64,000 nucleotides of DNA from Verrucomicrobiota bacterium (GTDB taxonomy: Bacteria > Verrucomicrobiota > Verrucomicrobiia > JABWAM01): contig JAHFSY010000005.1 of assembly GCA_023269615.1 (NCBI GenBank), positions 62,001-126,000 of the forward strand, in the 5' to 3' direction. Shown in pieces: positions 1-64,000 of this stretch. Every line of letters starts with the position of its first letter. Positions within the stretch are counted from its first letter, which is position 1. A model generated the notes under the pieces. It searched no databases. It saw only the letters and a list, made by a program, of their open reading frames with translations, and was not told the DNA's origin. The position numbers were made by a program, and so were the translations under genes.

Positions 1-708
1 TCCACCAAGGTCCTCAAATAGCTTCACCATCGCCCGCACCAGTGCACCCGTGCCGCCCATCACATAATGGACACCCCATGTTTTTTCGAGATGATGGATC
101 ATCGCGTAGATCGAGGATGAACGCAGCGGGTTGCCGCCGATCAGGAGCGGTTCAAAACTGAAAACCTGGCGCAACTGCGGATCCTGGATGTGCGAGGAAA
201 CCATGTGAAACACCGACTGGTCCGCGCGCAGACGGATGAGATCGGGTGCGACACGCATCATGTCCCACACGCTGGAGAACGGATGATCCGCAAGTTCTGT
301 GAACGCCTTGTCAAAAATCTTCTGCGTCTTGCGCGCGAAGACGCGGTAGCCCTCGACGTCGGATGGATTGAACTTCGTGATCTCCGCCTCGATGTCCGCC
401 GTTTTGCCGGTGTAGTTGAAAGTTTTTCCGTCAGGAAACACGATCCGATAAAATGGATCCGTTGGCACGAGACTTGCGTAATCGGAGAGCTTGCGTCCCG
501 CCATCGAGAAGAGTTCTTCGAGCACAAACGGCACGGTGACGATCGTGGGCCCGGCATCGTAGGTGAACCCCTTGTCTTCAAACACGTAAGCGCGGCCACC
601 GGGTTTGTCGCGCATTTCAAGGAGTGTGACCTTCCATCCGCGGGCTTGCAACCGGATGGCTGAGCCGAGGCCCCCGAAACCGGAACCGATGACGACGGCA
701 GAGGGCAT
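1..708 (-). CDS. CrtI-type phytoene desaturase/FAD oxidoreductase, 5' part
   Basis: This gene runs leftward off the window edge, so only its first 236 codons are present. The ATG at 708 is followed at once by a dinucleotide-binding fold with the motif GSGFGGLGS (residues 8-16), and then by a segment reading LLEMRDKPGGRAYVFED. Both are typical of carotenoid desaturases and isomerases of the CrtI family. Near the edge the frame reads GGTGALVRAMVKLFEDLGG, the substrate-region block shared by CrtI proteins. CrtI enzymes dehydrogenate or isomerise carotenoid backbones at the membrane using FAD. A polyprenyl synthase lies about 6 kb away, which fits isoprenoid or pigment metabolism, though the two are not in one operon. 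The exact substrate cannot be told from the N-terminal part alone. Confidence 0.85.
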   Translation of the reverse strand, partial: MPSAVVIGSGFGGLGSAIRLQARGWKVTLLEMRDKPGGRAYVFEDKGFTYDAGPTIVTVPFVLEELFSMAGRKLSDYASLVPTDPFYRIVFPDGKTFNYTGKTADIEAEITKFNPSDVEGYRVFARKTQKIFDKAFTELADHPFSSVWDMMRVAPDLIRLRADQSVFHMVSSHIQDPQLRQVFSFEPLLIGGNPLRSSSIYAMIHHLEKTWGVHYVMGGTGALVRAMVKLFEDLGG

Positions 709-842
709 TTATGATTTAGGATTTAGCATGTCACAGGCAAAAAGTTGCAATGGATCCAGTGACGCAAGTATCGTGGGTGAACCACTTGGGGATCAAGCTG
801 GACTCGTACTTTGAGCCAAACTATTTTAAAGAGACAAACTCA

Positions 843-2615
843 ATGTTTCTCCCATACGAAGTTGACGTGTTGTTGCCGCGGCTGCCGGTCGCCAATTTTG
901 TGATTATCGGTCTTTGCTTCGGGATATTTGGATTGGAAGTCTTCCATATTCTGCCTGGCTCCCTGTTCGCCCCCATGGTTTTGGATGGCTGGGGTCCCGT
1001 GGGTCTCTTTGGTCACATGTTCCTGCATGCCGATTTTGGACACGTTCTCTTTAACATGCTGTTCCTTTATATTTTTGGAAACGTGATCTGCGCTCGTCTT
1101 GGAAACTTCAGGTTTCTTGTCGTCTATATTTTTCTCGGGCTGATGGCGGCCGTTTTTTTCAATGTTCTGAGTGGCGGTCGTTGTGTGGGTGCCAGTGGGG
1201 CCATCAGCGGAATCATCGGCTTTTATCTGGTTCTGGAACCTGTGAGCCTGATCAGCTGCGCCTGGTGGCTTTTCTTTCGCGGTGGAAGTGTCCAGATCAA
1301 AAGTTTCTGGATGATTCTGTTTTGGGTGGTGTGCGACATTATTGGCGTCGTGCGGGGTGGCGGGCACGTTGCGCATTGGGCACACCTGGGAGGTTTGATC
1401 AGCGGGGTCGGGGTCGGGCTTCTCTTTGTGAACCGCCATTGGATTGATTTCGAATCGGAAGAGGATCAAACCCTGCCCAGGATTCTTTCGCGCAAAAAGC
1501 AGGAATCTTCCACGGGCGTCCTGCCCGGAGAAAATCAGGAAAACGAGGCGGCATCGACTGCAAATGCCCCCGGTTGTTATGTCCACAGCGAAGGACAGCA
1601 GCTGGGGCCCTACAGCGACACGATCATCCAGCGGCTCATCAAGGAAAAGAAGCTTACCTCCGCGGATTTGATTTTCGACGACGCCTCCCAGGCCTGGGTT
1701 TCACTCTCCAGCAAGTTTCCGATCATCAGCGAGGAACCCATCCTGGTCTGGCGAGACGGACAACAGTATGGACCGTACTCCATCGAGGAGATCAAAGCCG
1801 ACCTCGCCAGCGGCATGCTTTCGGGTGACGACCTGGGATTTCAGGAGGGGATGAAGGACTGGCAATCCGTGAAATCCATTCCCGTGGTGGTGGAAGCCTT
1901 GAAGCCCAAAATCAAGATGGCGGCACGCACGGAGGTCGTGCAGAGCCAGGCAGTTGTGCAGGGAGCTTACACGGGGGTCATGAAACCCACCAAACAGAAG
2001 GCCAAGCCTTACAAGGACAATTTTCAGTCACCCGAGGAAAAGGGGATCATTACCGTGGGTACACTCTATTATTTTGTCGCGCTGCTCTCGGCCGTTGGAG
2101 GGCTGATGTTGGGCCAGCAAGTCTTGACGGTCTCTGGTGGCGCCATGAAATTGATTTACCTGAGCTTCTTCACGCTGGTGCCGGTCATGGGATATTCATG
2201 GGTCGGATTTGCCATCCGCAAGCGCCAGAAATGGGCGGCCCAGTCCTGTGTCGTTGGAGCGTTGCTGCTTCTCCTCGCGTTTCCGATCGGCACGGTCATG
2301 GGCGGCTATGTTCTTTCACTGCTGAGACAGGCCTGGCCGTACTTCAACGTCCCTTCCGGCAAGATCACCAAACATTCCCTGCTCTCGACATTGGTCCCGG
2401 GACTGGGGCAATACCTGCGTGGAGAAAAAATAAAAGGGATCCTCTGGTTTGCCGTGATCTTCAGCCTCTTCGTGGCGTCCTGCCTTTTTGCGAAAAAAAC
2501 TCTTCGTGTGCCCAGTGGAAGCAACGGCTTTTGGTACTTTTCCTGCGTCATGGGAATGGGGCTGGCCTGGGGACGCATGATGCTCGATGCCACGAAGCAG
2601 CCTGAGGAAAGTTGA
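843..2615 (+). CDS. Rhomboid-family membrane protease with GYF_2 domains and a C-terminal membrane module
   Basis: The 590-residue product begins with a rhomboid core. Its H/N block is GHMFLHADFGHVLFN, the serine motif is GASG (Ser118), and HWAHLGG carries the histidines at 178 and 181, so a Ser-His dyad is available for intramembrane proteolysis. Two GYF_2-like repeats follow at about residues 245-345. Each has a QxGPYS core and a late Trp, and they probably bind peptides in the cytoplasm. Several hydrophobic helices form the C-terminus. I chose the ATG at 843 because it starts just before the rhomboid fold and has AAAGAG upstream. An in-frame ATG at 750 would add 31 unlikely residues. The stop lies 77 bases before the start of the next gene, a kinase, suggesting co-transcription. 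The fusion of rhomboid and GYF_2 suggests a regulated protease, but the substrate is unknown. Confidence 0.85.
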   Translation: MFLPYEVDVLLPRLPVANFVIIGLCFGIFGLEVFHILPGSLFAPMVLDGWGPVGLFGHMFLHADFGHVLFNMLFLYIFGNVICARLGNFRFLVVYIFLGLMAAVFFNVLSGGRCVGASGAISGIIGFYLVLEPVSLISCAWWLFFRGGSVQIKSFWMILFWVVCDIIGVVRGGGHVAHWAHLGGLISGVGVGLLFVNRHWIDFESEEDQTLPRILSRKKQESSTGVLPGENQENEAASTANAPGCYVHSEGQQLGPYSDTIIQRLIKEKKLTSADLIFDDASQAWVSLSSKFPIISEEPILVWRDGQQYGPYSIEEIKADLASGMLSGDDLGFQEGMKDWQSVKSIPVVVEALKPKIKMAARTEVVQSQAVVQGAYTGVMKPTKQKAKPYKDNFQSPEEKGIITVGTLYYFVALLSAVGGLMLGQQVLTVSGGAMKLIYLSFFTLVPVMGYSWVGFAIRKRQKWAAQSCVVGALLLLLAFPIGTVMGGYVLSLLRQAWPYFNVPSGKITKHSLLSTLVPGLGQYLRGEKIKGILWFAVIFSLFVASCLFAKKTLRVPSGSNGFWYFSCVMGMGLAWGRMMLDATKQPEES

Positions 2616-2691
2616 ACGGCATTCTGCTGCCACTGCCGTAGGATGGTTTCAACCTTGTGTGGTGGAATTAAAACCAGTACCGTGTCAAATT

Positions 2692-4743
2692 ATGCGCGGG
2701 TTCGGAAGGTACAACTTGCTGTTGAAACTCGGCCAGGGAGGAATGGGCGAAGTTCATCTTGCGCGCCAGAAAGCGCTGAGGCGCTATTGTGCGGTCAAGG
2801 TCATTACCCCCCAGTTCTCACAGGATCAGGCTGCTGCCGATCGTTTCATGCGTGAGGCACGAGCCGCAGCCTCACTGTCGCACCCGAATCTGGTCGGTAT
2901 TTTCGATTGTGACCAGTTTGAAGGCCAGTCGTTTATCGCAATGGAATTTGTCGAGGGGATGAGTTTGGGTGAGATTCTTCGAAACTACGGCGCCCTGCCG
3001 CTTCCGTTGGCGCTGTACTGGCTGAACCAGGCCGCAACCGGGCTCGAGTACATTCATGCCAGGAATGTCATCCACCGTGATATCAAGCCCGACAACATGA
3101 TTATTGATTCCTCAGGCATCCTCAAAATCATGGATCTTGGCCTGGCAAAACAGCATTTCGAAAGCGACCAGAGCGCGACCACGACGGGGATGGTGATGGG
3201 TTCTCCACATTACATGAGCTCCGAACAGATCAACGATTCAAAAACAGTGGACCATCGCACGGACATTTACTCCCTGGGGATCACTTTCTACCAGATGCTG
3301 GCCGGGAAAGTTCCGTTTCAACGGTCAAGCTTTGCCGCAGTCTGTGTGGCACATCTCCAGGAGCCCATTCCTTCACTGGCATGGGCCGATTCGGAATTGA
3401 CGCAGGCCTTGGACGGGCTCATTCAGAGGATTGCGGCCAAGGACAAGGAAGACCGCTTTCAGACCGATGCGGAATTGCTGCAAGCCTTAAGCCCCTGGGT
3501 GTCCACTTATCCCATGGATTCCGGCGCTCAGGAGTTCTTTGGCAGACTTCCATTTGCGGATCGTCAGGTCATGCACCTGCTGGAGAAGGAGGGAATTAAT
3601 CCGGGTCAGATGGATGCGGAGCTTGATTCGCCTTCAAAAGGAAGTCCTGCCCGGTCCGAGGCACCGTCTCCTCCGCCAGCCACGGTGTTTCCGACTCCTC
3701 CTGCAAAAAAATCGTATGTGGGCTGGCTGGCTGCTGCCGCGGTGCTGTTGTTGCTCGGCGTCCTGGGCGGAATCTATTTTTCCGGAACCGAAAAGACGGT
3801 GCCTTCAACTGCGGCTCCCCCATCCAACCTGGGAGGGTTGTTCGTCAAGACTCGGCCGGAAAATGCCACGGTGATGTTTCGGTCAAAATCGCAAAAAAGT
3901 CCTGCCACCTTTGAGGATGTGCCTGCAGGCAAGTATCAGATGAAAGTTTCGTTGCCAGGTTATGCGGATGAAGATCGTGAGGTGGAAGTGGTGAAGAAGG
4001 CTTTTACGCCGCTGATGATCGTTCTCACCCGAATTCCCGGGAGTGCGACCCTTGCCAGCAGCCCGCAGGGCGCCCAGGTTTTACGGGATGGAAAGGATGT
4101 TGGAAAAACACCGTATATCGTCAATGGAGGAGATGGCGAGAAGGTGGTATGCACCCTGCGTCTGGATGGCTATCTGGATAAGTCCGTAACCCTCCCGCTC
4201 ACGCAAGTTGGTGAGACGAATACGGTGGCTCTCGAGGTGAAACTGAAACCGAAGCCCGTGGAGATAGCCCAGGCCCCGCCTGCGCCTCCCAAAAACAGGC
4301 CCGTTCCGGTGAGCAACAATGGCCCCTTGACGCCCCAGGAGGCAATGGCCCAAGTGCTTGCAGTGTCGCGAGCCTCCTCGTTTGACAAATGGCCGGCTCA
4401 GAGAAATGCGATCATGAGCAACATGTCCATCAAGCTTCAGAACGAGGGCACCAGCGAGAGGGCGATTTCTCTAAAGCTCAGTGAACTGGGGAAGATCATG
4501 GACGGTGCAAGGGGGATGTCTGCGGGTGATTTCGCGACGCAGAAACAACAGCTCGTTGACAGGATGGTTGAGATTTATGCAAGAAAGGAAGTCGTCGCGA
4601 GCACAGGCACCGAGGGACCTCCCCCACCCCCGGCGGGCCAGAACAACTGGAAAATCGGCAGTGGAGCAACAGGCGGCAGTCGGGGGACCGGTGGAGGAGG
4701 CGGAGGAGGAGGTGGTGGTGGAGGGAGAAGAGGGTACCGGTGA
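2692..4743 (+). CDS. Transmembrane Ser/Thr protein kinase with PEGA domains
   Basis: This 683-residue protein starts with a eukaryotic-like kinase domain of about 270 residues. It has a glycine loop GQGGMGEV, an ATP-binding Lys in CAVKVI, and the catalytic loop HRDIKPDN with His at 128. It has DLG in place of DFG near residue 148, a common bacterial variant, and SPHYMSSEQ as the activation segment. One membrane helix follows at about 344-362, then two PEGA domains (about 380-525) that would sit outside the cytoplasm. The protein ends in a long polyglycine stretch (about 662-680). The frame stays open upstream to 2587, overlapping the rhomboid gene. I prefer the ATG at 2692 because it places the kinase fold at the N-terminus. 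Its likely role is signalling from the cell envelope; no substrate is evident. Confidence 0.9.
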   Translation: MRGFGRYNLLLKLGQGGMGEVHLARQKALRRYCAVKVITPQFSQDQAAADRFMREARAAASLSHPNLVGIFDCDQFEGQSFIAMEFVEGMSLGEILRNYGALPLPLALYWLNQAATGLEYIHARNVIHRDIKPDNMIIDSSGILKIMDLGLAKQHFESDQSATTTGMVMGSPHYMSSEQINDSKTVDHRTDIYSLGITFYQMLAGKVPFQRSSFAAVCVAHLQEPIPSLAWADSELTQALDGLIQRIAAKDKEDRFQTDAELLQALSPWVSTYPMDSGAQEFFGRLPFADRQVMHLLEKEGINPGQMDAELDSPSKGSPARSEAPSPPPATVFPTPPAKKSYVGWLAAAAVLLLLGVLGGIYFSGTEKTVPSTAAPPSNLGGLFVKTRPENATVMFRSKSQKSPATFEDVPAGKYQMKVSLPGYADEDREVEVVKKAFTPLMIVLTRIPGSATLASSPQGAQVLRDGKDVGKTPYIVNGGDGEKVVCTLRLDGYLDKSVTLPLTQVGETNTVALEVKLKPKPVEIAQAPPAPPKNRPVPVSNNGPLTPQEAMAQVLAVSRASSFDKWPAQRNAIMSNMSIKLQNEGTSERAISLKLSELGKIMDGARGMSAGDFATQKQQLVDRMVEIYARKEVVASTGTEGPPPPPAGQNNWKIGSGATGGSRGTGGGGGGGGGGGGRRGYR

Positions 4744-4802
4744 TCTCAGGCGCATCCAGATTATGATCTTAAAACGACGCGGCCCCTCAGATTACTCATG
4801 TG

Positions 4803-5876
4803 CTATTTTCTGCCAGTCGCCCGGGCGAGACGCACGGCGTCGTGCAGCTTTCGCTCCAACAATTTTTTTGGCAGGACTTTCGTCCAGTAACTTGCAACGT
4901 GGATGCGGCTCTTTTCCAACTCCAGCAATTCGACATGTTGCTGGCTCTTGCCGGCGCACAGGATGATGCCCAGCGGCTCGGCCTCGTTGGGCTCACCCGC
5001 GTGGCGCTTGAGCCAGTTCAGGTAAAGCTCCATCTGCCCTTTGTCGGCAGCTTCAAACTCCCCGAGCTTGAGGTCAATCGCCACAAGGCGGTGCAACTTG
5101 CGGTGGTAAAATAATAGGTCGAGGTAATAATCCTTGCGGTCAATCTGCATCCGCTTCTGTCGTGCGACGAAGCAAAAGCCCTCACCCAGTTCCAAAACGA
5201 AAGATTCCATCTGGCGCAGAATCGCCGACTCCACATCTTTCTCCGCGAAGGTGTCCTTGAGTCCGAGAAAATCGAGAACGTAGGGGTCGCGAAACACAAG
5301 GTCCGGTGTCAGCTTGTCCTCCGCGCGCAGTTCCTTGAGTTCCTGGCGGATGAGCTTGTCCGGCTTTTTGGAAAGCGCCGTGCGCTCGAACAGCATCGAA
5401 GAGAGCTTCTTTTCCAGTGTCCGGGTGTTCCAGCTTTCGATGCGACACATCTCCGCATAGAAATCACGTTTCAACGGGTCTGAGATCGGGATGATGGTCT
5501 TGAAATGAGTCCAGCCCAATTGTCGCCGCAATGCGGCGACAATCTTTTCATCAGGGAAAGCTTCCGCAAACTGGATCATGCGATGCAGGTTTTTCTCGCC
5601 ATATCCAGATCCAAACTCCCGCTCCAATTGTGCACCCAATGCGTGCACTATCTTCTTCCCATACTCCGCCCTCGTCTCGTTCAGGATGTCCTGACGAATG
5701 CGACGGCCGACATGCCAGTATAAAGTGACCAGGCCCGAATCCACCGCGCGCGCCACACCCGCGCGAGCCTGCAGGATCAGTTCCCGCACGTCCCCCAGCA
5801 ACCCGCGGGTGGCAGGCCGCTTCTGGAGTTTTGTGGACGAGCGGCGCACGGTGGCTTTTGAAGATTTTGCGCTCAT
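4803..5876 (-). CDS. DUF1016/YhcG-family PDDEXK nuclease-like protein
   Basis: The product is about 357 residues from the ATG at 5876, with an in-frame ATG at 5927 as the alternative. The N-terminal DUF1016 part shows LYWHVGRRI, the GYGEKNLHRMIQFAEAFPD block and LGWTHF. The C-terminal PDDEXK-type part contains VAIDLKLGEFEAADKGQM, where Asp and Lys of the DLK motif are the expected metal and catalytic positions. The family occurs in many bacteria as single genes or beside restriction systems and is thought to act on nucleic acid, but its exact role is unsettled. Here it stands alone, convergent with the kinase gene, and a decayed second copy lies just upstream at 6112-6252. Both facts fit a mobile or defence-linked gene. 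Confidence 0.85.
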   Translation of the reverse strand: MSAKSSKATVRRSSTKLQKRPATRGLLGDVRELILQARAGVARAVDSGLVTLYWHVGRRIRQDILNETRAEYGKKIVHALGAQLEREFGSGYGEKNLHRMIQFAEAFPDEKIVAALRRQLGWTHFKTIIPISDPLKRDFYAEMCRIESWNTRTLEKKLSSMLFERTALSKKPDKLIRQELKELRAEDKLTPDLVFRDPYVLDFLGLKDTFAEKDVESAILRQMESFVLELGEGFCFVARQKRMQIDRKDYYLDLLFYHRKLHRLVAIDLKLGEFEAADKGQMELYLNWLKRHAGEPNEAEPLGIILCAGKSQQHVELLELEKSRIHVASYWTKVLPKKLLERKLHDAVRLARATGRK

Positions 5877-6111
5877 GAAATTCAAGATGCGAGGCATGCG
5901 CCATCTGAGCGCACGACGCCTTTCCATGTCAATTCATGATGATTTTTTGAATCAGTATAAGTATATATTAAGACATCCGAATGATTTCGCAGGATTGACA
6001 CATTGAAACTCAGACCTTTCCCTGTTGCTTTGCGGCTATATTTCGTCGCATCAAATTCAGAGTTCAGAGATTGGCCGCAGGAGGCGCAAGGCTGCCAATT
6101 CGCATTCTGTC

Positions 6112-6252
6112 TCCAATAGTCTCAGCAGCGCTGAGACAATCCTGGCATCAGGAAATATTTCGGCAAGGCGCATCATGAGGCAGGTGGGTTTCTTGAAAAT
6201 GCACGTCCAAACTTCCGCTCCAATTGTCGCCGCGATGCGGCGACAATCTCCT
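6112..6252 (-). pseudogene. Relic of a second DUF1016 gene
   Basis: On the minus strand, one frame reads QLERKFGRAFSR and a second frame continues with MMRLAEIFPDARIVSALLRLLE. These match QLEREFGSGYGEK and MIQFAEAFPDEKIVAALRRQL of the intact DUF1016 gene 350 bases downstream, in the same order and orientation. The frame change and the lack of flanking coding sequence show a broken remnant. The rest of the 5877-6403 gap holds no convincing gene. Confidence 0.65.
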
Positions 6253-6403
6253 AAAGTCCAAACGACTGACCCCGACCCTTAAGGTGGACAAACGAATGGC
6301 AAAAAAAGCAAGGTGACCGTGATGATTGTCCAGACAACAAAACGAGCCTGTTCATCACTGGATTTTCACATGTTTGAGACTCGTGGAATTATTTGAATGA
6401 AAC

Positions 6404-7504
6404 TCAGCTTTTTCCCAGCGTCGTATCCCGTAGATAATGTAAAACGGCCTTCAAATCGCGCTGCTGCTGGCGGGTGAAGCCGGATTTCTCCAGGGCTTTG
6501 AATGCATCGTCGAAGAGGGAATTGACCTGGCGCTGCAGGTCGCGGAAAGCGCCGGACTGGATCACCAGATGGCGGATGCGCTGGACGGCTTCGGGGGTGA
6601 GCCTCTTGGCATCGAAGCATGTTTGCAGGAAGAGGCGGTCCACCGTGCCCACGCGGTCGTACGCGTAGCGCAGGAGAAGGGTTTTCTTTCCCTCGAACAA
6701 ATCGTCAATCAATGATTTGCCGGAAAGCTCGGCTTTTTCGAACTCGATGAGGTCGTTTTGAATCTGGAAGGCGAGGCCGACGGGGAAGGCGAAGCAACGG
6801 AGTTCGTTGATGCATTCGGAAGACGCGCCGCTCATCTTTGCGCCCAGCACGATCGGGCATTCGAATGTGTATTTGGTTGTCTTGAGATAATACGTGTGGC
6901 GGATTTCCTCCATGCTGACGCGGTTGATCTCCCGGCCACTGTGAAGGATGTCGTAGATCTCGCCCACGCCCGTGTCGGCCACGCAATCGAGAAATTCCGC
7001 GAGCACCGACTCCTTGCGGTCGGACGGCAGCTTTGTTTTCAGGATCGTCTCACATGCGAGTGCGAAAAGGAGGTCGCCCATCACGATGGAGATGTTGATG
7101 CCGGTGCGGGCGCGCTCCTTGATGAACCCGACGCGTCCCTCGACGAGTTTGTGGAGCGTGGGACGTCCTCGACGGGCATCGGAACGGTCAATCACGTCGT
7201 CGTGGACGAGGATGAATGCATGGAAGAGTTCCAGCGCGGCGGCGGTCTGGATGAGGTCGGCCTTCGAGACGCCCCGTCCTTCGTTCAGCGTCCGGTAGGT
7301 GAGCAGGAAAAGAAGAGGACGGATGCGTTTGCCCTTGCGTCGGACGAATTCCGAGAGGTCGCCGTACATGGGTTCGAGGCCGTTCTTGCAGATGGAGGAG
7401 AGACGATGATCCCGCAAGGCGTCGCGCAGGTAGCGATCAAGATTGCGGCGGAGGTCGAGGACCTGGGCGGCGACGGAAGGCGGGATGGCGGGAGAGGACT
7501 TCAT
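6404..7504 (-). CDS. Polyprenyl diphosphate synthase (trans-isoprenyl transferase family)
   Basis: The 366-residue protein has the family hallmarks: GKRIRP (about 58-63), the first aspartate-rich motif HDDVID (101-106) and KTTKYTFECP. The second aspartate-rich motif is altered to NDLIE (250-254) instead of DDxxD. Enzymes of this family condense isopentenyl diphosphate onto allylic diphosphates using Mg2+ held by both motifs, so the change may alter product length or rate. I chose the ATG at 7504 because the upstream codons to 7636 come from intergenic repeats. The nearby CrtI-type gene suggests a role in carotenoid precursors. A second, canonical synthase lies at 49884. Confidence 0.85.
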   Translation of the reverse strand: MKSSPAIPPSVAAQVLDLRRNLDRYLRDALRDHRLSSICKNGLEPMYGDLSEFVRRKGKRIRPLLFLLTYRTLNEGRGVSKADLIQTAAALELFHAFILVHDDVIDRSDARRGRPTLHKLVEGRVGFIKERARTGINISIVMGDLLFALACETILKTKLPSDRKESVLAEFLDCVADTGVGEIYDILHSGREINRVSMEEIRHTYYLKTTKYTFECPIVLGAKMSGASSECINELRCFAFPVGLAFQIQNDLIEFEKAELSGKSLIDDLFEGKKTLLLRYAYDRVGTVDRLFLQTCFDAKRLTPEAVQRIRHLVIQSGAFRDLQRQVNSLFDDAFKALEKSGFTRQQQRDLKAVLHYLRDTTLGKS

Positions 7505-7670
7505 CGAGGGATGAGGGATGAGGGATGAAGGATGAAGGAAGCGATCCGCAGCATTCTTTCCTCCGTGACCTCCGTGACTCCGTGGTTTTCCCCCCAGGGA
7601 CCAAGGGTGCAGGAACGTCCAACATCGAACGTCCAACGTCGAACGTCCAATATCGGATGAGGAATACGCG
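7505..7670. repeat. Short tandem intergenic repeats upstream of the polyprenyl synthase
   Basis: This gap holds runs of a GATGAGG/GATGAAG unit (7505-7537), a CCTCCGTGACTCCGTGG block (about 7562-7584) and three near-identical units of AACGTCCAACATCG type (about 7615-7657). They open frames by chance but do not look like coding sequence. Similar low-complexity blocks recur in other gaps of the window. Confidence 0.7.
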
Positions 7671-7745
7671 TGAATGCCGGCGGGAGAGGTTTCTCCTGCG
7701 GCATCACGTGATGGCTCACGATGGATCCTATTGCTGAAGCGAATT

Positions 7746-9884
7746 TCAGCGGCGCTGCTCGGAGGGAGGGGCGCCTGCGGGGGCTCCGCCGGCTTGCGCG
7801 TCCTTGTCAGCCATGGCGGCCTTGCGGCTCAGGCGAACGCGGCCTTTTTCATCCACGCCGATGCACTTCACCCAGATTTCTTCGCCGACCTTGCAGATGT
7901 CCTCCACCTTGTTGACGCGCATGTTGGCCAGTTCGGAGATGTGAACCATGCCGTCCTTGCCGGGCATGACTTCCACGAAGCAGCCGAATTCCTTGATGGT
8001 GACCACCCGGCCGCGATAGGTTTTTCCAACCTCGATGTCGCCGACGATGCCCTCGATCATTTCGTGGGCGCGGTCAATGGCTTCCTGGCTCGAGCAATAG
8101 ATCTTGATCTCGCCGGAGTCATCAATGGAGATCTCCGCGCCAGTTTCCTCCTGGATCTTGCGGATGATTTTTCCGCCGGGCCCGATGACGGCCCCGATCT
8201 TTTCAGGGTTGATGCGCATGACCTTGATCTTGGGCGCGTACTTGGAAAGCTGCCCGCGTGGCTGGGCGATGATCTTCGCCATTGCGTCGAGGATGTGAAA
8301 GCGCGCCACGAGGGAGGCGGCCAGCGCATCCTTCATGAGCTGGAAGGAAAGGCCCGCGAGTTTCAGGTCGAGCTGGAAGCCCGTGATGCCGTCGCGCGTG
8401 CCGCAGACTTTGAAGTCCATGTCGCCGAAGAAATCCTCGGTGCCGATGATGTCGGTGAGCAGCGCCGTCTTGTTCCCTTCCTTCACGAGGCCGATCGAGA
8501 TGCCGGCGACGGGGGATTTCAACGGGACGCCTGCGTCGAGCATGGCGAGCGTGCCGCCGCAGACGGAGGCCATGGAGGTGGAGCCGTTGGATTCCATGAT
8601 CTCGGAGCTGAGCCGGATGGTGTACGGGAAATCCGGGCCGCTGGGGACCACGGGTTCGAGGGACCGCTCCGCAAGCGCGCCGTGGCCGACTTCGCGGCGT
8701 CCGGGTGAGCCGAAGCGGCCGGTTTCATTCACGCTGAAAGGCGGGAAGTTGTAATGCAGGATGAAGCTCTTGGTGCAGACGCCTCCGCCGTAGTTGTCCA
8801 TTTCCTGCATGTCCTCTGGCGAGCCGAGCGTGGCGAGCACGACGGCCTGGGTTTCGCCGCGCTGGAACATGGCCGAGCCGTGAGAGCGCGGGAGGAAGCC
8901 AACATCGCCGGCGAGCGGGCGCACCTGGTCGAGAGGGCGTCCATCGCAACGTTTGCCCTCGTTGAGGATGCAATCGCGGACAGCGCGCTTCTGGAGGTAT
9001 TCGAACGCCTGCCAGATTTCGAATTGCTTGATGTCCGGATATTTTGGCGTGAGTGTGGCGACGACTTCGTCGAGCAGCTTGGCGAGCTGGCCTTCGCGAT
9101 CGAGTTTGCTGTGGGTGAGCAGGGCCGGGACGATGCGCGTGCCGATCAAGGCGCGGGCTTCCTCGAGGATGCTTTCGCGCGGGAGTCGCAAGGTGGCGGT
9201 GCGTTTGACTTTTCCGGCCTGTTTCGCGAGTTCGCGCTGCATCGCGATCATCTCTCTCACATGGGTCTGGGCAAATTCCATCGAGCTGAAGAAGTCGGCC
9301 TCGGAAATTTCCTGGGCGCTTCCCTCGATCATGAGGATTTCTTCATCCGTGCCCACATACACGAGGTCGAGTGTGCTGTCGGGCATTTCCTGGTGCGAGG
9401 GGTTGGCGACGAATTGTCCCTGGATGCGGCCGACGCGGACGGCGCCGATGGGGCCGTTCCAGGGGATATCCGAGACCATGAGTGCGGCGGAGGCGCCGTT
9501 GATTGCGAGAATGTCCGGGTCCACCTCGCCATCCGCGGAGAGGAGGAGGCTGATGATCTGCACCTCGTTCATGAAGCCCTTCGGGAAGAGCGTGCGCAAC
9601 GGGCGGTCAATCATGCGGCAGGTGAGAATTTCCTTTTCCGTGGGGCGGCTTTCGCGCTTGAAATATCCGCCGGGAAATTTTCCGACCGCAGCGGCCTTCT
9701 CGCGATATTCCACCGTGAGCGGAAAAAAGTCTTTTTCCGTGGGCTTCGTGGCGGCGACAGCGGTGACGATGATGATGGTTTCGCCGGAACTGAGGGTGAC
9801 GGCGCCGTCGGCCTGTTTGGCGAAGCGGCCGGTTTCGATGGTGATTTCGCGTTGTCCGATTTTACGAGTGACTTGGGTGGGCAT
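7746..9884 (-). CDS. pnp: Polynucleotide phosphorylase
   Basis: The 712-residue product matches polynucleotide phosphorylase throughout. It has two RNase PH-like cores (for example [18 protein letters not shown] and the [11 protein letters not shown] block), then a KH domain with [11 protein letters not shown] and a C-terminal S1 domain beginning near GKTYRGRVV. The enzyme degrades RNA from the 3' end with phosphate and can add tails; it usually works in the degradosome. I chose the ATG at 9884 ([11 protein letters not shown]) because the earlier in-frame codons to 9947 do not match the family. It lies downstream of rpsO on the same strand, the classic rpsO-pnp order. The last 20 residues are Ala/Gly/Pro-rich and variable. 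Confidence 0.98.
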
Positions 9885-10006
9885 AATAATGAGGCGACGA
9901 CAACCCTGGCCCGTTGGACCCGCTAGAGAACATGGCGCATGCCGCAATGGGGGGGCGGAATGCGCGATGTGCTCTGGCGTGGTGACCGGGGGCTTCCGGC
10001 TGCGTC

Positions 10007-10270
10007 TTACTTTCTGAGGTTAAGTTTCTTCAAGAGGGTCTTGTAGCGCGCGTTGCTGGTCCGATTGAGGTAATCCAGCAGGCTGCGGCGCTCGGCGACC
10101 ATCCGAAGAAGACCGCGGCGTGAACCGTGATCCTTCACATTCTTCTGAAGGTGAGAGGTCAAGTCGTTGATATGATGGGTGAGCAGGGCGATCTGCACGT
10201 CGGCAGAGCCTGTGTCCTTCTCATGCAACTGGTATTCTTTCGCGATCTGGTTTTTTGTTTTGGCTTCCAT
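10007..10270 (-). CDS. rpsO: 30S ribosomal protein S15
   Basis: This 87-residue protein has full family length. It shows the conserved segments DTGSADVQIALLT, HINDLTSHL and HGSRRGLLRMVAERR, which bind the central domain of 16S rRNA and help nucleate the platform of the small subunit. It is followed by pnp after 122 bases. In many bacteria S15 represses its own leader RNA. The gap upstream (10271-10496) lies between divergent genes and must hold both promoters, but I could not identify a leader structure. Confidence 0.98.
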   Translation of the reverse strand: MEAKTKNQIAKEYQLHEKDTGSADVQIALLTHHINDLTSHLQKNVKDHGSRRGLLRMVAERRSLLDYLNRTSNARYKTLLKKLNLRK

Positions 10271-10496
10271 ACAATGATTTCCGCTCCCTGGAATGTTGCG
10301 GCGAAAACCGACGATCCATGACTCCCGGAAAATTTACCGAGACAAGAAACCTTCGGACTTCGCAAACCATCCCTCGAAGCAGGCGGACACCATAGTCTGA
10401 TTGACCAATTGGGGCAAGAGGAATTTGAGAGGCGGGTGACTGCGTTTGGATTTTGATCCCATCCTCCCATGAAATCCGCCATATTCCACTGCATCG

Positions 10497-11216
10497 ATGA
10501 CACTTGAACTTTCCAGCCTGGATCTTGTGGTGCTCTGCGGCGGGCGCGGGACGCGGCTTGGGGCGATGACGGATCAAATTCCAAAGCCGCTGCTTTCGAT
10601 CGGCGGCAGTCCGTACCTGCTGCGACTGCTGCTGCATTGGAAAAAGGAAGGCGTGGGGCGTTTCATCCTCGCGGCACATTATCTAGCGGACCAATTTCGC
10701 GGATTCGCGAAGGAGCACGCACAGCAGATCGGTGAAGTGAGTGTGATCACCGAGGATGTCCCTCTTGGCACGGGTGGCGGCATCCGCAACGCGGCCCTGC
10801 ATGTGAAATCGGAAACCTTCCTCGTGGCCAACGGCGATTCACTCGTTCCGCAACCCTGGATGGATGTCGTGAAGTTTCACGACAAGCATCATGCGAAAAT
10901 GACCATCGTGGCCGTGCGCGCTTCGCGCGTCGTGGGCGGTGCCAAACAAAAGGGCATGCTCGATTTCACCCCAGGTTGTGAGCTGCGAAGTTTCGCAACC
11001 CAATATGCGGTGAAAGACGGCTGGATCAACGGCGGAATGTACGTGCTGAATCGAGACATCGTGCTTGGCTGGCCGGAAGGACGCTCCTCCCTCGAAAACG
11101 AAATCATGTCCTCCCCCACCCGTCCCAGATCATACATCTTTCAAAGCGAAGCCGAGCTGATGGACATCGGCACCCCGGAATCGTTTGCGATGATCAACGA
11201 AAAGTTCGAGGCGTGA
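10497..11216 (+). CDS. Sugar-phosphate nucleotidyltransferase (HddC/RfbA-like)
   Basis: The 239-residue protein begins with the nucleotide-binding signature LCGGRGTRLG (about residues 12-21) and then IPKPLLSIGG, which carries the conserved lysine. The motif PLGTGGGIRNA and the metal-binding ANGDS follow. This arrangement is that of enzymes joining sugar-1-phosphates to NTPs, and it most resembles heptose- or mannose-1-phosphate guanylyltransferases. It probably supplies activated sugars for envelope polysaccharides. It is transcribed divergently from rpsO. The base and sugar specificity cannot be read from sequence alone. Confidence 0.85.
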   Translation: MTLELSSLDLVVLCGGRGTRLGAMTDQIPKPLLSIGGSPYLLRLLLHWKKEGVGRFILAAHYLADQFRGFAKEHAQQIGEVSVITEDVPLGTGGGIRNAALHVKSETFLVANGDSLVPQPWMDVVKFHDKHHAKMTIVAVRASRVVGGAKQKGMLDFTPGCELRSFATQYAVKDGWINGGMYVLNRDIVLGWPEGRSSLENEIMSSPTRPRSYIFQSEAELMDIGTPESFAMINEKFEA

Positions 11217-11258
11217 GTCCAATGCCGACCGAAGTCTGGAGGGGTTCGGATTCAATAT

Positions 11259-11286
11259 TTGACACGCCGCTATCTCAATGATAGCG
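11259..11286 (+). promoter_or_regulatory. Promoter -35 and operator-like palindrome of the first toxin-antitoxin pair
   Basis: A consensus -35 box TTGACA lies at 11259-11264. It is followed by a perfect inverted repeat CGCTATC-TCAAT-GATAGCG at 11268-11286, twelve bases before the antitoxin ATG. A palindrome between the -35 box and the start is where an autorepressing ribbon-helix-helix antitoxin would bind. The -10 box is weak (TAGCGT at 17-base spacing). Binding is inferred. Confidence 0.5.
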
Positions 11287-11297
11287 TTTTGGTATTC

Positions 11298-11522
11298 ATG
11301 AGCGCACTCCTCGTCAAGAATCTGCCTTCAGTGTTGCATCGGCAACTCCGCGCCAGCGCCAAGGCGCATCGCCGAAGCATGAACCAGGAGGCGATTCTTC
11401 TCCTGGAGGAGGCCCTTCTGCACCCTCCCATGACCTCCCCCCTCCCTCCTGCACCCGTGCACACTGGACGCCCTCTAACCGATGCATGGTTGCGAGCCGC
11501 CATCAGGAAGGGACGCTCATGA
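11298..11522 (+). CDS. Antitoxin, FitA/VapB-like ribbon-helix-helix protein
   Basis: This 74-residue protein starts at the ATG at 11298 with SALLVKNLPSVLHRQLRASA, a ribbon-helix-helix N-terminus of the FitA type. A helix containing RSMNQEAILLLEEAL follows, then a Pro-rich linker and a C-terminal RGRPLTDAWLRAAI-like tail that in this family blocks the toxin. Its stop overlaps the start of the PIN-domain toxin by four bases, so the two are translationally coupled. The upstream ATG at 11259 would place the promoter box inside the gene and is less likely. Confidence 0.8.
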   Translation: MSALLVKNLPSVLHRQLRASAKAHRRSMNQEAILLLEEALLHPPMTSPLPPAPVHTGRPLTDAWLRAAIRKGRS

Positions 11523-11923
11523 TTGTGGTGGATGTTAATGTAATCGCCTACCTCCTCATCCACGGCACCAAGAGCCAGCAGGCAGCGGCTGTTTTCTCCA
11601 AAGACTCGCAATGGAGGGTCCCGACGCTGTGGCAGGACGAATTTCTAAACGTTCTCGTCATGCAAGTCCGCCAGCGCGGGATCACGCACGCACTTGCATC
11701 CCAGACCTTGGGGCACGCGCTCCAGTTTCTTTCCCGTTCCGAGCAGCCGGTGAACAAGTTCGATGCCCTGCGAGTTGCGACCCAGCACCAGATCACCGGC
11801 TACGATGCGCAGTACGTCGCTCTCGCGGAAAGCCTGGGCGCGACCATGGTCTCCGAGGACTCCGAACTCCTCCGCAAGTTTCCACATCGGGTGTCGTCCA
11901 TGAAATCTTTCTGTGCGATCTGA
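11519..11923 (+). CDS. PIN-domain ribonuclease toxin (VapC/FitB-like)
   Basis: The 134-residue product begins MIVVDVNVIAYLL, with the first acidic residue of the PIN fold at Asp5. An internal acidic residue sits in WQDEF, a conserved Asp in KFDALRVA and a late acidic pair in SEDSELL. These are the metal-binding positions of PIN ribonucleases, which usually cut tRNA or rRNA when freed from the antitoxin. The ATG overlaps the antitoxin stop (ATGA). The pair is a typical two-gene toxin-antitoxin module. Its RNA target is unknown. Confidence 0.82.
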   Translation: MIVVDVNVIAYLLIHGTKSQQAAAVFSKDSQWRVPTLWQDEFLNVLVMQVRQRGITHALASQTLGHALQFLSRSEQPVNKFDALRVATQHQITGYDAQYVALAESLGATMVSEDSELLRKFPHRVSSMKSFCAI

Positions 11924-12012
11924 TTTTCTTCAAGAAACCACCCGCGCCCCCAAGCATGTCCGATACTCCGATTCCTAGAAGCCAGTAGCAAGCTGCCAGC
12001 AGCTTTTCCCCC

Positions 12013-13377
12013 TCACTTCCCAATGCAAAACTGGCTGAAGATTTTGTCGAGGACGTCGTCGGTCACGCTGCGGCCGGTGACTTCGCCCAGCGCTTCCAAC
12101 GCTTCGCGCAAATCGGCGGCGATGTACTCGAACGATCGCTTTTCGTCCAGGGCCACCTTCGCCTTCTCCAGCGCCTTGCGCGAACGCTGCAGAGCCTCCT
12201 GGTGGCGGGTGTTGATGAAAATCTCGCGGAATGATTCGCGCGTTTTGCCCTGCCATAGGTGAACGGAGATCAGTTTCTTGAGATCATCAATTCCCTGGCC
12301 TGTCTTGACTGAAAGGGAGCACGTGGTCTGGTCACGCACATAATTGGAGTCGATGACCTGGCCGAGGTCAATTTTGTTGAGAACAATGATGAGGGGCTTT
12401 TCCTTGCTCAAGGCGAGCAGCTCGCGATCCATGTCATCCATGCGGTGCGATGCATCGAGCATGAAAAGCACCAGCTCGGCGGATTGCAGGTGCTTGCGCG
12501 TGCGCGACATGCCTTCCTTTTCCACTTCCTCCGAGCTTTCGCGCAACCCCGCGGTGTCCATGAGTCGCAGGGGCAGTCCCTCGATGGTGGCCACCTCCTC
12601 GATGGTGTCGCGCGTGGTGCCGGGCGTGGCGCTCACGATGGCGCGGTCATGCCCCAGCAGCGCGTTGAGAAGGCTGGACTTTCCAACGTTGGGCTTGCCG
12701 ATGATGATCGTCTTCACGCCCTCGCGCAGCACGCGCCCGTCGCGCGCGGTGCGGATGAGCAACTCCTGGAATTTCACCGCGTCGGTCAGATGCTCGGCGA
12801 TGCGTTCGCGCGTTTCGGGCGTGATGTCCTCCTCGGGAAAATCAATGTGCGCTTCCACGTGGGCCAGCAGGTTGGAAAGATGATCGTACACTTTTCCAAG
12901 TCGACGAAAAAGGTGACCCTCCAGCTGTGCCACCGCGGCGGTGTGGGCGCCCTCGGTCTGGGCCATGATGATGTCGAGTGTCGCCTCTGCCCGCGTGAGG
13001 TCAATGCGTCCATTCAGGAACGCGCGCTTTGTAAATTCCCCCGGCTGCGCCAGCCGCGCGCCGTGTTTCAGCGCAAGGTCGAGGATGCGCTTGGCCGACA
13101 AGATTCCACCGTGACACGAAATCTCCACCACATCCTCGGTGGTGAACGAACGCGGGGCGCGCATCACCGAGAGCAGGACTTCGTCGATCATCACATCATT
13201 GTCGTGAATGACCCCCAGGTGCATCGTCATCGTGGGATAGCTGGAAGGTTGTCCGTTGGAGCCCTGAAAAATCGCGTCGGCCACCTTCAGGGCAGTCTTG
13301 CCGGAGAGGCGGACCACGCTGAGACTTCCCACTCCCAAGGGGGTTGCGATGGCGGCAATCGTTTCTTCCATGTCCAT
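12013..13377 (-). CDS. mnmE: tRNA uridine-5-carboxymethylaminomethyl modification GTPase MnmE
   Basis: The 454-residue protein has the normal MnmE length. An N-terminal tetrahydrofolate-binding domain is followed by a GTPase domain with GKPNVGKSSLLNALL (P-loop), DTAGLRE and NKIDL, and the protein ends in FCIGK, which contains the conserved Cys of the formylated C1 site. With MnmG it modifies the wobble uridine of several tRNAs. Two start codons (13377 and 13371) are both plausible. Its partner mnmG lies at 28802, about 15 kb away on the same strand. A REPIN-like repeat lies just upstream at 13441. Confidence 0.97.
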   Translation of the reverse strand: MDMEETIAAIATPLGVGSLSVVRLSGKTALKVADAIFQGSNGQPSSYPTMTMHLGVIHDNDVMIDEVLLSVMRAPRSFTTEDVVEISCHGGILSAKRILDLALKHGARLAQPGEFTKRAFLNGRIDLTRAEATLDIIMAQTEGAHTAAVAQLEGHLFRRLGKVYDHLSNLLAHVEAHIDFPEEDITPETRERIAEHLTDAVKFQELLIRTARDGRVLREGVKTIIIGKPNVGKSSLLNALLGHDRAIVSATPGTTRDTIEEVATIEGLPLRLMDTAGLRESSEEVEKEGMSRTRKHLQSAELVLFMLDASHRMDDMDRELLALSKEKPLIIVLNKIDLGQVIDSNYVRDQTTCSLSVKTGQGIDDLKKLISVHLWQGKTRESFREIFINTRHQEALQRSRKALEKAKVALDEKRSFEYIAADLREALEALGEVTGRSVTDDVLDKIFSQFCIGK

Positions 13378-13440
13378 GGTTCTACACAACCCGCCTGCAG
13401 AAGAAAAGCAGACAACAGAGCCACCTCGGGAGCTTCCGAG

Positions 13441-13538
13441 GTAGGGCGTGCTCGCCGAGCGCGCCATCGTCTCCATTGAAACCACAAGCTTGCTTTCCAC
13501 GAACTACCGTTTCGGCGCGCTCGGCGAGCACGCCCTAC
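13441..13538. repeat. REPIN-like element A1
   Basis: Two REP units face each other. Each is GTAG followed by a 21-base near-perfect palindrome built on GGCGTGCTCG, at 13441-13465 and, inverted, at 13514-13538. They enclose a 48-base spacer. The element is 98 bases long, the same as A2 at 30980. The A1 spacer read in reverse complement resembles the A2 spacer, so the two are copies of one element. Confidence 0.85.
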
Positions 13539-13554
13539 CCCCAGCAAGGAAAGG

Positions 13555-14952
13555 CTACAATTTCGTCAGCTTGTATCCCTCAGGCGAATCCTTCACCGAC
13601 CAGCCTTTTGCATGGATGGTGTCGCGCAATTCGTCGGAACGTTTCCAATTTTTCGCCTGGCGTGCCGCTTTTCGTTCCTCGGCCAGTGCCGCGATTTCGG
13701 GCGGGGCTCCCGCAGGATCGGACGCCGGCAAGCCGAGAACGCGTTCGACGGCTTTCCAGTCACGCCACAATTCAGCGGCATCCTTTGCGCCGAGCTCGTT
13801 GCCATCCATCCGACGATTCGATTCGCGCAACGCCTCGAACAAATTTCCCAGCGCATCGGAAATGTTGAGGTCTGCATCAAGCGCCCCGGAAAACGCCGCG
13901 GCCAGTGAGCCCGGCTTGCTTGCATCCGCAGTCGCTCCGCCCGCTTTCTCGCGCAGGCGTTCCGCCCAGGCGTCGAGACGCCGCAGCGTCTGCCGTGCGG
14001 CCTCAAGATTCTCGAGCGTGAAATTCAGGGGCAGGCGATAATGAACCGAAACGAGCGCGTAGCGGAGTTCGCGCCCCGTGAATCCCTTTGCCAGCAAATC
14101 GCGGAGCGTGAAAAAATTGCCCTCCGACTTCGACATCTTCCGTCCGTCCACGAGAAGATGCGCGCTGTGCAGCCAGCAGCGGACGAAAGGCTTTCCCGTG
14201 GCCGCCTCGCTTTGGGCAATCTCATCCTCGTGATGCGGGAAGACGAGGTCCTCGCCGCCGCAATGCAGGTCAATTGTTTCGCCCAGGTGTCGCGTGCTCA
14301 TGCAGGAACATTCAATGTGCCAGCCGGGACGCCCCCTGCCCCACGGGCTGTCCCATACGACCTTGCCATCCCGCTCGCTCCACGCTTTCCAGAGGGCAAA
14401 ATCGCCATAGGCTTCCTTCGAGTGTTCGTCCTGGCTCACGCGTGCGCCGGGCTTCAACTGGGTGCGGTCAAGGCGGGAAAGGCGTCCGTATGACGGAAAT
14501 TTTTCGATGGAAAAATAAACCGAGCCATCCGCCGCCTTGTAAGCGACGCCATTTTTTTCCAGTTTCTGGATCATCGCGATGATCTCGGCGATGTGCTCCG
14601 TGGCGCGGGGCGTCACGGTGGGCCGCAAACAACCCAGCGCGTCGAGGTCCTCGAGAAACGCGGCTTCAAAGCGGCCGGTGAACGAGCGCAAATCCTCGCC
14701 TGATTCGTGGATGGATCGGATGATCTTGTCCTCCACGTCGGTGATGTTCATCACGTGGCGGACCTCGTGCCCGCGAGATTCCATGTGGCGGCGAAGCAGG
14801 TCCTCAAAAACAAACGTACGGAAGTTGCCGATGTGCGCCAGGTTGTAAACCGTGGGCCCGCAGCAATAAAGCGTGACGCGTTTCCCCGAGGGATCAAGCG
14901 GACGGAAGTCCTCCTCGGTACGCGTCAGGGTATTGTAGAGTCGCAGCGACAT
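13555..14952 (-). CDS. cysS: Cysteinyl-tRNA synthetase
   Basis: The 465-residue class I synthetase has the HIGH-type motif as HIGN (residues 40-43) after CCGPTVYNLA, where Cys30/31 helps bind the zinc with later Cys and His residues (CSCMSTRHLGE, HHEDEIAQSE). The KMSKSEGN signature stands near residue 272. It charges tRNA-Cys in the cytoplasm. The start is the only reasonable ATG, and the length fits the family. It is followed on the same strand by mnmE after a gap that holds a repeat element, so they may not share a transcript. Confidence 0.97.
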   Translation of the reverse strand: MSLRLYNTLTRTEEDFRPLDPSGKRVTLYCCGPTVYNLAHIGNFRTFVFEDLLRRHMESRGHEVRHVMNITDVEDKIIRSIHESGEDLRSFTGRFEAAFLEDLDALGCLRPTVTPRATEHIAEIIAMIQKLEKNGVAYKAADGSVYFSIEKFPSYGRLSRLDRTQLKPGARVSQDEHSKEAYGDFALWKAWSERDGKVVWDSPWGRGRPGWHIECSCMSTRHLGETIDLHCGGEDLVFPHHEDEIAQSEAATGKPFVRCWLHSAHLLVDGRKMSKSEGNFFTLRDLLAKGFTGRELRYALVSVHYRLPLNFTLENLEAARQTLRRLDAWAERLREKAGGATADASKPGSLAAAFSGALDADLNISDALGNLFEALRESNRRMDGNELGAKDAAELWRDWKAVERVLGLPASDPAGAPPEIAALAEERKAARQAKNWKRSDELRDTIHAKGWSVKDSPEGYKLTKL

Positions 14953-15161
14953 GGGCTGCAGAGAGTAGGGAATGGTGTGGAGAGCTGCAAGCCGGCAGCG
15001 ATAACATCATCTTTCAGAGTCCGCTGAGAAAAGTCTTCCAGTTAACCCGCAGGGCACGGCGAATCCGGTTGACGCCACATCCTTGGGTGTCTACAGCTCG
15101 CGTCCTGTGAAAAAAACTTTTCAAGAATCTGAATCCGCTGTCGGTTCTGAAGACGCTCCTG

Positions 15162-18100
15162 GTGATGCTGGCTTGCGCGTTCTTGATGGTGGGGGTGATG
15201 TCCTCAGCCCTTTCCCACCCGCCGTCACTTCCTGCTCCGGTTGAAGCCACCATGGCGCGGTACGTGTTGCCCGATGATCTGGAAGCAGCCACCAACGGGG
15301 TGGATTTCATGACCGGCTTGCCGGTGGAAGTGAGGGTGAAGAGCACGGGGCATCGGATGTGCCTGATCCGTCCAGGGACATTTGAGATGGGCAGCGACTT
15401 TGAGGATGAAGCACCCATTCACATCGTCTTTGTCTCGGCCGCGTATCTGAGTAAAGGCGCCGTATCCAACGCGGAACTGGAACAGTGGAAGCCCTCGCAT
15501 CGGGCGCACCGTGGGACGTATTCCCCTCGCGACGCTTCTCCAGCCACGCACGTAGACTGGAACGAGGCCGTTGCATATTGCGATTACGTGAGCACGAATA
15601 GCGACGTGGCCAAAGGCACCTACCGTCTTCCCAGCGAGGCCGAGGCCGAGGCCGCAGGAAGGGGCGGGCTCCAATGTCGATACCCTTGGGGAAATGACAT
15701 GGATATGGCGGAGAAGGCATTGCACGCGTCTTCCGATGGAACGGTCGACGCCAACGTTGGATGCGAAAATTCATGGGGTTTCAGGCAAATGACCTGTGGG
15801 GTATTTTTCTGGCTTCACGACTATTATGACTTGTCGTATTACAGCCCCCAAACACCCGGCAACCAGATCAATCCCATGGGGCCTTGGAACGCTACAAGCC
15901 ACCGTGGACTTCGCGGCGGGACATGGTACGTTTACAACATGAGCTTCCGATGCGCGGATCGCTGGAAAGCACTCCCATCCACGAGCGACGATCACGTTGG
16001 CTTGAGGATTTTGAGAACCCTTCCCGTCCCGGCCGATCTGCCCATGTGGACGGGACGGCCACCGGTGGGGACGCAAACCACAGGGAGAGTAGTTGCCCGG
16101 GTCGCCGCGCTGAACGCCGAACCGACGAGCTTCTGCATCGAGGAAGCGTATCGTGCGGTCCAGGCACGGGCTGCAGCGGTGGGCTACGGTTTTACATGGC
16201 CCAATAATGGCGCTGGCGCTGCTCCTGCATACCCTCCGGATGGGTTCTACTGCGAAGATCTGGCCAATGATCCGGTGCCGGGGACCGTTGCCAGTAATCT
16301 GGTGCAACGACTCTCCGCTGCGCTGGCCGATGTGTCGTTCCTCAACCGTTTCGTGGAAGAGAGGGGTGACGTCCTGGAGTCGCTCAGACCCAACGATTTC
16401 CCAGCGGTGGATCCGATCAATACCACCAACTATCTGGCCCAGTTTCATCTATTGACCACCTTCATCCCGAGGCTGAAATCAAAAACGATCATCGGCTCCT
16501 TCTCCAATCGCCTCATGGGGTTTGCTGGCATTTTCAGGCTGGCTAGTTGTGATGCCGTCAAGATGGCACTCGACGCCGGGTGGAACCCCGACACCAACTC
16601 CTGGAGCCATGACATCGGGCCTGTGGGTGTGAGCGCGGTGGTGATTGGCAAGCGGGATTTCCTCCCGGTCCCGCCCCCTCCTCATTTCGTTGAAATGTGG
16701 GATGGACACATGGAGAGTGTGAGCGGGTATGTTTCAGCGGACATGAACGCCTATCCCGCAGGATCGAGCAATCATGTGTACCTCGCAGCAGGCTTCCCCT
16801 ATTACCCAGGTTTGGGACCGAATGAACTGCCCGCTCCGTTGACTGAAGATGGAAAGCTTCACTCATGGGACACAGCGATCGGTGGAACCAGCTGGGTCTC
16901 CACCAAGATTATCGGCGGGCAAAAGCCAGTATTTGGCAGCGAGTGTCCCATACCAGTCTCGGGCTTGGGGGCCCCTTTCATCTGGGGTTGGCGCGCACTC
17001 AATAACATCGTCGTACCAGTCGTTGTCACCAATAACTATGAGGCAAGCTGCACGGGGTGCAAATCAGCAAAAGTCGAATTCACGAAACCGCAGGATCTCA
17101 CCAAGATGACCATGTGCGAAGGCGATTCCACAAATCTGGAGTGTCGGGTCACCATGGCCGCCAGTTCAACCCCGGTGACCATCGGGACGATGCATTGGGA
17201 ATTGAGTGATCCAAGCTTGGGAAGTTTCAGCGTCAATGATGTTCCGCTGGATTCGGATGGTCGGGCGCGGACGACGCTTGTGGCCGCGATGGGGAGCGCG
17301 GCCGTCACCACGCTGGCGAGTCCGGGCGGCGACCCCGACAAAATCATCGTCATCGCGCAAAATTTAAAGGATCCAGGCAATCCATCCCAATCCGTGCCCG
17401 ATGCAAAAAAGGACGCTGAACTGGAATTGACCCCACTTGAGAAAGTGCCCCTGGGAAAATCGAAGTCCATGGATCATGAGGCATGCTTCAAGGTGTATGT
17501 CCCGACGAAATTTGGCGGCAAACTGAAGGTCACCACCACGTCGGGCACCATCACGTCCTTGAAATATCCGGATGGCACGGCCTACGACAACGACACCGAG
17601 ACGGGCAAGGACAAGCAGGGCTGGTTCACGTTCAAAGTCACGGGGTCAAATAATTATTCGGTGAGCACGTCTTTTGAACAGAAAGCAGAAATCCAACCGC
17701 GACCATGGAATTTCTATTGGTGGTCTGAACAAGGCGACTACATTCGCGAGCCCCGCAATGGTGGCAACGGCAAGGCAGATAGCAAAGCTGTTGGAAAAGA
17801 TGACCGTCAGGTGGCGCCGGTTGCCGGGGCTGTGGCAGCCGGTGGCCATGTCATCACGTGTGGACCAGATGGAATTCTGCAATCAAAAGCGAACACTGCT
17901 GATCCCAAAAATGGTGATGATGAGCTTCACACCCTGATCAACCTGTTCGATGTTGATGGGAAGTTCCGCCCATTGCAAAAGTACGATGCGCATCATCCAG
18001 TCAAGGGGAGCCCCAATGCAGCTCGTGAATGGGAGGCCAATGATAGTGATCAGAAGGATGTGGCTGGGACCAATGGAGAAGCCGGCGGCCATTGTTTCGG

Positions 18101-18746
18101 CGCATCTGTTGCGTCCATCTTCCTGAAACAACCTAAAGGTAATGGGTACGGGAATGATGAGTTGGAGGGACTCTGGGCGGAACTAGGGGACAATGATGAT
18201 AATCTAAAACCAGAAAATCTGGGAGAAGGAGTTGGCCCCATACCCGCTGTGATTCCGGGTTCTGCAACGGATGACGACAGCGCCGATAAATTTGCTGCGG
18301 ATTTCCATAGAATCCTCGAAAAGCATCTCAAGGGTGAAGGCAAGGCATTGATCGCCAACTTACGCGCCAATCCGAATAAACAGGGACTAATTTTACCTGA
18401 TCAAGTCTGGAACCACGCTGTGTACAAGTTCTCAGCACAATTTGTTGATGCTGGGACCGGAGATGAAAAGGCCGTGAAGATCACCAACGTCGTTTGGGCC
18501 AATGACGACAGCCCACCCCCAACAGATGGGAACGATGATCGGAGGATGGTTTACATCTACCTCATTATTTACAAAAATAATGGCGAACCGGATACCGATA
18601 AGGATGCGCTCCATGATTGGATCGCTGTGGCCGGAGATGCGAAATGGACGCCGGCCTCTTTGGGCAAGCCCAAGTCTCCGATTTGGAAGGCTCGGAACCC
18701 TCATGTCACGGAAGACAACGTGAGAAAGGACGACGATGCCAATTAG
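15162..18746 (+). CDS. Large secreted multidomain protein: SUMF1-like domain, Ig-like region and putative C-terminal Cys/His peptidase
   Basis: The 1194-residue product opens with a hydrophobic signal segment. Residues about 50-290 form a SUMF1/formylglycine-generating-enzyme-like domain (MCLIRPGTFEMGSD, TYRLPSEAEAEAAGRGG, YPWGN, RGGTWYVYN, RCADRW). Residues about 615-750 look like an Ig-like repeat and are related to the N-terminal part of the protein encoded at 20919. Near the C-terminus, GGHCFGASVASIF (Cys978) and WNHAVYKFS (His1085) resemble the catalytic blocks of papain-fold enzymes; this is an inference from motif shape. The start is GTG at 15162 or ATG at 15165. It overlaps the next gene by 11 bases, so the pair is probably made together. 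A fragment of its C-terminus is repeated at 19606. Function unknown; an exported enzyme or toxin-like protein is possible. Confidence 0.8.
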   Translation: MMLACAFLMVGVMSSALSHPPSLPAPVEATMARYVLPDDLEAATNGVDFMTGLPVEVRVKSTGHRMCLIRPGTFEMGSDFEDEAPIHIVFVSAAYLSKGAVSNAELEQWKPSHRAHRGTYSPRDASPATHVDWNEAVAYCDYVSTNSDVAKGTYRLPSEAEAEAAGRGGLQCRYPWGNDMDMAEKALHASSDGTVDANVGCENSWGFRQMTCGVFFWLHDYYDLSYYSPQTPGNQINPMGPWNATSHRGLRGGTWYVYNMSFRCADRWKALPSTSDDHVGLRILRTLPVPADLPMWTGRPPVGTQTTGRVVARVAALNAEPTSFCIEEAYRAVQARAAAVGYGFTWPNNGAGAAPAYPPDGFYCEDLANDPVPGTVASNLVQRLSAALADVSFLNRFVEERGDVLESLRPNDFPAVDPINTTNYLAQFHLLTTFIPRLKSKTIIGSFSNRLMGFAGIFRLASCDAVKMALDAGWNPDTNSWSHDIGPVGVSAVVIGKRDFLPVPPPPHFVEMWDGHMESVSGYVSADMNAYPAGSSNHVYLAAGFPYYPGLGPNELPAPLTEDGKLHSWDTAIGGTSWVSTKIIGGQKPVFGSECPIPVSGLGAPFIWGWRALNNIVVPVVVTNNYEASCTGCKSAKVEFTKPQDLTKMTMCEGDSTNLECRVTMAASSTPVTIGTMHWELSDPSLGSFSVNDVPLDSDGRARTTLVAAMGSAAVTTLASPGGDPDKIIVIAQNLKDPGNPSQSVPDAKKDAELELTPLEKVPLGKSKSMDHEACFKVYVPTKFGGKLKVTTTSGTITSLKYPDGTAYDNDTETGKDKQGWFTFKVTGSNNYSVSTSFEQKAEIQPRPWNFYWWSEQGDYIREPRNGGNGKADSKAVGKDDRQVAPVAGAVAAGGHVITCGPDGILQSKANTADPKNGDDELHTLINLFDVDGKFRPLQKYDAHHPVKGSPNAAREWEANDSDQKDVAGTNGEAGGHCFGASVASIFLKQPKGNGYGNDELEGLWAELGDNDDNLKPENLGEGVGPIPAVIPGSATDDDSADKFAADFHRILEKHLKGEGKALIANLRANPNKQGLILPDQVWNHAVYKFSAQFVDAGTGDEKAVKITNVVWANDDSPPPTDGNDDRRMVYIYLIIYKNNGEPDTDKDALHDWIAVAGDAKWTPASLGKPKSPIWKARNPHVTEDNVRKDDDAN

Positions 18747-19581
18747 ATCCCGTCAACATCGCTTGGGTCCATTTCTCACGATCAGTTTGCTTGGGTGCAT
18801 TTTGAGTATGCCTGCGTGGAGTGGAGATGTGGCAAGCAAAACAGAGAACTCTTTTGCATCCGCCTCAAACTCGCCTTGGGGGTCAGAAAGAAAGGCATAC
18901 CGACTTAAGATAAGAACTTTCTTTAGCTGGTTTTTTAGCTCGGGCGATCCTCAGGTGAACGAAAGAATAAAAAAACTGATAGGCACACCAGACTATGAAT
19001 TCATTATGATCGCGGAAGTGTTGGAACCGGACAGAATCCAAGGCCAGAGGGTTGGTCGAATTCAATTCACGCCTTCTTGGACCGGCAAGGAGCCGCCGCA
19101 TAACATCGAATCCATTCGTAATCGGGTGGTTCTCCTCCCAATTGATCTCACGAACGGAAGCGCGTTGGAGCCAAAAACCATCAAGGGAAACGACTCCGGC
19201 TCCTCGAATATAGTTGAAGGCGATGGGCTTCGAGCTTTATGGTCGAACGATTCGAATTTCCCCTTGGATTGGATCATTCAGGCTGCGGATATTTCAACTA
19301 TTCCCAAGGAGAAGGTGATTCGAAAGGGGCGGAGGTCTTCTCCACGCGATCCAAAGGTTTCACGGGAAATCATCCAAGTCCTTCAGCCAGTGACGACCAA
19401 GGGCGATGGAAAGAAGGCGGTGCGAATCGAAGTTTCCTATTCCGGATCCTTTGGCGGATTGGAGGAGTGGAAGGTTGTCCAGACTTGGGTGCCGGGTGAA
19501 CCGTTATGGCGGGATTTCAAGAGATATTTTGGTGATAAGCTTAATTTGGAAGCGGAGCGAATTCCAGATCAGGGTGACTGA
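18736..19581 (+). CDS. Secreted protein of unknown function, partner of the upstream large protein
   Basis: The 281-residue product starts with a basic stretch and hydrophobic helix (RHRLGPFLTISLLGCILSM) ending near AWSGD, a likely signal peptide. I do not recognise the mature part, which is rich in charged residues and contains a VLQPVTTKGDGKK segment before a Trp-rich end. The start overlaps the last codons of the 1194-residue gene, which implies translational coupling and a related job, for example as inhibitor or partner of its putative peptidase domain. That pairing is an inference from position only. Confidence 0.65.
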   Translation: MPIRSRQHRLGPFLTISLLGCILSMPAWSGDVASKTENSFASASNSPWGSERKAYRLKIRTFFSWFFSSGDPQVNERIKKLIGTPDYEFIMIAEVLEPDRIQGQRVGRIQFTPSWTGKEPPHNIESIRNRVVLLPIDLTNGSALEPKTIKGNDSGSSNIVEGDGLRALWSNDSNFPLDWIIQAADISTIPKEKVIRKGRRSSPRDPKVSREIIQVLQPVTTKGDGKKAVRIEVSYSGSFGGLEEWKVVQTWVPGEPLWRDFKRYFGDKLNLEAERIPDQGD

Positions 19582-19605
19582 GGCGATTGGACACAAAACG
19601 CATCA

Positions 19606-19713
19606 TGGTCTCGACGCGCTCCATGATTGGATTAGCGTAGCAGGGGATGCGAAATGGACGCCAGCCGTTCTGGGCAAGCCCAAAAAGCCGGTTTGGAAAG
19701 CTCTGAATCCACA
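19606..19713 (+). pseudogene. Orphan C-terminal fragment of the large secreted protein family
   Basis: One frame here reads DALHDWISVAGDAKWTPAVL and GKPKKPVWKALNPH. It nearly matches the C-terminal end of the 1194-residue protein (DALHDWIAVAGDAKWTPASL, GKPKSPIWKARNPH, at about 18602-18708). No start or upstream domain accompanies it. It is a detached 3' end left by duplication or rearrangement, directly before the RAYT repeats. Confidence 0.75.
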
Positions 19714-19979
19714 TAAAGGCGTCAATCCAATTATTAACACATTGACAAGGATGGATAGAGGCATTCAAGGTGAGGCATGGCGCGAGCACCGCGGATTGAA
19801 TACGAAGGGGCGATCTATCACGTGATGTCACGCGGGGATCGGCTGGTAAAGGCGTCAATCCAATTATTAACACATTGACAAGGATGGATAGAGGCATTCA
19901 AGGTGAGATATGGCACGAGCACCACGGATTGAATACGAAGGGGCGATCTATCACGTGATGTCACGCGGGGATCGGCTGG
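19714..19979 (+). repeat. 133-base tandem direct repeat covering the RAYT leader and 5' end
   Basis: Copies at 19714-19846 and 19847-19979 differ at only a few bases. Each contains AATTATTAACACATTGAC, then the ATG and first 23 codons of the transposase gene. The first copy (ATG at 19777) runs out of the transposase frame when the second copy begins; the second copy starts the intact gene. The first 48 bases occur a third time at 23478-23525, and a diverged form lies at 60981-61018. Confidence 0.9.
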
Positions 19980-20896
19980 AGCCGATCTATCGTGACGAGA
20001 AGGATCGGGAGGTGTTCCTGCGGACGCTTGGGGAGACGTGCGGGTCATCGGGATGGGTTGTGCACAGCCTGGTGTTGATGCGCAACCATTACCATCTGCT
20101 CATCGAGACGTTGAGGCCGACGCTGGTGGCGGGGATGCAGCACCTGAACTCCACCTACACACGGAGGTTCAATGCCCGGCACAAGACGTACGGGCACATG
20201 TTCCAGGGGCGATACAAGGCGCTGCTTGTGGATGGGGATGAATCGGGCTATTTTCTGAGCGTGAGCGACTACATTCATCTGAACCCGGTGCGGGCCCGGC
20301 TGGTGAGCGATCCCAAGGCATGGCTGAGGGGACCGTGGAACAGCGTGGGGTGGCTGGCCGGAGTGCGGCGGGGATGTCCCAAATGGCTGCAGGGTGGACG
20401 GGTTTATGGGGAACTGGGGCTGAAGGATGGATGGCGTGGGCGGCGGGAGTATCGGCGGTACATGGAGCGACGGGCAGGCGAGGCGCGGGAGGGGGATCCG
20501 CGCTGGGAGAAAGTGCGTCGCGGCTGGTGTCTGGGCGGCGAGGGGTTTGTGGAGCGGATGAAGGGGAAGCTGGAGGAGTTAAACAGCAAGCCTCGGGATC
20601 GAGAGAGCTGGAATGACGTGGCGATGCAGGAATTGGAGGAGCAACGGGCGGAGCGGATGTTGAAGAAGGGCCTGGCTCGGCTTGGAGTTCGGGATGGGAA
20701 TCTGGAAGGATGGGACCGCCTGCTGGTGGCTCGATGGGTGAGAAAGCACACGAAGGCATCGGTCAAGTGGCTTGCGCAGGAACTGGGGATGAAGACACGG
20801 GGTGGCATGAGCAATGGAATCCACCTGGTCGGCCGCCGCCTCGAAGCCGACCGCTCGCTATCAACCAAATGGAGGAAGCTTGAGTCATCGATATGA
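19910..20896 (+). CDS. REP-associated tyrosine transposase (RAYT, Y1 family)
   Basis: The 328-residue protein has the Y1 transposase core. It begins ARAPRIEYEGAIYHVMSRG and has the HUH metal-binding motif NHYHLLIET and the block YIHLNPVRARLV. The catalytic Tyr probably lies in or just before the segment GHMFQGRYKALLV to YFLSVSDYIHLN. The C-terminal part (SVKWLAQELGMKTRGGMSN) looks like a helix-turn-helix. RAYTs are single-copy relatives of IS200/IS605 transposases thought to move or maintain REP palindromes, and the window carries several GTAG- and GGAG-type REPs. The gene is intact, but its 5' end is tandemly duplicated. It lies between parts of a secreted-protein gene family, as if its arrival had disrupted a locus. 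No REP directly flanks it. Confidence 0.92.
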   Translation: MARAPRIEYEGAIYHVMSRGDRLEPIYRDEKDREVFLRTLGETCGSSGWVVHSLVLMRNHYHLLIETLRPTLVAGMQHLNSTYTRRFNARHKTYGHMFQGRYKALLVDGDESGYFLSVSDYIHLNPVRARLVSDPKAWLRGPWNSVGWLAGVRRGCPKWLQGGRVYGELGLKDGWRGRREYRRYMERRAGEAREGDPRWEKVRRGWCLGGEGFVERMKGKLEELNSKPRDRESWNDVAMQELEEQRAERMLKKGLARLGVRDGNLEGWDRLLVARWVRKHTKASVKWLAQELGMKTRGGMSNGIHLVGRRLEADRSLSTKWRKLESSI

Positions 20897-20918
20897 TAAT
20901 AATTGAATTGACACATTT

Positions 20919-22187
20919 ATGGGTGGCGTTGCAGCCATCACTTTTTCATTCACCAACAATATCACCGGCTCCTGTGAAGACTGCAACGGGGGGACGAAAA
21001 TTGTTTTTACGATCCCGAGCACAACAAACGTCGTTACGTGTGTAGGTGAAACGAACCAGATCGATGTGGCCGTGACCCGTGGCGGTGTGGCCGTTGTGGA
21101 TGGGCAGGTGAAATTTGAAATGGTGCCTGCAAGCCCGGTTCTTGGTGTGTTTTCCAACAATGTGACCACGTTGAATCTGGACTCTGCTGGTAAAGTGCAT
21201 ACGTACTTCCTGGCGCAGAATGCAGGGGTTGCTGACATCAAGGCCACAGGCCAGAATCTCAAGGATCCGACCGACCACACCACGGCTCTTGATAATATCT
21301 CGACCAATATCACGGTGCACAGCGGAAAGGCCCAAATCCTGAAGCCGGTTGGCGACGCGACCTTTGCGACCAACCAGCCGCCAGGGTCGTTTTTGCAGGA
21401 ACCGATTCCGGGCACGAATCCACCCGAATTCAGATTTTGTTACGACTGGCAAGGGGTGACTCCGAAATCGCTTGGCTACTATCCGATCCAGCTGGAGGGA
21501 GTCGTGGACCCGAAGGCGGGCGATGTTTGGACGAACCTGACCGGCATCGTCACGGGAAAGATCGCGGCGCCTGGATCGGAGACAACACAATTCTTCCCGT
21601 CGAACACGACGGGGAACGTCACCATCCGCCTCGATTCGAGACAGGGCGGACAGATCATTTGCTCGAGCAACCGTGTGCTGCGAATCTATCAAACCCACTT
21701 GGATCGCGACTTCGCGAATTTTGACGGAAAAAGCAACGATCCGAAGATTCTGATGCCGGGAGATACCCCTCCTTTCTTCAAATTTGTCTGCCACCAGAGC
21801 ACACGCCATGCCTTTGCTGGGCAAGTTGAGAAGGATGCGAAGTGCGACCTCTGGTGGGAAAAGGATGCGAGACTGGAGCGTATTAGCGAGGTAAACGTGA
21901 ACCCCGATACCGGCCTTCTCATAGGGCCGCTGCCCGCCCTGCAGCGTGGAGATATCGTGGGCTACTACGGGAGCCACACACGTGTTCGTCATTCCGCGAC
22001 GGTGCTCGGCACGAACGGAGTGACTTGGGGTGCCAACAACGGCTGGAATGCACAGGGCACGGACCATCGGTTCCTCTCGAAAACGGTCGAGCAGTATCTC
22101 CGTGAGCACGACCAATTTGCTCCCGGCGCAAAGGCGAAGACCGCCGCGACTCTGATCGAATTTGTCTGCATCTGGCGGAAGAAATGA
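20919..22187 (+). CDS. N-terminally truncated paralogue of the large secreted protein
   Basis: The 422-residue product has no signal peptide; an in-frame stop lies just before its ATG. Its first 150 residues parallel residues about 615-755 of the 1194-residue protein: FTNN, a CxxC pair, a later Cys-Gly, PVLGVFSNN against PSLGSFSVN, and the shared phrase QNLKDP. The remainder, ending in WGANNGWNAQGTDHRFLSKTV, I do not recognise. It starts 22 bases after the RAYT stop, so the signal sequence and SUMF1-like part were probably lost when the transposase region was inserted or rearranged. It may be a dying gene, or it may be read from the transposase transcript. The stop overlaps the next start by four bases. 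Confidence 0.65.
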   Translation: MGGVAAITFSFTNNITGSCEDCNGGTKIVFTIPSTTNVVTCVGETNQIDVAVTRGGVAVVDGQVKFEMVPASPVLGVFSNNVTTLNLDSAGKVHTYFLAQNAGVADIKATGQNLKDPTDHTTALDNISTNITVHSGKAQILKPVGDATFATNQPPGSFLQEPIPGTNPPEFRFCYDWQGVTPKSLGYYPIQLEGVVDPKAGDVWTNLTGIVTGKIAAPGSETTQFFPSNTTGNVTIRLDSRQGGQIICSSNRVLRIYQTHLDRDFANFDGKSNDPKILMPGDTPPFFKFVCHQSTRHAFAGQVEKDAKCDLWWEKDARLERISEVNVNPDTGLLIGPLPALQRGDIVGYYGSHTRVRHSATVLGTNGVTWGANNGWNAQGTDHRFLSKTVEQYLREHDQFAPGAKAKTAATLIEFVCIWRKK

Positions 22188-23374
22188 ATGGACCGAGCTA
22201 CCATCGTTCGTTGTCTTGTGTCTGGCTGGCGCTGTTTCCGCTATTCGCGGACACGCTGGTTGCGGACCATACGCTGCTGCGGACGCATGGCGACCGGATG
22301 TGGCTCATCCATCTGGATGCTTCGGGCAAGGTGACGCGGGAGAAAGCGGTGCCTGTTGCCCTTCCATCCGGGGCCACCATCGCGTTCGCGCCGGGAACAC
22401 GTCTTGGAACGATCATTCTCCCGTCCGAGACGAACGTTGTTTCCAAGGCCAGTCTGCGGATGATCTCCGAGATCAACAAGGAGTGTGGAGTGGATCTGAT
22501 TGGGGTTCCCGGACGTTTGGACGGAACGGGAGTGGTCAACGCGGCTCGCAGTCCCAAGGGAAGTCGGATCGCCCTGCTCAAGTGGGGAGGGCCAAAGGGA
22601 GGGTATACCGAGGGTCCTCTGGAGATCAGGGATATGGACCTGAAGCTGATGTACGAGATCAAGGAGACGGGCCCTCAGCCGGCCTCGTGGGATCCATCGG
22701 GAAGCTTGCTCGCGTTCTACCACCGGGTTGACCGGTCAACCTTTGAAAAAGTTTTCGGCAAAGCTACGGATGAGCAATACGGCAGGTTCGAAACCTGGGT
22801 GCAGCATTTCGACTTCTTCGGGTTCAAGGTTGTGAAGGTTGGCGAACGAGCCGCGGAGGTCGTGTATGCGGAGCCCCCGATTGAAAATCAAAGCCCATGG
22901 ACCGAAAGTATGGTCCCGCGACAGCCCCCGATCTGGGCATCGGAGGGAAGCCTCTTGTTTGCCTTCACCAAAGGCGAAGGGGATCCGGTGCTGATCCGCT
23001 TCGACGCTCCCAAGCCGGTGCGGAACAAAACGGAGGAGCGCGTGAATCCCGGGCCGGTTCCTCGCTCCGACAAGTGGATTACCATCCAGAACGGGATTAC
23101 CCCCCGGGACGAAAGCGCGTACGCCGTCGCGGCAGCGGATGGGACTCCACTGGTCAAATTTTCGGTTCCCGTGGGCGAGGTAAAAATTCGGTCGATGACG
23201 TTCATGAAGGCTCGCTGCATCGTGTGGGCGCTTGCGGATCAACTCTTCGTGATGAAGGAGGATGTCGATGGGACACATCGGTGGGTAACGACACGAGATG
23301 GCAAAGACATGGCGGACCTCGGTGAATGTGAAGTCTGGGTGCTCGGGCCGGAGCCGAAAGCAGAACACCCCTGA
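22184..23374 (+). CDS. Secreted protein of unknown function, possibly a beta-propeller
   Basis: The 396-residue product begins with a hydrophobic segment (SCVWLALFPLFADTL) that would serve as a signal peptide. The rest shows recurring short phrases such as RSPKGSRIALLKW, WDPSGSLLAFYH and WASEGSLLFAFT, spaced roughly evenly. That pattern resembles TolB-like or WD-type beta-propeller blades. No catalytic motif is visible. The ATG overlaps the previous stop (ATGA), so it is translated together with the truncated paralogue. It is probably part of the same exported-protein group. Confidence 0.65.
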   Translation: MNGPSYHRSLSCVWLALFPLFADTLVADHTLLRTHGDRMWLIHLDASGKVTREKAVPVALPSGATIAFAPGTRLGTIILPSETNVVSKASLRMISEINKECGVDLIGVPGRLDGTGVVNAARSPKGSRIALLKWGGPKGGYTEGPLEIRDMDLKLMYEIKETGPQPASWDPSGSLLAFYHRVDRSTFEKVFGKATDEQYGRFETWVQHFDFFGFKVVKVGERAAEVVYAEPPIENQSPWTESMVPRQPPIWASEGSLLFAFTKGEGDPVLIRFDAPKPVRNKTEERVNPGPVPRSDKWITIQNGITPRDESAYAVAAADGTPLVKFSVPVGEVKIRSMTFMKARCIVWALADQLFVMKEDVDGTHRWVTTRDGKDMADLGECEVWVLGPEPKAEHP

Positions 23375-23477
23375 CGCTCGCGGCGCGCGCTTGCCACCGC
23401 CTCGCGCCCGCTCGTTGGCTGGCTCCCGAGGAAATCCAGAACACGCGGCGACCCTTTTTTTGCACACCCTGCCGCGG

Positions 23478-23525
23478 TAAAGGCGTCAATCCAATTATTA
23501 ACACATTGACAAGGATGGATAGAGG
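23478..23525 (+). repeat. Third copy of the 48-base RAYT leader repeat
   Basis: These 48 bases match the start of both 133-base repeat copies at 19714 and 19847, including the AATTATTAACACATTGAC core, and stop within GATAGAGG. No transposase sequence follows. The copy lies 3.5 kb downstream, between two secreted-protein genes, so together the copies bracket the RAYT and the truncated paralogue. Confidence 0.85.
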
Positions 23526-23665
23526 TATAGTGGCCCAGCGATTTGTCCGTAGGGAAAAAAGGGTGTTTTTCCGTGAGAGTTTGTAGGGTTTCACCTCGCC
23601 AAGTGCAGCTCGATGATCGGTGGAAATTACCTTGTGGTTCGCCCGGTTTCTCGGAAAATTACGCC

Positions 23666-24367
23666 ATGAAAGGTCTTTGGCTGCTTCCGTTTCTCGCTGT
23701 CCCGGCATTCGCCCAGCTCCACTGGAATGATCGCCAGAAGGAGTTTCATGTGCTCCAAGGGAGCACCAACCTGGTCGCCCGCTACACGTTCACCAACAGC
23801 GGAACCAATGACGTGATCATCACCTCGATCCAAAGCAGTTGCTCGTGCTGTACCACGGTGTCGTCAGACAGGAAGACGTACCACCCGGCCGACAAGGGCG
23901 TGGTGACGGTCATCTTCAATACGGCCGGTCGAATCGGAGCGCAAGACAGGACGATCACGGTATCAAGCAATGATCCAGAGGAACCACGAGCCACGCTCAA
24001 ACTTCTGGTGAAGATTTCATCACCCACCAAGATTGAAGCAGCAAAACCTCCCGCCCCGTTGATCCAGATCAAACCCGTCTTGCTGGAATGGAAGAAGGGC
24101 GAACAGAAGGATCCCAAGACCATCCTCCTGGACGTGACGGGCGACAAACCAATCCATGTGTTGAGCGTGAAGTCCGACAACGCGAAACTGGTTCCAAAAC
24201 TCCAGACGCTCATCGCCGGGCAGGCGTACACCATCATGGTGACTCCGGCCAATACGGCAACACCGGCCAAGGGAACGCTGCAAATCGAAACCGATGCTTC
24301 GGAGAAGAACTGGAAAACAATTACTGTCCCGGTTGCCATTGTGGCAAGTGCCAGGAAAAAGTCCTGA
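23666..24367 (+). CDS. DUF1573-family secreted protein
   Basis: The 233-residue protein starts MKGLWLLPFLAVPAFAQ, a clear signal peptide with cleavage after AFA. A DUF1573 domain follows: VLQGSTNLVARYTFTNSG, then SIQSSCSCCTTV and ITVSSNDPEEPRATLKL. This fold resembles an immunoglobulin-like ASH/MSP domain, and the CSCC cluster is typical. The second half repeats the beta-rich pattern. Proteins of this family are exported and common in Bacteroidota and PVC bacteria; their role is unknown. The ATG at 23666 was chosen because it begins the signal peptide; the upstream frame to 23543 is leader sequence. Confidence 0.85.
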   Translation: MKGLWLLPFLAVPAFAQLHWNDRQKEFHVLQGSTNLVARYTFTNSGTNDVIITSIQSSCSCCTTVSSDRKTYHPADKGVVTVIFNTAGRIGAQDRTITVSSNDPEEPRATLKLLVKISSPTKIEAAKPPAPLIQIKPVLLEWKKGEQKDPKTILLDVTGDKPIHVLSVKSDNAKLVPKLQTLIAGQAYTIMVTPANTATPAKGTLQIETDASEKNWKTITVPVAIVASARKKS

Positions 24368-24632
24368 CCCGGGATCACCCCTCTAAATTCGGACACACCC
24401 CCTCCAGCTGCAAGTTGTGAAGGAAGAATGGAAGCATGGAGGTGTGGGAGGCGACCACGAAGCGCGGACGGAGCCGCGCACTCCACCATCTGCGGCTTCA
24501 TGGATTTGACATTGGCTTCAGGGTATGCTTTGTTAACGGTGATGTTCGAGGCAAGGGGTTGGCTTTTCGGCGAGCCGAAGCAAAGCAAACCATTGCGCCC
24601 GCGTCCCATTTAAAGGCGAACGCCCCCTACTC
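24368..24632. other. Gap with repeat-like sequence, no gene seen
   Basis: The stretch contains a GGAAGCATGGAGGTGTGGG block followed by GC-rich sequence that opens short frames on both strands. None has family features. A promoter for the radical SAM gene should lie here, but I could not place it. Confidence 0.4.
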
Positions 24633-26492
24633 ATGTCCGTTCTCGTCATGCTCGACAAGCTGTCCGCCCGCGAGGGTGCGGCGACGCATCATGAGAACCA
24701 GCCGACGGAGGATTTGCTGAGCCGCATTTTTCCGCTGCGCCAGATCAGGAAGGTGCTGCTGGTGACGCCCCCGGATGCGGAGGCCGCCATGTTTCGATAT
24801 GACAGCGCGAAGCGCCGCCGCTACTCGAACTATCCGCCTTACGGCCTGGCGGTCCTGGCCCGCAATCTTCGCGACATCGGCATCCAGGTCCAGATCACGA
24901 ATTTGAACCACGAGATTTTAAAACGCTGCTTTGAATCCGCGAATGAAAAGGAATTTGATTTTGAAGCGATCTGGAAGGAAAAGCTCGACGCGGATTTTCA
25001 CGAGTTTGAACCGGACCTGATCGGGATCACCTGCATGTTCACGATGACGCATGGCTCTTTGCGCAACGTGTGCAATTACGCCGACCAGTACGAGGTGCCG
25101 ATCGCCATCGGGGGCGTTCATGTGACCAACGACATCGAGCGCGTGCTGGAGGACATTCCCTCGGCGGACATGGCTTTTCTTCAGGAGGCCGACCTTGCCT
25201 TCCGCCAGTTCGTCCAGATCGTGAACCGGCAGTTGCCCGCCAGCGATCTCGCCCAGGTAATTATCCGGGAGGGCAAGGAGCGTCATTCCTTTTTGAACGA
25301 GAGCAAGCCGACCTCCGAGGAGATCAGCATGATTCCGGCATTCGATTTGCTGGAGATTCCGGACTATTCCTCCTACGGCATCATCGGGTCGTTTTATCAC
25401 CTGAAACCCTCGGGAACCCGTTTCTCCACCGTGCTTTCCAACCGCGGCTGCCGCGCGAGCTGCACCTTCTGCAGCGTGTCCTACTTCAACGGACGCGGTG
25501 TCCGCCAGCGCCACGTTTCCTCGGTCGTGGATGAGCTGGAGATTCTCCAGAACGAATACGGCATCGGCCATATCATGTGGCTCGATGACGATCTTCTCAA
25601 GGACCACAAGCGCGCGATCCACATGTTCGAGGAAATGGTCCGGAGGGGAATCAAGATCACATGGGACGCCACCAACGGCGTCATCGCCGCATCCTGCACC
25701 GACGAGGTGATTTCCGCCGCCGCCGCCAGCGGGTGCATTGGGCTTCACATCGGGATGGAATCGGGCAACCCCACCATCCTTCACCAGATCAAGAAGCCCG
25801 GGACGGTGGACAAATTTCTGGAGGCCGCCGAGGTCTTTCACAAGCACCCGCAGATTTTCGCCAGCGTGTTCCTGATGATCGGTTTCCCCGGCGAAACCAA
25901 GGCCATGATTTTTGACACCATCAACGTGGCGCGCCAGATGGACATGGATTGGTACAGCATCGGGCAGCTTCAACCGCTCCCCAACACGCCGATCTACGAC
26001 ACGATGGTCGCACAGGGACTCATCCAGGATGTGGGAAGCAAGCAGACCCGCTTCATGAACGGACCGCACGGGCGCGCGTCGGAACGCGAACGGAATTCCA
26101 AGCTGGCATCCGTTGATTTCGAGGATGCGTTCGCGACCATTCCCGCCGACGAGGTTCCCGCCACCGAGTATCTCACGGACATCTGGTTCTACATGGATTA
26201 CCATCTCAACTACCGTCGTCTCTTCCGCGAGGACCGTCCCATCAAACTCGACCAGCAGACGAAGAAACTCCGGAAGGTCAGCGACATTCTCCTGCCCGAT
26301 CACGCGTTCGCGCTTTATTTCCTTGGGCGCCTGCAACATCGGATGCTCGGGAAGGTTGAGCCTGAGATCGTGAAACGCCTCGAGAGACAACTCGAGTCCT
26401 CCAGCTACTGGCAGGAACGCTTCAAGGCATTCAAACTTTCGCCGGAGCATCTGACGAACGGCAACTTCGAAACCGTTCAGCAGCCAGTGTGA
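24633..26492 (+). CDS. B12-binding radical SAM protein
   Basis: The 619-residue protein has an N-terminal cobalamin-binding-like domain (VLLVTPPD, PPYGLAVLARNLRD, DLIGITCMFTMTHGS, IGGVHVT). A radical SAM core follows with the cluster motif CRASCTFC (Cys at 273, 277 and 280), then WLDDDLLKD and GLHIGMESGNP. Such enzymes use a 4Fe-4S cluster and S-adenosylmethionine, often to methylate or rearrange unactivated carbon. The C-terminal 150 residues are specific to a subfamily and I cannot name the substrate. It stands alone. The btuF-btuDC genes at 44857 would supply its cofactor. Confidence 0.88.
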   Translation: MSVLVMLDKLSAREGAATHHENQPTEDLLSRIFPLRQIRKVLLVTPPDAEAAMFRYDSAKRRRYSNYPPYGLAVLARNLRDIGIQVQITNLNHEILKRCFESANEKEFDFEAIWKEKLDADFHEFEPDLIGITCMFTMTHGSLRNVCNYADQYEVPIAIGGVHVTNDIERVLEDIPSADMAFLQEADLAFRQFVQIVNRQLPASDLAQVIIREGKERHSFLNESKPTSEEISMIPAFDLLEIPDYSSYGIIGSFYHLKPSGTRFSTVLSNRGCRASCTFCSVSYFNGRGVRQRHVSSVVDELEILQNEYGIGHIMWLDDDLLKDHKRAIHMFEEMVRRGIKITWDATNGVIAASCTDEVISAAAASGCIGLHIGMESGNPTILHQIKKPGTVDKFLEAAEVFHKHPQIFASVFLMIGFPGETKAMIFDTINVARQMDMDWYSIGQLQPLPNTPIYDTMVAQGLIQDVGSKQTRFMNGPHGRASERERNSKLASVDFEDAFATIPADEVPATEYLTDIWFYMDYHLNYRRLFREDRPIKLDQQTKKLRKVSDILLPDHAFALYFLGRLQHRMLGKVEPEIVKRLERQLESSSYWQERFKAFKLSPEHLTNGNFETVQQPV

Positions 26493-26871
26493 TCCTGATG
26501 CAGTTGGCTTTGAAATCCAGGAGCCGATGCCCTTCGACAGGCTCAGGACAGCCCCGAGCAATTCCGAGGGGCTGCCATCCGCGACCGGGTTTTCGAATTT
26601 TTCTCCGCAGATTTTCGGAGCGGTTCGCGCCAAGGCGCCAAGGCGCAAAAGATGGGATTTTCACGCAGCGTCGCTGCGTGAAATGACTCTCAGGTTTAGA
26701 AAATCTGCCGAGAAAATTCCCCAGGCTCAGCTCTCCGATTCTGATTCTGCAATCGTCGTTGTCCAGATTCAGTCCGCTCCATACACGTCCACGATTTTCC
26801 AATCTTTGAGGCAGAGCACATGAACCATGTCCGACGCGTCCTTGTCTGGAACGATACTTCAAACAGCAAGG
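26493..26871. other. Intergenic region with hairpin and dispersed repeats
   Basis: No gene is evident between these convergent neighbours. A perfect hairpin with a 10-base stem and 3-base loop lies at 26660-26682 (TTCACGCAGC arm) and may end transcription, though no U-run follows. A CTTCGACAGGCTCAGGAC block (about 26530) and a GCGCCAAGGCGCCAAGG block (26627-26643) are generic dispersed repeats. Confidence 0.5.
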
Positions 26872-27813
26872 TCAGCGGCTGTCCGTCCGAGCGTCGGGGC
26901 CGGTGGTCTTTGGATAGAGGACCGGATTGTTTCCTCTCCAGCTTTTGGTTTTTAGATTTGTGGGCGCAACAACTTCAGTGATCACGAAATCCACTTCGAT
27001 GTGCCAGTTGATTAGAGGGTCTCCTACCCAATCTAAAAATTCATATCCTTTTACAATGATTGAGCCTTCTTTTGGTAGAAACTCTACATTGCGAATTTGA
27101 ATCCACGACTTCCATGTTGATTTTTCCGGTGCTTCAACCTGGATTCCATTCACCTTCTCAACAACAAGGGTTTGTTCGTTTGATATTTTTGAGTTTTCGG
27201 CCCGCTTGCCTTCCAACGTAATGATTTGACCGATTGGAAGGCCAAAGCGTCCCATGACTTTAATTTTTCCATCTCTGTTAATGTCATGGAAATCAATTTT
27301 GGTTCCGTCGATTTTTCCTTCACCAATGATTGGGCGCGTCAATTGTTTCTCGGAAAGCAAGGCCTTCACCTGCTTCACGATATTCGTCAGGGCCACCTTC
27401 TGCATGCCATGGTGTCCGTCTGTATCCTCAATTTCACCATCCTTGATCAGATGCTTGGCAAACACAGATTGAATCAAATCGTACTTTCCCGGTGAGACTT
27501 CAGATAGAAACAACAGGCAGTGTTCCCCCTTCGCATAACGCACGTCGCGACCGCTAACATTTGGTTCGGCGTCAAACAACAGTTGAATGGAATCAACACC
27601 CTCAACGCCCTTGAGGGACTGTTCCACATGAGCCACCGCGACGCTGCGGTAAACGCCATTCGTCATGCGAAAAATGTCTGTGACCATAACAATCGCGATC
27701 GCATCCGACCTCTCCGCCCTTTCGGCCAGCGTGAAGGGAAACCATGACGCGATTGCTGTGGCGACGATCATGCCGATTGTCATGCTGGTGAAAATCAAAT
27801 GTTTTACTTTCAT
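26872..27813 (-). CDS. Secreted or membrane-anchored protein of unknown function
   Basis: The 313-residue product starts at the ATG at 27813 with MKVKHLIFTSMTIGMIVATA, a signal peptide or anchor. The mature part contains RSVAVAHVEQSLKGV, HCLLFLSEVSPGKYDLIQ and HDINRDGKIKVMG, the last resembling a short calcium-binding DxNxDG loop. The first half resembles the secreted protein at 54377: both have a domain about hindrance or transport of an unknown ligand with a phrase like LLFLSE / LVFLKH after a Cys. I do not recognise a family. Upstream codons to 27945 derive from an inverted repeat and are not part of the gene. Confidence 0.6.
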   Translation of the reverse strand: MKVKHLIFTSMTIGMIVATAIASWFPFTLAERAERSDAIAIVMVTDIFRMTNGVYRSVAVAHVEQSLKGVEGVDSIQLLFDAEPNVSGRDVRYAKGEHCLLFLSEVSPGKYDLIQSVFAKHLIKDGEIEDTDGHHGMQKVALTNIVKQVKALLSEKQLTRPIIGEGKIDGTKIDFHDINRDGKIKVMGRFGLPIGQIITLEGKRAENSKISNEQTLVVEKVNGIQVEAPEKSTWKSWIQIRNVEFLPKEGSIIVKGYEFLDWVGDPLINWHIEVDFVITEVVAPTNLKTKSWRGNNPVLYPKTTGPDARTDSR

Positions 27814-27823
27814 AGATTTAAAC

Positions 27824-27944
27824 CATGGATGGGCACGGATGCGCACGGATGAAGAATGAACGGAACGGCGTTGACCATTCCGAAAAGAAAAAATCTTAAA
27901 TCTCTCCATCCATGTGCATCCGTGCCCATCCGTGGTTGTTTTCA
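27824..27944. repeat. Inverted repeat of the CACGGATGGGCACGGATG type
   Basis: Arms at about 27824-27857 and 27907-27944 are imperfect inverted copies built on GGGCACGGATG. The unit recurs elsewhere in shorter form (about 53715). It lies between the unknown secreted-protein gene and the PIN toxin gene and touches the toxin stop. Confidence 0.7.
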
Positions 27945-28349
27945 TGTCTGTCCGGGCACGACCACTTTCAGCGATCGAAAATAGGCGCGGAAATAGCCGC
28001 GGTCGCTGGCCCAGAGTTGATCGGCCTGGTTGGCGGCGTGGGATGCGATCAAGAAATCGGGCACCATGGTTTCACGTCCCCCACCCCGCTTGCGGTATTC
28101 GCGGTGGATGCGTCCCGCATGATGAGCGCTTTTAAATTCGATCGGTGAATATCCGATATCAAGAGCTTCCAGTTTTGACGCGAATTCTTGATGTGTGTCG
28201 AAGAACGCGCCCACCTCGGCTGCCACCACGTCGCAAATCACGAGACGGCCCGCGCTGAGAAATATTTCGAGCTGCGCGATGAGACGGTCCACATGCGGTT
28301 CGCCCTTGAAAATTGCGAGGAGAACCGAGCTGTCCACCGCGGTGATCAT
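27942..28349 (-). CDS. PIN-domain ribonuclease toxin (VapC family)
   Basis: The 135-residue protein starts MITAVDSSVLLAIF, with the first PIN aspartate at residue 6. VVAAEVGAFF contains the conserved Glu, VPDFLIASHA the third acidic site and WASDRGYFRAYF the fourth. All four metal-binding positions are present, so it should be an active ribonuclease. Its ATG overlaps the stop of the AbrB-type antitoxin by four bases. The stop falls at the edge of the dispersed inverted repeat at 27824-27944. Confidence 0.88.
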   Translation of the reverse strand: MITAVDSSVLLAIFKGEPHVDRLIAQLEIFLSAGRLVICDVVAAEVGAFFDTHQEFASKLEALDIGYSPIEFKSAHHAGRIHREYRKRGGGRETMVPDFLIASHAANQADQLWASDRGYFRAYFRSLKVVVPGQT

Positions 28350-28588
28350 GGCAGATCGGCCTTGCCGCGGACTTCATCGAGATATTTTTTCGTGCTGTCT
28401 TTCATTTTTATTTTCAGGCAGCCGACCACGGATTGAAGGGCCCGTTTTTCCAGGTGATGCACCTTGCGCGCGGTGAGGCATGGCGCCGTCTCGTCGAATT
28501 CAAGCTGCGTCCCCTTGCTGAGACCCAGCCGATCGCGTATGGCCTTGGGAATCGTCACCTGCCCCTTGCTTGTCAATGTGGCAGTCAT
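28346..28588 (-). CDS. AbrB/MazE-type antitoxin
   Basis: The 80-residue protein begins MTATLTSKGQVTIPKAIRD, the classic swapped-hairpin AbrB DNA-binding domain, then LGLSKGTQLEFDE. The acidic and basic C-terminal half should wrap the PIN toxin encoded next. The two genes overlap as ATGA. The upstream region at 28596-28632 has a strong promoter whose spacer is filled by a perfect palindrome, which fits autorepression by this protein. Confidence 0.88.
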   Translation of the reverse strand: MTATLTSKGQVTIPKAIRDRLGLSKGTQLEFDETAPCLTARKVHHLEKRALQSVVGCLKIKMKDSTKKYLDEVRGKADLP

Positions 28589-28595
28589 GGCTGTT

Positions 28596-28632
28596 AATGT
28601 AAGGAATTAATTCCTTACTGTCAAGTAAGGAA
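28596..28632 (-). promoter_or_regulatory. Antitoxin promoter with overlapping operator palindrome
   Basis: Reading leftward, a consensus -35 TTGACA (28624-28619) is followed by a 17-base spacer and a -10 box TACATT (28601-28596), just before the antitoxin ATG. The spacer is almost entirely the 18-base perfect palindrome TAAGGAATTAATTCCTTA (28600-28617), and a further half-site GTAAGGAA lies at 28625-28632. AbrB-type antitoxins bind such sites, so a repressor here would block RNA polymerase directly. Confidence 0.7.
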
Positions 28633-28661
28633 AATATGTTTCGTATGGTTGATTCTGAAAT

Positions 28662-28804
28662 GTGGGAGCCGATGCCATCGGCGATCTCCGCACGACCCCA
28701 TCATGCCCGCCTGCGTGGCCGTAGCCACTTCCCCGCTACGCCCAAGCGCTTCGCGGTGGCGAGCGGTGTGGCAAAGGCCCGGTCGCCGTTGGCAACGGCT
28801 CCTA
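28662..28804. repeat. Pair of GTAGGAGCCG-type REP units (family C1)
   Basis: A unit GTGGGAGCCGATGCCATCGG starts at 28662. An inverted unit ends at about 28806, reading GTAGGAGCCGTTGCCAACGG on the minus strand. Each has a short GTAG-like head and a GCCGATG/CATCGGC-type hairpin. The same pair, closer together, lies at 43786-43843. The inverted unit provides the stop codon of mnmG. Confidence 0.75.
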
Positions 28805-30844
28805 CATGACGGAATCGGACCCCTGTGGCTTCATGGACAGTTTTTTCATCCAGACGAGCAGGACGCCGATGTCGGCGGGGGTTACTCCGGAAATGCGGGT
28901 GGCCTGGCCGATGGTTTGAGGGCGGATCTTGTGGAGCTTTTCGCGGGTTTCCCGGCGCAGCGCCCGGATTTCCTGGAAATTCATGTGCTCGGGAATCGGT
29001 TGGTTCTCCGTTTTTTTCAGGCGTTCGACGTGTGCCATGTCCCGCGCAATATAGCCTTCGTATTTGATGTCCATTTCGATGGATGCCTTTAAATCATCGG
29101 GAATGTCCGCGAGCCATTCCGGAGCGCGCATGATAAGGTCATCCAGGTTTACTTCGGGACGCCGCAGCCATTGTTGCAATGTCACACCTTTCAATCGCTT
29201 CGTTTTGAGTGTTTCCCTCAGTGAGGCGATGCGTTTCAATTTATCTTGGAACAGACCGTGACGCTCCTTTGAGATCAATCCCCATTCGAATCCGAGCGCC
29301 GTGAGCCGTTCATCCGCATTGTCCTGACGCAACAGCAGACGATATTCGGCGCGGGAGGTGAACATGCGGTACGGTTCCTGGGTGCCTTTTGTCACGAGGT
29401 CATCCACCAGGACGCCGATGTAGGAGTCGGCGCGGGAGAATGTGTAAGGTTTTTTCCCCTGAATGCGCAAAGCCGCATTGATCCCGGCCACGAAACCTTG
29501 AGCAGCGGCCTCCTCGTACCCTGTCGTTCCATTGAGCTGTCCCGCGAAGAAGAGATTTTTGACGCGCTTTGTTTCAAGCCAAGGGAGGAGCTGAGTTGGG
29601 GGCGCGTAATCGTATTCCACGGCGTACCCTGCTCTCATGATTTCGGCATTTTCGAGACCCTTGATCGAGTGGACGAGGTCAATCTGGACGTCATACGGCA
29701 GACTCGTGGAACAACCATTGACGTAAATCTCATCCGTGTTAAGCCCCTCAGGCTCGAGAAAGATTTGATGCGTCTCCTTGTCAGGAAATTTCACATATTT
29801 GTCCTCGATCGAAGGACAGTAACGGGGACCCGTGCTCTGGATCTGGCCCGAGTACATGGGCGAACGATGTAGATTCGCGCGGATGATCTCCTCCGTTCGA
29901 AGCGTGGTTGAAGTCAGATGGCACGGGAGTTGACGAAGGGGGGGAGACCAGGGGGAATTTCGGATTTCGGATTTCGGATTTCGGATTTTCGGAAGACGCT
30001 TGCTCTTCATCTTTGATGTTTGAAGCCCCTTCGGTGGTATCCTGCAATCCGCCATCCGCCATCCGCGATCATTTTGTTCCACGTGGAACACTACACCGTC
30101 GGCTTCAAATTTGGCTTCCAAAACCACGTGATCGGCATAACTTGCTTCGTGGACGTAGCTGAAGGGCGGGGTCGGCTGATCGCCTTCCTGCACGGTCAAT
30201 TCTTTCCAGTTGATGCTATGACGATTGAGACGGGGTGGGGTGCCGGTTTTAAGGCGTTCCAACTCAAACCCCAACCGGTTGAGGCTATCACTCAGACCAT
30301 ACGCGGCCGGTTCGCCGCCGCGCCCCCCCCTTTGCTGGCTTTCACCTACGTGCATCAGGGCCTTGAGAAAAGTGCCGGTTGTGATGATGACGCATGTGCC
30401 GAGAAATTGGACGCCCATGCTGGTTTCGATGCCCTTGATCTGGTCACCCTCGACGATCAAGGCCGAAGCTTGGGCTTGGCGAACATCCAGGCTCGATTGG
30501 CGCTCGCAAACGGCTTTCATGGCATATTGATATGCTTTTTTGTCACATTGAGCGCGAGGTGCCCAGACGGCCGGACCTTTCTTGCGATTCAGCATGCGAA
30601 ACTGGATTCCGGTCGCGTCGGTGGTGAGCCCCATCTGTCCGCCCAGCGCGTCAATCTCCCGCACGATGTGGCCTTTGGCCAGGCCGCCGATGGCCGGGTT
30701 GCAGCTCATCTTGCCGATGGTGTCGAGGTCCATGGTGGTGAGTAGCGTGCATGCGCCCATGCGCGAGGCTGCCAGGGCGGCTTCCACGCCGGCATGGCCG
30801 GCGCCGACCACAATCACGTCATAGGTTTTTGGATGGGTGAACAT
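28802..30844 (-). CDS. mnmG: tRNA uridine-5-carboxymethylaminomethyl modification enzyme MnmG, with an internal insertion
   Basis: The 680-residue protein is the FAD-dependent partner of MnmE. It shows VVGAGHAGVEAA near the start, CNPAIGGLAKGH, GGEPAAYGLSDSL, LKTGTPPRL, and later HRSPMYSGQI, RYCPSIEDK and QLNGTTGYEEAAAQG. It is about 50 residues longer than usual. The extra part lies between PPFSY and QLPCHLTSTT and includes KIRNPKSEIRN, which is the translation of an intergenic repeat. The insertion keeps the frame. Starts at 30844, 30865 and 30901 are possible; 30844 gives the best match to the family. The stop TAG belongs to a REP element. The enzyme acts in the cytoplasm on wobble uridines. 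Confidence 0.95.
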   Translation of the reverse strand: MFTHPKTYDVIVVGAGHAGVEAALAASRMGACTLLTTMDLDTIGKMSCNPAIGGLAKGHIVREIDALGGQMGLTTDATGIQFRMLNRKKGPAVWAPRAQCDKKAYQYAMKAVCERQSSLDVRQAQASALIVEGDQIKGIETSMGVQFLGTCVIITTGTFLKALMHVGESQQRGGRGGEPAAYGLSDSLNRLGFELERLKTGTPPRLNRHSINWKELTVQEGDQPTPPFSYVHEASYADHVVLEAKFEADGVVFHVEQNDRGWRMADCRIPPKGLQTSKMKSKRLPKIRNPKSEIRNSPWSPPLRQLPCHLTSTTLRTEEIIRANLHRSPMYSGQIQSTGPRYCPSIEDKYVKFPDKETHQIFLEPEGLNTDEIYVNGCSTSLPYDVQIDLVHSIKGLENAEIMRAGYAVEYDYAPPTQLLPWLETKRVKNLFFAGQLNGTTGYEEAAAQGFVAGINAALRIQGKKPYTFSRADSYIGVLVDDLVTKGTQEPYRMFTSRAEYRLLLRQDNADERLTALGFEWGLISKERHGLFQDKLKRIASLRETLKTKRLKGVTLQQWLRRPEVNLDDLIMRAPEWLADIPDDLKASIEMDIKYEGYIARDMAHVERLKKTENQPIPEHMNFQEIRALRRETREKLHKIRPQTIGQATRISGVTPADIGVLLVWMKKLSMKPQGSDSVM
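29930..30084 (-). other. In-frame repeat-derived insertion inside mnmG
   Basis: This segment is foreign to the MnmG family. It contains tandem ATTTCGG units (about 29963-29996) and GGATGGCGG-type units (about 30050-30070), the same kinds of short repeats found between genes at 40402-40430 and 49808-49836. Its length is a multiple of three, so the reading frame survives. The ends are approximate. Confidence 0.7.
30075..30090. other. parS-like palindrome
   Basis: TGTTCCACGTGGAACA is a perfect 16-base palindrome that matches the widely conserved ParB-binding site parS. It lies inside mnmG, at the edge of the inserted segment. parS sites usually cluster near the replication origin, and mnmG is often origin-proximal. 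No parA or parB gene is in the window and only one such site was found. Confidence 0.7.
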
Positions 30845-30979
30845 TGGGGAGGAGGAGCCTGCCATGAAGGGGCGGAGAATGCAGGGGAAAATATTTATCA
30901 TTTATCATGGAACATGGGGCATTTATCATTTCGCATGGATCATTTGGCATTTATATATTTGTTTATATATACTTCCGAG

Positions 30980-31077
30980 GTAGGGCGTGCTCGCCGAGCG
31001 CGCCGAAGCGGTGAATCATGAAAAGTGAATTGTGATTTTGATGGAGAACGACGGCGCGCTCGGCGAGCACGCCCTAC
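30980..31077. repeat. REPIN-like element A2
   Basis: This 98-base element is the counterpart of A1 at 13441. GTAG plus the GGCGTGCTCG-based palindrome lies at 30980-31004, a 48-base spacer follows, and the inverted unit ends with CTAC at 31077. It lies between mnmG and the export-like gene, next to an AT-rich block (30950-30971). Confidence 0.85.
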
Positions 31078-31104
31078 CGCCGGCGGGGAAGGACGGCTAT
31101 GAAG

Positions 31105-31803
31105 CTATTCGAATATTCCTGAAAGCGGGGTGCTTTCTGGGACGAGGAAAATGTAATCTCCGCTTTCCAGGATTTGCTTTCCATCCGGCGCGCCATCCTT
31201 GCCGCTGCAGTCGAACGTGGATCGCTTGAGATCGCGCTTGAGGATGTTGATGTGCCTTGGGTTTACATCCTTCGGAAGGCCGCCCTCCAGCTCGATCGCC
31301 TGCCAGAGCGTGATGGGTTCCTTGAAGATCCTCGGGTAAAGGGTTGCCGGGGGGCCGGACGCTGGCATTTCCGATTGAGTCACGACATGGGTTGCGGCGG
31401 CGGCCTTTTTCGGATCGTACTTTACGATCTTATAAGGGGAGGAGTGGATGGATGCCTCGATTTTCACTTCCTCGTACCCGATGATGCCGCGGTACATGTT
31501 CGCGAGATTGGTGCGCAGTCCGAGGAGCGTCAGGCCATCGGCCTTCACATACGAGCCGTCGGGCGTGGCCACATCGCCGATCTTTTGCACTGCTTCCAGG
31601 GAACCGATGGCGCGGTCGGGCTGTCGCAGCGTAATCTTGATCATGTCGCCCACATGGATCACGCGATCCGGTTCTGAGAGACGCGAGACGGTGTTGGTTT
31701 GCGCAAAGGCCACGATGGCCGATGCGAACAAAAGCACGAAAAAACGCGGAACGCGGAACGCGGAACGCGGAATTAAAGAAAGTAAACTGGACAGGACTCC
31801 CAT
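31105..31803 (-). CDS. Exported polysaccharide-export-like (SLBB-type) protein
   Basis: The 232-residue product from the ATG at 31803 has a signal segment (FFVLLFASAIVAFAQ) and then SEPDRVIHVGDMIKITLRQP. This resembles the start of Poly_export domains, in which LxPGDxLxI introduces a beta-grasp fold. The rest contains GDVATPDGSYVKADGLTLLGL, like an SLBB segment, and ILKRDLKRSTFDCSGKDG near the end. Such proteins form outer-membrane conduits for polysaccharides, but this one is short and lacks the usual lipobox, so the assignment is tentative. Codons just before the signal peptide (SAFRVPRF) are encoded by a GCGGAAC repeat. Confidence 0.6.
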   Translation of the reverse strand: MGVLSSLLSLIPRSAFRVPRFFVLLFASAIVAFAQTNTVSRLSEPDRVIHVGDMIKITLRQPDRAIGSLEAVQKIGDVATPDGSYVKADGLTLLGLRTNLANMYRGIIGYEEVKIEASIHSSPYKIVKYDPKKAAAATHVVTQSEMPASGPPATLYPRIFKEPITLWQAIELEGGLPKDVNPRHINILKRDLKRSTFDCSGKDGAPDGKQILESGDYIFLVPESTPLSGIFE

Positions 31804-31850
31804 AAGTATTCTCTCCCACCCCGCGTTCCGCGTTCCGCGTTCCGCGCTTC
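31744..31850. repeat. Inverted arrays of a 7-base GCGGAAC unit
   Basis: Three to four GCGGAAC units at about 31744-31770 face three to four inverted GTTCCGC units at about 31815-31846. The array overlaps the signal-peptide start region of the export-like gene, so it is partly coding. Confidence 0.75.
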
Positions 31851-31872
31851 CTAGTGTCTTGCAATTCATGAT

Positions 31873-32196
31873 GTGAGCCAGTATTCCTATCACCTCGTGA
31901 ATCTCCAACTCAAAAGTCTGCTGGTTGCTTCTGCTTCTGCGCTTCTGCTGGCGGGTTGTGGCGGGGGCGCGCACGGCGCCGCACACGCCCACGAAGGCGA
32001 GCTGGTCTTCAAGGGAACGGTGGCGAAGGTCCATTTCATGGTGACGCGGGACAAGACCATCATCGTGGATGCCGATGGGAAGGAAACGGAATTGGAGGGG
32101 ATGACAGGAATTCCCTGCGCCGAGGTGGAAATTTATCGCATGCACGGCCACGAGTACGAAGTCTTCCAGGGATCCGAACCGCTCAAGGTCGAGTAA
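31873..32196 (+). CDS. Small lipoprotein of unknown function
   Basis: The 107-residue product has a signal peptide with lipobox LLLAGC, followed by Gly/Ala/His-rich sequence (GGGAHGAAHAHEGE), so it is likely fixed to a membrane by a lipid. The mature part reads FKGTVAKVHFMVTRDKTIIVDADGKE and is probably a small beta-sheet domain. The start is GTG at 31873 or one of two ATG codons just before it (31868, 31871). It is followed 14 bases later by a ferredoxin gene. No family recognised. Confidence 0.7.
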   Translation: MSQYSYHLVNLQLKSLLVASASALLLAGCGGGAHGAAHAHEGELVFKGTVAKVHFMVTRDKTIIVDADGKETELEGMTGIPCAEVEIYRMHGHEYEVFQGSEPLKVE

Positions 32197-32210
32197 GCGT
32201 TTCCGCTGCC

Positions 32211-32567
32211 ATGCCCACGGTCCAGGACATCGCGCGGGATTTGGGCGTGGGAAAGGCCCGTCATCACATCTTCCTGTGTCGTGGCCCCGAATGTTGTTCG
32301 CATGCTCGCGCGGAACATGTCTGGAAATTCCTGAAGAAGCGGCTCAAGGAATTAGGTTTTGCCGGCCCGGAAAAATTTGTCTGCCGCAACAAGGTGGATT
32401 GCCTGCGTGTCTGCCAGAACGGCCCCATCGCCCTCGTTTATCCGGAAGGCGCCTGGTACCACGAGGTGGATGAGACAAAGATGGAGCGCATCATCCAGAG
32501 CCATTGCGTCCATGGAAAGTCCCACCACGAAGCCTTCGCCGTCCATCCGCTGCCAACAAAGCCGTAG
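32211..32567 (+). CDS. Thioredoxin-like 2Fe-2S ferredoxin
   Basis: The 118-residue protein contains FLCRGPECCSH near residue 22 and FVCRNKVDCLRVCQNGP further on. The paired cysteines separated by about 40 residues match the thioredoxin-fold 2Fe-2S ferredoxins, which carry one cluster in the cytoplasm. NGPIALVYPEGAWYHEV completes the fold. It starts at the ATG at 32211. Its redox partner is unknown. It lies between a lipoprotein gene and sixA in a rightward series that ends with the hpnK-like gene. Confidence 0.85.
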   Translation: MPTVQDIARDLGVGKARHHIFLCRGPECCSHARAEHVWKFLKKRLKELGFAGPEKFVCRNKVDCLRVCQNGPIALVYPEGAWYHEVDETKMERIIQSHCVHGKSHHEAFAVHPLPTKP

Positions 32568-32617
32568 CCGAATTCGCAAGAATCTGGCCCCGCAAGCGAA
32601 TCTCTCTCGAGCCAAAA

Positions 32618-33091
32618 ATGAAACTCTATTTTTTGAGACACGCCGATGCACTGGATGGGCACGACGACGACGCCCGTCCGCTCTCAGCGCGGGGACAACG
32701 CGAAGCCAATGCAATCGGTGAATTCCTGAAGCGCGCCCGCATCGCGCCCGACGCCGCGTACGCGAGTCCAACGCTACGTACGCGACAGACGGTGGAAATT
32801 GCGCTGAAAGTCTGCAGCGAGATCCGTGGCAAGCCGGACGAGGCTCTGCGCAATGAGACGCCACAGGACGCCTTCGAACTCTGGCTCGCGCAGCTTCCTG
32901 CGGCCCGCCATCTCCTGCTCGTGGGCCACGCTCCCACGCTGGCCGAGCGGGTCGGGGTTTTGCTTGGGTTCAAAAACCTGAACGCCCTCGCTCTTCCCAA
33001 GGCGGGATTGGTTTGCGTGGAAACCGCCGACCGCCGGCGCGCGAGCCTTTTGTTTTATGTAACACCCGCGCTCCTGGGAATTTCATCGTGA
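32618..33091 (+). CDS. sixA: Phosphohistidine phosphatase SixA
   Basis: The 157-residue protein begins MKLYFLRHADA, with the catalytic RH pair (Arg7, His8) of the histidine phosphatase superfamily. It then has PLSARGQREA, SPTLRTRQT and VGHAPTL with the second histidine. This is the short SixA form, which removes phosphate from phosphohistidine in signalling proteins in the cytoplasm. It starts at 32618; the longer frame from 32504 overlaps the ferredoxin gene. There is a 50-base gap to that gene, so they may share a transcript. Confidence 0.88.
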   Translation: MKLYFLRHADALDGHDDDARPLSARGQREANAIGEFLKRARIAPDAAYASPTLRTRQTVEIALKVCSEIRGKPDEALRNETPQDAFELWLAQLPAARHLLLVGHAPTLAERVGVLLGFKNLNALALPKAGLVCVETADRRRASLLFYVTPALLGISS

Positions 33092-33135
33092 ACGTCACCC
33101 GGTCATCTGTGGAAAAATGGTTTGGTGCGCGGTAC

Positions 33136-33230
33136 GGACACGACGGCCCGCGCTACGCCGTAGGCTTCGGCGAGGCGAGAGCATGTCCCTCCGCTCCAGA
33201 AAAAGCGGAGGGACACGCTCCGTCGTGTCC
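33136..33230. repeat. GGAG-type REP pair (family B1)
   Basis: A hairpin unit GGAG plus GGACACG-CTCCGT-CGTGTCC lies at 33207-33230. An inverted, longer and less regular unit from 33136 to 33192 begins GGACACG and ends with GTCCCTCC. Related elements lie at 37258 and 53576. It occupies the gap before the hpnK-like gene. Confidence 0.75.
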
Positions 33231-33245
33231 TCTGGGAGTGAAACG

Positions 33246-34049
33246 ATGACACGCATCCTGTTCAACTGCGACGATTTCGGGAAGACGGCGGAGGTGAATG
33301 CGGCCGTGCTGCAGGCTCATCGCGAGGGCGTTCTTCGCAGTGCGAGCCTGATGGTGACCGGCGGTGCGCTGGACGCCGCCGTGGACATTGCGAAGGCGAA
33401 TCCATCACTGAAGGTCGGGCTTCATCTGGCGCTGAGCGACGCAACACCCGTCCTGCCGCGCGAGCAGATTCCGGACCTGACGGATTCGGATGGAAGATTT
33501 TTCTCCGACCCGGCGGTGATGGGCATGAGGATGGCGTTTTGCTGGAGAACGCGTGCGCAGGCGGCGATGGAGATCGTGGCGCAGTTCGAGCGCTTCATCA
33601 CGACGGGCCTCAAGCCCGCGCATGTGGACGGCCATCATCATCTGCACATGCATCCGTTTGTCTTTCGTGAATGCGTCCAGTGGTCGGAGCGGCTGGGCTT
33701 CGCCCGCATTCGCGTGGTTCGTGAGGCGGCCGGGCTGCTGCCACCGAGGCGCGACGGGAGTTTGTTTGCCGCAAAATTTGTCCGGCACCTGACCTTCTTG
33801 GCGCTTGCCGCCGGGTGCGAGCGCTTCCTTGTGAGCTCCCGTCTCGAAAAACTGGATGGTGTGCTGGGGCTTTGGGAAACGGGTAGGATGAGCGAGGAAT
33901 ATCTGCTGGAGGCGATCCCGCAACTCCCCCCGGGCGACTGGGAGATTTACAACCACGTGGGCGCGGAGGGGGCGGGGGAGGAGTTGAAGGCGATGCTCAG
34001 CCCGTCGCTCAAACGGCTGCTCGAAGAGCGAAAAATTGCCTGCCTGTAA
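33246..34049 (+). CDS. hpnK: ChbG/HpnK-family deacetylase (hopanoid-associated HpnK type)
   Basis: The 267-residue protein starts MTRILFNCDDFG, the metal-binding aspartates of the YdjC/ChbG fold. EVNAAVLQAHREGVLRSASL, VGLHLALS and PVLPREQIPDLTDSDGRFF follow. These last phrases are close to HpnK of hopanoid gene clusters, more than to chitooligosaccharide deacetylases. HVDGHHHLHMHP contributes further metal ligands. HpnK is expected to deacetylate a hopanoid side-chain sugar, but no other hopanoid genes are in the window. The ATG at 33246 was chosen because the upstream frame is made of a REP element. Confidence 0.8.
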   Translation: MTRILFNCDDFGKTAEVNAAVLQAHREGVLRSASLMVTGGALDAAVDIAKANPSLKVGLHLALSDATPVLPREQIPDLTDSDGRFFSDPAVMGMRMAFCWRTRAQAAMEIVAQFERFITTGLKPAHVDGHHHLHMHPFVFRECVQWSERLGFARIRVVREAAGLLPPRRDGSLFAAKFVRHLTFLALAAGCERFLVSSRLEKLDGVLGLWETGRMSEEYLLEAIPQLPPGDWEIYNHVGAEGAGEELKAMLSPSLKRLLEERKIACL

Positions 34050-34052
34050 AAA

Positions 34053-34697
34053 TCATTTCCGGCTGTCCCTGCCTTTGCTTTCATTCAGCACACTTTCGAT
34101 GATCGCGCGGACATGGGGGGGCATTTCATCGAGCGAATGATACGTTTTCTCCTGTCCATCCGCCTCGCGAAACTTGTAAATCTCCTTCACCGTGGTTGAC
34201 ACGGTTTCCGCCTGCATGGACTGGACGCTGCTGCGGAGATCGGGCGGCATCTCTTCCAGCGAATGATACGTTTTCATTTCCCCGGAGGAGTCTCTGATTT
34301 TGATCACGCGCCTTGTGCTTTTCACATCAGCCCGCGCGATCGATTCCTCCACCTGTGCGCGCGCCTCGGGCGGAAGGTCATCCATGGTCAGCGCGAGGCT
34401 TTCCCCCGCCTCCATCCTTGCCCGGATTTCCGGGGAGAGTTTGTCGGCAAACATCTTCAAATCCACCGGGCTCGCATTGTCCAGCATCTGCACCTTGTAG
34501 TCTGTCACGGAAGACCTGGATTTCAGCGGCACTCTCAATTTTTGAGAGGCCTCGATCTTGAAGGTGGGTGATATGGAGCCCGAGACGAACCACTGCATGA
34601 TTCGTTCCAGAAAGCCGGGCTTGTGCATGGGCGCGTCGCAACCGAGACATCGGTCGCGCCCCTCTTGGATTGGATCGCCGCATTTCCAGCAATACAT
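34053..34697 (-). CDS. Zinc-ribbon protein with C-terminal repeats
   Basis: The 214-residue protein opens with a zinc ribbon (Cys4, Cys7, Cys17, Cys20). A C-terminal pair of similar repeats reads IKIRDSSGEMKTYHSLEEMPP (about 132-152) and YKFREADGQEKTYHSLDEMPP (about 174-194). A third, weaker copy around residues 103-125 (LTMDDLPPEARAQVEES) shares the MPP/LPP turn and helix. I do not recognise a family. The gene is divergent from the membrane kinase at 34818 and convergent with the hpnK-like gene. The proximity to the kinase suggests it could be a partner or substrate, which is an inference from position. Confidence 0.7.
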   Translation of the reverse strand: MYCWKCGDPIQEGRDRCLGCDAPMHKPGFLERIMQWFVSGSISPTFKIEASQKLRVPLKSRSSVTDYKVQMLDNASPVDLKMFADKLSPEIRARMEAGESLALTMDDLPPEARAQVEESIARADVKSTRRVIKIRDSSGEMKTYHSLEEMPPDLRSSVQSMQAETVSTTVKEIYKFREADGQEKTYHSLDEMPPHVRAIIESVLNESKGRDSRK

Positions 34698-34761
34698 GGT
34701 GGACTCCGATGCAAGGGTGAACCCGTCTCATGCTTTCGGCAAGTTTATTTGCCGGCAGGCA

Positions 34762-34796
34762 GGGGACGCTTGAGGCTTGAAAGCCTCATGTCCTAC
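34762..34796 (-). repeat. Single REP-like hairpin with GTAG head (family D)
   Basis: On the minus strand GTAGGACAT precedes the hairpin GAGGCTT-TC-AAGCCTC, followed by AAGCGTCCCC. It has the GTAG head and short palindrome of the other REP units but a different sequence. It occupies the divergent promoter gap between the zinc-ribbon gene and the kinase gene. Confidence 0.6.
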
Positions 34797-34817
34797 GGTT
34801 TATAGCATAACTCTCTC

Positions 34818-37244
34818 ATGGCACGGGTGCATTTCAGAGTTTGGATCGCCTTGGTCTGCGCGGTCTTTATTGCGTCGCTTCGCGGCGATCAGGTCCGCTT
34901 GTCCGATGGCTCGATGAAAGAGGGTGAAGTCATTTTGCAGACTGAGACGAACATCACGCTTCGCCAAAAATACCCCGGCAACATCACCGTCGAGCGTGAC
35001 ATTGACCGCAAGCTGATCATCGAGATCATCAAGGACACCGAGGACATGGCCGCCTACAAGAAGCTGGCCGACCTGCCGTTGAAAAACCCATCCAGCCTTC
35101 CGCTCGTGCAATACAACAACGCCATCTCCAACCAGTTTCTTCCCTTCCTGGCAAAGTACCCGGGTTCGGCGATGACGACCAATGCGCAGGCCCGCATGGC
35201 GGCGATCATCAGGGACCGCGACGCCGTTGCGGCGGGCGGCGTGAAGTTCAACGGGCGATGGTACACGGCACTCCAGACGCGCCGCCGCGCCTTTGATTTC
35301 AAATCCCTCTCCGTCTACACGGAAATCGTGCAGGCGCGCGCCGCGGGCAATCACTCCCAGGTGGCCGGCAAATGGGACAACTTCGAGAAGGAATTCGACG
35401 GTTCCTTGTACACGGCAATGACGCTTGACGAGGCCCTTCGCGCGCTGAAGGAGCTCGAGTCCTCCATCAGCAAAAGAATCCAGGACGCGAAGGATTCGCA
35501 GGAGGCGTCTCAGAAAAAAATCAATGAAGCGAATTCCACGATGCAAAACATCCGTCCGCGCGAGCACAAGGAGGAAAGCGGCGACCGCTTGAAAACCTGG
35601 AAGACCGACCGTTATGGCCGCCGCATTGATGACGACTCCAAGACATGGTACGGCTACACGGGAGACGAGCAGCGCGCCCTCGACCAGGCGAAGAAGGACA
35701 GCGAGCAGGAAAGAACGCGGATGCAGCAATCACGCGAGGAGGCGTGGCGACTCCAGGAACAGCAGTATCAGCTCCCGCGGAAAATCGAGTCCCTGCAACG
35801 CCTCAAGTCCGAAGACATGGAGAAGTCGTGCCTGCTGACGGAGAAGGCCGAGTCATTGCTTGATGAAGGAAAGAAGGGCGATGCACAGGACATGCTCAAA
35901 AAGGCCCGCTCGCTCTGGAACAAGAACCATCTCGCCGGCGTGCTGCTGACTGAAATCGAAATTGGCGGAACAGGAACAACGCCGCCTCAACCGAGGGTGG
36001 AAGTCACACCCGTCACACCGACCGAATCCGGCCCCGAACAGCCCAGGCATGTCGGGAACATCGAACCGCCCACACCTGTTCCGCTCCAAGCTCCCAAGAC
36101 AGAAACAACGAAGATCGAACCGCCTCCATCCCAGCCGCCCCCCACGCACCCGGTAGAATTGGCGCCTTCTCCTTCGCCGCCGACAGAAACAACCCCGGCC
36201 CCGGTGGACCAGGGTTCTTCATCCACCGCACAAAACGGGACTTCTTCATTCGCTCGTCTCCCCTCGCTCAAAACAGTCCTCCTTGTGATCCTGGCGGTCA
36301 TGGGTATCATTGTCGTGGGATTTTTCCTGCTGGTCCGCCACTTCACGCCCCCGAAGTCGAAGATCAACGCAGCGCCGCCCATGGCAGCCCCGGGCGTAAC
36401 CGCCGCTCCCGGCCAGACGCTGGGGGATTACAAGATTGAGGAAAGAATAGGGCAGGGGGGAATGGGCATGGTTTTCCGGGCGCATCAGATTTCTCTTCAA
36501 AGGCCGGTCGCGCTCAAGACACTTTCCCCCGAGCTCGGCGCGAACAAGGCGTACGTGGACCGTTTCCTGCGCGAGGCGCGCGCCGCCGCCCAGCTCAACC
36601 ACCCCAACATCATCCAGATCTATGACGCGGGACAAAGCAACGGCACGTATTACTTCGCCATGGAATTGGTGGATGGGAAGAATCTCCGCCAGATTCTGAA
36701 AGACCAGGGAGGGCGCGTCGAGGAGCGCGAGGCGCTCATCCTCATCCTGCAGGCGGCCGAGGGACTTGCCTTCGCGCACAGCCGCGGGCTCGTCCATCGC
36801 GACGTGAAGCTTGACAACCTGATGCTCACCAGCCAGGGCAACGTGAAGGTGCTCGACCTTGGCCTTGCCAAATGGATTGGCGACGACCAGGGCGAATCCC
36901 TCACCATGAGCGGCGCGATGATGGGCTCGCCGCATTACATGTCCCCCGAACAGATTCGCGGACAGAAGGACATCGATGCGCGCACCGATGTTTATGCGCT
37001 TGGTATGACCCTCTACCAGTTGCTCGCCGGCAAACCCGCATTCAACAAGGATTCCGCCACCGAGATCATGATGCAGCATCTGAGCGATGAAATCCCCTCC
37101 CTGCGCGAAGCCAGCCCCGAAACTTCCGAAGCCACCATCCAGCTCGTGCAGGAAATGATCGTCAAAGGCCGCGACCAGCGGATCCAGGACATGCAAACCG
37201 TCATCCAGCGAATCAACGCCATCCTGGGAATCGCCACGACGTGA
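34818..37244 (+). CDS. Membrane Ser/Thr protein kinase with large N-terminal extracytoplasmic part
   Basis: The 808-residue protein has the reverse layout of the kinase at 2692. A signal segment (VWIALVCAVFIASLRGD) is followed by an extracytoplasmic region that is coiled-coil rich (about 215-370, many Lys, Glu and Gln) and then Pro-rich (about 385-475). A membrane helix lies at about 486-507. The kinase domain forms the C-terminus, with a GQGGMGMV loop near 545, Lys in VALKTL, HRDVKLDN (His660), DLG and SPHYMSPEQ. All catalytic residues are present. The N-terminal part may sense envelope conditions. It is followed after 14 bases by a hairpin repeat that may end transcription. Confidence 0.9.
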   Translation: MARVHFRVWIALVCAVFIASLRGDQVRLSDGSMKEGEVILQTETNITLRQKYPGNITVERDIDRKLIIEIIKDTEDMAAYKKLADLPLKNPSSLPLVQYNNAISNQFLPFLAKYPGSAMTTNAQARMAAIIRDRDAVAAGGVKFNGRWYTALQTRRRAFDFKSLSVYTEIVQARAAGNHSQVAGKWDNFEKEFDGSLYTAMTLDEALRALKELESSISKRIQDAKDSQEASQKKINEANSTMQNIRPREHKEESGDRLKTWKTDRYGRRIDDDSKTWYGYTGDEQRALDQAKKDSEQERTRMQQSREEAWRLQEQQYQLPRKIESLQRLKSEDMEKSCLLTEKAESLLDEGKKGDAQDMLKKARSLWNKNHLAGVLLTEIEIGGTGTTPPQPRVEVTPVTPTESGPEQPRHVGNIEPPTPVPLQAPKTETTKIEPPPSQPPPTHPVELAPSPSPPTETTPAPVDQGSSSTAQNGTSSFARLPSLKTVLLVILAVMGIIVVGFFLLVRHFTPPKSKINAAPPMAAPGVTAAPGQTLGDYKIEERIGQGGMGMVFRAHQISLQRPVALKTLSPELGANKAYVDRFLREARAAAQLNHPNIIQIYDAGQSNGTYYFAMELVDGKNLRQILKDQGGRVEEREALILILQAAEGLAFAHSRGLVHRDVKLDNLMLTSQGNVKVLDLGLAKWIGDDQGESLTMSGAMMGSPHYMSPEQIRGQKDIDARTDVYALGMTLYQLLAGKPAFNKDSATEIMMQHLSDEIPSLREASPETSEATIQLVQEMIVKGRDQRIQDMQTVIQRINAILGIATT

Positions 37245-37257
37245 CGTTTTCAGAAAC

Positions 37258-37281
37258 GGAGGGACACGCTCCGTCGTGTCC
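37258..37281 (+). terminator. GGAG-type REP hairpin after the kinase gene (family B2)
   Basis: GGAG followed by the perfect hairpin GGACACG-CTCCGT-CGTGTCC lies 14 bases after the kinase stop. It could act as a terminator or RNA 3'-end stabiliser, although no U-run follows. The same unit occurs at 33207. Confidence 0.45.
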
Positions 37282-37344
37282 CCGCCGGGCAGGATGGATT
37301 TTCCAGCCGCGATTTTTTTCAAGAGCTATGAAATCCTCCCGCCT

Positions 37345-37911
37345 TCACCCCAGCGCGAGAAAATTCCGCAGCATCGTCTTCCCATGCGTCGTGAGGATGG
37401 ACTCGGGATGGAATTGGACGCCCCAGATCGGGTGCTGCTTGTGGCGCAATCCCATGATCTCCTTTTCTGCGGTGTCCGCCGTGATTTCGAGGCAGGCGGG
37501 TGCGGTCTCGCGCTTCAGGACGAGGGAATGATAGCGCGTCGCTTCGAACGGATTTGGAAGCGTGCGGAAAAGATCCTTTCCGTTGTGACGAATCGGAGAC
37601 GTCTTCCCATGCATCATCCGGTAATTTTGCACGACCTCGCCCCCAAAGACGTGGCCGATGCATTGATGACCGAGACAGACGCCGAGCAGCGGGATCGTCG
37701 GGCCGAACGTTTTGATGATGTCGTTGGAAATCCCGGCTTCCTTCGGCGAGCAGGGACCGGGTGAGATTACGATCCGCTCCGGTTTCATCGCGCGAATTTC
37801 GTCCAGTGTCACCTGGTCATTCCGTTTCACGGACATGTCGCACCCCATCTCGCCGAAATACTGGACGAGGTTGTATGTAAAGCTGTCGTAGTTATCAATG
37901 ATGAGGAGCAT
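37345..37911 (-). CDS. Anthranilate/aminodeoxychorismate synthase glutamine amidotransferase
   Basis: The 188-residue class I amidotransferase starts [18 protein letters not shown]. It has the nucleophile Cys79 in GVCLGHQ and the His168/Glu170 dyad in VQFHPES. It supplies ammonia to the chorismate-using partner for tryptophan (TrpG) or folate (PabA); many bacteria share one subunit. Neither trpE nor pabB is next to it, so I leave the symbol open. The codons upstream of 37911 to 37950 are unlike the family. It converges on the kinase gene. Confidence 0.92.
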
Positions 37912-37999
37912 GGAAGGGGGGAGTCTAGCTGACGCCATGCGCATCGTCAAATCCGGTCACGGAAGAAGCGGCAGGCGAACCCCCTGGGACCCGTCGGAT

Positions 38000-38155
38000 T
38001 TTTTGACAGGATTAACATGATTTACAGGATTGCCGGAGGGGCGGGATTCTTATGAGGATTTACAGGATTTGATCACGCGGCGCGGCGCGCTGCGTGATCA
38101 TCTTCATCTGCGTAATCTGTGAAATCTGCGGAGAAATCTGCTGCTGCTTCCGTCT
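38000..38155. repeat. Dispersed GATTTACAGGATT-type repeats and hairpin
   Basis: The gap carries TTTACAGGATT-type units (about 38018-38070). It then has a hairpin with 9-base arms TGATCACGC/GCGTGATCA (38070-38100) around a GC-rich loop, and a short AATCTGTGAAATCTGCGG stretch. No gene is seen. Confidence 0.55.
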
Positions 38156-39433
38156 CTATTTTCCGAAATCCGTGGTCGCCCGGCGCAGGAGGGATTCCAG
38201 GGCGTGAAGGAAGGGGTCGAAAATCTCGGCGATCTCCCGGGCTCTTTGCTTGAGCTCGGAGTCGGGACACTCCGGTCTCGATGCATACGCGAATTTTCGG
38301 CAGGCTTCCACCTGTGCGCGATCCAGCACATTACCCTCCATCATGTTCAATGCCGTGTGCGCACTGACATCCTTGTTCATGGCCAACTTGACGTAGAAGC
38401 GAAGCGGGCCCTCGAAAAAATTCGCGCGCATTCGGTTCAGTTCGTTCCGCACCAGCGGCGCGCTGTCGAACCACGACAGGTCCTGCCCGTAAAACCAGAG
38501 ACGCCCCTTCATCAGGCGGGCGAACTTCGCGTTCTCGAACAACTGCGAAAATGAGGGAGGACCGTTCATCACGGCGACCGCGTTTTTCAATTCCTTCACG
38601 CTCGGGCGTTTTGGGCATTCCAACGCAGCGCCATTTTTGATCAAGGTCTCCACGACGCATTCGAGATAACGGGTCAGTTCCTCATCCAGGCTCGTCAGCC
38701 CGGGTTCCTTCAAATCATCCGGCGATTCGTAATGCGACGCGATCAGGTCCATCACGCGCTGCATGGTTTTCGGGTTTGGAAAGAGCTGCTTGGCCCGCCA
38801 CATCGCCTCCAGTTTGCCGGGTGTGCTTTTCTTTTCCATCAGGCAGACGGCGGAATGAACGGGTGGCGCAAGATAATGCAGCAGGCGGCTGTGCAGCGGA
38901 TATTTGTTCTCGTAAACGCCAAGATTGATCGCGGGATCAATCGTCCGATTGTAGGGGCCGTAGTAGATCGAAATCTTTTTCCAGTGGTAACGCTCGTCAT
39001 CTGCCGTCCACTTGTGTCCGGCCGCCATTGTGCGGGCAGCCTTCAGCCGTTTCTCATTGCCGTGATGAAAGGTCCACTGGGAAAATTCAGGAAAATACTG
39101 TTTGGGATCGAGTAGTTCGCTCCAGGTGAGGTTGACGCCGGGCAGGTGCTCCAGGTTGCGCGCCCACTCCTTGCGCTCGCGCGCCAGCTCAAAATGCACA
39201 CGGCCCACTTCCATGGACATCCGACACCAGCCCTCGGCGGTCATGGAGTCGCGGACAAAAAACCGTGTGTCAAAATCGCTCATCCCCGGAACCAGGTCCT
39301 CGAAACACCATTTTCCCGCGTTGCCTTCAATTTCCGGAACGCGCTCGCTGCAACGTTTGAAATAGGTGGCGATGAACTCCGCAAAATCATTGGCCGGGCA
39401 AGGCGCGAATTTCATGCGGTCATCCGTCTTCAT
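38156..39433 (-). CDS. Protein of unknown function, possible nucleotidyltransferase-like
   Basis: The 425-residue protein is not one I recognise. Near the N-terminus, LVPGMSDFDTRFFV has the Gly-Ser-x-Asp-x-Asp look of the nucleotidyltransferase fold (Asp53-Phe-Asp55 region), and the remainder is mostly helical. It starts six bases after the stop of the Gfo/Idh oxidoreductase gene and is the last gene of the leftward sugar operon (43727 to 38156). That context suggests handling of a sugar or sugar-modified substrate. The start is the ATG at 39433; an internal ATG seven codons on is also possible. Confidence 0.7.
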   Translation of the reverse strand: MKTDDRMKFAPCPANDFAEFIATYFKRCSERVPEIEGNAGKWCFEDLVPGMSDFDTRFFVRDSMTAEGWCRMSMEVGRVHFELARERKEWARNLEHLPGVNLTWSELLDPKQYFPEFSQWTFHHGNEKRLKAARTMAAGHKWTADDERYHWKKISIYYGPYNRTIDPAINLGVYENKYPLHSRLLHYLAPPVHSAVCLMEKKSTPGKLEAMWRAKQLFPNPKTMQRVMDLIASHYESPDDLKEPGLTSLDEELTRYLECVVETLIKNGAALECPKRPSVKELKNAVAVMNGPPSFSQLFENAKFARLMKGRLWFYGQDLSWFDSAPLVRNELNRMRANFFEGPLRFYVKLAMNKDVSAHTALNMMEGNVLDRAQVEACRKFAYASRPECPDSELKQRAREIAEIFDPFLHALESLLRRATTDFGK

Positions 39434-39439
39434 GAATTT

Positions 39440-40435
39440 TCAGCGACCCCGGATGATTTCCTCCAGCAACCGATTGGTCCTCAAGCCCGCCTCGCCATCG
39501 CACAGCGGCGCGCGTTTCTCAGCCACGGCCAGGATGAAATCCTCGACGCAAGGCAGGTGCGCGTTTGCGGGCGGCTCGATCTGCAAATCCTCGCGATCGC
39601 GCCCGCGGATGATCGTGAGAGGCGCGCCATCGAGTGGGTCGGCGATGATTTTCCCCTCGGAGCCCGTGATCTCGAAACGATCCATCCAGGTTTTTGAATT
39701 CCATGAAAAATAAGCGTGGACGGGTGCGCCGTTGGCGAGCTCCAGGAGAATGCTCGCGCCATCCTCGACTTCATACGGGTGTACCAGGTGCTGGAGGTGA
39801 CGCGCGACCACGCGCGAAGGCCCCAGCCAGTCATCGAGCAGATCAAGGCGATGCACCCCGATGTCTGCAAGCGCGCCCGCGCCGCCGCTCCGGGATTTTT
39901 CCACGCGCCAATGCTTGGGATCATTCGCGGCGGGATTAAACCAGCTGTGCGCGGCGATGTTCACCCATGTGGGTTTGCCAAGGACGCCCTCGGAGATCAA
40001 CTGGCGGATCTTCCGCATTTTTGGAAACGCGCGGCGATAGTAGGCCACGCCGAGAAGCGCCCCGCTCTTTTTCGCCGCCGCGACCATCCTCTCGCAATCC
40101 ACCACCGAGGCCGCCATTGGTTTTTCAACCAGCACGTGAAGCCCCTTCGCCAGTGCCGCGAGTGCGTATTCCGCATGGGAGTCGGGTGGCGTGCACACAT
40201 AGATGGCGTCAATTCCGGTGGAGAACAATTCATCCAGCGAGTCGCAGGCTCGGGGAATGTGGTGCTTCTCCGCAAAGGCCTTCGTTCGTCCGGAATCACG
40301 TCCCCACAGCGCCTTGAGACTGCTGCCAGAAGCTTCGCGCAACGCGGACGCCACACGCTTGTCCGCAAGGTCGCCATAACCGATCAAGCCCCAGCTGAAT
40401 GTGGATTGCGGATTGCGGATTGCGGATTGATTCAT
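39440..40435 (-). CDS. Gfo/Idh/MocA-family oxidoreductase
   Basis: The 331-residue protein has a Rossmann fold starting at WGLIGYGDLADKR, then YVCTPPDSHAEYALAALAKG and the signature VLVEKPMA with the EKP lysine. The C-terminal part carries GGAGALADIGVHRLDLLDDWLG. These enzymes oxidise or reduce sugars with NAD(P). It lies between the DegT aminotransferase and the unknown protein in one operon, as in routes to amino sugars. The first dozen codons (NQSAIRNPQS) are encoded by GGATTGC repeats (40402-40430), so the true start may be unusual or shifted by the repeat. Confidence 0.88.
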   Translation of the reverse strand: MNQSAIRNPQSTFSWGLIGYGDLADKRVASALREASGSSLKALWGRDSGRTKAFAEKHHIPRACDSLDELFSTGIDAIYVCTPPDSHAEYALAALAKGLHVLVEKPMAASVVDCERMVAAAKKSGALLGVAYYRRAFPKMRKIRQLISEGVLGKPTWVNIAAHSWFNPAANDPKHWRVEKSRSGGAGALADIGVHRLDLLDDWLGPSRVVARHLQHLVHPYEVEDGASILLELANGAPVHAYFSWNSKTWMDRFEITGSEGKIIADPLDGAPLTIIRGRDREDLQIEPPANAHLPCVEDFILAVAEKRAPLCDGEAGLRTNRLLEEIIRGR

Positions 40436-40455
40436 GAGAATTTGCAGCCGCCGCG

Positions 40456-41649
40456 TCAGCGTTTGGATCCCAGCGTTGAAATCGTTTCGCGGATGGCGTG
40501 GGCGATGTAGGCGACATCGTCGTGAGTGGTCGTGGGAAAAAGCGGCAGGCTCATCACCTGCTGCACGGCCCGCTCAGTCACCGGCGTGTCGCGCTTGTCG
40601 TAGTCCACGCTTGCAAACGCCTCCCAGCTCCAGACGGCGGGATAATGATTTCCCGTGGCCACCTGCCATTCATTTTTTAAATGATTGAGAAATTCGGCGC
40701 GCTGGAAGGAAACTTTTTCCGTGTCGAGCCGCGCCACATAAAGATGACAGCCATGCCCCTCGGCGATGCCTGCTGGACGGATGATTTCCCCGATGTCGGA
40801 GAGGGCGCGGTCCATTTCCTGAAAACAACGGAGGCGTGACTGGATCACGCGATCGATTTTCGCGAGCTGCGTCATGCCCGTGGCCGCTTGGGGCTTGGTC
40901 ATGCGGTAGTTGTAGCCGATCTGTGTCACGCGCAATTGGGCACCGTACACATAGCCGAAGGTTTTGAGGCCCCTCACTTTTTCAGAAAATTCGGGGTTGT
41001 TCGACGTGATCGCCCCGCCTTCACCAAGTGTCGTCATGTTTTTGTTCGACTGAAAGCTGTAACAGCCCGCAAGGCCCGCTCCTCCGATGCCCTTGCCCTT
41101 GTGTTTTGTCCCCACCGCGTGAGCAGCGTCGTAGATGATCGGAATGCGGTGCTTTTTCGAAAGGGCGTCAAAGCCTTCGATGTCCGCCGAGAGTCCGCTG
41201 AAATGTACCGGGATGATTGCCCTGGTTCGTGGCGTGATCTTCGCTGCCACCGCCGCGGGAGAAAGGCAGAGGGTCTTCGCGTCCACGTCCGCGAACACCA
41301 CCTTCGCCCCGCGTGCCACGGCGCAGCCCGCCGTGCAGACAAACGTCAGGCCGGGCACGATCACCTCGTCCCCGGGCTTGATGTCGAGCGCCATCATGCA
41401 AAGGTCGAGCGCCGTGCCGCACGAGTTCACCACCACCGCGTGCGCACAATCCTCGTGCCGGGCGAGGGCTTTTTGAAAATCACCCTCCTCAGGAAGCGGA
41501 AAAAAATTGCCGTTGGACTGGGCCGCAGCCGTCATGATCTTGAGAGCGGCGTCAATGTCATCCTGTTCCCAAAGGCCTCCCAGCGCGAGAAATGGGACGG
41601 CGCGCTTTTTGATGTTGGATTTGCCGGCGGGCTCGAGGGTGGTGTTCAT
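40456..41649 (-). CDS. DegT/DnrJ/EryC1-family PLP-dependent aminotransferase
   Basis: The 397-residue protein has the family core: NSCGTALDLCMMAL, PGLTFVCTAG, IYDAAHA (Asp174 to hold PLP) and SFQSNKNMTTLGEGG with the PLP lysine at 203. Such enzymes add an amino group to a keto sugar. It follows the polysaccharide deacetylase gene after three bases and precedes the Gfo/Idh gene, so dehydrogenation and transamination of one sugar are likely steps. The product sugar cannot be named. Confidence 0.92.
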   Translation of the reverse strand: MNTTLEPAGKSNIKKRAVPFLALGGLWEQDDIDAALKIMTAAAQSNGNFFPLPEEGDFQKALARHEDCAHAVVVNSCGTALDLCMMALDIKPGDEVIVPGLTFVCTAGCAVARGAKVVFADVDAKTLCLSPAAVAAKITPRTRAIIPVHFSGLSADIEGFDALSKKHRIPIIYDAAHAVGTKHKGKGIGGAGLAGCYSFQSNKNMTTLGEGGAITSNNPEFSEKVRGLKTFGYVYGAQLRVTQIGYNYRMTKPQAATGMTQLAKIDRVIQSRLRCFQEMDRALSDIGEIIRPAGIAEGHGCHLYVARLDTEKVSFQRAEFLNHLKNEWQVATGNHYPAVWSWEAFASVDYDKRDTPVTERAVQQVMSLPLFPTTTHDDVAYIAHAIRETISTLGSKR

Positions 41650-41652
41650 GGG

Positions 41653-42573
41653 TCATGGTTGTTGAAAGGACCGGCCGCGCGTGTCGAGCGCGGGCTGGGT
41701 GCTTGACGTTGTGGAAAGAGGCGACGCCTTGCGAAAAGCCCCGGCGATTTCCTTGAGGGTGGACGGTTGAAATGTCAGGCCTTCGCGTCCGGCGATCTGC
41801 CGCGCGGCCTGGACGATTCCGAGATACGTCTCGCGCCGGAAATTATTCCGGTCGCCGTATTCAAACACATTGTGGGTGAGGGCATGGATCTGCTTCACGG
41901 GAGCTTTTCCAGCAAGCTGGCGACGCACGGCCTTGTCCACGGTGTACCAGTGATTTTTTGCGTCCACGAGTTCGACGCGGAGGTCCATCGGGTGTGCGCC
42001 GCCCCACATGCGCGAGTCCGGGTCGAGCGTGGGAGGCAGTTCCACGAAGTCCACGTCGCCCGACAGCGCGCGGTTGTAGCGATGCGCATAATGCGGATCC
42101 AGCGGGCTCGCGCCCCACATGCTCGCGCACTGGGGCAGGTTGCGCGTGGGACAGGACACGGCGCCGTGACGAAACCCGAGTTCCTCCAGCACGCCGAAGG
42201 TGAAATCATTCGCGGAAAAATAGCCGGGGCAAAAGCTCACCGGCCTCCGCCCCATCGCCTGCGCAAACCGGTCCGCCGCCTGTGAGATCAAGCGTCGCTG
42301 CTCATCCGCTCCTTGTACGCCGAGGAATTCGTTTGCGCCCTCTTCCGCCGGGTGGATGTGCAGGCCGATTTCATGCCCGGCTTTTTCGAGTTCACGATAA
42401 ATGACCGCGTGCGTTTCGATGTCGCCGGGAATGACAAAGAAGGTTCCCTTGGTTTCCGTCGCGGCGAGAATATCGCCCAGCCCGCGTATGGCGCGTTCCC
42501 CCAGCGCGGCGTCCTTCAGCGCGTGCTGGGTGGATTCGCAATCAATCTGCAGGTTGAACAGGAGTTCCGTCAT
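41653..42573 (-). CDS. Polysaccharide deacetylase-like protein
   Basis: The 306-residue protein resembles the NodB-type carbohydrate esterase fold. It starts LLFNLQIDCESTQ, with an aspartate where the catalytic base lies, then TKGTFFVIPGDIE and GHEIGLHIHPAEEG with the metal-binding His-x-x-x-His type arrangement. It ends with HALTHNVFEYGDR. It would remove acetyl groups from an N-acetyl sugar. The start overlaps the ROK gene's stop by four bases, showing a tight operon. A Pro/Ser/Thr tail is probably unstructured. Confidence 0.82.
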   Translation of the reverse strand: MTELLFNLQIDCESTQHALKDAALGERAIRGLGDILAATETKGTFFVIPGDIETHAVIYRELEKAGHEIGLHIHPAEEGANEFLGVQGADEQRRLISQAADRFAQAMGRRPVSFCPGYFSANDFTFGVLEELGFRHGAVSCPTRNLPQCASMWGASPLDPHYAHRYNRALSGDVDFVELPPTLDPDSRMWGGAHPMDLRVELVDAKNHWYTVDKAVRRQLAGKAPVKQIHALTHNVFEYGDRNNFRRETYLGIVQAARQIAGREGLTFQPSTLKEIAGAFRKASPLSTTSSTQPALDTRGRSFQQP

Positions 42574-43727
42574 GATGTTGGGTGAAGTTCAAAGGTGCCG
42601 GCCAGGTCGCGGAGATGGTCCTCGCTCGTGAGCCGTGGAAATTCCAGGCGCAGGGCCGCTGTTTCGCCAAACAAAGTATGCGTTCGCGCTATTTCGAGAA
42701 TGCGGTTCCGCCAAGCCTCACGGCCGTCCAGTGCGTATCCACCGAGGACGATCACGTCGGGACGCATCATGTTGGCGATCACGGAAACACCCCATGCAAC
42801 CCGGTCAAGAAATTCGCGGGTGAGTTGATCAACATACGCGTCACCTTCGAGTTGTTCCATGAGATCGAACAGCCCCGTCGGCAAGAGCTGTCTCGATTCC
42901 GACAAGCGCGTGAGTCTGCAGCCCTTCACCTCCGCGCGCACCCGCGCGACCATGGCGGGCCCGGAAATCAAAGCCTCCAGGCAGCCGCGATGGCCGCATC
43001 CGCAACGAGGTCCCTGCGGGTCGAGCATCACGTGTCCCAGTTCGCCGGGAAACGCGTGCGACACCCCCCAGGAGGAATCGAAATGAACGCCGTGCGCGCT
43101 CACGCCGTCACCCACATTGAAGAGGGCGAGACTTTGAACGCCGTCCGTGGCGCGTGCCTTGAGTTCGGACTCAGCGGCACCGCTTGCGAAATCAAGCCGC
43201 ACCTTGCAGCCAATGGCCGAAGCCAGCGCCTCAGGCGAAAGATCGCGAATCCACGGGATGACCGAGCTGGACCAAACGTGCCCCCGGGTTCCCTTGACGG
43301 CATTGATGGCCAGGGCTGCGCCGGTGATTTGTGAAAGTCGAAGCGAGGCGCCCTTCAACGCCACGTCGCGAATTTCGCGGAGCGCGCCCAGCGCTTCCGC
43401 CGCGGTGTTCACGGGCTGTGAATGACGGGTCTGCACGCTTCCGATCACGCGGTCATCGAGAAACACGGCCGAGCGCCAGACGGAGCCCAGCCACTCGATG
43501 GCAAGGACGGGCTTGCGCCGGAGAATCCGGTAATGGCGGATGGGCCGGCCCCGTCCATAGGTCTCCGTCCGATCGAGGCGGATGACCCTGCGCCTGAGCA
43601 ACCGTCCCACCACGCCATGGATCGTGTTGGCGGGTGCGCCCAGGGAGCGGGCCAGCTGAAGCTGGCTCGTGGCCCGCCCGCTGGCGATGAGGCGCAGCAC
43701 CGCGCGCTGATGGATGGGCGACTTCAT
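42570..43727 (-). CDS. ROK-family transcriptional regulator
   Basis: The 385-residue protein has an N-terminal winged-helix domain (VLRLIASGRATSQLQLARSLGAP, RGRPIRHYRI) followed by a ROK sugar-kinase-like domain. In the latter, GELGHVMLDPQGPRCGCGHRGCLEALIS contains the zinc-binding CGCGHRGC motif. Regulators of this NagC/XylR type repress sugar operons and release DNA when a sugar binds. It is the first gene of the leftward operon that includes a deacetylase, an aminotransferase and an oxidoreductase, so it probably controls them. The upstream region (43728-43760) is AT-rich with an ATTTAAAT palindrome, a possible operator. Confidence 0.88.
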   Translation of the reverse strand: MKSPIHQRAVLRLIASGRATSQLQLARSLGAPANTIHGVVGRLLRRRVIRLDRTETYGRGRPIRHYRILRRKPVLAIEWLGSVWRSAVFLDDRVIGSVQTRHSQPVNTAAEALGALREIRDVALKGASLRLSQITGAALAINAVKGTRGHVWSSSVIPWIRDLSPEALASAIGCKVRLDFASGAAESELKARATDGVQSLALFNVGDGVSAHGVHFDSSWGVSHAFPGELGHVMLDPQGPRCGCGHRGCLEALISGPAMVARVRAEVKGCRLTRLSESRQLLPTGLFDLMEQLEGDAYVDQLTREFLDRVAWGVSVIANMMRPDVIVLGGYALDGREAWRNRILEIARTHTLFGETAALRLEFPRLTSEDHLRDLAGTFELHPTS

Positions 43728-43785
43728 GAAGTTATTTATATCCTAAACCGATTTAAATAGTTTGTCACGCTCTTTGTTTCGAGAT

Positions 43786-43843
43786 GCAGGAGCCGCTGTC
43801 AGCGGCGACCGGGGTGGGGATCGCCGATGGCATCGGCTCCTAC
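43786..43843. repeat. REP pair of the GTAGGAGCCG type (family C2)
   Basis: Unit GCAGGAGCCGCTGTCAGCGG at 43786 faces an inverted unit that reads GTAGGAGCCGATGCCATCGG on the minus strand and ends near 43843. It is a compact version of the pair at 28662-28804 and lies between divergent promoters of the ROK and mscS genes. Confidence 0.75.
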
Positions 43844-43930
43844 AAGACGGAAAACAGCGGACAAATTACGGGCTGGAACAAGTGATTCACCATTTGCTAT
43901 GGATGGTTCCAAGGCGACCGCCTTTCCACC

Positions 43931-44848
43931 ATGCGCGAAATCTGGCATCACTTCATCGAGATATTCTTGGGCATCTGGCAATATCCGATTTTCGCAATCG
44001 ACGAGAGACGCATGTTCACGCTGGCCACCCTGACCTGGCTGCTCTTCCTGCTGGTCATGGTCCTGATGGCGGGACGGTACTTTCGCCATTGGATCGTATC
44101 CAGGTTTCTTCGTCGCACCAACCTCCAGCCCTCGCTGCAATACTCCATTGCCAAGATCACCCACTACGCGTTTGTTGCCGTTGGATTCCTCATCGCCCTT
44201 CAGATCGTCGGCATCAACCTGAGCTCGCTCGCCGTGGTGGTTGGAGCCATCGGAATCGGCGTGGGCTTCGGCCTGCAGACCATCGTGAATAATTTTGTAT
44301 CGGGCATCATCCTCCTGCTCGAGCGCCCGGTGAACGTGGGCGACCGCATCGAGGTCGCCGGCGTTGCGGGGCGCGTCATTCGCATTGGCTCGCGCAGCAC
44401 CACGGTGCAGACCAATGACAACATCTCCATCATCGTCCCCAATGCCGACCTGATTTCCCATTCGGTGACGAATTGGAGCCTTGGCGATCCGAGCGTACGC
44501 GTCCGGGTTCCGTTCAGCGTGGCCTACGGCACGGACCTTGAGAAGCTGAAGAGGCTCATGATCGAGGTGGCGGGCGAACATCCCAAGGCCCTCAAGGACC
44601 CGCAACCCAATCTCTACTTCGATAGCTTTGGCGATTCGGCGCTCAAATTTGAGCTCGCTGTGTGGACGTCCGAGATGTCGTTCAACCCCCGCCGTTTCCG
44701 CAGCGACCTGAATTTCGCCATCGAAAAGAAGCTGCGCGAAAATCACATCGAAATCCCATTCCATCAGCTCGACCTCCACCTGCGATCTGGGGAGTTGCGC
44801 TTGAAACAGGATTCGGTTCAAATTGCGCGCGAATCCAAGGTGTCCTGA
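43931..44848 (+). CDS. Mechanosensitive ion channel of the MscS family
   Basis: The 305-residue protein has membrane helices at about 28-47 and 75-95. The pore helix region contains LAVVVGAIGIGVGFGLQTIVNNFVSGI, rich in Gly and Ala as in MscS TM3. The beta domain begins ERPVNVGDRIEV and VIRIGSRSTTVQTNDN, with the VPNADLIS signature. The channel would open under membrane tension to release solutes. The stop is followed after eight bases by btuF, so the two may share a transcript, although function links them poorly. No cobalamin riboswitch was seen upstream. Confidence 0.92.
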   Translation: MREIWHHFIEIFLGIWQYPIFAIDERRMFTLATLTWLLFLLVMVLMAGRYFRHWIVSRFLRRTNLQPSLQYSIAKITHYAFVAVGFLIALQIVGINLSSLAVVVGAIGIGVGFGLQTIVNNFVSGIILLLERPVNVGDRIEVAGVAGRVIRIGSRSTTVQTNDNISIIVPNADLISHSVTNWSLGDPSVRVRVPFSVAYGTDLEKLKRLMIEVAGEHPKALKDPQPNLYFDSFGDSALKFELAVWTSEMSFNPRRFRSDLNFAIEKKLRENHIEIPFHQLDLHLRSGELRLKQDSVQIARESKVS

Positions 44849-44856
44849 GAATTCGC

Positions 44857-45750
44857 ATGAGCCAACCCCGTCCATCTGTTGCCACGTGGGCTCTGTGCCT
44901 TGCGCTTGGGTTTGCGTTGACGTTGCCAGCCGCCGAGGAGCCCGTTCCCAGCCGCATCGTCAGCCTCTCGCCGAACATCACTGAGATCCTTTTCGCGATT
45001 GGAGTGACCAACAGCGTCGTGGGTGTCTCCGATTATTGCGAACTGCCGCAGGGACTCGACATCCCCCGCTGCGGCGGAGTTCTCAACCCGAGCCTCGAGC
45101 GAATCCTGGCGCTTCAACCAACCAACATCCTCATGCTCGGGCGCATGGACAAAGTGCACAGTTTCGCCGACCAGAACAAGCTCCAGGCCACGTCCATCAT
45201 GATTGACAGCACGCACGAGCTGTACAAGGAGATCCAGCACATTGGCAACCTCGTGGGCATCCAGCGAAACGCCTGGCACCTCGTCCAGCGTCTTGAGGGG
45301 GACAAGCAGATTTTTTCCAAAAAGCACGAGCGCGCCGCAAAATATCGGGCGCTTGTGCTGGTCGGGCGCGAGGCGGGAAGCACCCGCAAAATGATGGCCG
45401 TGGGAGGGCCGTCGTTTATCAGCGAAATGCTGACCCTGGCGCACGGCGAAAACATATTTGGCGACCAGGCGAAACCCTACTTCGAGGCTTCGCTGGAATC
45501 CATCGTGGCGCTGCAACCCGAGGTCATCTTTGAAATCCGCGATGGCGAGAAACTTGGTGCCGGGGAGATGCAGAAACTCAAGGACGACTGGAAGGAACAG
45601 TCAACCATCCCTGCGGTGAAATATGGACGGATCGTGGTGGCGACCAACGATTTTCTCAGCATCCCAGGTCCCCGCATGTTGAACATCGCGGAATACTTTG
45701 CCGACGAATTGCAGAAGCTGGACGCGGGAGCCGCGGAAAGGAAACCGTGA
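44857..45750 (+). CDS. Cobalamin/metal-chelate ABC transporter substrate-binding protein (BtuF-like)
   Basis: The 297-residue protein begins with a signal peptide (WALCLALGFALTLPAAEE) and then PSRIVSLSPNITEILFAIG, the conserved start of BtuF/FhuD-type binding proteins. Later phrases such as YCELPQGLDIPRCGG and LQPTNILMLG match the cobalamin group. It should capture vitamin B12 or a related chelate outside the inner membrane. The stop overlaps the GTG start of the ATPase-permease gene (GTGA). A B12-dependent radical SAM enzyme is encoded at 24633, which would need the cofactor. Confidence 0.85.
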   Translation: MSQPRPSVATWALCLALGFALTLPAAEEPVPSRIVSLSPNITEILFAIGVTNSVVGVSDYCELPQGLDIPRCGGVLNPSLERILALQPTNILMLGRMDKVHSFADQNKLQATSIMIDSTHELYKEIQHIGNLVGIQRNAWHLVQRLEGDKQIFSKKHERAAKYRALVLVGREAGSTRKMMAVGGPSFISEMLTLAHGENIFGDQAKPYFEASLESIVALQPEVIFEIRDGEKLGAGEMQKLKDDWKEQSTIPAVKYGRIVVATNDFLSIPGPRMLNIAEYFADELQKLDAGAAERKP

Positions 45751-47627
45751 ACGGCACGCTTTCCGCCAGCAAACTCAAATTCTCCTACAACGGCGGTTTT
45801 TCCCTTCAGGTGGAATCGCTCGACCTGCGCCCCGGTGAAATCCACGCGCTCATCGGTCCGAACGGTTGCGGCAAGAGCACGCTGCTCCGGCTCATGCTTG
45901 GGATGATCAAGCCCGCCTCCGGCAACGTCCGCCTGGACGATGTGGAGATCCTTTCGCTTCCCGTGCAGGAAGTGGCCCGTCGCGCGGCGTTTCTGCCACA
46001 GCAAACCACGCCCGTCTTCGCGGCGCGCGCCCGCGATGTCGTGCTGCTGGGACGTCATCCATGGAACCGCGGCCTCGGCCTTCCAGGCGAAGAGGACCGG
46101 CTCATCGCCTGCGAAGCGATGCAGCGCATGCGGGTGGACGCGTTGCAGGACCGCTTTCTCGACACGCTTTCTGGCGGCGAACGCCAGCGCGTGATGCTGG
46201 CTTCGATCCTCGCCCAGCAGCCGCGGGTGATCCTGCTCGACGAGCCGACAAGCTCCCTCGACATCCATCACCAGGTGGAAGTCTTTCAGCTGCTCCGCGA
46301 GGAGGCGAAACGCGGCGTGGGGATTCTGGTGGTGACACACGACCTTACGCTTGCGGGGCACTTTGCCGACCGCATCACGCTCATGAATGCCGGCCGCATC
46401 GTGTGCACGGGGAAAGCGGCGGAAGTGCTGCGCGAGGAAACATTGCGCCCGGTGTACGGCGTCAATGTCCGCGTGGTCACGAGTCCGGCGGATGGAATGG
46501 TGAGCGTCATTCCAAGCGTAGATCGAGGTAGGGACGGACCGCCGGGCCGTCCGTTGCGCAACGGCGCGCCCGGCGGTCGCGCCCTACCACCTGCAGAGAA
46601 GAATTCAATGAGCTCGTGGAAGAGTTACGCGCTTACGATTGCTTTGTTCGCGGCGGCTGGCGTGGTGGCGGTCATGCTCTCACCGCATTTTGGGGCGGAG
46701 AAAATAAATTTCATGCAGGGTGTTCGGGAGATGTTTTCAATTCCGCGTGGCGAGTGGGGCGTTTCAGCGGGCATTCTCGCGCTGCGGCTGCCGCGCGTGG
46801 TGCTGGGATTGCTGGCGGGCATCGCGCTGGGTGGGGCGGGCGCGGCCTTCCAATCCGCGCTGCGCAATCCGCTGGCAGAGCCCTACACGCTTGGCATTGC
46901 AAGCGCTTCCTCCCTCGGCGCGGTGATCGCGCTGAGTTGCCCCGCGATTTCATTTTCCATCGGCTTCATGAACGGCACGCAGGTGTGGGCGATGGGGTTG
47001 GCGCTGTGCGGCGTGCTCTTCCTGCAAATCGCCTGTCGCCGAGGCTGGGGACACAGCCTGACCGGGCTGCTGCTCACCGGCTTCACGATGGGACTTGTCA
47101 GTGCCGCGCTCATCATGCTCGTGCGCTTTCTCGCCAACCCGCTCACGGCGCGGGCGATGGACCAGTGGATGGTGGGTGGATTGGAGGTGAGCGGCTGGCG
47201 CGACGTGACGCCCTGCCTGCCGTTCTGGTTGATCGGCGTCGTCCTGGTGCTCATCCACGCGCGCGAATTGAACCAGGTGGAAATGGGCGAAGAGATGGCG
47301 CGTGGACGCGGCGTGGATGCCGAGAAAGTCCGGCGCCGTGTTCTCGTGGGCGGCTCGCTGGCCACCGCCGCGGTGGTTGCCGTCACGGGCCCGATTGGTT
47401 TCGTGGGATTGCTCGTGCCGCACATGGTGCGACGGATCGTCGGCACCGACGAGCGCCTGGTCGTCCCGTGTTCCATGCTGGCCGGGGCCGCGGTCCTGGT
47501 GCTGGCCGATGCCGCAGCGCGAAGCATCACTTTGAGCGGGCGAGGCGCGGAACTGCCTGTGGGAATTCTCACGAGCCTGATCGGCGGACCTGTTTTTTTA
47601 TTCCTGTTGCTCCGAAGAAAATCGTGA
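45747..47627 (+). CDS. Fused ABC transporter ATPase-permease (BtuD-BtuC-like)
   Basis: One open frame of 626 codons joins two proteins. Residues 1-255 are an ATPase with Walker A GPNGCGKST (37-45), signature LSGGERQ (141-147), Walker B VILLDEP (161-167) and the switch His in THDL. Residues from about 288 form a BtuC/FecCD permease with LRLPRVVLGLLAGIALGGAG and GPIGFVGLLVPHMVR. In this family these are normally separate polypeptides. The linker (about 259-287) is encoded by the REPIN-like repeat A3 at 46528-46587. An ATG at 46608 could start the permease separately, so either a real fusion or internal initiation is possible. The gene begins with GTG, overlapping btuF. Confidence 0.88.
   Translation: MNGTLSASKLKFSYNGGFSLQVESLDLRPGEIHALIGPNGCGKSTLLRLMLGMIKPASGNVRLDDVEILSLPVQEVARRAAFLPQQTTPVFAARARDVVLLGRHPWNRGLGLPGEEDRLIACEAMQRMRVDALQDRFLDTLSGGERQRVMLASILAQQPRVILLDEPTSSLDIHHQVEVFQLLREEAKRGVGILVVTHDLTLAGHFADRITLMNAGRIVCTGKAAEVLREETLRPVYGVNVRVVTSPADGMVSVIPSVDRGRDGPPGRPLRNGAPGGRALPPAEKNSMSSWKSYALTIALFAAAGVVAVMLSPHFGAEKINFMQGVREMFSIPRGEWGVSAGILALRLPRVVLGLLAGIALGGAGAAFQSALRNPLAEPYTLGIASASSLGAVIALSCPAISFSIGFMNGTQVWAMGLALCGVLFLQIACRRGWGHSLTGLLLTGFTMGLVSAALIMLVRFLANPLTARAMDQWMVGGLEVSGWRDVTPCLPFWLIGVVLVLIHARELNQVEMGEEMARGRGVDAEKVRRRVLVGGSLATAAVVAVTGPIGFVGLLVPHMVRRIVGTDERLVVPCSMLAGAAVLVLADAAARSITLSGRGAELPVGILTSLIGGPVFLFLLLRRKS
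46528..46587. repeat. REPIN-like element A3, inside the btuDC reading frame
   Basis: Two inverted REP units, each GTAG plus a 21-base palindrome of the GGxCGxxCCGCCGG pattern, lie at 46528-46552 and 46563-46587. They flank a 10-base spacer GTTGCGCAAC. The 60-base element is translated as part of the ATPase-permease linker. Its reverse complement is 59/60 identical to A4 at 50991. Confidence 0.92.
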
Positions 47628-47669
47628 TGATGACCGCAGACAAAATCAAGAAAGCGAAGATCCCGACAG

Positions 47670-48914
47670 TTAGCGTGAAACCATCGGCTGATGCGGTTTG
47701 CCGGCGGCTTCGTTGGATTGGCGGGCCAGCGATTCGAGCGTTTCAAAGAAATTTGGGAAGGTTTTTTCCACGCACGATGGATTTTCAATCGTGATCCAGG
47801 GTTTTCCATTTCCCATCGCGTCCATGCTTGCCAGAACGGCGAAGCTCATGGCGATGCGGTGGTCGTTGTAGGTGTGGATCGTCGCCGGTTGAAAACGGGA
47901 TGCGGGCTCCAGGATCAAGCCTTCGGGCTCCTCTTTCACCGGAACACCGCATTTCGTCAGTTCCACGGCCAACGCCGAAATGCGGTCACATTCCTGCTCG
48001 CGCAGGTTGGCGGCTTCGATGAGGTGGAATGATTGTTTCATGGCTGCCGCTGCAATGACCAGCGTGAGCACGGAATCTCCAAGGTCGCTTCGTCGCGAAA
48101 CCCGCTTTGGAAACGGCGTCCAGAATTTGTCCGCTGACATTCTGTGGTCAATCTGCAGCGAGGGCTGGGCGAATCGCGCTCCCAGATCCAGCCGTCCGCC
48201 TGGGTGCAGGCGCTGCAGTGCCACGAAATAACTTGCGCTCGACGCGTCGGGCTCGATCTCGCGCGTCGCCGCTGGCTTTGACCATTCCTCCATCAGGCGC
48301 CGTGTCATGTCCACGTAGGGTGATGACGGGGAATCCACGCGGATGTTGGCGGTGCGGCTGATCAGGATCATCGCCGAGGCGAACTGGCTGGAGTCAATAC
48401 TGGGAACGGCAACGCTTCCCTCCCGGATCGGGCCGGAGATGGTGGCGGGGAGGCGGCCGTTGGAATCCTCAACCTTTGCGCCCAGTGCGCGAATCGCGTC
48501 GAACACCTCTTTCATGGGGCGCTCATGCATGCGCGGCGTTCCGTGCAAATGATAGCGGCCGGTTCCAAGCGCACAAACGGCCGCGAGAAAGCGGGCCGCC
48601 GTTCCCGCCGTTCCCACAAAAAGATCAGCCTCGCGGGCTGGAACTCTTCCGCCCTGGCCCTGAACGGTGATCGTGCGGTTGCTGGAATTGGTGGCGTCAT
48701 CCGTCACCTCGATGGTGAACCCGAGCCGTTTCAGGCATTCAACCATGAGCCGCGTGTCTTCCGACCAAAGAGCTCCCCGCAACAGGGTGGGGCCATTACC
48801 CAGCGCCGCAAGCACCAGCTCCCGATTGGTGAGGCTCTTGGAGCCGGGCACGGAAATGGTGGCGCAGACCGGCACGGTCAGCGGGCGAATTTGAATGACG
48901 TCAGGCAAAGCCAT
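47670..48914 (-). CDS. aroA: 3-phosphoshikimate 1-carboxyvinyltransferase (EPSP synthase)
   Basis: The 414-residue protein matches EPSP synthase: ISVPGSKSLTNRELVLAAL near the start, FVGTAGTAARFLAA, SSQFASAMIL, SDLGDSVLTLV, REQECDRISALA and YNDHRIAMSFA. It joins shikimate-3-phosphate and phosphoenolpyruvate in the aromatic pathway. It lies directly downstream of tyrA on the same strand with five bases between, so the two form a chorismate-tyrosine operon. The C-terminal tail (about 20 residues) is extra. Confidence 0.96.
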   Translation of the reverse strand: MALPDVIQIRPLTVPVCATISVPGSKSLTNRELVLAALGNGPTLLRGALWSEDTRLMVECLKRLGFTIEVTDDATNSSNRTITVQGQGGRVPAREADLFVGTAGTAARFLAAVCALGTGRYHLHGTPRMHERPMKEVFDAIRALGAKVEDSNGRLPATISGPIREGSVAVPSIDSSQFASAMILISRTANIRVDSPSSPYVDMTRRLMEEWSKPAATREIEPDASSASYFVALQRLHPGGRLDLGARFAQPSLQIDHRMSADKFWTPFPKRVSRRSDLGDSVLTLVIAAAAMKQSFHLIEAANLREQECDRISALAVELTKCGVPVKEEPEGLILEPASRFQPATIHTYNDHRIAMSFAVLASMDAMGNGKPWITIENPSCVEKTFPNFFETLESLARQSNEAAGKPHQPMVSR

Positions 48915-48919
48915 CGTCG

Positions 48920-49792
48920 CTAAAACCGGTGCTGGATTTCCTCGCGCTGCTGACGGGCGCGGCGCAGGTAGGCGCGAAGTTCGACATCGGAGGCGTTGGC
49001 CACGTGACGGCGGATGGTTTCGAGTTCCTCAATCAAGCGGTCCACGCTGCGGCGCAATTCCTCGCGGTTGCTCATCGCGATCCCGCTCCACATTTCCGCA
49101 GGCCCGCCGGCGATCCGTGTCATGTCGCGAAACCCGTTGCCGATGAAGTCAAACGCCTTGTCTTTGCGCCCGTGCACCACGTTCACCAGGGCGGCAGCCA
49201 CCATGTGGGGAAGGTGGCTGATGTAGGCCACGATTTCATCATGCTCGGCAGGTGACGTGGTCCGCAGCCGGCAACCGAGGCTTTCCCAGAAATTCGCCAG
49301 CTTTTTCAAGGGGGCCGTTCGAGCGCGGGGCGGGGGAGTCAGAATGCAAACTGCCCCCTCAAACAGGTTGGCCTGCGCCGCAGCCAGCCCATCCCGCTCG
49401 GAACCAGCCATCGGATGACTGCCTATGTATGTAGTTCTTCCAGATAGAAGTGAGGATAGGTGTTTGACGATATCGTACTTGGTACTCCCTATGTCCGTGA
49501 CAATGGACTCTCGGAGCAATTTCTGGCGGAATTCCCGCGCCAGTTGGGCCATGGTTTCGACGGGGGTGCAAAGAATGACGAGGTCGGAGCCCCGAACGGC
49601 GTCGGCGGGGGTATCGGCGGCGAAATCGGCTGCTCCGCGCTTGACGGCTGCGCGCGCGGACTCGATGCGGCGTCCCCAAACGACCACTTTGTCCGCGAGT
49701 TTGCGTTTTTTGACCGCAAGACCGATGGAGCCGCCGAGAAGCCCCGGTCCGAGGATTGTCAGCTGTCGGATGCGCTGGGATTTGGAAGTCAT
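48920..49792 (-). CDS. tyrA: Prephenate/arogenate dehydrogenase
   Basis: The 290-residue protein starts with ILGPGLLGGSIGLAVKKR, an NAD(P)-binding fold. IVTDIGSTKYDIV follows, then GSHPMAGSERDG with the conserved substrate-binding His-Pro-Met-Ala-Gly, and later SPAEHDEIVAYISHLPH. It oxidises prephenate (or arogenate) towards tyrosine. It precedes aroA in an operon. The start overlaps neither neighbour; a divergent polyprenyl synthase begins 91 bases away. Confidence 0.95.
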   Translation of the reverse strand: MTSKSQRIRQLTILGPGLLGGSIGLAVKKRKLADKVVVWGRRIESARAAVKRGAADFAADTPADAVRGSDLVILCTPVETMAQLAREFRQKLLRESIVTDIGSTKYDIVKHLSSLLSGRTTYIGSHPMAGSERDGLAAAQANLFEGAVCILTPPPRARTAPLKKLANFWESLGCRLRTTSPAEHDEIVAYISHLPHMVAAALVNVVHGRKDKAFDFIGNGFRDMTRIAGGPAEMWSGIAMSNREELRRSVDRLIEELETIRRHVANASDVELRAYLRRARQQREEIQHRF

Positions 49793-49807
49793 GTCGGATC
49801 AGGCTAA

Positions 49808-49836
49808 TTCCGCAATCCGAATTCCGCAATCCGAAA
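49808..49836. repeat. Short tandem CCGCAATCCGAATT repeat
   Basis: Two to three copies of a CCGCAATCCGAAT unit lie in the divergent gap between tyrA and the second polyprenyl synthase. The unit is complementary to the GGATTGCGG repeats at 40402 and similar to units in the mnmG insertion. Confidence 0.65.
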
Positions 49837-49883
49837 TAAAAATGGGGCTGGACAGGCAGATTTTTCAGGCGATATTTGATCTT

Positions 49884-50936
49884 ATGAGCACCGGCGTCAG
49901 CAATCCCGCGCCATCCCCCAAAGCCGCAACAACAACGGCTACGCCCACCGATATTCTCGCCCGCCTGGCACCGGTCATGGCGCAACTCGAAACGGTGCTC
50001 GAGCGCCAATGCAACGCCTTCGAGCCCGGGGTCGCCGCCTGTGTGCGCTACGTGGCTGGCAACCAAGGCAAGCGTCTCCGCCCTGCGCTCACCCTTTTCA
50101 GCGCCAGCGCGCAAAGCGGATCGGATGCGGACACCGCAACCGAGGATATCCTCAAGGCCTGTGCCATCGTGGAAATGGTGCATATCGCCACGTTGGTGCA
50201 TGACGACATCATGGATGGCGCGGAGCTGCGCCGCAACCGACTGACCGCCGGCTCAAAATGGGGCCACGAAATTTCCGTCCTGCTGGGTGATTCACTTTTC
50301 GCACACGCGCTCGTGCTCGCGGCCTCGTATCCCACTCCGTTCGTCTGCCGACGCGTTGCCGAGGCAACGAAGATCGTCTGCTCGGGAGAAATTCTGCAGA
50401 CGCAGCGCCGCTTTGATCTCAAGCTCAACGAAGCCGACTACATACGCATGATCGAGATGAAGACAGGAGCGCTTTTCGCCGTCGCGTGCGAACTCGGCGC
50501 GCACCTTGCAGGGGCGGACGATGCGCAACGCAAACCATTTTATGAATTCGGGCGTCTCCTCGGAATTGCGTACCAGATCTACGATGACTGCCTTGACCTG
50601 GTGGGTGCGGAAAAAGACATTGGCAAGTCGCTCGGCACCGACTTGCAAAAAGGCAAGCTGACGCTTCCCGTGATCCGCCTCATGCAGCAGGCGAAGGAGA
50701 GCGAAATGCACCTGATCAGCTCCATTCTGCTCAACGAGCATGCCAACAGCCGGGCGATGCTGATGGATTTCATCCAGAGACATGGCACGCTGAAACAGGC
50801 GGCGAATCAGGCGAACGAGTTCGTGAGGCAGGCCGCCGCGCAGTTGGAGTCCATGCCGAAAAACGAAGGAAGCCGCGCGCTGGAGGGATTGACCATTTTT
50901 CTGAATGCGGAGTTGCAGCGTCTTGGCGGAGGTTGA
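49884..50936 (+). CDS. Trans-polyprenyl diphosphate synthase (octaprenyl-type)
   Basis: The 350-residue protein has both aspartate-rich motifs intact: HDDIMD (106-111) and YDDCLD (233-238). It also has GKRLRPALT and LGDSLFAHAL. The long acidic body and the canonical second motif resemble synthases that make the side chain of menaquinone or ubiquinone. Starts at 49884 and 49842 are both possible; the frame runs open to 49425 through tyrA. It contrasts with the altered-motif synthase at 6404. It is followed by a REPIN-like repeat and lysC. Confidence 0.9.
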   Translation: MSTGVSNPAPSPKAATTTATPTDILARLAPVMAQLETVLERQCNAFEPGVAACVRYVAGNQGKRLRPALTLFSASAQSGSDADTATEDILKACAIVEMVHIATLVHDDIMDGAELRRNRLTAGSKWGHEISVLLGDSLFAHALVLAASYPTPFVCRRVAEATKIVCSGEILQTQRRFDLKLNEADYIRMIEMKTGALFAVACELGAHLAGADDAQRKPFYEFGRLLGIAYQIYDDCLDLVGAEKDIGKSLGTDLQKGKLTLPVIRLMQQAKESEMHLISSILLNEHANSRAMLMDFIQRHGTLKQAANQANEFVRQAAAQLESMPKNEGSRALEGLTIFLNAELQRLGGG

Positions 50937-50990
50937 AAAACGCGAATGCGGATTTAGAGCATGTCCGGAAAGTAAGTTGTATTGCTGGTG

Positions 50991-51050
50991 GTAGGGCGCG
51001 ACCGCCGGGCGCGCCGTTGCGCAGCGGACGGCCCGGCGGTCCGTCCCTAC
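50991..51050. repeat. REPIN-like element A4
   Basis: GTAG plus a 21-base palindrome (50991-51015), spacer GTTGCGCAGC and an inverted unit ending in CTAC (51026-51050) form a 60-base element. It matches the reverse complement of A3 at 46528 in 59 of 60 positions. It lies between the polyprenyl synthase and lysC. Confidence 0.92.
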
Positions 51051-51118
51051 CTCGATGTGTTCTTGAATGAAGGATTGCCTGAATTGCCCCTTTTCAGCAT
51101 ACAATGCCCGTTTCATCC

Positions 51119-52330
51119 ATGAGCCTGATTGTGCAAAAATATGGCGGTACTTCGGTCGGAAATCCCGGGCGGATCAAGAATGTGGCCGCCCGCGTGAAGC
51201 GCTTTCGCGAGGAGGGCAACCAGGTCGTCGTGGTCGTCTCCGCCATGTCAGGTGTCACCGACGGGCTCATCAAGCTCGCCCGCGAAGTCCATGCCGCGCC
51301 GGATGACCGCGAGATGGACATGCTTCTTGCAACGGGCGAACAGACGACCATCGCCCTCACCGCCATGGCACTGCATGGGATGGGCGTGAAGGCCGTGTCG
51401 CTGACAGGTGCGCAGGCGGGGATTGTCACCGATGGGGTCCATACCAAGGCGAAGATTGCCAACATCACGCCGAAACGCATTCACGAATTGTTAAAAGAGG
51501 GGAACGTGGTGATTGTCGCCGGGTTTCAGGGTGCGGACGAGGCGGGTCACATCACCACGCTGGGACGTGGCGGATCGGACCTCACAGCCATCGCGCTGGC
51601 TGCAGCCATCAAGGCGGACCTGTGCGAGATTTACACGGACGTGGACGGAGTCTATACCGCCGATCCCCGCGTTGTGAAAGCGGCCCGCAAGCTGGAGGAG
51701 ATTTCCTATGACGAAATGCTCGAGCTCGCCAGCCTCGGCGCCAAGGTGATGCAAAGCCGGTCCGTGGAATTCGCAAAAAAATTCAAAGTCGTGTTTTCAG
51801 TCCGATCCAGCATGAACGATAACCCAGGAACCATTGTGAAAGAAGAAACCCGTAAGATGGAGGATGTGGTGATCCGCGGCGTGTCCGCGGACAAGAACCA
51901 GGCCAAGGTCACGATCACGCAGGTGCCCGACAAGCCGGGCGTTGCCGCGCGGATTTTCAAGGCCATTGCCGACGCGCACGTGAACGTGGACATGATCGTG
52001 CAAAACGTGTCGGCTTCCGGTCACACCGACATGACCTTCACCGTGGGCAAGGACGACCTGCCCAAGGCGCGCAAGGTCATCGAGGCGCTCGCGAAGGAAG
52101 TCGGCGCCACCGGCTTCGCATGCACGGAGGGAATCGCCAAGCTTTCCGTCGTTGGCATCGGCATGCGATCGCACACCGGCGTCGCAGCCGATTTGTTTGA
52201 GGCGCTTGCCGCAGAAAAGATCAACATCCAGATGATCTCGACGAGTGAAATCAAAATATCGGTCATCATCGACCTCGCCCACGCGGACCGGGCCGTGAAC
52301 GCCGTCCACAAAAAATTCGGGCTGGGCTGA
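51119..52330 (+). CDS. lysC: Aspartate kinase
   Basis: The 403-residue protein begins with LIVQKYGGTSVGNPGRI, the aspartokinase signature with the catalytic lysine. It continues with VVVVSAMSGVTD, ATGEQTT and GRGGSDLTAIALA, and two ACT domains lie at the C-terminus (about 260-403; TQVPDKPGVAARIF, VGIGMRSHTGVAADLF). It makes aspartyl phosphate for lysine, threonine and methionine, and the ACT domains bind lysine or threonine for feedback control. I chose the ATG at 51119; an ATG 15 bases upstream is also in frame. It converges with moeB. Confidence 0.96.
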   Translation: MSLIVQKYGGTSVGNPGRIKNVAARVKRFREEGNQVVVVVSAMSGVTDGLIKLAREVHAAPDDREMDMLLATGEQTTIALTAMALHGMGVKAVSLTGAQAGIVTDGVHTKAKIANITPKRIHELLKEGNVVIVAGFQGADEAGHITTLGRGGSDLTAIALAAAIKADLCEIYTDVDGVYTADPRVVKAARKLEEISYDEMLELASLGAKVMQSRSVEFAKKFKVVFSVRSSMNDNPGTIVKEETRKMEDVVIRGVSADKNQAKVTITQVPDKPGVAARIFKAIADAHVNVDMIVQNVSASGHTDMTFTVGKDDLPKARKVIEALAKEVGATGFACTEGIAKLSVVGIGMRSHTGVAADLFEALAAEKINIQMISTSEIKISVIIDLAHADRAVNAVHKKFGLG

Positions 52331-52337
52331 TCGGGGC

Positions 52338-53528
52338 TTAATACTTCGGCACGGACGGATCCACCTGTGTGGCCCATGCCTCGATTCCGCCGGCCACGTT
52401 CTTCAGATTCTTGAAGCCTTTTTCCTTGAGCAGTTTCAGGGCGCGCCCGCTGCGGCCGCCGCTCTTGCAGTGCAGAAGGATTTCGCGTTTTGAATCGAGC
52501 TCGCCCAGGCGGTTCGGAAGTTCACCGAGCGGAATCAACCTCGCCCCGGGGATTTTTGCGATCTGCCACTCGTGCGGCTCCCGAACATCGATGAGGTCGA
52601 AATCCTCCTTCGCGTCGAGACGCTTCTTGAGATCGGTGACGCTGATCTCGTCGGCACTGGATTTCGCCGCGCCATTCGTCGTTGGTGCCGGCGTAAAACC
52701 GCAGAACTGCTCGTAATCAATCAGTTTCGTGATCGTGGGTTTCTCGCTGCAAATCGGGCATTGCGGATTGCGTCGCAATTTCATTTCGCGAAATTTCATC
52801 GCCAGCGCGTCGAAAAGCAGCAGGCGCCCGATCAACGGTTCGCCCTGCCCGATGATGAGCTTCACGGCCTCGATCGCCTGGATGACTCCAATGATGCCGG
52901 GCAGCACACCCAGCACACCGCCCTCGGCGCAACTTGGCACGAGACCGGGCGGAGGCGGTTCAGGATAGAGACAACGGTAGCACGGACCGCCCAGTGCCGG
53001 CGCGAAGACCGTGGCCTGACCTTCAAAACGGAAAATCGAGCCGTACACATTTGGTTTTTTGAGAAGCACGGAGACGTCGTTGGCGAGATATCGCGTCGGA
53101 AAATTATCCGTGCCGTCAATGATGATGTCGTAATCCTTCGCAATGCCCATCGCGTTCTGCGACGTAAAGCGCGTCTCGTGCAGGTCGAGCTTCACGTTTG
53201 GGTTCACATCGCGGATGCGGTCCGCCGCCGACTGGATTTTTGGGCGTCCAACGTCCTTCGTCCCGTGCAGAATCTGGCGCTGTAAATTGGAATGATCCAC
53301 GACGTCGAAGTCCACGAGTCCGAGGCGTCCCACGCCCGCTGCTGCAAGATAAAGACCGAGCGGCGATCCGAGTCCGCCCGAGCCGATGAGAAGAATGGAA
53401 GCCGTCTTGATCCGCTTCTGTCCCTCCATCGTCACTTCCGGCATGATGAGATGGCGGGAGTAGCGGGCGATCTCCTCGTTGTTGAGCGTGGTGATTGCGA
53501 CGCGTTGAGGATCAAGAATGGAATTCAT
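52338..53528 (-). CDS. moeB: Adenylyltransferase/sulfurtransferase of the MoeB/ThiF family with rhodanese domain
   Basis: The 396-residue protein has an E1-like domain with LLIGSGGLGSPLG (nucleotide-binding glycines), DFDVVDHSNLQRQ and DGTDNFPTRYLANDV. Cys pairs in CYRCLYPE and CPIC bind zinc. The C-terminal 110 residues are a rhodanese domain with the active loop HCKSGGRSG. It would adenylate and sulfurate the C-terminus of a small sulfur-carrier protein for molybdopterin or thiamine synthesis. No moaD or thiS gene is adjacent. Confidence 0.9.
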   Translation of the reverse strand: MNSILDPQRVAITTLNNEEIARYSRHLIMPEVTMEGQKRIKTASILLIGSGGLGSPLGLYLAAAGVGRLGLVDFDVVDHSNLQRQILHGTKDVGRPKIQSAADRIRDVNPNVKLDLHETRFTSQNAMGIAKDYDIIIDGTDNFPTRYLANDVSVLLKKPNVYGSIFRFEGQATVFAPALGGPCYRCLYPEPPPPGLVPSCAEGGVLGVLPGIIGVIQAIEAVKLIIGQGEPLIGRLLLFDALAMKFREMKLRRNPQCPICSEKPTITKLIDYEQFCGFTPAPTTNGAAKSSADEISVTDLKKRLDAKEDFDLIDVREPHEWQIAKIPGARLIPLGELPNRLGELDSKREILLHCKSGGRSGRALKLLKEKGFKNLKNVAGGIEAWATQVDPSVPKY

Positions 53529-53575
53529 GGCGAAAACCTAGCATGCGTGGGCGGGAGAGAAAAGCGGGAAGAAAC

Positions 53576-53668
53576 GGAGGGACACGCTCTCGCCTCGCCG
53601 CTCGCCGTCGCGACGAAGCGCTTTGGCGTAGTCGGAAAGCCTACAGCGTAGCGCGGGCCGTCGTGTCC
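53576..53668. repeat. GGAG-type REP-like element (family B3)
   Basis: GGAG followed by GGACACGCTCTCGCC starts at 53576, and a matching inverted end CGTCGTGTCC lies at 53659-53668. Internal sequence pairs only partly. It resembles the longer arm of the element at 33136. Confidence 0.6.
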
Positions 53669-53780
53669 ACTCAGGTCACGAATGGATTTTTAAGCAATGC
53701 GGTTAAGAACAGGAAGCCACGGATGAACACGGATGAAACCCAGCGCGGCGTAGCCGCAACCAAACCCAGAACCGGACCCA

Positions 53781-53886
53781 CAGCGGTTGGGTGGGTGACA
53801 GAAAAGCCTGATGCCACTCCACCCTGTTTCCCTGGGACAAAATCTGGCTCGTGGCAGGGGCTTTTCTGTCACCCACCCAACCGCTG
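53781..53886. repeat. Perfect 28-base inverted repeat
   Basis: Arms at 53781-53808 and 53859-53886 are exact inverted copies (starting CAGCGGTTGGGTGGGTGACA) around a 50-base centre. The 106-base structure could be a small non-coding transposable element. No target duplication is visible at its ends, and no similar copy occurs elsewhere in the window. Confidence 0.8.
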
Positions 53887-53937
53887 TCCCCTAGTAGTGT
53901 TTAATAAATGAGTGGACCATTCCTCCGGTCCCACCAC

Positions 53938-54007
53938 GGCGCTTTCGGCGAAAGCGCCCTACCTTTGATTGGATTGCCGATGGTAGGGCGTGCTCGCCGA
54001 GCGCGCC
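53938..54007. repeat. Divergent REP pair A5
   Basis: An inverted unit with palindrome built on GGCGCTTTCG (53938-53962) and a direct unit with GGCGTGCTCG (53983-54007) stand back to back, unlike the face-to-face A1-A4. A broader inverted repeat containing AATGAGTGG lies outside them (about 53905-53925 and 54029-54048). The rest of the 53529-54084 gap has no gene. Confidence 0.75.
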
Positions 54008-54084
54008 GTCGGGTGGGAGGCATGGAACGGGAAACGACCACTCATTTGATGAACAGCACACTGGCTGATTCGCTCGTTGCCGCA

Positions 54085-54145
54085 ACCCAACGTTTTGTGA
54101 CGGACATCAGCCCGGAAGACACCCTGCTATTCCGGGGCGTTGGGA
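54085..54145 (-). other. attC-like site 5 (left end of the array)
   Basis: Outer boxes ACCCAACG (54085-54092) and CGTTGGGA (54138-54145) pair, and an inner stem CCCGGAA/TTCCGGGG (54111-54117 and 54130-54137) lies within. The last codons and stop of the 78-residue gene fall inside it. It lacks the tt/1-base asymmetry of sites 2 to 4. Confidence 0.6.
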
Positions 54146-54363
54146 TCAGGGCGTATGCCCTCTTTCACGATCCAAGGCAGGAGATGGCCTTTCATAGGCA
54201 CGATCCATAGCTCCCACACCTGGCCACACTCTGGACAGCGGTACCGGTCCGATACTCCTGGCGGCACAGGCCCCGTCACGCGCTGAACGTGCTCAAGGCC
54301 GGCGATGTGCTCGAGCGAGCAGTTCCCATACTCACCGCAGAGCTCAGCGCATTGGCAGGCCAT
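54127..54363 (-). CDS. Cassette protein, small Cys-rich protein of unknown function
   Basis: The 78-residue product has a cluster of cysteines at the start (CQCAELCGEYGNC) and a CPEC pair later with a Trp-rich stretch (QVWELWIVP), suggesting a small zinc-binding domain. The last 20 residues run into the attC-like site. I do not recognise the family. It is the last gene of the array in the leftward direction. Confidence 0.55.
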   Translation of the reverse strand: MACQCAELCGEYGNCSLEHIAGLEHVQRVTGPVPPGVSDRYRCPECGQVWELWIVPMKGHLLPWIVKEGIRPDPNAPE

Positions 54364-54405
54364 AAAACGTCAGCAGTCAGTCGCGCCGCTTGGCGGCGTT
54401 GACTG
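54362..54405 (-). other. attC-like site 4
   Basis: A hairpin with arms CAGTC and CGCCGC (54378-54389) and GCGGCG and GACTG (54393-54405) has 1 unpaired base on one side and tt on the other, as in sites 2 and 3. The box next to the following gene reads GTTTTAT on the minus strand; the expected complementary box for the cassette at 54377 was not found. Confidence 0.6.
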
Positions 54406-54886
54406 GACGAGCTTCAGCGCTCTTTTGTTTTTCAATTTCTTCTTTGACCTGTTTTATGGCTGCGGACAGGGGGGTGGAAACAAGTTGGATTGAGGCGCTG
54501 TCCTGAAACCACTCACAATCCTCTCCGGCTATAGGGCGAATGGATAAATGCCAATTTGATCCGACTAGAAAATCGCCATCATGCTTCAGAAACACCAACT
54601 GCTTTCCCTTCTGGAATCGGCACTGTGCGCAGACAATATTCTCCATGCCATAAATAGTGAGCGTCTTTTCGACACGGCCTTTAATAACCTCCACGAGCGT
54701 TGCCGAGATTCTCTGACGATACGTCCAATTCCCTCCTTTGGTCTCTGTGGGAGCAATTTCCGTGACGTCGACCACGGCGATCACGTCTGACATGCGAATC
54801 ATGTCGGGATAACGACGATATGCAGCTTTGCCGAAAGCAGATGTAGCCGCACTAACAAGAATGACCGCAAGTATAATGGATTTCAT
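54377..54886 (-). CDS. Cassette protein, secreted protein of unknown function
   Basis: The 169-residue product from the ATG at 54886 starts MKSIILAVILVSAATSAFG, a clear signal peptide. The mature part contains YPDMIRMSDVIAVVDVTE, VIKGRVEKTLTIYG and QFQKGKQLVFLKHDGDFLVG-like text near a CAQC pair. The CAQC and LVFLKH phrases echo the secreted protein at 26872, so both may share a fold with ligand-dependent binding. It is the second gene from the left in the array. The stop lies within attC-like site 4. Confidence 0.65.
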   Translation of the reverse strand: MKSIILAVILVSAATSAFGKAAYRRYPDMIRMSDVIAVVDVTEIAPTETKGGNWTYRQRISATLVEVIKGRVEKTLTIYGMENIVCAQCRFQKGKQLVFLKHDGDFLVGSNWHLSIRPIAGEDCEWFQDSASIQLVSTPLSAAIKQVKEEIEKQKSAEARPVNAAKRRD

Positions 54887-54892
54887 ATTGTC

Positions 54893-54984
54893 ACCGAACG
54901 TCCAAGGTGACTCACGGCTGGCCGTGCCGCGACTCCGCAGGAGGCGTGACGCGGGTAGCCGTTGAGTCCACCGCCTTGTTCGCA
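54893..54984 (-). other. attC-like site 3
   Basis: On the plus strand the site runs from box ACCGAAC (54893-54899) to box GTTCGCA (54978-54984). Between them an imperfect hairpin pairs GGTGACTC-a-CGGCT with AGCCG-tt-GAGTCCACC around a GC-rich centre. The GTTCGCA box is complementary to TGCGAAC at 55368, the start of the same cassette. Confidence 0.75.
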
Positions 54985-55361
54985 TTGTTGATTATTCTGT
55001 CGGCAAGTTGCGTAATCATGTCCTTGAGTTCCAATGGAAGCTGCGAGACTGAGTCCGCTTGATTCTCAATTATCCATTCCAAATCATTTGATTGGTCTGC
55101 GCCTCGTTCGAGGTTGCTGAAAACTATGCCGAGACAAGCCGCATATTCCCGCTCATGACCACTCTGTAACCAGTTCTTTCCGAGTTCGATGACTTCATAT
55201 GGATACCAATATCCCTTCGACTTAAAATCTACGACGCCGCCATTGGAGATGACGTCGTCCAATGCGGAGCGGTGTCGGTCCGCATCATTGCCGTAATCCA
55301 GGCTCGCAATGAAGTCCCGCTCTTCGTCTGTCAACGATTTCAGTAACCCGTCGAGGTTCAT
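54912..55361 (-). CDS. Cassette protein of unknown function
   Basis: The 149-residue product is acidic and mostly helical, with phrases DEERDFIASLDYGNDADRH and GKNWLQSGHEREYAACLGIVF. It is soluble with no signal peptide and I do not recognise a family. The final stretch (NKAVDSTATRVTPPAESRHG) lies inside attC-like site 3, so the 3' end of the gene is supplied by the recombination site, a common situation in cassettes. Confidence 0.65.
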   Translation of the reverse strand: MNLDGLLKSLTDEERDFIASLDYGNDADRHRSALDDVISNGGVVDFKSKGYWYPYEVIELGKNWLQSGHEREYAACLGIVFSNLERGADQSNDLEWIIENQADSVSQLPLELKDMITQLADRIINNANKAVDSTATRVTPPAESRHGQP

Positions 55362-55367
55362 TTGTTA

Positions 55368-55426
55368 TGCGAACGTGGCGCTCACTCGCGACCGCCCCGG
55401 TCGTTGAGTGCAGCACCGTGTTGGAT
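55368..55426 (-). other. attC-like site 2
   Basis: Box TGCGAAC (55368-55374) and box GTTGGAT (55420-55426) bound a hairpin. Its core CACTC-g-CGACCG pairs with CGGTCG-tt-GAGTG. GTTGGAT is complementary to ATCCAAC at 55739, the start of this cassette, and on the minus strand ATCCAAC fits the classical RYYYAAC box. Confidence 0.8.
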
Positions 55427-55714
55427 GTCTTGAACCAATTGACGCCTTTGAGCGAAGTTGTGACGCATGATGCGAATGCCTCCAATCGCTGCAAAAGGAG
55501 CAAAAATAATAAATGCCGTCTCGGTGCTTCCTGCGCATGCCAGCAATGTGATCGGGAAAGATGACAGGACTCCGATCAGCACGATCCAAACGCCCAATGT
55601 TTGAACTGAACAATTACAGGTGGGACACGTCAAGCGAGTCATAATCGCATAGCTTTTAAGACATGAGGAAGCCTGGAGACTTTTTCCGCACTGAGGGCAA
55701 AAGCATGTCTTCAT
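55382..55714 (-). CDS. Cassette protein, zinc-ribbon membrane protein of unknown function
   Basis: The 110-residue product starts MKTCFCPQCGKSL with a zinc ribbon (CPQC and CPTC pairs). Two membrane helices follow (about 41-60 and 67-83; WIVLIGVLSSFPITLLACAG). The combination suggests a small membrane protein with a cytoplasmic metal-binding head. It lies between attC-like sites 1 and 2. The stop and last codons (ALNDRGGRE) are part of site 2. Confidence 0.65.
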   Translation of the reverse strand: MKTCFCPQCGKSLQASSCLKSYAIMTRLTCPTCNCSVQTLGVWIVLIGVLSSFPITLLACAGSTETAFIIFAPFAAIGGIRIMRHNFAQRRQLVQDIQHGAALNDRGGRE

Positions 55715-55738
55715 GTTTTGAAGATCTCAAAAATCATC

Positions 55739-55798
55739 ATCCAACGTCACGGCTGAGTGGCGCGCTTCTGCACGTTCACTCCAGCCGTCTGGTTCGGC
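55739..55798 (-). other. attC-like site 1
   Basis: Boxes ATCCAAC (55739-55745) and GTTCGGC (55792-55798) bound a hairpin pairing CGGCTGAGTG (55750-55759) with CACT-C-CAGCCG (55777-55787), which has one unpaired base. GTTCGGC is complementary to GCCGAAC at 56236-56242, the start of the cassette at 55747. Confidence 0.75.
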
Positions 55799-56226
55799 TG
55801 CTTTGTCGTCAAAAGATAGTCGAAAATCAAATACGCCAGCCAATATGTGCTCACGACAGTACCAAAAGCCAATGACCAAATTACGGATAAGAAGACGTCG
55901 CGCTCGCCGAGAAGCAAGAAGATGGGAGTAAGGATGCAAAAAAACACGGGCCCGGTAAATGGAATCAGGACCCAACGAAAACCTCTTCGCCAACCGTTTT
56001 TCTCAAAGAGCCATCGTAAGGCAAAACCTGCAGGAACAGCGATGCACAGGAGGGAGAGCAGACTGCCGACTGCTGCAAAGACTGGAACCAGGAGCCAAGG
56101 TCCGCCGATCGGTTCGCCGTGAAAAGCGGAGCCAGCGATCAAGATCGCGCCCAATCCTGTAGAAGCAATCGCCGTCAGAAATGCCCAGGACGAGAGAAAT
56201 GAATAGGCAAACAGTCGTGGTTTCAT
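55747..56226 (-). CDS. Cassette protein, four-helix membrane protein of unknown function
   Basis: The 159-residue product has about four hydrophobic helices (for example LSSWAFLTAIASTGLGAILI, VPVFAAVGSLLSLLCIAVPA and VLIPFTGPVFFCILTPIFLL). No motif of a known transporter or enzyme is visible. It is the first gene of the array. It starts ten bases after the box GTTCGGC, as in integron cassettes where the gene begins close to the recombination point. The last codons overlap site 1. Confidence 0.65.
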   Translation of the reverse strand: MKPRLFAYSFLSSWAFLTAIASTGLGAILIAGSAFHGEPIGGPWLLVPVFAAVGSLLSLLCIAVPAGFALRWLFEKNGWRRGFRWVLIPFTGPVFFCILTPIFLLLGERDVFLSVIWSLAFGTVVSTYWLAYLIFDYLLTTKQPNQTAGVNVQKRATQP

Positions 56227-56542
56227 GTTTGTTTTGCCGAACGTTGTTTAGACAGAGTTTTCTCTGCCTATCCGGATAATTAAGAAAGCAGGGGAAACGG
56301 CTGTGACCGCCACCGGTCGTGGCGTGGTGTTCATGGGGGTCTGCCGGTTGGGGGTTTTGTTCATCGGAAGCGTTCCGTTTCAGTCACACAGCCGGGATAG
56401 GCGGAATTTTCTCTGCCTATCCGGGTATTTAAGAAAGCTGGCAGGGCGGAACGGACGGGAAGGATTGCGCCGGAGAACGGGGTGGGCGACACGATGGAGT
56501 TGTCAAATGAGACCATATACAGGAAACACTCGGAATAATTCA
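56227..56542. other. Gap upstream of the cassette array with repeated GGATAGGC hairpins
   Basis: No gene is seen. The phrase TTTTCTCTGCCTATCCGG occurs twice (56258-56275 and 56408-56425). Near 56253-56266 it forms a short CAGAG/CTCTG hairpin; near 56395-56424 GGATAGGC pairs with GCCTATCC. The 3' end carries the first cassette box GCCGAAC (56236-56242). An attI-like site or a promoter for the array may lie here. Confidence 0.5.
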
Positions 56543-57382
56543 CTATGGCAGGACATCTGTGAGACGCCTGCCGATGCGGACTCCGATTTTTTCATTGCTG
56601 GTTTCGGGGAAGGCGTGCCAGCGGTCGGCGCAGCGCAGGGATTTGTTGTAGATGTACCATGTGCCGCCGCGGGCGGAGCGCATCTTGCCGGTGATCGGAC
56701 CGTAGGGATCCTGCGTTGGCGAGCTCTTGTAATAATCCTTGTCGTACCAATCCCAGCTCCAGCTGAACACATTTCCGGTCATGTGAAAAAAACCGAGGCC
56801 GTTGGGGGAACCGTTGGTGACGACTGTCGCCGAAGTGGAGGAATACATGGTTGTCATGCTCGCATTGGTGGTGCTGCCCCATGGATAAATCGGCGCATTC
56901 AATCCGCCCTGCGATGCCTTCTCCCATGCGGCTTCGCTGGGCATCGCATACAGGGCCACGGCGTTGGTGTACACCGTGCTTTCCATCAGCCCCACCCACG
57001 TGATGTAGGCGCTGGCCTGGCTCCAATTCACCTGGGTCACGGGCATCAGGTCCCCCTTGGAAAAATTTCCGCGGCTGTGGTTGGTCTGGAAACGCTCGTA
57101 CTCCACGTTGGTCACCGGATACTTGCCAAGATAGAAGGCGGACTTGGTGACATTGTGAACGGGTTTCTCGTCGTCATCACCGGTGTCGCTTCCCATGGTG
57201 AAATTGCCGGGCGGAACGAGACACATCACCTGGCCGGTGACGCGCGTCACCACCTCCTTGGGCAGACCGGTTGAGGGATCCGTGGCGGTGCCCACGGGAA
57301 CAAGGTCGGGCGGAAGCAGCGGGTTGGCGTAGCCCGTCGCCAGCCCGAGGAGCAGCCCGATGATTGCAATGGATGGCTTCAT
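56543..57382 (-). CDS. Secreted SUMF1/formylglycine-generating-enzyme-like protein
   Basis: The 279-residue protein starts MKPSIAIIGLLLGLATGYA, a signal peptide. The rest is one SUMF1-like domain: MCLVPPGNFTMGSD, YLGKYPVTNVEYERF, MPVTQVNWSQASAYI, AMPSEAAWEKASQGG, YPWGS and RGGTWYIYNKSLRCADRW. It closely parallels the N-terminal domain of the large secreted protein at 15162. True formylglycine synthases activate sulfatases with a cysteine pair; here one Cys stands in RCADRW and no second partner is evident, so enzymatic activity is doubtful. No sulfatase gene is nearby. Confidence 0.85.
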   Translation of the reverse strand: MKPSIAIIGLLLGLATGYANPLLPPDLVPVGTATDPSTGLPKEVVTRVTGQVMCLVPPGNFTMGSDTGDDDEKPVHNVTKSAFYLGKYPVTNVEYERFQTNHSRGNFSKGDLMPVTQVNWSQASAYITWVGLMESTVYTNAVALYAMPSEAAWEKASQGGLNAPIYPWGSTTNASMTTMYSSTSATVVTNGSPNGLGFFHMTGNVFSWSWDWYDKDYYKSSPTQDPYGPITGKMRSARGGTWYIYNKSLRCADRWHAFPETSNEKIGVRIGRRLTDVLP

Positions 57383-57413
57383 CTCACGCGCTCCCAGCGT
57401 GTGCACTTGCGAG

Positions 57414-57920
57414 TCAGCTGGCGGGCAGCAATTTTGCCGCGGCTTCGTGGATGAGCGCCTCGTTGCCGATGAAATCCACGCCCTCGGCCACGATGTTGTT
57501 CTGGTCGGCGAGAAAAACTGCGCGGTTCACTGCGCCCGGCCAATCCTTCTGCCATCCGTCCTTCGTGGGAATCACCACGCGGATCTTGATCTCATTGTCG
57601 GCGATGAATTTCTTGATCGCGTCGAGGTCCTTCGTGTCCATGATCACGATCACGCGCTTGAGGGCGCTCTTGTCCGTTTCCGTGGACTTGTTCATCGCCT
57701 TGATGTCGGCGACGAAGCTTTCGTTGGCGAGATTGCCGAAGGCGACGAGTTTCACGTTGTCCTTGTACTCGGCCATGAGATCCTTTTCCTCGCCCGTGCT
57801 CACGTCCTTGATCATCACGACGGGAACGGGTTTCGATGTGGGCTGGAGATGCTGGCAGGCGTGGGCGGGAATCCATGTTCCCAACAGCAGGGTGGCGGCG
57901 GCGATAAAGGCGGTTTTCAT
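57414..57920 (-). CDS. Secreted thioredoxin-like protein without CxxC
   Basis: The 168-residue product has a signal peptide (MKTAFIAAATLLLGTWIPAHA) and then a probable thioredoxin fold: VKLVAFGNLANESFVADIKAM, KRVIVIMDTKDLDAIKKFI and FLADQNNIVAEGVDFIGNEA. The usual CxxC is missing, and the overall layout resembles YtfJ-type proteins. It lies 31 bases before the SUMF1-like gene on the same strand, so the two may be made together. Function unknown. Confidence 0.7.
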   Translation of the reverse strand: MKTAFIAAATLLLGTWIPAHACQHLQPTSKPVPVVMIKDVSTGEEKDLMAEYKDNVKLVAFGNLANESFVADIKAMNKSTETDKSALKRVIVIMDTKDLDAIKKFIADNEIKIRVVIPTKDGWQKDWPGAVNRAVFLADQNNIVAEGVDFIGNEALIHEAAAKLLPAS

Positions 57921-58053
57921 GCAGATCCTTGGTTAAGTTGTTGACGAAACAAAACGACTTGCAAAAGTATCCGCCCAAGCATGACGGGTGTCAAGGGCTG
58001 GAATCGCAGGGTGCAGGGTTGCCAAATTTTCACGGTGCCGGTATGACTGAAGC

Positions 58054-59265
58054 ATGCGAATCCTGGTTGCCGACAAATTTGAAAAATCCGGTCTCGATGG
58101 ATTGAAGTCCATCGGTTGCGATGTGGTTTACCAGCCCGATCTCAAGGACGATGCCGCCCTCGTCGAGGCCATCCGCAAAAACAATCCCGGCGTGCTGGTT
58201 GTGCGCTCGACGAAAGTCACGGAGCCGATGCTCGACGCCGGCGCCATCAAGCTCGTGGTGCGGGCGGGAGCGGGTTACAACACGATTGATGTCGCAGCCG
58301 CCTCGAAGCGCGGCATTTATGTTTCCAACTGCCCCGGAAAAAATTCCATCGCCGTGGCCGAGCTCGCGTTCGCGCTCATCCTCGCGCTCGACCGCCGCGT
58401 GGCCGACAACGTGATCTCGCTGCGGAAGGGCGAATGGAACAAGAAGGAGTTTTCAAAGGCCCGCGGCCTTTCGGGGAGGACTCTCGGTCTCATCGGCCTC
58501 GGGAAAATCGGCCAGGAGATGATCCCCCGGGCGAAGGCGTTCGGCATGCCCGTGGTGGCCTGGAGCCGCAGCCTCACCCCCGTTCGCGCCGAAGCCCTGG
58601 GCATCGCATACCGCGAACATGCGACAGCCGTGGCGCGCGATGCCGACGTCGTGAGCGTTCACGTCGCGATGGGCGGGGGAATGAAGGGATTTTTGAACGC
58701 TAATTTTTTTGCTGCAATGCGCGAGGGCGCGTATTTCATCAACACCTCGCGCGGCGAAGTCGTGGACGAGGAGGCGTTGATCGCCGCGATGCGCGACCGG
58801 AAAATCCGCGCCGGCCTGGATGTGTACGCGGGTGAGCCGTCGTCGGGCGCGGGGGCTTTTTCCGACCCGATCACGAAGGCGCCCGGCCTCTACGGAACGC
58901 ATCACATCGGCGCCTCGACCGACCAGGCGCAGGAGGCGATCGCGGCGGAGACCGTCCGCATTGTCGGGGTGTTCAAGGCAACCGGCAAAGTGCCGAACGT
59001 GGTGAACCTCGCAAAACAGACGCCCGCCACGCACATGCTGATCGTGCGCCACCGCGACCGCCCCGGCGTGCTTGCGGCGGTGCTCGACGCGATCCGCGCC
59101 GCGCACATCAACGTGCAGGAAATGGAGAACATCATCTTTGAGGGCGCGCACGCCGCCGTGGCGCGCATCAATCTTGACCACGCCGCGCCACGCGAGACGC
59201 TTGACGCAATGCGCGCGAAGAACGCCGACATTCTTGAGGTGGACCTGCTCGAAATCAAACCGTAA
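58054..59265 (+). CDS. serA: D-3-phosphoglycerate dehydrogenase
   Basis: The 403-residue protein has the D-isomer dehydrogenase core: NAD motif GLIGLGKIGQEMI, VVRAGAGYNTID, INTSRGEVVDEEAL and the HH-I/G-A-S ending of the catalytic domain (THHIGAST). A C-terminal ACT domain starts around residue 335 (MLIVRHRDRPGVLAAVLDAI). This short form oxidises 3-phosphoglycerate to start serine synthesis and may be inhibited by serine through the ACT domain. It stands alone. The gap to the leftward secreted gene (57921-58053) should hold its promoter. Confidence 0.93.
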   Translation: MRILVADKFEKSGLDGLKSIGCDVVYQPDLKDDAALVEAIRKNNPGVLVVRSTKVTEPMLDAGAIKLVVRAGAGYNTIDVAAASKRGIYVSNCPGKNSIAVAELAFALILALDRRVADNVISLRKGEWNKKEFSKARGLSGRTLGLIGLGKIGQEMIPRAKAFGMPVVAWSRSLTPVRAEALGIAYREHATAVARDADVVSVHVAMGGGMKGFLNANFFAAMREGAYFINTSRGEVVDEEALIAAMRDRKIRAGLDVYAGEPSSGAGAFSDPITKAPGLYGTHHIGASTDQAQEAIAAETVRIVGVFKATGKVPNVVNLAKQTPATHMLIVRHRDRPGVLAAVLDAIRAAHINVQEMENIIFEGAHAAVARINLDHAAPRETLDAMRAKNADILEVDLLEIKP

Positions 59266-59293
59266 GCCAGTCATCCAGCAGCCCCGATTCCGC

Positions 59294-60229
59294 TCAGGGG
59301 ATGAACGTTCTGCAAAACTCAATGAAACGATCGGTTTTTCTCGAGTAGGCCTCGCTCAGGTTGTCGGATTCGGTTCCAACAACCAGCCGGCCATCCGGGA
59401 AATAGAGATTATTGATGAGCAAAAACGCGCGCTGCTTGGAGGTGCCGTTGCGCTCATTGGCCAGTTCCTTCCACGCCTCGCCTCGCAGCACATATTTGAT
59501 GGTGGAACCCTTCTGCAGCTTGACGACAAAATAGGTCATCCCGGTGATCGGCTGTTCCTGCGTCCGGACGGCGAGCGCGGTGAGCATGTCCACAAATTTC
59601 TCGTTGTTCATGCCCGCCGGCACCTCGTTGAGTTGCAGCATCAACGCGCGCGGCTGGACAAAATATGCGTAATGAGCGCCCACCTTCACCACGCCCTGGA
59701 ACTCCGTCCCGACGAGCGCCGACTTCATTCGAAGATGCTCGACCAGGTTTACGAGCGCGATCACCCCGATGATGAGAAGCGTGATCACGCCATAGATGAT
59801 CTGCCTGCGGCGGTGGTTGCCGTAAAGCGCGGCGACCATCTTGTCACCGCTCGCTTCCGCCAGCTGCGTCTTGCGGGCCTTGTCCGAGGCGAGCGAGACG
59901 GTGGTGACGGGCTTCGGGGCGGCGACCGCCTGGGTCTGTGACGGCTTGCCGGCGGTCGCGGCGACGACCACGGACTTTGGCCTGGGGACGGCGACGACCC
60001 TGGGTGTTGGCTGGGGGGAAGGATCGGGCGCGGCGATTGGACCGGTGGGGCGGATGAGCTCCGTGAAATCACGAGCCTGTCTCCATGACTGGTCGGAAGG
60101 ATGCCAGATATACTGGGACTGGCGCATGATGCCGCTGCGCAGTCGCCGTTTCACTTCACTCTTGGGCAACGTTTCATATTCGCCTCCTTCGAGGCGTGCC
60201 ACGCAGAGAGTGGTTTCAGACTTGCTCAT
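59294..60229 (-). CDS. Membrane protein with GYF_2-like N-terminal domain
   Basis: The 311-residue protein from the ATG at 60229 starts with GGEYETLPKSEVKRRLRSG and YIWHPSDQSWRQA, which looks like a GYF_2 domain as in the rhomboid protein at 843. A Pro/Ala-rich linker follows (about 75-125), then one membrane helix (RQIIYGVITLLIIGVIALVN, about 165-185), and an extracytoplasmic domain that I do not recognise. GYF_2 domains bind short peptides, so it may gather partners at the membrane. It is convergent with serA and divergent from the next rightward gene. Confidence 0.72.
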   Translation of the reverse strand: MSKSETTLCVARLEGGEYETLPKSEVKRRLRSGIMRQSQYIWHPSDQSWRQARDFTELIRPTGPIAAPDPSPQPTPRVVAVPRPKSVVVAATAGKPSQTQAVAAPKPVTTVSLASDKARKTQLAEASGDKMVAALYGNHRRRQIIYGVITLLIIGVIALVNLVEHLRMKSALVGTEFQGVVKVGAHYAYFVQPRALMLQLNEVPAGMNNEKFVDMLTALAVRTQEQPITGMTYFVVKLQKGSTIKYVLRGEAWKELANERNGTSKQRAFLLINNLYFPDGRLVVGTESDNLSEAYSRKTDRFIEFCRTFIP

Positions 60230-60542
60230 AAAGATCGCTGCTGAAACATCACCCATCACGCCATCCGGGGCAAGAGTCAAATGCGCCCACCCATTTGGAT
60301 GTCAACCTGTTGTTGTTCAGGAAATGTATTTTGATTTCGGTGTCAGGCCTTGGAGCACGGGGATGATCTGGCTGGTGTCGTTTCGGTGTCGGGCCACTTC
60401 TTGTTGCTTTTGTTGAAAATCTCTCGTGTATTTCGCAGACAACTGCCCGCCCAAGATGAAATCAACAAGAAGTTGCCTGACACGTTTCTAACTTTCACAT
60501 TTTTTGGCCGGGAAACGGGGGCCACCTATCCGATAGGAAAAC
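60230..60542. other. Divergent gap with imperfect inverted repeat
   Basis: About 25-base imperfect arms beginning GTGTCGGGCCACTTCTTGTT (60384-60411) and its inverse near 60458-60483 could form a hairpin. A related GTGTCAGGCC occurs at about 60340. Promoters for both flanking genes should lie here; none is clear. Confidence 0.5.
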
Positions 60543-60995
60543 ATGCGTCAACCATTCAAAGCCATGTCCGAGGTCCTTGACACCAGGCGATTCTTCAAGG
60601 TTCTGGGATTCCTCTGCCTGATGAGTCTGGCATTTGGTTTACTGTGCCGGGATTCGGCTCTCGATCCAGATGAGAGTTGGATTCGTTACGTCATTGGCCC
60701 ATGCATTTCCATTTTTTGGATATTGGAAGGATATCATTTCTTGAAACGGGAACCGGGTGTCTCATTCTGGTCCCATCGCAGATTCATGTCTGGATTCGTG
60801 TTGGTTCTCTATTTGAGTTCATTCACTGTTGGGTATAATTTTAACCTGATTCAGGATCGGTTGAAACCGAAACCGGCGCCAAAAAAGGCGGGAGTGATTT
60901 TGAAACCCGCAACTCCCGTGGCGCCAGCGACAACCCCATCGCCCGAACCTGCCTCGGCACCAGTGCCATCTCCGACAGAGCAATCCAATGATTGA
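60543..60995 (+). CDS. Small membrane protein of unknown function
   Basis: The 150-residue product has three hydrophobic helices (about 18-36, 47-63 and 81-98), then an Ala/Pro-rich tail (PAPKKAGVILKPATPVAPAT). No family is recognised. The end of the gene overlaps a diverged copy of the RAYT leader repeat (60981-61018). The ATG at 60543 is the only good start; the ATG at 60564 is also possible. Confidence 0.6.
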   Translation: MRQPFKAMSEVLDTRRFFKVLGFLCLMSLAFGLLCRDSALDPDESWIRYVIGPCISIFWILEGYHFLKREPGVSFWSHRRFMSGFVLVLYLSSFTVGYNFNLIQDRLKPKPAPKKAGVILKPATPVAPATTPSPEPASAPVPSPTEQSND

Positions 60996-61131
60996 CACAT
61001 TGCGAGGGTGGATGGAGGACGCGGGGTTCTCTTGAAATGCGTTGGCCTTGCTTTTTTGATTCACACCCGGGCTGCCTGTCTGGAAAGATTTTTTTCTGAC
61101 AATCGGTCGTCAATGTGGTATAGGTTTCCCT

Positions 61132-61773
61132 ATGAAACATGCGCTCAAGACGGATGAGCGGCTGCGTCTTTTGCTGGACGGGAACCTTACGCCCGGGCAG
61201 CTCGAGGAGCTTGAAACATGGATGACCGAGACCAGCGGAAAGGGGAACATGTCCATGAACCGCATCCAGGCCATCCAGAAACTTCTTTATGAGCTGGCGG
61301 ACGATCCTTCCACGTCCTCACAGCCGGGCCTGGTCTGGCGACGGGTGAAAACCATCATGGATCGCGAGGAGTTGACCATCCATCCCTCGGACACAATGAA
61401 AAACTCGGCACTCGTGCCGATCATCGCCGGCCTCGTGTGCTGCTGCGTGGCCCTGGGCATCGGGATTTACTGGTGGAACCAGGCCCATCCGCCGGCTCCC
61501 GCGTCGGACGGCTATGGAAAAATCCTGTCGCTTTACAGCTTCAAGCCGGACGTGGCGGCAACCACCTACGAATCCAAGTCAGGCGGGGCCACGATCATCT
61601 GGCTCTCGGGCGCGGATGAGTATCCCAGCCAGTTCGGGGAAATCTGGAAGGTTTACAGCTTCAAGCCCGAGGTCACCGCCACCGCCTACGATTCGGAAAA
61701 GGCGGGCGCCACCATCATCTGGGTTTCGGGAATGGATGATGTGCCGAAGCCGCATCGCAAGAACTCCTTCTGA
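61132..61773 (+). CDS. Membrane protein with anti-sigma-like N-terminus and two C-terminal repeats
   Basis: The 213-residue protein starts with a helical part (DERLRLLLDGNLTPGQLEELETWM) resembling the start of anti-sigma factors. A membrane helix follows at about 90-112 (LVPIIAGLVCCCVALGIGIYWW). The C-terminal part has two repeats beginning LYSFKPDVAATTYESKSGG and VYSFKPEVTATAYDSEKAG, each ending ATIIWLSG/VSG. The layout suggests a membrane sensor or anti-sigma protein, but no sigma factor gene is adjacent, so this is a weak inference. Confidence 0.65.
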   Translation: MKHALKTDERLRLLLDGNLTPGQLEELETWMTETSGKGNMSMNRIQAIQKLLYELADDPSTSSQPGLVWRRVKTIMDREELTIHPSDTMKNSALVPIIAGLVCCCVALGIGIYWWNQAHPPAPASDGYGKILSLYSFKPDVAATTYESKSGGATIIWLSGADEYPSQFGEIWKVYSFKPEVTATAYDSEKAGATIIWVSGMDDVPKPHRKNSF

Positions 61774-61788
61774 CGGATTCGGATTCCC

Positions 61789-62235
61789 ATGACGAAACAC
61801 CTCCGGGTCCTCGGACTCCTTCTTTTCAGCATGTGGGCCGTCGAATGCCGCGCGGCGGACACGGTCCCGAAGCTGCAACTCCGCCTCATCCGCGCCTCAA
61901 ACGAGGCGGCCGAGAAGTCCGACCCGAAGGTCAAGTCGCTCAACGCGCAACTCCGCGCCGACTTCGGCTTCAACCATTACGACCAGATCTTCTTCGCCGA
62001 AACGCAGTTCATCCGTGATGGCAAGGCGATCTTCGAGCTGCCCGACGAATTCGGGATCACCATCACCTACGAGGGACGCAAGCATGGCAACCGGGAATTT
62101 CTCGTGGAAACCGAATATCGCGGAAAAAAATTTGTCGGCTTCTACGCCTCGTTTCCAGAAAATGCAAAGCCGGTCCTGATCCGTGGCCCCGGCACCCATG
62201 AATACCGCTACATCATCACGCTCTCACCTGGTTGA
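61789..62235 (+). CDS. Secreted protein of unknown function
   Basis: The 148-residue product starts MTKHLRVLGLLLFSMWAVECRAAD, a signal peptide. The mature part has LRADFGFNHYDQIFFAETQFI and EFLVETEYRGKKFVGFY. It is likely a small beta-sheet domain. It begins 15 bases after the preceding gene and ends three bases before the phosphohexomutase gene, so the three are probably transcribed together. No family recognised. Confidence 0.65.
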   Translation: MTKHLRVLGLLLFSMWAVECRAADTVPKLQLRLIRASNEAAEKSDPKVKSLNAQLRADFGFNHYDQIFFAETQFIRDGKAIFELPDEFGITITYEGRKHGNREFLVETEYRGKKFVGFYASFPENAKPVLIRGPGTHEYRYIITLSPG

Positions 62236-62238
62236 TTC

Positions 62239-64000
62239 ATGAACACCGACACCATCCGCCGCCAGCTCGCGGAGGCGCGCGACGGCAGACAGATCCTCAA
62301 ATCGTCGCATGATCACTGTGTCGCATGGCTCGATTCCCGTCTCTTTGAACCATGGGTGATCGAAAGCATTGGCGAGCTGATTGGGGGCGCGCACTGGGCC
62401 GAGATCAACGACCGCTTCTACAAGCCCATCACCTTCGGCACGGGTGGAATGCGTGGCAGGACCATCGGCCGCGTGGTGACGAAGGCCGAGCAGGGGTCGA
62501 GCCCGTCGGGTGGATGTCCCGAGCATCCCGCCGTCGGTTCCAATTGCATGAACGATTTCAACGTGCGCCGTTCCACCATGGGGCTTGTGGCCTATATAGA
62601 GGAGGCGGGACCTCTCGGTCCCAAACCCCATGTCGTTTTCGCGCATGACACGCGTCATTTCTCGCGTCACTTCGCCGAGCTGGCCGCCTGCACCGTGATC
62701 GAATGCGGCGGGCGCGCCAGCCTCTTTGAATCGGAACGATCCACCCCCGAGCTCAGCTTTGCCGTGCGCCACCTTCACGCCGACGCCGGTGTCGTGCTCA
62801 CCGCCAGCCACAACCCGCCGCACGACAACGGATTCAAAGCCTATTTCAACGACGGCGCCCAGGTTGTCGAGCCCCACGCGGGCGGCATCATTCGCAAAGT
62901 CAACGAAGTCACCCTCGAGGCCATCGCGAAGGCATTCTCTCACGGTCGTACATTTGACACCATCGGCGCCGACGTGGATGCCGCATACCTCGTGCGCTTG
63001 CGCGAACTGGTGCTGGAACCGGAACTTGTCCGACTCGAGGGAGCAAATTTAAAAGTCATCTACACGCCGCTTCACGGCACGGGTGCAAAAATAGCCCCGG
63101 TGATTCTCCGCGAAATGGGCTGCCAGCTTTTTACCGTGGCGGAACAGATGAAACCCGATGGGCGTTTTCCCACCGTGAAATCGCCCAACCCGGAAAACGC
63201 AGAGGCCCTGGCGATGAGCGTCCAGCTGGCATCGCAAGAAAAGGCAGACCTGGTTCTCGCCACCGATCCCGACGCCGACCGCATGGGTGTCGCGGTCCGC
63301 AATCGTGAGGGAAAAATGGAACTCCTCACCGGCAACCAGATCGGCTCGATCCTGGCGCATTACCGCCTGGATCGTCTCTTTGCGCAGGGAGTTCTTCATC
63401 AAGACAATCGCGACAAGGCCTGCCTGATCAAGACCGTGGTGACCACCGACTTGCAGGGGGCGATAGCCAAAAAATTCAACGTGACGCTTCCGGAAACGCT
63501 GACCGGCTTCAAATACATCGGGGAAAAATTGCGCAAGTACGAGGAGCGCGTGCTGTGTGCGGTGAAGATGGACTCCTTCACCTACCGGGACCTTCCCGAA
63601 CTGGAAAAGCGCGATCTCCTCCTGAAGCATTCGCGGTATTATGTTTTTGGCGGCGAGGAGAGTTATGGTTATTCGGCCAGCGATTATGCGCGCGACAAGG
63701 ACGCGAATGCGGCGTGCGTGATGTTCACCGAGGTTGCCGCATTCGCGAAATCGAAGGGGTTGACCATCCTCGATTATCTGAATTCCATCTACGCGGAACT
63801 CGGCTATTTCGAGGAGAAGCTCGGGCAGCTCGTCTACGAGGGGGCCGATGGCGCGGCAAAGATCAAGGCCATCCTCCAGTCGTATGAGTCCAATCCACCG
63901 GGGGAAATGGCGGGCTTTCCCGTGCGGCGAATCCTCAACCACGCAAGGGAGGAAATCCGTGATTGCGAGGGAGATGTTCTCCCGAAGGAACTGCTCATTT
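62239..64000 (+). CDS. Phosphoglucomutase/phosphomannomutase-family enzyme, 3' end missing
   Basis: The gene runs off the right edge after 587 codons. The alpha-D-phosphohexomutase fold is clear: FGTGGMRGRTIG, the phosphoserine loop TASHNPPHDNGFKAY (catalytic Ser190), the metal loop DPDADRMG and the sugar-binding GGEESYGYS. The insertions and length fit the large bacterial phosphoglucomutase type that interconverts glucose-1- and glucose-6-phosphate; mannose or glucosamine forms cannot be excluded. The ATG at 62239 lies three bases after the preceding stop. Confidence 0.92.
   Translation, partial: MNTDTIRRQLAEARDGRQILKSSHDHCVAWLDSRLFEPWVIESIGELIGGAHWAEINDRFYKPITFGTGGMRGRTIGRVVTKAEQGSSPSGGCPEHPAVGSNCMNDFNVRRSTMGLVAYIEEAGPLGPKPHVVFAHDTRHFSRHFAELAACTVIECGGRASLFESERSTPELSFAVRHLHADAGVVLTASHNPPHDNGFKAYFNDGAQVVEPHAGGIIRKVNEVTLEAIAKAFSHGRTFDTIGADVDAAYLVRLRELVLEPELVRLEGANLKVIYTPLHGTGAKIAPVILREMGCQLFTVAEQMKPDGRFPTVKSPNPENAEALAMSVQLASQEKADLVLATDPDADRMGVAVRNREGKMELLTGNQIGSILAHYRLDRLFAQGVLHQDNRDKACLIKTVVTTDLQGAIAKKFNVTLPETLTGFKYIGEKLRKYEERVLCAVKMDSFTYRDLPELEKRDLLLKHSRYYVFGGEESYGYSASDYARDKDANAACVMFTEVAAFAKSKGLTILDYLNSIYAELGYFEEKLGQLVYEGADGAAKIKAILQSYESNPPGEMAGFPVRRILNHAREEIRDCEGDVLPKELLI

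What the first reader, a model, noticed from the sequence alone, without database searches (positions are those of the whole stretch)
54085..56242. Integron-like cassette array (CALIN) with self-complementary boxes
Five small minus-strand genes are separated by hairpins. The 7-base box at the start of each of three successive cassettes is exactly complementary to the box in the cassette's own 3' hairpin (GCCGAAC/GTTCGGC, ATCCAAC/GTTGGAT, TGCGAAC/GTTCGCA, all seen in the sequence). Three hairpins also share the same 1-base versus tt asymmetry, as attC sites have extrahelical bases. Established knowledge: attC sites show R''/R' complementarity per cassette. Inference: this is an integrase-free cluster with unknown cargo (a four-helix membrane protein, a zinc-ribbon membrane protein, an acidic soluble protein, a secreted protein and a small Cys-rich protein).
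Basis: partly seen in the sequence, partly recalled or inferred. Interest (0 to 1): 0.92.

Follow-up and report, generated by a model that had tools for sequence, protein, structure and literature searches.

The report
Integrase-free integron gene-cassette array
A verrucomicrobial chromosome carries a short row of swappable gene cassettes with no recombinase gene beside it; the recombination sites are genuine, one cassette also heads into another array of the same genome, and a leader sequence shared by these two arrays marks where cassettes were inserted, so this is a good example of a known kind of element rather than a new one.

Summary
A covariance model trained on 59 attC sites from integrase-linked arrays, none from the window, ranks three of the five hairpins first in the 64-kb window (E 8.5e-9, 8.7e-8, 1.5e-5; next hit 1.6). 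All three R'' boxes complement their own cassette's start 7/7. The fourth hairpin is a decayed attC that lost its R'' AAC. The fifth is unsupported. No intI lies in the window, but the same genome has an intI array on contig C127; that intI carries an in-frame TGA. Further attC loci occur on C73, C49, C66, C28 and C22. Cassette 3's 5' end also follows a different cassette on C49, the shared sequence starting at the recombination point. A ~196-bp leader upstream of cassette 1 has exactly one other copy in the genome, also heading a cassette array and also ending at CTAAACAAC^GTT. I read it as an orphan attI-like site. Cassette-4 relatives sit between attC sites in other Verrucomicrobiota; its predicted fold resembles TIMP/NTR. 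Verdict: a real CALIN, new member of a known kind, probably frozen now.

The parts
56240..56435 (-). Leader, attI-like: ends CTAAACAAC^GTT exactly where cassette 1 begins; holds two 44-nt direct repeats (56249-56292, 56398-56441)
   Evidence: 75.5-76% identical over 196 nt to C49:1512-1707, the only other copy in the genome, which also heads a cassette array; homology stops at GTT
55746..56242 (-). Cassette 1; ORF 56226-55747, 159 aa, predicted multi-span membrane protein
   Evidence: start GTTCGGC complements R'' GCCGAAC 7/7; membrane nature judged from the sequence
55739..55798 (-). attC1 (60 nt), one extrahelical base on the L'' side
   Evidence: R1 25.3 bits E 4.8e-4; R2 42.6 bits E 8.7e-8
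55375..55745 (-). Cassette 2; ORF 55714-55382, 110 aa, Cys-rich N-terminus plus membrane segments
   Evidence: start GTTGGAT complements R'' ATCCAAC 7/7; ~29-30% identical homologues inside attC arrays of G217
55368..55426 (-). attC2 (59 nt)
   Evidence: R2 32.8 bits E 1.5e-5; 33 nt at 94% identity to an attC of the intI-linked array at C127:907-939
54900..55374 (-). Cassette 3; ORF 55361-54912, 149 aa, predicted all-helical, no family match
   Evidence: start GTTCGCA complements R'' TGCGAAC 7/7; its first 118 nt plus the conserved AC are 100% identical to the end of contig C49 behind a different cassette
54893..54984 (-). attC3 (92 nt)
   Evidence: R2 46.9 bits E 8.5e-9, best in window
54369..54899 (-). 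Cassette 4; ORF 54886-54377, 169 aa, secreted, TIMP/NTR-like predicted fold
   Evidence: homologues between or beside attC sites in Luteolibacter, Haloferula, Pontiellaceae and other MAGs; fold
54362..54421 (-). attC4, decayed: stem kept, R'' AAC lost
   Evidence: 86% identical over 49 nt to attC C49:1037-1096; R2 gives only a partial match, E 3.2
54127..54363 (-). Fifth gene, 78 aa, Cys-rich (C..C motif); 3' boundary near 54091-54085 unproven
   Evidence: ORF; no attC-model support for the hairpin 54160-54085
53898..54055 (.). MITE-like repeat abutting the 3' side of the array, not part of the integron
   Evidence: imperfect 26-nt terminal inverted repeats; sequence of this region recurs at least 8 times in the genome

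Best explanation
This is a CALIN: a cluster of integron gene cassettes whose attC sites were made and moved by an integron integrase acting in trans, or formerly in cis. Cassettes are excised as circles through folded bottom-strand attC hairpins and reinserted at G^TT, which gives each cassette a start box complementary to its own 3' R'' box. Here the 5'-most insertion point is an attI-like core (CTAAACAAC^GTT) at the end of a ~196-nt leader that exists twice in the genome, each copy heading a different array. The cassettes belong to the same pool as the genome's intI-linked array on C127. The array is probably frozen or decaying now: the only strong intI match has an in-frame TGA and attC4 has lost R''. 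Shown here: attC anatomy, box complementarity, shared attC family, cassette 3's 5' end in two contexts, leader duplication, no local intI. Inferred: recombination mechanism, attI function of the leader, present inactivity.
For: attC sites recognised by an independently trained model; covarying stem in the training set, 92% of cells paired against 28-37% when slid; 7/7 start/R'' complementarity; intI at 478 bits in the same genome; attC sites of the same family on C127, C49, C66 and C73; cassette 3's 5' end identical for 120 nt on C49 but preceded by another cassette, starting at the recombination point; leader in two copies only, both ending at GTT with different cassettes behind; cassette-4 and cassette-2 relatives in attC arrays of other genomes.
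Against: The IntegronFinder or HattCI models could not be run; a home-made model replaced them, and the structural scanner that chose its training sites was mine. Two of the five hairpins are not intact attC sites. The two contexts of cassette 3 rest on a contig end in a fragmented assembly (131 contigs), so the second context could be a strain variant. The leader's attI role rests on two copies and a short core. The TGA in intI could be a sequencing or assembly error.
Confidence: 0.88

Rival explanations
1. Off-target origin: IntI from C127 inserted cassettes in trans at secondary chromosomal (attG-type) sites; there never was an intI here, and the leader is just a repeated chromosomal sequence that happens to be a good target. 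(A question of origin within the best explanation.)
For: No intI remnant near the array; ordinary genes on both sides, SUMF1-like and thiF; attC loci scattered over several contigs; PMC8618304 lists off-target insertion as a CALIN route.
Against: The leader occurs in only two places and both are array heads, which is more than a random target would give; its end differs at one base from the functional core AAACAAAGTT of delta-attI1 (PMC12901181).
Confidence: 0.4
2. Relic origin: the locus and C49 are remnants of complete integrons, or of one duplicated integron head, that lost intI; the leader is their attI. (A question of origin within the best explanation.)
For: Two homologous heads, divergent cassettes, attI-like core; intI-linked G003 attI reads AAACAAAGTT.
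Against: The leader does not resemble the attI beside the genome's own intI, and no intI fragment is left at either copy.
Confidence: 0.45
3. An ordinary five-gene operon with terminator hairpins between genes.
For: All five genes lie on one strand, closely spaced.
Against: Hairpins fit attC anatomy including the AAC/GTT ends, spacers and extrahelical base; box identity is cassette-specific; homologues occur singly in other arrays; no synteny in the relatives examined.
Confidence: 0.02
4. The window array is part of the C127 integron, misplaced by assembly.
For: Fragmented assembly; cassette arrays break assemblies, as noted in PMC9024848; cassette 3's 5' end is shared with C49.
Against: The array is internal to a 156-kb contig with chromosomal genes on both sides, and its leader is distinct from the C127 attI.
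Confidence: 0.07

Closest known systems
CALIN (cluster of attC sites lacking an integron integrase)
   Same: At least two attC sites, small ORFs on one strand, no intI near; per-cassette box complementarity
   Different: Headed by a leader that is duplicated at another array in the genome; CALINs are not normally defined by such a head
Sedentary chromosomal integron, here the intI array on C127 of the same genome
   Same: Same attC family, unknown small cargo, 7/7 box complementarity
   Different: C127 has intI and its own, unrelated attI; the window has neither
attI sites, including delta-attI1 (core AAACAAAGTTRRRY, PMC12901181)
   Same: Leader ends AAACAACGTT at the insertion point, with upstream direct repeats
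   Different: No adjacent intI; sequence unrelated to the host's own attI; activity untested
attG secondary sites (Loot et al. 2024, cited in PMC12444791)
   Same: Would explain cassettes at chromosomal places away from intI
   Different: attG sites are reported as widely distributed and sequence-divergent; here the same 196-nt leader recurs at two heads
TIMP / agrin NtA (NTR, OB-fold) domains, for cassette 4
   Same: Predicted fold (Foldseek prob 1.00, TM 0.60-0.63 by target); secreted
   Different: About 11% identity, no Pfam match, E 1.5e-3 only; inhibitor function not shown

Membership tests
CALIN | At least two attC sites | tested here: met
   Three, E 8.5e-9 to 1.5e-5; threshold of two from PMC9024848
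CALIN | No integron integrase gene near the cluster | tested here: met
   No intI match in the window or adjoining contig stretches
CALIN | attC anatomy: R''/R' ending AAC/GTT, spacers, L''/L' stem with extrahelical base on the L'' side | tested here: met
   attC1-3; not met by hairpin 5, partly by hairpin 4
CALIN | R'' complementary to the start of its own cassette | tested here: met
   7/7 for three cassettes
CALIN | attC sites recognised by the IntegronFinder or HattCI models | not testable with these tools
   Those models are not held; own models R1 and R2 used
CALIN | Cassettes mobilisable by IntI | not testable with these tools
   Indirect support: cassette 3's 5' end in two contexts
Complete integron | intI adjacent to attI and the array | tested here: not met
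   intI only on contig C127, with an in-frame TGA
attI site (leader) | Invariant sequence ending at G^TT with different cassettes behind it | tested here: met
   Two copies, different first cassettes
attI site (leader) | Adjacent to a cognate intI | tested here: not met
   No intI near either copy; recognition by an IntI is not testable here
attG site | Cassette insertion into a chromosomal target shown by an empty site | tested here: inconclusive
   No relative with the leader in 384 class genomes, so no empty site to compare
TIMP/NTR domain (cassette 4) | Sequence-profile match | tested here: not met
   No Pfam or PDB sequence match
TIMP/NTR domain (cassette 4) | OB-like fold | tested here: met
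   AlphaFold pLDDT 83, top hits NtA and TIMP; weak E-values

The most novel reading that the evidence does not exclude
The leader is a dispersed, integrase-free attI: the genome keeps several chromosomal landing platforms that one IntI encoded elsewhere fills in trans, so that a single integron is spread over the chromosome rather than confined to one array.
Probability: 0.22. Interest if true: 0.62.

Novelty: new member of a known kind. Interest (0 to 1): 0.4.

Why it matters
CALINs are usually found as bare attC clusters whose origin (intI loss or off-target insertion) cannot be told. Here two arrays in one genome share a head that ends exactly at the recombination point and carry different cassettes, which makes the question testable. 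It also adds a phylum-level set of attC sites (28% of sampled genomes of the phylum carry intI) and a widely carried cassette gene with a TIMP-like predicted fold.

Tried and rejected
Rfam scan of the window: no match. MAFFT alignment of whole attC sites (A1) misaligned the right halves, so trimmed 50-nt cores (A2) were used to seed the model. A simple TAAAC..GTT motif search for attI near intI in relatives found nothing; attI ends were then read off from first-cassette boxes instead. A CTAA motif 5-7 nt before GTT at intI-less array heads was noticed but is post hoc and is not claimed. Cassette 3 in viral contigs: none. Leader pattern in genome contigs: none; leader in 384 genomes of the class: only this genome, plus two short chance-like matches of 32-35 nt. 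Defence-system library: none. Cassette 3 fold: low confidence (pLDDT 66), no useful match. The contig-end identity C127:1-120 / C73:1-120 was considered as an array join and rejected because the orientations do not continue one array. One call was malformed.

Full report
OBSERVATION. On the minus strand from 56242 to 54085 lie five small ORFs separated by hairpins. Read as attC sites, hairpins 1-3 have R''-spacer-L''-loop-L'-spacer-R' with spacers of 4-6 nt and one extrahelical base on the L'' side: attC1 55798-55739, attC2 55426-55368, attC3 54984-54893.

MORE THAN CHANCE. To test this without the published models, I fetched regions around intI genes of other genomes in the phylum and found sites with a structural scanner. 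In the clear arrays the sites fell only on one strand beside intI, for example 13 against 0 and 11 against 0. Twenty-five of them, none from this genome, aligned without gaps at 50 columns, and their stem covaries: 92% of cells paired against 28-37% when slid by 1-3 columns. Model R1 built from these ranks attC1 and attC2 first and second in the window, E 4.8e-4 and 0.12. R2, built from 59 sites including the C127 array of this genome but none of the window's, gives attC3 8.5e-9, attC1 8.7e-8 and attC2 1.5e-5; the next hit anywhere in 64 kb has E 1.6. Hairpin 4 is a decayed member: it aligns with attC C49:1096-1037 but its R'' AAC is gone. Hairpin 5 has no support.

THE GENOME. The window is C107:62001-126000 of a 4.48-Mb, 131-contig assembly. 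Its relatives identify it as Verrucomicrobiota: a 'same class' genome shows the same attC pattern beside cassette 4's homologue as Luteolibacter pohnpeiensis, class Verrucomicrobiia. An intI (478 bits to TIGR02249) sits on C127 beside nine attC sites. It keeps the tyrosine-recombinase catalytic residues but has an in-frame TGA near its N-terminus. Further attC loci lie on C73, C49 (two places), C66, C28 and C22. R'' complements its own cassette's start at 6/7 or better in 17 of 19 cassettes examined. 81 of 289 sampled genomes of the phylum have intI; integrons in Verrucomicrobiota are already on record (PMC8618304).

MOBILITY. Contig C49 ends with 120 nt identical to the start of cassette 3, and the identity begins at the conserved AC^GTT; the cassette in front is different. 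The 5' end of cassette 3 therefore has two neighbours, in one genome or in two strains of one population. None of the five genes is found beside the thiF and serA orthologues of relatives. A search of 388 genomes of the phylum with the five proteins found homologues of cassettes 2 and 4 only, each without the other four. Cassette 4's homologues lie between or directly beside attC sites in Luteolibacter pohnpeiensis, Haloferula luteola, a Pontiellaceae genome, a pond MAG and WAS_Bin_30, but no attC was found beside those in a Lentisphaerae and an Omnitrophota MAG.

THE HEAD. The 196 nt upstream of cassette 1 (56435-56240) are 75.5-76% identical to C49:1707-1512 and to nothing else in the genome. 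Both copies end CTAAACAAC^GTT; the next bases belong to different cassettes, each with its own complementary R'' (GTTCGGC/GCCGAAC and GTTATGC/GCATAAC). The core AAACAACGTT differs at one base from the functional delta-attI1 core AAACAAAGTT (PMC12901181), which the intI-linked array of a family member shows exactly (G003). I infer an orphan attI-like site. No intI remnant is near either copy, and the leader does not resemble the host's own attI. No sigma-70-like promoter was found on the array's strand, so how the cassettes are expressed is unknown.

CARGO. No family match above a curated cut-off for any of the five proteins. Cassette 4's predicted fold resembles agrin NtA and TIMP: fold-level only, weak E-values, no inhibitor activity shown. 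Cassette 3 is predicted all-helical with low confidence.

MECHANISM AND STATUS. Established knowledge: IntI excises cassettes as circles through folded attC bottom strands and inserts them at G^TT of attI or attC; CALINs may arise by off-target insertion, intI loss or rearrangement (PMC8618304). The evidence fits insertion at an attI-like leader, with intI now elsewhere and probably inactive. Relic and trans-insertion origins cannot be separated with the data held; the two confidences given to them among the rivals divide the best explanation rather than compete with it. Verdict: a real CALIN, new member of a known kind; the duplicated head is the part worth following.

Noticed in passing
G000:C127:3980-4918 (L009): Integron integrase with an in-frame TGA (about C127:4079-4081) and intact catalytic residues; its array runs to the contig end.
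   Followed up: yes
window 53898-54055: MITE-like repeat with 26-nt imperfect terminal inverted repeats; sequence from this region recurs at least 8 times in the genome.
   Followed up: partly
G000:C49:1-1707 (L097): Second integrase-free array with the same leader; its cassettes include a BamE-domain protein.
   Followed up: yes
L028:7137-7262: attC-like site (33.7 bits) about 110 nt upstream of the serA orthologue in relative G003, at a contig end.
   Followed up: partly
L009:1-120 and L098:1-120 (C127 and C73): Two cassette-array contigs end in the same 120 nt, in the same orientation; probably a shared repeat inserted in both.
   Followed up: no
L029:8560-9247: Sequence after the integron array of G003 looks like a group II intron end; not tested.
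   Followed up: no
window 31739-31845: Short GCGGAAC tandem repeats facing inverted GTTCCGC repeats.
   Followed up: no
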